A DNA stretch of 12,295 bases from positions 1 to 12,295 of the forward strand of contig JARIET010000052.1 of NCBI GenBank assembly GCA_031127185.1, given 5' to 3'. Origin of the DNA: Gemmatimonadota bacterium (GTDB lineage Bacteria; Gemmatimonadota; Gemmatimonadetes; Gemmatimonadales; Gemmatimonadaceae). Below the pieces are notes generated by a model, which saw only the letters and a list, made by a program, of their open reading frames with translations, ran no database searches and was not told the origin of the DNA. Shown here in pieces: positions 1 through 12,295 of the stretch (the stretch's first letter is position 1; the number at the start of each line of letters is the position of its first letter). A program made the translations under genes and the position numbers.

Positions 1-963
1 CACAGCCGCCGCAATCGCCCAACGCAGCATGCGCATCGGACCGCGGGCCGCATTCGCGGCCACCGCCGCCGTCGCACTCGTCGGCACCATTCCCGCCGCC
101 GGCGACATCCCCCCGCTCGGCGTCATCACGCGCTCAAGTTCGGTCTCGACGTCGCTCGCTGACTGGTACCGATCGCCCGGCGCCTTGGCCAGGCACTTCG
201 CGATCAGCGCCTCGAGCGCGGGCGGCACCGACTGCCGCCGCTGCGACACGGGCGGCGCGGGTTCCGTCACGTGCGCCGCGAGCACCTCGTGCGGCGAGCG
301 ACGCACAAACGGCGGCTCGCCCGTCAGCATCTCATAGCCGAGGATGCCAAGCGCATAAATGTCGGCGCGGTGGTCCACGTGCGGGTCGGCGGCCGCCTGC
401 TCCGGCGCCATATACGCCGGCGTGCCAAGGGCGACGCCAACCGTAGTGATCTGATTCTTGCCGGTAGACTCGCTGATTGCCTTGGCCACGCCGAAATCGG
501 CGACGAGCGCGTGGCGCCCCGTCAGCAGCACGTTGTCCGGCTTGATGTCGCGATGCACCACGCCCGCCTTGTGCGCGGCGGCGAGTGCATCGGCCACCTC
601 ACGCATCACGCGTACCACGTCGGCGATGGGGAGCCCCCCTTCGCGCGTGATCCGTGCGCGCAGTGACTCACCGTCGGCAAACGGCATCACATAGTAGAGC
701 AGTCCATCGGCCGAACCTGAATCCAGGACCGTAAGAATGTGCGGATGGTTCAGGTTCGCGGCGGTACGGATCTCGCGAGTGAACCGCTCAACGCCCAGCG
801 TCTCGGCCAACTCCGGCTTGAAGACCTTGATGGCCACGAGCCGGTCGTGCTTGATGTCGCGCGCGAGGTAGACCGTGGCCGCGCCACCCTCACCGAGTTC
901 GCGCTCGACCAGATACGTGGCCTTCAACGCCTCGCGGAGGCGGGAGGGTACGGAGTCGCTCAG
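1..963 (-). CDS. Serine/threonine protein kinase, N-terminal part (cut by left edge)
   Basis: Eukaryotic-like (Hanks-type) kinase that phosphorylates Ser/Thr on target proteins, probably at the cytoplasmic face of the membrane. The 321 codons present hold a full kinase domain: Gly-loop GEGGAATV (24-31), ATP-binding Lys46 in VAIKV, helix-C Glu64, catalytic HRDIKPDN (137-144), DFG (156-158), APE (186-188) and DHRADIYALG (197-206). A linker rich in Ala, Gly, Ser and Pro follows, and a hydrophobic stretch begins at the edge (residues ~313-321), probably the transmembrane segment; the sensor domain is missing. Met, usual in the GGMATV loop of relatives, is Ala here. An in-frame TAG at 973-975 lies just upstream, so the start must be CTG at 963 or TTG at 927. 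CTG has AGGAG (970-974) six bases upstream and gives the expected 'SDS' N-terminus. Divergent from the peptidase gene. The family is certain; its target is unknown. Confidence 0.93.
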   Translation of the reverse strand, partial: MSDSVPSRLREALKATYLVERELGEGGAATVYLARDIKHDRLVAIKVFKPELAETLGVERFTREIRTAANLNHPHILTVLDSGSADGLLYYVMPFADGESLRARITREGGLPIADVVRVMREVADALAAAHKAGVVHRDIKPDNVLLTGRHALVADFGVAKAISESTGKNQITTVGVALGTPAYMAPEQAAADPHVDHRADIYALGILGYEMLTGEPPFVRRSPHEVLAAHVTEPAPPVSQRRQSVPPALEALIAKCLAKAPGDRYQSASDVETELERVMTPSGGMSPAAGMVPTSATAAVAANAARGPMRMLRWAIAAAV

Positions 964-1090
964 GTCAGGCTCCTAGTCGGGCAATAGGACACCGCCAATG
1001 ATCGCTCCCCTTCTATAGATGGAGCAAGGGCTGGCCCCCCCGCCCCGAGGGCGGTATTCTCTCTGAATCGCCTCAACCAGAGTCCCCCAG
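964..1090. promoter_or_regulatory. Divergent promoter region between kinase and peptidase
   Basis: A 127-bp gap between divergent genes, so it must hold promoters for both. Visible elements are an 8-bp palindrome TCTATAGA (1012-1019), which supplies a TATAGA-like -10 on either strand; a small GC hairpin CCGCCC-cga-GGGCGG (about 1040-1054); and TATTCT (1055-1060), a possible -10 for the peptidase with a leader of about 23 nt. No convincing -35 box was found for either gene. The peptidase ATG has only a poor Shine-Dalgarno (AGAG). Promoter assignments are inference. Confidence 0.35.
970..974 (-). promoter_or_regulatory. Ribosome binding site that fixes a CTG start
   Basis: On the minus strand this reads AGGAG, six bases before the CTG codon at 963-961. 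It overlaps the in-frame TAG (973-975) that closes the reading frame upstream. No ATG, GTG or TTG lies in frame between this stop and the TTG at 927, so this site is the main argument for CTG initiation of the kinase. Confidence 0.6.
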
Positions 1091-4000
1091 ATGCGTCCAC
1101 TTCGCCTCCTCGGCGCGGCGCTTGCCGTTGCCGCATCCACCTCTCAGATCGGCCTGGCCCAACGTGGCGGCGGCGCGGCAAACACTCCCGCCCAAAACGC
1201 CGCAGGCACCAACCCTCAGGCGGAACTCGCCTATGGGGCGCCGAGTAAGGACCCGGTGTCCAAGTGGACACCCCCTGCTTCGGTTGGCCGGCAGCTCACG
1301 CTGAACGACCTCACCAACTGGAAGGGCATTCGCGGGAGCGCGATCTCGAACGACGGCCGCTGGTTCGTCTACACGGTGGCGCCGAACGAGGGCGACGCCG
1401 AGTTGGTGGTGCGCGGCACGCAGGCGGGAGCAGCGGAGATGCGCTTCCCGATTGGCGCGGCGGGTGGCGGCGGACGCGGTGGCGCGGCGCCAACGATTTC
1501 AGGGAACAACCGCTGGGTGGTGTTCAACGTGAACGCGCCGACTCCGCCGGCCGGTGGTCGCGGTGGGCGCGCCGGCGGTGGTGGTCGCGCGGGCGGCGCC
1601 AACGGCGCAGCAGCGAATGCACAGCCCAAACTCGCCGTCGTAGATCTGACCAACGGCAGCAAGCGCGAGTTCGAGAGTGTGCGCGCGTATCGGTTCGCCG
1701 GTGAGAAGTCAAACTGGCTCGCGATTCATCACTCGATACCGGGCGGCGGTGGCGCGGCGACGGCAGCTGCTGCAGCGGCAGGTGGTGGTGGCCGTGGCGG
1801 ACCGGCAGCCGGTGGCGGCGCGACGCCGGCCTCGGTGCTCGAGCTTATCGATCTCGCGGGCACGGGACAGCCGATGCAAATCGCCAATGTCTCCGAGTTT
1901 GCCTTCAACGATGCGGGTGACTGGCTCGCCTATGCGGTAAGCGCGGCCGATCAGGTAGGCAACAGTGTGCAATTGCGTGAACTCTCCACGGGCGTGACCC
2001 GCTCGATCGATGCGGCAAAGGCATCGTATCGCCGTCTCACCTGGGGCGATTCGAGCAGCGCGCTGCTCGCCCTGCGCGTGGTGAGCGACACGGTACCCGG
2101 CGGCGATGAACAGGCGACGATCGTAGCCTGGACCAACGCCACAGCGGCGAACGCACGCGCGACCGAGATCACGCCAAAAGCCACGGGAATCACCGGCGGC
2201 CTTGTCATAAGCAGTGACCGCGCGATCCAGTGGAGCGACAAGCGCACAATGATCTACTTCGGGCTGCGGGAACCGCGCCCGGCGCCGGATGCAGCGACCG
2301 GCGGCAACCCCGCTGCATCCAACGCGCCCGCGCCTGGAGCCGGTGCAGGTGGACGGCTTCCAGCCGCGCCGCAGACCAGCGCCGATGTCCCATCGCTCGT
2401 GCTCTGGCACTGGAAGGACCCGCGCGTGCAAAGCCAGCAGCAGGTGCAGGAAGCGCAGGATCGCGCGTTCAGCTATCAGGCGGTCTTTGAACTCTCGTCA
2501 CAGAAGGTGACGAAGCTCTCGGACGACAAGATGCGCACCGTGCAGATTGGCCCGAAGGGAACGTGGGCCATCGGCAACGACGGCACCGCGTACGAGCGCG
2601 AGGCAAGCATTCGCGGCTTCAACTTCCGCGACGTCTATGCAGTGAGTGTCGCCACGGGCGAGCGCAGGCTGATCAAGTCGAAGGTTTCGGGCCCGGCGGG
2701 CGGTTTCTCGCCCGACAACGGGAAGTTTGCGTTCTACGAGGGCGGCGATTGGATGGTGTATGACTTCGCCGCGGGCACCACGAAGAACATCACCGCTGGC
2801 ATTCCGACGCAGTTCTGGAACACCGAAGACGACCACAACCAGGTGAAGCCCGCCATCGGCGGCGGCTTCATGGGCTTCGCCAAGAACGGCACCGACGCAC
2901 TGGTGCGCGACAACTGGGACGTGTGGCGCGTGCCGCTCGCCGGCCCCGCGACCGCGGCCGTGAACATCACGGGCAACGGCAAGAAGGACCAGATTCGCTA
3001 TCAGTTCCGGCTCAACCCCGACCCGCGCACCGCGGCCGAGGGTGTGGATCTCACGAAGCCGCTGTATTTCGAGACCTATGGCGAATGGACGAAGAAAGAA
3101 GGGCTCGCACTCGTTGACGGCGTGAAGGGCGGCGCCACAGCCGTCACCTGGGAGGACGCCAAGGTGGACTATCGGCGCGCGCGCGATGCCGACACCTGGG
3201 TGTACTCGCGCCAGACCGTTGCAAAGGCCCCGGACTTCTACGCGGCCGATGGCGGCATCAAGAACGAACGGAAGCTCACCGACATCGGCTCGCAGACGAA
3301 CGGCATCGCCTGGTCGCCGGGCATGGTGCTGATCAACTATTCCTGTGAACAGGGACTCGGAAAGCGGCAAGCCGCGCTCTTCCTCCCGGCCGGCTACGAG
3401 AAGGGCAAGCGCTACCCGGCGCTCACCTACATCTACGAGAAGCTCTCGCAGGGCGCGCACGTGTTCCCGGAGCCGAACGCGACACGCTACTCCAACCCCG
3501 CGATGTTCACCTCGCGCGGCTATGCGTTCTTCCAGCCCGACATCGCCTACAAGATCAACGAGCCGGGTCGCTCGGCGCTCTGGTGCGTGGTGCCGGCCGT
3601 CAAGGCGGCGATTGCGGCGGGATATCTCGATCCTGAGCGCGTGGGCCTGCAGGGTCACAGCTGGGGCGGCTACCAGTCGAGCTTCCTCGCCACGCAGACG
3701 AAGGTCTTCAAGACGATCGTCGCGGGCGCGCCACTCACCGACATGACCTCGATGTTTGGCTCGATCTACTGGAACACGGGCAGCACCGATGCCTCGATCT
3801 TCATCTCGAGCCAGGGGCGCTTCACCGGTGGCCCGAATGACGTGCCGGAAGCGTACGACCGCAACTCGCCGCAGAAGTTCGCGCAGAATGTGGCCGTACC
3901 GTTCATGATGCTGCACAACGATCGCGACGGCGCCGTGGACTTCAATCAGGGCATCACCTTCTACAACCACCTGCGGCAGATGAACAAGGACGTCGTGCTG

Positions 4001-4222
4001 CTCGAGTACGTGGGCGAAAACCATGGCCTCGCGCGCCCGGCGAACCAGAAGGACTACGCGCTGCGGATGACTGAGTGGTTCGACACCTTCCTCCGCGACC
4101 AGCCGGCACCGGAATGGCTGAAGGAAGGCGTGCCGCGGCTCAAGATGGCACAGCACCTCAAGGATCGGCGCACGATGGTTGATCCCAAGGCCACGGTGAC
4201 GGCGCCGCGTATTACGCCCTGA
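1091..4222 (+). CDS. Secreted prolyl oligopeptidase family (S9) serine peptidase
   Basis: Hydrolyses peptides, probably after export; S9 enzymes cut oligopeptides, often next to proline or as acylaminoacyl/dipeptidyl peptidases, and the exact specificity cannot be read here. Residues 1-23 form a signal peptide (Arg2, Arg5, hydrophobic core, likely cleavage after GLA23). Residues ~50-750 look like the beta-propeller gate domain, and ~770-1020 like the alpha/beta-hydrolase domain. The triad is Ser857 in GHSWGGY, Asp946 in HNDRDGAVDF (aligned with the dipeptidyl peptidase IV motif HGTADDNVHF) and His978 in GENHG. At 1043 residues it is longer than many S9 enzymes, partly because of Gly/Ala/Arg-rich inserts at ~122-134, 153-175, 218-245 and 412-423, which look like propeller loops. 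No strong ribosome site precedes the ATG. It is followed by a good terminator and seems to be a single-gene unit. Confidence 0.93.
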   Translation: MRPLRLLGAALAVAASTSQIGLAQRGGGAANTPAQNAAGTNPQAELAYGAPSKDPVSKWTPPASVGRQLTLNDLTNWKGIRGSAISNDGRWFVYTVAPNEGDAELVVRGTQAGAAEMRFPIGAAGGGGRGGAAPTISGNNRWVVFNVNAPTPPAGGRGGRAGGGGRAGGANGAAANAQPKLAVVDLTNGSKREFESVRAYRFAGEKSNWLAIHHSIPGGGGAATAAAAAAGGGGRGGPAAGGGATPASVLELIDLAGTGQPMQIANVSEFAFNDAGDWLAYAVSAADQVGNSVQLRELSTGVTRSIDAAKASYRRLTWGDSSSALLALRVVSDTVPGGDEQATIVAWTNATAANARATEITPKATGITGGLVISSDRAIQWSDKRTMIYFGLREPRPAPDAATGGNPAASNAPAPGAGAGGRLPAAPQTSADVPSLVLWHWKDPRVQSQQQVQEAQDRAFSYQAVFELSSQKVTKLSDDKMRTVQIGPKGTWAIGNDGTAYEREASIRGFNFRDVYAVSVATGERRLIKSKVSGPAGGFSPDNGKFAFYEGGDWMVYDFAAGTTKNITAGIPTQFWNTEDDHNQVKPAIGGGFMGFAKNGTDALVRDNWDVWRVPLAGPATAAVNITGNGKKDQIRYQFRLNPDPRTAAEGVDLTKPLYFETYGEWTKKEGLALVDGVKGGATAVTWEDAKVDYRRARDADTWVYSRQTVAKAPDFYAADGGIKNERKLTDIGSQTNGIAWSPGMVLINYSCEQGLGKRQAALFLPAGYEKGKRYPALTYIYEKLSQGAHVFPEPNATRYSNPAMFTSRGYAFFQPDIAYKINEPGRSALWCVVPAVKAAIAAGYLDPERVGLQGHSWGGYQSSFLATQTKVFKTIVAGAPLTDMTSMFGSIYWNTGSTDASIFISSQGRFTGGPNDVPEAYDRNSPQKFAQNVAVPFMMLHNDRDGAVDFNQGITFYNHLRQMNKDVVLLEYVGENHGLARPANQKDYALRMTEWFDTFLRDQPAPEWLKEGVPRLKMAQHLKDRRTMVDPKATVTAPRITP

Positions 4223-4401
4223 GAATTCGCGGGTGTTACTGCGTGGACGCGGATAACATCGGATTGGCACTGCGATAGCCGCGGATACAGCAACTGAAGG
4301 GGGAACGACAGCGCGGTTCCGACCTGTCGTTCCCCTTTTTCAGTATCCGCGTTTATCTGCTGTTCTCCGCGTTCATCCGCGTCCGCGTCGTAAAATTCAG
4401 T
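4220..4401. repeat. Imperfect intergenic palindrome with 10-bp periodic arms
   Basis: Between the convergent stop codons, the right arm (4341-4390) is a run of about four 10-bp units of the form GTTC-ATCCGC. The left arm (4241-4289) carries related units in inverted orientation: GGACGCGGATAAC on the left answers GTTCATCCGCGTCC on the right, and CGCGGATAC answers GTATCCGCG. The terminator stem sits at the centre. Weak symmetry extends to the two stop codons, since both ends read CTGA followed by an AATT-containing sequence. Such an element could be a dispersed palindromic repeat or MITE-like insertion; only a genome search can tell. Confidence 0.6.
4300..4340 (+). terminator. Rho-independent terminator of the S9 peptidase gene
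   Basis: A perfect 12-bp stem GGGGAACGACAG (4300-4311) / CTGTCGTTCCCC (4324-4335) with a 12-nt loop is followed directly by five T residues (4336-4340) on the plus strand, 78 bp after the peptidase stop. The stem extends weakly through AA/TT and G-T pairs. Read from the minus strand the same stem follows the PAP2 gene but has almost no U-tract, so it should work better for the peptidase side. Confidence 0.85.
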
Positions 4402-5050
4402 TTGCAGGCCGTGACTTCTTCATCGCAATCCAGACCCCCCAACCCACGCTCCAGCCGAGCAGCGCGCCGAGTGTGGTGTCGGAGAGGAAATGCGCGTGCG
4501 CTAGAATGCGGGTGACCGCGCATCCCGCCGCAAGCGAATACCAGAGCCAGCGCGCACCGGGAAAGAGCCGTGCCAGTGCCGTCGCCGCGCCAAACGCAAC
4601 CATCGTGTGACTGCTCGGTGTCGCCAGCCCTGCGGTGGAGAAGGGTTCGTCGCTCCACGGGCGGAACCCGTAGTCGCCGTCGTTGGTCTCCGGGCGTACG
4701 CGCCGGATCGAGAGCTTGAGGACCTCACAGACGATTCCTGCGACCGCCGGTGCAGCAAGCAGGTAGAGTGCGTTCCAGCGCGCGAGTGCGGCGTTCGCGC
4801 CGCGTTGCGTGAGCCAGAGCCCGAGCGACGCGATGATCCAGGTGGGCCACCAGCCCATCTGCCTGAGGAGGCGCCCCCAATCGAGTTCGTAGATGCGCGG
4901 ATTGTGCAGGTTGTCGTACGCCCAGCGGTCGCCGAGCATCGGCACTAGTGTGAACGCGGCAATGAACACGAGCAACCACATCGTTCGCGCAATGAGTCCC
5001 GCGCGCCAGATGTTGCGTTCGTCCCAGGTTTGTGGCGTGCCTTCGTTCAA
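4397..5050 (-). CDS. PAP2-family membrane phosphatase
   Basis: Integral membrane acid phosphatase of the PAP2 superfamily, which dephosphorylates phosphatidic acid, undecaprenyl diphosphate or similar lipid phosphates; the substrate here is unknown. All three signature motifs are present: K112-x6-RP (119-120), PSSH (145-148, Ser in place of the usual Gly of PSGH) and R181-x5-H187-x3-D191. Hydrophobic segments lie at about 24-39, 68-80, 94-111, 150-160, 166-180 and 191-210. Length 217 residues is normal. The start is TTG at 5050-5048, chosen because AGGAGGT lies six bases upstream and because the next in-frame ATG (residue 24) would remove part of the first membrane segment. This TTG overlaps the TGA of the preceding Nudix gene (sequence TTGA), so translation is probably coupled. 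Last gene of a likely three-gene minus-strand operon. Confidence 0.92.
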   Translation of the reverse strand: MNEGTPQTWDERNIWRAGLIARTMWLLVFIAAFTLVPMLGDRWAYDNLHNPRIYELDWGRLLRQMGWWPTWIIASLGLWLTQRGANAALARWNALYLLAAPAVAGIVCEVLKLSIRRVRPETNDGDYGFRPWSDEPFSTAGLATPSSHTMVAFGAATALARLFPGARWLWYSLAAGCAVTRILAHAHFLSDTTLGALLGWSVGWGVWIAMKKSRPAN

Positions 5051-5646
5051 TGTGCCACCTCCTGCAGCGTCTTCACAATCCGCTGCGTCATCCCCCAGAT
5101 CACCTGCCCTTGATAATGGATAGCGTCGTGCCAGATCCAGAAGGCGCCGCGGGTGCGCACACGGGTCTTGCGAGTGTTCGCCGGATCAAAGAGTACAGTG
5201 AGCGGTGCCCAGAAGAACCCCGCCACCTCGTCGCTCGTCGCCGGTTCCACGGTGGCCGGAAGCAGCGCCACGTACGGTCGCACGATCACCGGCGGCAACA
5301 CCGGCGTGCGCGGGCGCAGCTCGTCGAGCGGACCAATCAGTTCGCCCTGCGCGCGAATATCGATGCCGGTCTCCTCGCGCGTCTCGCGCACCACGGTCAC
5401 GGCGAGATCGTTCTCATCTTCATCGCGGCGCCCACCGGGGAGCGCCACCTGCCCGCTCCAGGGGTCGCCCTCGCGAATGGCACGCTGAATGAAGAGCATC
5501 TCCGCGCCGTGACCCGCCCGCTCTCGCAACACCAACGCCACGGCGGCCTCCCAAAAGGGCTCATCGCGCTCGGCGTACGCGGGCACGCGCGCACGGATTG
5601 CGACCGCGATGCGGTCGAGGAGCTCGGACTCCGGCACGGCAGTCAA
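5047..5646 (-). CDS. Nudix hydrolase, CoA pyrophosphatase-like
   Basis: Nudix enzymes cleave nucleoside diphosphates linked to another group; this branch usually splits CoA and its derivatives to 3',5'-ADP and phosphopantetheine. The subgroup mark is GDPWSGQVALPGG (60-72), followed by the Nudix helix with RETREETGI (87-95), which supplies the metal-binding Glu residues. The first Glu of the Nudix box is one residue out of register (eight instead of seven residues before the RE pair). Length 199 residues is typical. The frame is open to a TTG at 5661, but I place the start at TTG 5646 because GAGGAG (5654-5659) lies seven bases upstream of it. It follows the symporter gene and overlaps the PAP2 gene by four bases, so it is probably cotranscribed with both. 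CoA specificity is likely rather than proven. Confidence 0.88.
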   Translation of the reverse strand: MTAVPESELLDRIAVAIRARVPAYAERDEPFWEAAVALVLRERAGHGAEMLFIQRAIREGDPWSGQVALPGGRRDEDENDLAVTVVRETREETGIDIRAQGELIGPLDELRPRTPVLPPVIVRPYVALLPATVEPATSDEVAGFFWAPLTVLFDPANTRKTRVRTRGAFWIWHDAIHYQGQVIWGMTQRIVKTLQEVAH

Positions 5647-5707
5647 CTCACAACTCCTCAACTCTCAACTGAGCACCTCTCAACCCCAGCCCCTCAACTC
5701 ACAACTC
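5643..5707. repeat. Heptamer repeat array across the symporter-Nudix junction
   Basis: Plus-strand units of 7 bp follow the pattern TCAACTC/ACAACTC: 5643-5649, 5650-5656, 5658-5664, 5665-5671, 5680-5686 (TCAACCC), 5687-5693 (degenerate), 5694-5700 and 5701-5707. The 14-mer TCAACTCACAACTC occurs exactly at both ends (5643-5656 and 5694-5707). On the coding strand the unit reads GAGTTGA. The array supplies the last codons and stop of the symporter as well as the ribosome site and TTG start of the Nudix gene. Confidence 0.8.
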
Positions 5708-6938
5708 GCTTGCGGTCCAACACCACCGCCCCCGCCAGATCCGCCGTCACATTCGTCGTCGTGCGGAACATGTCGGGAATCGTATCTACTGCGAGGAGCA
5801 CACCCACGCCTTCTGCGGGCAGGCCCACCGTCAGGAGCACCGGCACCATCATGATGATGCTGCCCCCGGGAATCCCCGGCACGCTGAAGCTCGTCGCGAT
5901 ACTCGTGACCGTCATCGTCGCGTACTGCATTGGCGTGAGGTCGATTCCATAGAGCTTCGCGATGAACATCGCGCCCACCAGCTGCCCTACCACGGCGCCG
6001 GCGCGGAACATCGTGATCATCACGGGGAGCAAGAAGGCGATCACCGGCTCGCTGAGCCCCAGGCGTCCGCGCGCGGCAGTGAGCATCGCGGGAAAGGCCG
6101 CGAGGGAGCTTCGCGCACTGAACGCCACGGCCTGTGCCGGGAGAATCGCGCGGGCGAACTCGCCGAGCTTCACGCCACCGAAGACCACGGCGGCGGGATA
6201 GAAGACGAACACGCAGAGCGCGGTGCTCACCGCGCAAACCACCACCACATATGTCGCGAGGGCGCCGGCCGCCGCCACGCCAATTCGCGTCGCCAGGACA
6301 AAGGCCAGCGCGAAGACGCCCACCGGCGCGACGACAATCACCGCGCGCATCACAATCAGGCAGGCTTCCTGCACCGCCGTCATCACTCCGAGGAGCGCCG
6401 CCCGCCGCCCAGACTCGACCTTCGTGAGCGCGGCGCCCATCGCAATCGAGAAAATGATCACCGGGAGCAGCGCCCCATCGGCCGCAGCCTTGATCGGGTT
6501 CACAGGCACCAGGTCTACAATCCACTGCGTCACACTCGGCAGTTGCTTGGCTCCCTCGACGGCAGAGGCTCCGGCCTGAGCCGCTCCCGCGCGGAGCGAC
6601 TCAGCGGCCGCGGGATCGATGTTCAGGCCACTGAACACGAATGGCGCGATGGCCACCGAGAAGAGTCCAGCGGCGGTGAGGGCGGCGAGGAACATCGCGA
6701 GTCCCTTCGCACCGAGCACACCCACCGTGCGAGCATCTGGCGCGCCGCCGACTCCCAGGAGCAGCGACGACACGACGAGAGGGATGATCGCCATCCGGAT
6801 CGCCGACACCCAGAGGGTACCCACCGGCTGGAGCGCCCCGGCGACGGCATTGGCCGACTCCGTACTATATGAAGTAAGCCCGAGGCCGAGGGCGAGCCCG
6901 GCCACGAGGGCGACGAGGACTTTCAGGGCGAGGGACAT
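5694..6938 (-). CDS. Dicarboxylate/amino acid:cation symporter (SDF/DAACS family)
   Basis: Inner-membrane secondary transporter of the GltPh/DctA fold that moves acidic amino acids or C4-dicarboxylates with Na+ or H+. The 414 residues fit the family and are strongly hydrophobic. Seen features: the Ser-rich re-entrant hairpin 1 (SARSSLA, about 274-280), hairpin 2 VPGIPGGS (353-360), and the last helix with D389, R392, T393, N396 and D400, matching GltPh D394, R397, T398, N401 and D405 that bind substrate and cation. In contrast, the TM7 motif NMDGT, which builds the sodium sites in GltPh, is replaced by FRAGA (311-315), so cation coupling may differ. The ATG start has no Shine-Dalgarno; TAGCTT lies nine bases upstream, suggesting a very short or absent leader. 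First gene of a probable operon with the Nudix and PAP2 genes. Substrate unknown. Confidence 0.92.
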   Translation of the reverse strand: MSLALKVLVALVAGLALGLGLTSYSTESANAVAGALQPVGTLWVSAIRMAIIPLVVSSLLLGVGGAPDARTVGVLGAKGLAMFLAALTAAGLFSVAIAPFVFSGLNIDPAAAESLRAGAAQAGASAVEGAKQLPSVTQWIVDLVPVNPIKAAADGALLPVIIFSIAMGAALTKVESGRRAALLGVMTAVQEACLIVMRAVIVVAPVGVFALAFVLATRIGVAAAGALATYVVVVCAVSTALCVFVFYPAAVVFGGVKLGEFARAILPAQAVAFSARSSLAAFPAMLTAARGRLGLSEPVIAFLLPVMITMFRAGAVVGQLVGAMFIAKLYGIDLTPMQYATMTVTSIATSFSVPGIPGGSIIMMVPVLLTVGLPAEGVGVLLAVDTIPDMFRTTTNVTADLAGAVVLDRKRVVS

Positions 6939-6977
6939 TGAGAGGAGAAGCTACGCTCAGGCGGCTAGCTTGGGTAC
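6939..6977. promoter_or_regulatory. Compact divergent promoter with mirrored TAGCTT hexamers
   Basis: Only 39 bp separate the symporter ATG and the glycosyltransferase GTG. TAGCTT occurs on the plus strand at 6966-6971, six bases before the GTG, and on the minus strand at 6953-6948, nine bases before the ATG, with a 12-bp spacer between them. Both fit a TANNNT -10 box placed as in leaderless genes, and neither gene has a good ribosome site. The same pair is also a hexamer inverted repeat that could be an operator. The role is inferred. Confidence 0.4.
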
Positions 6978-8174
6978 GTGCCCGGTTCCTCCGTTCCGCT
7001 CTGGCTCCTTGCGACGCTCCCCTGGGTGGCCTTCCCGGTGTTGCTCGCCTGGCGTGGGCGCGAGCGGCGCGACCTAAGCGAGTATGCGGTCGCCGTGCCG
7101 TCGGGCGGCGCGACCGAGCGTGTTTCCGTGGTGATCCCTGCCCGAAACGAGGCGCGCAATATCGAGCCGTGTATGCGGTCCATTCTCGCGACCACCTGGC
7201 CGCAGATGGAGCTCTTGGTCGTCAACGACAACTCCGATGATGGCACCGGAGTCATTGCGCGCCGCGTGGCCGCCGACGACCCACGTGTGACGGTGATCGA
7301 TGCCCCGCCCCTCCCGGCCGGATGGTTCGGCAAACAGTGGGCCTGTCATCAGGCCGTGGTGCAGGCCCGCGGCGGCCTGCTCTTTTTCACGGATGCCGAC
7401 ACGCGGCACCGGCCTGAGCTCATAGCGCGCATGATCGGCGCGATGCGCGCGCGGGGGGCCGATATGCTGAGCATCGCCGGGCAACAGCTCGCGGAGACGT
7501 TCTGGGAGCGGTTGATGCAGCCGCAGTTGTTCACGATGATCGTGCTGCGGTACCGAAGCGTGGAGTGGATGAGCCGGAGCACGAACCCGCTGGACAAGAT
7601 CGTGAACGGGCAGTGCTTCATGCTCTCGCGCGCGGCATATGATGCCGCCGGGGGCCACGAGCGCGTGCGCGAGAATGTGGCCGAGGATCTCCGGATGGCA
7701 CAGGAGGTGTGTCGCACGGGTGGCAGTGTGCAGATGCTGGAGGGCCCCGACTTCATTGCCACGCGGATGTACGAGGGGCTCGGCGAGCTGATGCGCGGCT
7801 GGGGCAAGAACGTCTATGCCGCTGGGCGCGACACGGTGCCGCTGGGCCCGCTGGGTCAGGCGATCCTGCGCGTGGCGTATCCGTGGCCCGCGCTCTGGAA
7901 CGTGGTGCCGTTCGTGGCGGCGGTGCTCGCGATGGCGGGCGTTTTCAGCACCGGCGTACTCTGGTGGGGCCTGATCTGCTATCTGGCGTTTGCGGTGTTC
8001 GAGGTGGCGGTGATGCGCATCAGCCGCGTGTCCATCTGGTATGCCTTTCTGCACCCACTGGCCGGCGTGATGATGTTCGTGCTGTTCGGCCGCGCTGCGT
8101 GGCGTGGGAGCCGCGTGGAGTGGAAGGGGCGCAAGTATCGCTCGGTGGCCGAGTTCGAGAAGGCACGCCCATGA
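6978..8174 (+). CDS. Membrane-bound family 2 glycosyltransferase (CrtQ-like)
   Basis: Inverting GT2 (GT-A fold) enzyme that transfers a sugar from a nucleotide-sugar to a lipid, carotenoid or polysaccharide acceptor. In order: an N-terminal membrane segment (~7-25); the nucleotide-binding start SVVIPARNEARNI (about 50-62) and VVNDNSDDGT (81-90); the metal-binding DxD as D139-A-D141; the acceptor-site ED (236-237) in AEDLRM; and MRGWGKN (272-278), standing in for the QxxRW-type motif. Three C-terminal hydrophobic segments (~297-322, 325-348, 353-377) anchor it, and it ends with a basic tail. The build resembles CrtQ/HpnB-like transferases, but the acceptor cannot be named. The start is GTG at 6978; an in-frame TAG at 6966 excludes anything earlier. 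The stop overlaps the next gene's ATG (ATGA), so it forms an operon with the HAD phosphatase. Confidence 0.9.
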   Translation: MPGSSVPLWLLATLPWVAFPVLLAWRGRERRDLSEYAVAVPSGGATERVSVVIPARNEARNIEPCMRSILATTWPQMELLVVNDNSDDGTGVIARRVAADDPRVTVIDAPPLPAGWFGKQWACHQAVVQARGGLLFFTDADTRHRPELIARMIGAMRARGADMLSIAGQQLAETFWERLMQPQLFTMIVLRYRSVEWMSRSTNPLDKIVNGQCFMLSRAAYDAAGGHERVRENVAEDLRMAQEVCRTGGSVQMLEGPDFIATRMYEGLGELMRGWGKNVYAAGRDTVPLGPLGQAILRVAYPWPALWNVVPFVAAVLAMAGVFSTGVLWWGLICYLAFAVFEVAVMRISRVSIWYAFLHPLAGVMMFVLFGRAAWRGSRVEWKGRKYRSVAEFEKARP

Positions 8175-8842
8175 GCGCACGTACGCGACGACTTCCCGCG
8201 ATTCTCTTCGATATGGACGGTACGCTCCTTGATTCCATCTCGCTGATCGTGGAGAGCGCCGTCTTTGCGTTTGACGGGCGCGAAGGCCCGCGCCCCACGC
8301 GCGCCGAGTGGCAGGCGTTGATTGGCACACCGCTGGATGCGATGCTCAAGCCGTGGTCCGTGAACGAGGCCGATGCCGCATTCGTGAAGGCACGCTATCG
8401 GCAGTTCCAACTGGAGAACCACGACCGGTTCGTGCGACTCTACGACGGCGTCCCCGAGGTACTGGCCGAGTTGCACCAGCGCGGGCACCCGATGGCGATC
8501 GTGAGCAGCAAGCTCGACGTGGGAATCCGGCGCTCGATGGACTACTTCGATCTCACCAAGTATTTCGATGTGATCGTGGGCATCGAGCACACGCAGCACC
8601 ACAAGCCGCATCCGGAGCCGGTGCAGTTCGCGCTCACGAAGCTTGGCGTCGGTGCGAGCGACGCGCTCTTTGTGGGCGACTCGCCGCACGATGTTGAAGC
8701 CGGCAATGCAGCAGGAGTGCCCGTCGTCGCCGTGACGTGGGGCGCCTATACGCGCGAAGAGATCGCACACGCGCGGCCCGCGCACTGGCTCGACACAATG
8801 CCGGATCTGCTGCCTGCAATAGAAAGACTCGCCGTGCAATAG
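8171..8842 (+). CDS. HAD-superfamily phosphatase (Gph/PpaX-like)
   Basis: Cytosolic Mg-dependent phosphatase of the haloacid dehalogenase superfamily, subfamily I with a helical cap. Motif I is DMDGT (nucleophile D14, acid/base D16), motif II Ser112 in IVSSK, motif III Lys145 in HKPHP, and motif IV GDSPHD (169-174, metal ligands D170 and D174). The cap spans about residues 20-90. Length 223 residues matches phosphoglycolate phosphatase (Gph) and pyrophosphatase PpaX relatives; the sequence does not decide between these or a sugar-phosphate substrate. The ATG at 8171 lies within ATGA, overlapping the glycosyltransferase stop, with GAAGG seven bases upstream, so translation should be coupled. 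Pairing with a glycosyltransferase could mean it removes a phosphate from a sugar or lipid intermediate, but this is speculation. No T-rich terminator follows. Confidence 0.9.
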   Translation: MSARTRRLPAILFDMDGTLLDSISLIVESAVFAFDGREGPRPTRAEWQALIGTPLDAMLKPWSVNEADAAFVKARYRQFQLENHDRFVRLYDGVPEVLAELHQRGHPMAIVSSKLDVGIRRSMDYFDLTKYFDVIVGIEHTQHHKPHPEPVQFALTKLGVGASDALFVGDSPHDVEAGNAAGVPVVAVTWGAYTREEIAHARPAHWLDTMPDLLPAIERLAVQ

Positions 8843-8859
8843 GACGGTGACGGTCGCGT

Positions 8860-8888
8860 TCACGCACAGCGACATCATGCGTGCGTGA
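8860..8888. promoter_or_regulatory. Inverted repeat over the methyltransferase start codon
   Basis: TCACGCAC (8860-8867) and GTGCGTGA (8881-8888) are perfect 8-bp inverted copies with a 13-bp spacer; allowing one mismatch the arms extend to ten. The right arm contains the GTG start (8885-8887) of the DNA methyltransferase. In RNA it would be a hairpin hiding the start; in DNA it could be an operator. There is no T-tract, so it is not a normal terminator for the HAD gene. Confidence 0.5.
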
Positions 8889-11800
8889 CCACACTCCGTC
8901 GCTCTGCAGAACTACTCGCGCACGCTGGTTCGCTCCGAGGCGCGGAAGCGATTGCCGCGTTTCTCGGGTTCGGATCGTCCGCGCCGCTTGATGGGGCCGC
9001 GCGCGCCGCCCTTCGACTGACTCCAGGAGTGCGGATCGCCCGGGTCGCTGACAGCGCCGGCTTGTTGCGGTGCTGTATCGTTTCGGCCTCAGGCGACCTG
9101 TCGCTCCGTGCGGTCGCGGCGCAGACCGCGGTGCGCCTGCGCGATCGCGCGCCACACGCGCAATGGCTCGTTATTGGCATGTCGCCCGCAAGTCATTCGG
9201 TCGCGATCGTCGTGGCACCTGCGCAGGGCGAAACGCGGATTGCCACGCTGGTCGTCGACACCAGGCGAGTCCTCGACTCGGACGCCGAGACGCTGGCCGC
9301 CATGGCTGCCGCATGCGGTGCCTCCGACGTGCTCACCCATCAGCGGTGGCGGGAACTCCTCGGACGCGATGCACTTTCGCGGCGATTCTACCGCGAACTC
9401 GAACAGGCGGTCGATACACTCGCCACGACGGCGACTGGTTCCGCACCCGAACCGGCCCGCCGCGAACTCGGCCTGCTCACCACGTCACGCCTGCTCTTTC
9501 TGGCCTTTCTCGAAGCCAAGGGCTGGCTGGACGGAGATCGCGAGTTCCTGCGCCGACATTTTGACGAACGGTGTAGCGCTGGCGGGCAGGTGCATCGACG
9601 CCTGCTCGAGCCGTTGTTCTTCGGTACGCTTAACACGCCGTTCTCCAAACGCGCGGCTGCGGCGCGCCAGTTTGGGCGCATTCCATTCTTGAACGGCGGA
9701 CTCTTCAACCGCACGCCGGTGGAACGTCGCTGGCGTCGGACGACGCTGACGGACGATGCGTTGGGTGGCATCATGGCCGGGCTGCTCGCGCGATATCGCG
9801 TCACCGCCCGCGAGGATTCGACCAACTTGAGCGAAGCCGCGATCGATCCAGAAATGCTGGGTCGCGCATTCGAATCATTGATGGCATCCGACGACCGACG
9901 GAAATCCGGCGCATTCTACACCCCTCGCCCGCTGCTGGAACGGGTTACAGCGGAGGGGATTGATCACTGGCTGTCCACCCTCGGGATCAGCGCGGCATCG
10001 CGCGGCGCAATCGCACACTCGCATCGGCTGCCGGCCGCCGAGCGCCCGGCAGTGCTTGCAGCGATTCGCGACTTGCGCGTCCTCGACCCTGCGTGCGGAA
10101 GCGGTGCCTTCCTGGTGCATGTGCTGGAACGAGTCGCCGACATCGCTGCTGCAGCAGGCGACACGCGCACGGCAAGTGAGCGCCGCCGCGACGTGCTGAC
10201 GCGATCGATCTTTGGCGTGGACATCAATCCGACGGCCGTCTGGCTCTGCGAGCTGCGCCTCTGGCTCTCGGTTGTCATTGACTCGGATGCCACAGACCCG
10301 ATCCGTGTGACTCCACTGCCAAATCTCGATCACAATATCCGGATCGGCGACGCGCTCTCGGGTCGCGCCTTTGACGACGACAGGCATATGGCAGGTGCCG
10401 CAGCCTATGCTCAGCTTCGCGGTCGCTACGTGCGCGCCACGGGCGCTCGCAAACGGACCCTCGCCCGCACGCTCGATGCGGCCATGCGCGCGGAAGCGGT
10501 CAGGCAGGCGGTGCAAGCAACGGACCATAACGCGGCCCGACGCCGCGACCTGATCGTCGCGCTGCGTGGTCGCGACTTGTTTCGCCAACGGATGCGTGCG
10601 GACGCGAAGCAGCGCGAGACACTTGCCACACTCCGCCATCAGGCGCGCGCGCTCCGACGTGAGGTTGCTGCGCTCCGCTCTGGTGCCGCACTGCCATTTG
10701 CATTCCCGACACACTTTGCCGACATCGGCGCCCGCGGCGGATTCGACCTGGTGCTGGGAAATCCGCCCTGGGTGCGACTCCACCGTATCGCTCCTGCAGC
10801 ACGCGCGGCATTCGCGTCTACGTACCAGTGCTGGCGCGATGCAAACTGGACGGATGGCACGCCTGGCGCACAGGGTGGTTCCAGTTTTTCCGCACAGGTT
10901 GACCTCGCGGCGCTCTTCCTGGAGCGCGCAATCCAGCTCACTCGATCCGGCGCCTCTATCAGCCTTCTGGTGCCGGCAAAATTATGGAGTTCCTTGTCGT
11001 CCGGCGGTATCCGCCGTGTGGTCCGCGCGAACTGCCGGATCGCCGTGCTCGAAGACTGGAGTGAATCGCCTGCGGCATTCGATGCTGTGGTATATCCGTC
11101 TTTGATCGTTGCACTGCGTGATGCCAAGCCCGCGGGCCACACAATTCGGGGAGCGGTACACAAGCGTGATTCCGTGGTGACGTGGGAACAACGCGATGAC
11201 CGACTGGCACTCGATCCGTCGGTCGGTGCGCCGTGGCTTCTCGTTCCACCCGAAGTGCGCGCGGCGTTCGAGCTACTCGCTTCACGCGGTGAGCGCCTGA
11301 TCGAAACACATCTCAGCCGCCCACTTCTCGGCGTGAAGACCGGATGCAACGAGGCGTTTCTCGTGACCCCACGACCTGGCTGGCGCGACCCTGCGCCCGT
11401 CGACGGTGACGGCTGGTGCGTGCATGCCAACGGCCGGGATGATGACGTGGAACGTTCCGTCCTGCGACCAGTCGTTCGTGGCGAGGACGTGCGTGCCTGG
11501 TCCCTCAGCGGCGATCAGGCGCTGGTATGGACTCACGGCGCGAATGGCATTCCGCTCGAACGGCTGCCACCGCTCACAAGTCGCTGGCTCATGCCCTGGC
11601 GCCGACGACTTGAAGCCCGCGTTGACGCCACCCGTTCGCGGCACTGGTGGACCCTCTTTCGCACCGAAGCCGCTTCGATGGCGCGACCGCGGGTGGTGTG
11701 GAGCGATATCAGCCGGATCCCGCGTGCAACCGTGCTGCTTCCCGGCGATCCCACCGTTCCGTTGAACACCTGCTATGTGCTGCCAACCCCAACGATTGAC

Positions 11801-12088
11801 GATGCGCTTGCGTTTGCTGCCTTACTCAACTCACCACCGGTTGCGGCCTGGCTTTGTGCCGTCGCAGAACCGGCACGAGGCGGCTATCGGAGATTCCTCG
11901 GGTGGACCCTCTCGAGGCTCCCGGTGCCCCGGCCGTGGAACAAAGCGGTGGACATTCTGGCGCCACTCGGCCGTCGGGCCATGCATGGGGATGGCCCGGA
12001 CCCGTTCACTCTGTCCTCGGCCGTCGCCCGGGCGTACGGGACTCGGTTGGCACGACTCGAACCGCTGCTCACCTGGTGTCTGCGCTAG
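8885..12088 (+). CDS. Eco57I/type IIG-like N6-adenine DNA methyltransferase
   Basis: Methylates adenine at N6 in a specific DNA site using S-adenosylmethionine, probably marking self DNA in a restriction or defence system. Motifs in order: GRAFESLM (~321-328); the GAFYTP motif (342-347) before the SAM site; motif I DPACGSG (401-407); FGVDINP (443-449), whose D446 should bind the SAM ribose; catalytic NPPW (626-629). An Arg-rich, mostly helical stretch (~511-598) separates these last two. From about residue 800 a TaqI-type target-recognition region follows (GVKTG, LRPVVRGEDV, LNSPP, LSRLPVP). FLNGGLFN near residue 270 is shared with type IIG and BREX/DISARM methylases. I see no clear PD-(D/E)xK nuclease in residues 1-200. 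At 1067 residues it is in the range of PglX/DrmMI/type IIG proteins. The GTG start lacks a good ribosome site. It contains two TTA codons (10982, 11822), unusual in such GC-rich DNA. The next gene overlaps its end. Confidence 0.9.
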   Translation: MTTLRRSAELLAHAGSLRGAEAIAAFLGFGSSAPLDGAARAALRLTPGVRIARVADSAGLLRCCIVSASGDLSLRAVAAQTAVRLRDRAPHAQWLVIGMSPASHSVAIVVAPAQGETRIATLVVDTRRVLDSDAETLAAMAAACGASDVLTHQRWRELLGRDALSRRFYRELEQAVDTLATTATGSAPEPARRELGLLTTSRLLFLAFLEAKGWLDGDREFLRRHFDERCSAGGQVHRRLLEPLFFGTLNTPFSKRAAAARQFGRIPFLNGGLFNRTPVERRWRRTTLTDDALGGIMAGLLARYRVTAREDSTNLSEAAIDPEMLGRAFESLMASDDRRKSGAFYTPRPLLERVTAEGIDHWLSTLGISAASRGAIAHSHRLPAAERPAVLAAIRDLRVLDPACGSGAFLVHVLERVADIAAAAGDTRTASERRRDVLTRSIFGVDINPTAVWLCELRLWLSVVIDSDATDPIRVTPLPNLDHNIRIGDALSGRAFDDDRHMAGAAAYAQLRGRYVRATGARKRTLARTLDAAMRAEAVRQAVQATDHNAARRRDLIVALRGRDLFRQRMRADAKQRETLATLRHQARALRREVAALRSGAALPFAFPTHFADIGARGGFDLVLGNPPWVRLHRIAPAARAAFASTYQCWRDANWTDGTPGAQGGSSFSAQVDLAALFLERAIQLTRSGASISLLVPAKLWSSLSSGGIRRVVRANCRIAVLEDWSESPAAFDAVVYPSLIVALRDAKPAGHTIRGAVHKRDSVVTWEQRDDRLALDPSVGAPWLLVPPEVRAAFELLASRGERLIETHLSRPLLGVKTGCNEAFLVTPRPGWRDPAPVDGDGWCVHANGRDDDVERSVLRPVVRGEDVRAWSLSGDQALVWTHGANGIPLERLPPLTSRWLMPWRRRLEARVDATRSRHWWTLFRTEAASMARPRVVWSDISRIPRATVLLPGDPTVPLNTCYVLPTPTIDDALAFAALLNSPPVAAWLCAVAEPARGGYRRFLGWTLSRLPVPRPWNKAVDILAPLGRRAMHGDGPDPFTLSSAVARAYGTRLARLEPLLTWCLR

Positions 12089-12295
12089 ACGACGTGCTCG
12101 ACGCGTTGGCCCGCACCCACGGTGATGGGTCAGCCATCGCAGAGCAACTCGGCGAGATTGCGCTCCTGCCCCAGCAACGCGATGCGGCCGCCCACTTGCG
12201 TACGGCGCTGGGCGAATTTGGCGGCGCGCTACTCGCGGACGACCCCGGAATGGGAAAGACCTACGTTGCGCTTGCCGTGGCGGCGGAGCTGGGGC
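12076..12295 (+). CDS. SNF2-like helicase, N-terminal fragment (cut by right edge)
   Basis: Only 73 codons are visible. LLPQQRDAAAHLR (30-42) resembles the Q-motif region before motif I of SNF2/superfamily 2 helicases, and ALLADDPGMGKT (51-62) is a Walker A in the position of the SNF2 sequence LADExGLGKT, with K61 and T62 to bind ATP. SNF2-like proteins use ATP to move along duplex DNA; beside a type IIG-like methylase this suggests a translocase subunit of a defence complex. The GTG start at 12076 overlaps the methyltransferase end by 13 bases. A second GTG at 12094 would give a small overlap-free start six residues later; neither has a clear ribosome site. The rest of the gene, including any fused nuclease, is outside the window, so the family call is likely but not firm. 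Confidence 0.75.
   Translation, partial: MSALDDVLDALARTHGDGSAIAEQLGEIALLPQQRDAAAHLRTALGEFGGALLADDPGMGKTYVALAVAAELG

Follow-up and report, generated by a model that had tools for sequence, protein, structure and literature searches.

The methylase-helicase pair and its surroundings

The window analysed here is the whole 12,295-nucleotide stretch of contig JARIET010000052.1 from a member of the Gemmatimonadaceae (Gemmatimonadota). Its right-hand end carries a large DNA adenine methylase gene that overlaps the start of a SNF2-like helicase gene. The features of the locus are as follows:

6978..8174, + strand: family 2 glycosyltransferase, a syntenic flank outside the pair (upstream of the methylase in 19/41 loci)
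8171..8842, + strand: HAD phosphatase, PpaX-like (PpaX 174.5 bits, under the cut-off of 218)
8885..12088, + strand: DNA adenine methylase (Eco57I / N6_Mtase), open reading frame of 1067 aa with a GTG start and a TAG stop at 12086-12088
8885..9364, + strand: methylase N-terminal alpha/beta domain, residues 1-160, without a conserved D...ExK nuclease motif
9365..9889, + strand: helical spacer, MmeI/BrxX-like, residues 161-335 (MmeI_hel match and BrxX/MmeI alignments)
10085..10105, + strand: SAM-binding motif DPACGSG, residues 401-407, fully or almost invariant across 58 sequences
10760..10771, + strand: catalytic motif NPPW, residues 626-629, invariant in 58 sequences
11195..11914, + strand: target recognition region, approximately residues 771-1010 (M.BseCI/CamA sequence match; fold)
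12076..12295, + strand: SNF2-like helicase, first 73 residues, ended by the contig end (68.5 bits to the family profile)
12235..12261, + strand: Walker A motif, ADDPGMGKT

The methylase matched the Pfam families Eco57I (64.4 bits) and N6_Mtase (31.5 bits), each over its cut-off, and both of its diagnostic motifs (DPACGSGAF and NPPW) are invariant or nearly so among 58 aligned sequences, although conservation figures from this sample lean high because two of its sequence sets hold high-scoring relatives. The match of MmeI_hel to the spacer (18.6 bits) lies below the cut-off of that family, and in the fold comparison the alignments to BrxX and MmeI start at residue 163. The nearest solved fold is that of CamA, and the best family scores were to type IIG enzymes (124 bits), DrmMI (108.6 bits) and PglX (66.1 bits).

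The helicase frame has a possible GTG start at 12076, giving a 13-base overlap with the methylase end, as the initial annotation had described for this Eco57I-like protein and its SNF2-like partner. By itself, the 73-residue fragment reached 13.9 bits to SNF2-rel_dom (Pfam cut-off 24.9); its family score was obtained with a profile built from the full-length neighbours in relatives, and all five full-length helicase relatives scanned contain SNF2-rel_dom and Helicase_C. Family scores place the helicase closest to DpdE, DrmD and BrxH, with HmaA also a remote match. The helicase reading frame runs unbroken through the methylase stop codon in 34 of the 36 loci with both genes, and the arrangement is hence beyond chance.

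Since the source contig ends at position 12295, the downstream neighbourhood is known from the loci of relatives, where the pair sits at a fixed locus among housekeeping genes. Neighbours were counted in those of the loci L002-L024 and L041-L060 that are longer than 6.5 kb (41 loci; shorter ones were left out), with simple ORF calls as gene calls. Recurrent upstream neighbours were NUDIX, MntH, S66 peptidase and glycosyltransferase genes, and no nuclease was identified among the recurrent neighbours. The initial annotation had placed an effector to the right of the pair; PADLOC returned zero matches among ten downstream neighbours in five loci of relatives. It had also raised the alternative of housekeeping genes following a stand-alone repair helicase, of which the first part agrees with the ordinary-looking downstream genes and the second does not, as the helicase is not stand-alone.

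Distribution and inheritance in the order

The methylase profile matched 246/288 genomes of the order (143/159 good genomes; 75/79 genera) and the helicase profile 239/288 (139/159 good genomes; 73/79 genera). By hand count, 236 of the 288 genomes have both genes, 39 neither, 10 the methylase only and three the helicase only. A single restriction gene, hsdR, served as the control and was matched in 45/288 genomes (27 over cut-off), 31/159 good genomes and 24/79 genera. Adjacency was counted from the listed places only, which cover 149 of the 246 methylase genomes and 150 of the 239 helicase genomes (135 in both); here, the methylase was followed by an adjacent helicase in 122 of the 123 genomes with both on one contig, while the two lay on different contigs in 12/135. 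Seven of the 122 adjacent pairs have 790-1347 bases between match edges, the methylase match being partial in six and complete in G259. The suggestion of a two-gene system, also made in the initial annotation, is borne out by this order of genes.

The trees of both genes follow that of rpoB. Comparisons with rpoB in 22 genomes gave Mantel r values of 0.87 for the methylase and 0.88 for the helicase, and the two gene trees agreed with each other at r 0.91 (p 0.001 in each case). The 22 come from 30 genomes, seven of which had no rpoB match and one of which (G358) had rpoB in pieces. Each tree comparison had 13/19 splits in common, with 6/19 differing from rpoB; these are raw counts without support values, and several methylase and helicase sequences in the test are partial.

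The recognition region has kept pace with the rest of the methylase within family f1 (mean identity 0.58 versus 0.54 and 0.54 for the catalytic halves) and between f1 and f2 (0.38 versus 0.41 and 0.38). Between f1 and f4, another family of the class, it falls behind the catalytic halves (0.31 versus 0.36 and 0.43), and the methylase target may therefore have changed there. Among four plasmid relatives, its identity is 0.29 versus 0.66 and 0.44 for the catalytic halves. Fully invariant columns in the phylum sample are also rarer in the recognition region (15/240) than in the catalytic halves (38/305).

The pair is dispensable. Flanking genes were sought in 19 genomes, and stretches were read for G087, G103, G124, G126, G134, G135, G174, G203, G222 and G250. 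Two of these (G124 and G250) have empty sites at the same locus, with the HAD phosphatase gene beside the downstream genes; in G134, the pair is absent and about 1.5 kb separate the flanks; and G174 has retained the methylase up to approximately residue 1026 but has no helicase. Other cases are of a different nature: the methylase lies at a contig edge in G126 (a contig-edge miss among the 16/159 good genomes in which it was not scored), its match stops early in G135 and G222, the G203 sequence lies on two short contigs, and only the HAD gene was found in G087.

These results bear on the main rival explanation, namely an antiphage system without its own nuclease, in which the methylase would mark self DNA and the translocase would attack unmethylated DNA by protein stripping or replication block. 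Such a role would be consistent with the family scores, as the methylase is closest to restriction and defence proteins and the helicase to DpdE, DrmD and BrxH, as well as with the clean loss of the pair in some genomes and the resemblance of homologous plasmid operons (see below) to restriction systems. Presence in most good genomes and the rpoB-like trees argue against it, as do a recognition region that is not diversified within the order, scanned neighbours that are not defence genes, and a search of 50,697 phage records that gave only one remote match (42% of the query, 22.8% identity). A defence gene of constant use could be retained by vertical inheritance as well; overall, we consider this explanation rather unlikely. 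The label of defence locus given in the initial annotation retains the scores to defence proteins in its favour but is weakened, because the presence of the pair in most genomes, its trees and its housekeeping locus differ from the hsdR control.

Nuclease-bearing relatives and known systems

MmeI, a type IIG/IIL enzyme, has its nuclease in an N-terminal position. In the Gemmatimonadota methylase, by contrast, the corresponding domain lacks a conserved nuclease motif: neither E nor K reaches ≥80% conservation at any position of residues 1-160 across the 58 sequences, in which the charged or polar residues kept at that level are R5, D36, R62, R75, R88, R118, D133, D148 and H152. A nuclease in this domain was thus rejected, in agreement with the first reading of the sequence, with the qualification that the whole-protein fold search barely covers these residues. 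A nuclease in the helicase C-terminus was likewise rejected, as the conserved residues there (K494, E509, W518, W601, R640, E663 and others) suggest none, in a region that the fold search also barely covers.

Relatives on plasmids provide a contrast. Here, a homologous methylase is paired with an HKD (PLD) nuclease-SNF2 helicase, in operons from Nostoc, Planktothrix, Deinococcus, Thermus and others. For example, two Nostoc matches showed methylase homology over 84-88% of the query at 25-26% identity, and PLDc_2 was found on the helicase in 4/4 plasmid relatives scanned. In a profile comparison, the N-terminal domain of the Gemmatimonadota methylase was weakly similar to its counterpart in four of the plasmid enzymes (hhalign probability 48.7, E 1.8e-4, without a shuffle control). 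The Allomeiothermus and Thermococcus loci were located via the helicase, their methylases being assigned by annotation, and a Halolamina plasmid carries a methylase with no HKD-SNF2-type helicase in the stretch read. The arrangement corresponds to the PADLOC model C3a139 ('HKD+Snf2'), which shares with the Gemmatimonadota pair a homologous methylase upstream of a SNF2 helicase. The plasmid systems, however, have the HKD domain, and their methylase and helicase are separated by one to three annotated genes (GmrSD, AbiEii, sigma-70 or of no known function), whereas the Gemmatimonadota pair has neither. Space for an HKD domain is lacking in the loci of the order, because the helicase begins inside or directly at the end of the methylase gene and has its Walker A roughly 40-95 residues from the start; no such domain was found on or beside the helicase there.

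An HKD-like domain was found only in family f4, where it matched the plasmid HKD domain with an hhalign probability of 95.8 (E 8e-9) and a score of 62.5, compared with a maximum of 20.2 among 100 column shuffles. The active residues are absent from this domain, with an HxK or GSxN motif in 0/7 copies. Its identification as an HKD fossil rests on one profile comparison, since a Pfam scan of seven f4 proteins and one f9 protein detected a PLD domain in none of them; a comparison with two f4 sequences was weaker (probability 46-56), and two f4 genomes with methylase matches (G291 and G422) were left out of the domain set.

A separate candidate, the N-terminal extension in family f9, was rejected as an HKD fossil, its match to plasmid HKD domains not being significant (hhalign score 17.0, E 0.11). 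Compared with the f4 domain, it scored 28.3 (E 0.0016, probability 15.9) against a maximum of 21.2 in 100 shuffles, which is only suggestive of a relationship between the two.

A further alternative is that the pair cleaves DNA together with a nuclease encoded at another site and acting in trans, and split effectors do occur: auxiliary nucleases lie beside type-2 BR loci without the HKD-helicase fusion, according to excerpts of PMC12839542. With no nuclease among the recurrent neighbours identified and no PADLOC match among the ten downstream neighbours, we regard this alternative as improbable.

None of the tested definitions of DISARM, BREX and Hma fits the pair. Excerpts of PMC12458937 describe a methylase and RapA/SNF2-like helicase pair in DISARM class 1 and ARMADA likewise, but the YprA/DrmA-like helicase, DUF1998 protein and PLD gene of those systems were not present among the neighbours scanned, and PADLOC found no drmA, drmB or drmC among the ten downstream neighbours. 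The methylase itself may belong to the DrmMI family, for which it scored 108.6 bits, compared with 124 bits for a type IIG model. For BREX, the best NCBIfam PglX model reached 61.7 bits against a cut-off of 400 (cut-offs of these models, 400-900). BR/Hma systems share the SNF2 helicase and N6-methylase, but are described in excerpts of PMC12839542 as tripartite with a DUF499 ATPase, their type-2 helicases mostly carrying an HKD domain. None of the 19 neighbours scanned was a pglZ, brxC, DrmA, DrmB or DUF499 protein gene. Hence, despite remote family scores to DrmMI, PglX, DrmD and HmaA, the neighbourhoods largely refute a reading of the pair as the left-hand part of a standard DISARM, BREX or Hma/BR cluster, which we regard as very improbable; the initial annotation had likewise seen no match to DISARM or BREX.

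Proposed origin and role

We favour, at a probability of roughly 55%, the explanation that a sequence-specific N6-adenine DNA methylase and its own SNF2-type double-strand DNA translocase form a two-gene module passed on vertically in the order, and that this module is a former restriction-like system that has lost its nuclease. The ancestor would have been a restriction-like system of a methylase and an HKD nuclease-SNF2 helicase. After loss of the nuclease, the methylase would modify adenines within a single conserved target sequence, and the ATP-driven translocase would act on that DNA, either by removing bound proteins that keep the methylase from its sites or by moving the complex along. 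The role of the mark may then lie in chromosome biology (expression, replication or repair timing) and not in the cutting of foreign DNA, with the pair held at a fixed chromosomal site.

Orphan core-genome methylases, CcrM being another of a kind comparable to CamA, offer the closest parallel. As with these, no cognate nuclease was seen at the locus, the pair occurs in most of the clade, and its inheritance appears to be vertical. CamA is an orphan methylase encoded by all sequenced Clostridioides difficile genomes, according to excerpts of PMC8187626. Its chains are about 577 aa in length, to which the Gemmatimonadota methylase adds the N-terminal domain, the spacer and a dedicated SNF2 helicase. 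Under an orphan-methylase-like role, a nuclease elsewhere in the genome could remain.

More tentatively, the pair may be an order-wide constitutive epigenetic system, in which a fixed-specificity adenine methylase and a SNF2 remodeller would form a bacterial counterpart of the DNA methyltransferase-DDM1/HELLS pairing in plants and animals, having evolved by stepwise nuclease loss from a mobile restriction system. If so, this order of Gemmatimonadota would have a core epigenetic system with a motor, of which none is described in the literature searched, and intermediates within one class (an HKD-like domain lacking the active residues, then no domain) would trace the conversion of a restriction system into a resident marking system. 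Scans of gene content would assign the pair to defence, although its behaviour is that of core genes.

Among the neighbours identified, only one was both frequent and close to the pair, namely the PpaX-like HAD phosphatase, which in the window ends 42 bases upstream of the methylase on the same strand, where the initial annotation had seen no other component. As a third component it was set aside: it was not found in 18/41 loci, some of them ended by contig ends, and is therefore kept as an associated gene that is probably not an obligatory part of the pair. In the other 23/41 loci, where a same-strand match was preferred if several were present, it lies upstream in six and downstream in 17, of which 12 are within 125 bases of the helicase match.

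The methylase-helicase pair and its locus

The initial annotation described a 1067-residue Eco57I-like methylase overlapping an SNF2-like helicase by 13 bases, and our analysis bore this out. The features concerned are as follows:

1-927 (-): protein-kinase-like N-terminus (judged by eye), truncated by the contig start
8171-8842 (+): PpaX-like HAD phosphatase gene (hereafter HAD)
8885-12088: open reading frame for a 1067-residue adenine methylase (Pfam Eco57I, 64.4 bits, and N6_Mtase, 31.5 bits; both above cut-offs)
12076 to window end: helicase frame opening at GTG 12076, 13 bases ahead of the end of the methylase stop, bearing the Walker A motif ADDPGMGKT

The helicase is readable for 73 residues only, as far as the contig end, and these residues scored 68.5 bits against a profile built from helicases located behind the methylase in relatives. 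After the kinase-like gene come ordinary genes, namely a peptidase-like and a PAP2-like ORF (both judged by eye), a NUDIX gene, and a dicarboxylate symporter.

One scan of genome contigs identified 23 loci with a methylase at 46%-62% identity, 22 of which were titled Gemmatimonadetes, Gemmatimonadaceae, or Gemmatimonas. The other, L018, was titled Candidatus Kuenenia stuttgartiensis, and is likely a misbinned contig, since its Gemmatimonadota-type locus has the same glycosyltransferase and HAD neighbors as other loci. A Walker A-bearing helicase frame lay behind the methylase in 19/23 loci; the remaining four comprised a broken methylase (L015) and contig ends (L019, L021, and L024). SNF2-rel_dom and Helicase_C were found in all five helicases scanned. 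Based on listed places, 135 genomes of the order (Gemmatimonadales) were in both gene lists, and 123 had both genes on one contig; in 122 of these the helicase lay downstream in the same orientation, no more than 1.5 kb away. In the single exception, G103, an insertion of ~11.6 kb (L095/L096) splits the methylase at about residue 997; it has inverted-repeat-like ends, a repeated flank, and a 1025-aa ORF, and is probably a transposon.

Neighboring genes recurred across the 41 loci read. Upstream of the pair were a family 2 glycosyltransferase (19/41) and NUDIX (21/41), and farther upstream an Nramp/MntH transporter (14), an iron-dependent repressor (15), a rhodanese (16), and an S66 peptidase (12). 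HAD was near the pair in 23/41, either upstream as in the window (6) or downstream (17, of which 12 were ≤125 bases from the helicase match). PADLOC returned zero matches among ten downstream neighbors from five loci.

Prevalence, inheritance, and predicted function

The methylase profile matched 246/288 genomes of the order (143/159 in the subset of good genomes, 75/79 genera; E 1e-50) and the helicase profile 239/288 (139/159 and 73/79; E 1e-30). The control restriction gene hsdR was matched in 45/288 (27 above its cut-off; 31/159 good genomes, 24/79 genera; E 1e-30). By hand count, 236 of the 288 genomes had both genes, 39 neither, 10 the methylase only, and 3 the helicase only. Some of the misses come from contig edges, as with the helicase in the window's own genome and the methylase in G126. 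Of 395 genomes drawn from across the phylum, 218 matched the methylase profile: 202 in the order and 16 in other families of the class (f4, 9; f9, 6; f5, 1).

The pair is not essential, because some good genomes are without it. Seven of the 14 good genomes listed without the methylase (one of which, G126, is the contig-edge miss) are ≤2.6 Mb (G124, G223, G237, G238, G243, G250, and G087), and methylase loss may accompany genome reduction. The pair's site is vacant in both G124 and G250, where HAD adjoins genes that elsewhere follow the pair. L015 and L100 (G135) represent a lineage losing the pair: the methylase match ends at ~residue 570 though the contig continues, and the helicase is absent behind it. 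In G174 (L097; 7.5 Mb, rated 100% complete), the methylase is kept to ~residue 1026, and helicase and HAD matches were not found.

Patristic distances agreed across 22 genomes having rpoB, methylase, and helicase, several sequences being partial (Mantel r = 0.87 for rpoB-methylase, 0.88 for rpoB-helicase, and 0.91 for methylase-helicase; P = 0.001 each, 999 permutations). Each tree comparison had 13/19 splits in common, taken without support values, and in the drawn trees of methylase and rpoB the members of f1, f2, f4, and f9 grouped by family.

Mean identity in the methylase recognition region versus the two catalytic halves was 0.58 versus 0.54 and 0.54 within f1, 0.38 versus 0.41 and 0.38 for f1-f2, 0.39 versus 0.37 and 0.40 for f1-f9, and 0.31 versus 0.36 and 0.43 for f1-f4. 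Among four relatives on plasmids, of which two are close, the values were 0.29 versus 0.66 and 0.44. Identity of the recognition region within f1 equals or exceeds that of the catalytic halves, unlike in the plasmid relatives, which suggests that one target sequence was retained across the order. The f1-f4 drop and the smaller share of fully invariant columns (15/240 versus 38/305 in the catalytic halves) count against this.

With a probability of roughly 0.55, the pair would be a methylation module that is passed on vertically and has a translocase of its own; in favor of this reading are how widespread the pair is, the agreement of the trees, the conserved recognition region, and the genomic site. 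Nuclease-free antiphage defense, favored by the family resemblance to DrmMI, PglX, DrmD, and DpdE, is the less likely main alternative. DDM1/HELLS are described as partners of methyltransferases in PMC10538959. Titles and abstract beginnings, with subscription journals mostly outside coverage, yielded no paper on the methylase-helicase pair.

Nuclease-like domains in other families and on plasmids

In f4, an HKD-like domain lies between methylase and helicase; five loci encode it as a separate ORF, and in two it is fused to the helicase. Pfam did not recognize it. Profile comparison with the plasmid HKD (PLD-type nuclease) domain gave a probability of 95.8 (E 8e-9, score 62.5, 170 columns; top score in 100 column shuffles, 20.2). 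HxK or GSxN motifs occurred in 0/7 f4 copies, which in the joint alignment had a gap at the HAK columns and GA/P-H/L-Y/F in place of GSSN. In f9, Walker A lies 225-237 residues into the helicase, and the resulting N-terminal extension, with HxK in 0/4 copies, may resemble the HKD-like domain. Loci of the window's order have the helicase start on or close to the stop codon of the methylase, which leaves no space for such a domain. The simplest history would be stepwise nuclease loss, its direction taken from this distribution rather than a rooted whole-family tree.

Remote relatives of the window's methylase were found on 146/72,556 plasmid records (all <60% identity; three covering ≥80% of the query), with one weak match among 50,697 phage records. 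Seven plasmid stretches, from Nostoc (two), Planktothrix, Deinococcus, Thermus, Allomeiothermus, and Thermococcus, each have a methylase first, then between one and three annotated genes, then a ~1100-residue helicase. The methylases were assigned by search match in Nostoc, Deinococcus, and Planktothrix (window query) and Thermus (query L050), and by annotation in Allomeiothermus and Thermococcus; annotated lengths were shorter in Thermus (744 aa), Allomeiothermus (787 aa), and Thermococcus (988 aa). The stretch read on a Halolamina plasmid had a methylase, and an HKD-SNF2-type helicase was not found nearby.

The plasmid helicases start with an HKD domain (PLDc_2 in 4/4 scanned), with the motif H, K, and GSSN common to all seven; 'HKD+Snf2' was the top PADLOC model for the two scanned. 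Such operons may be a defense family deserving separate study. BR/Hma systems have been described as tripartite, most type-2 members having an HKD-SNF2 helicase (PMC12839542, where the word Gemmatimonad is absent from the main text). ARMADA is described in PMC12458937, and restriction operons that include HKD or SWI2/SNF2 helicases in PMC2292703 and PMC10853773. The middle genes of the plasmid operons (L103-L105, L107-L110) vary, including GmrSD, AbiEii, sigma-70, and unknown proteins of 400-440 aa, and a viperin gene lies near one Nostoc operon copy.
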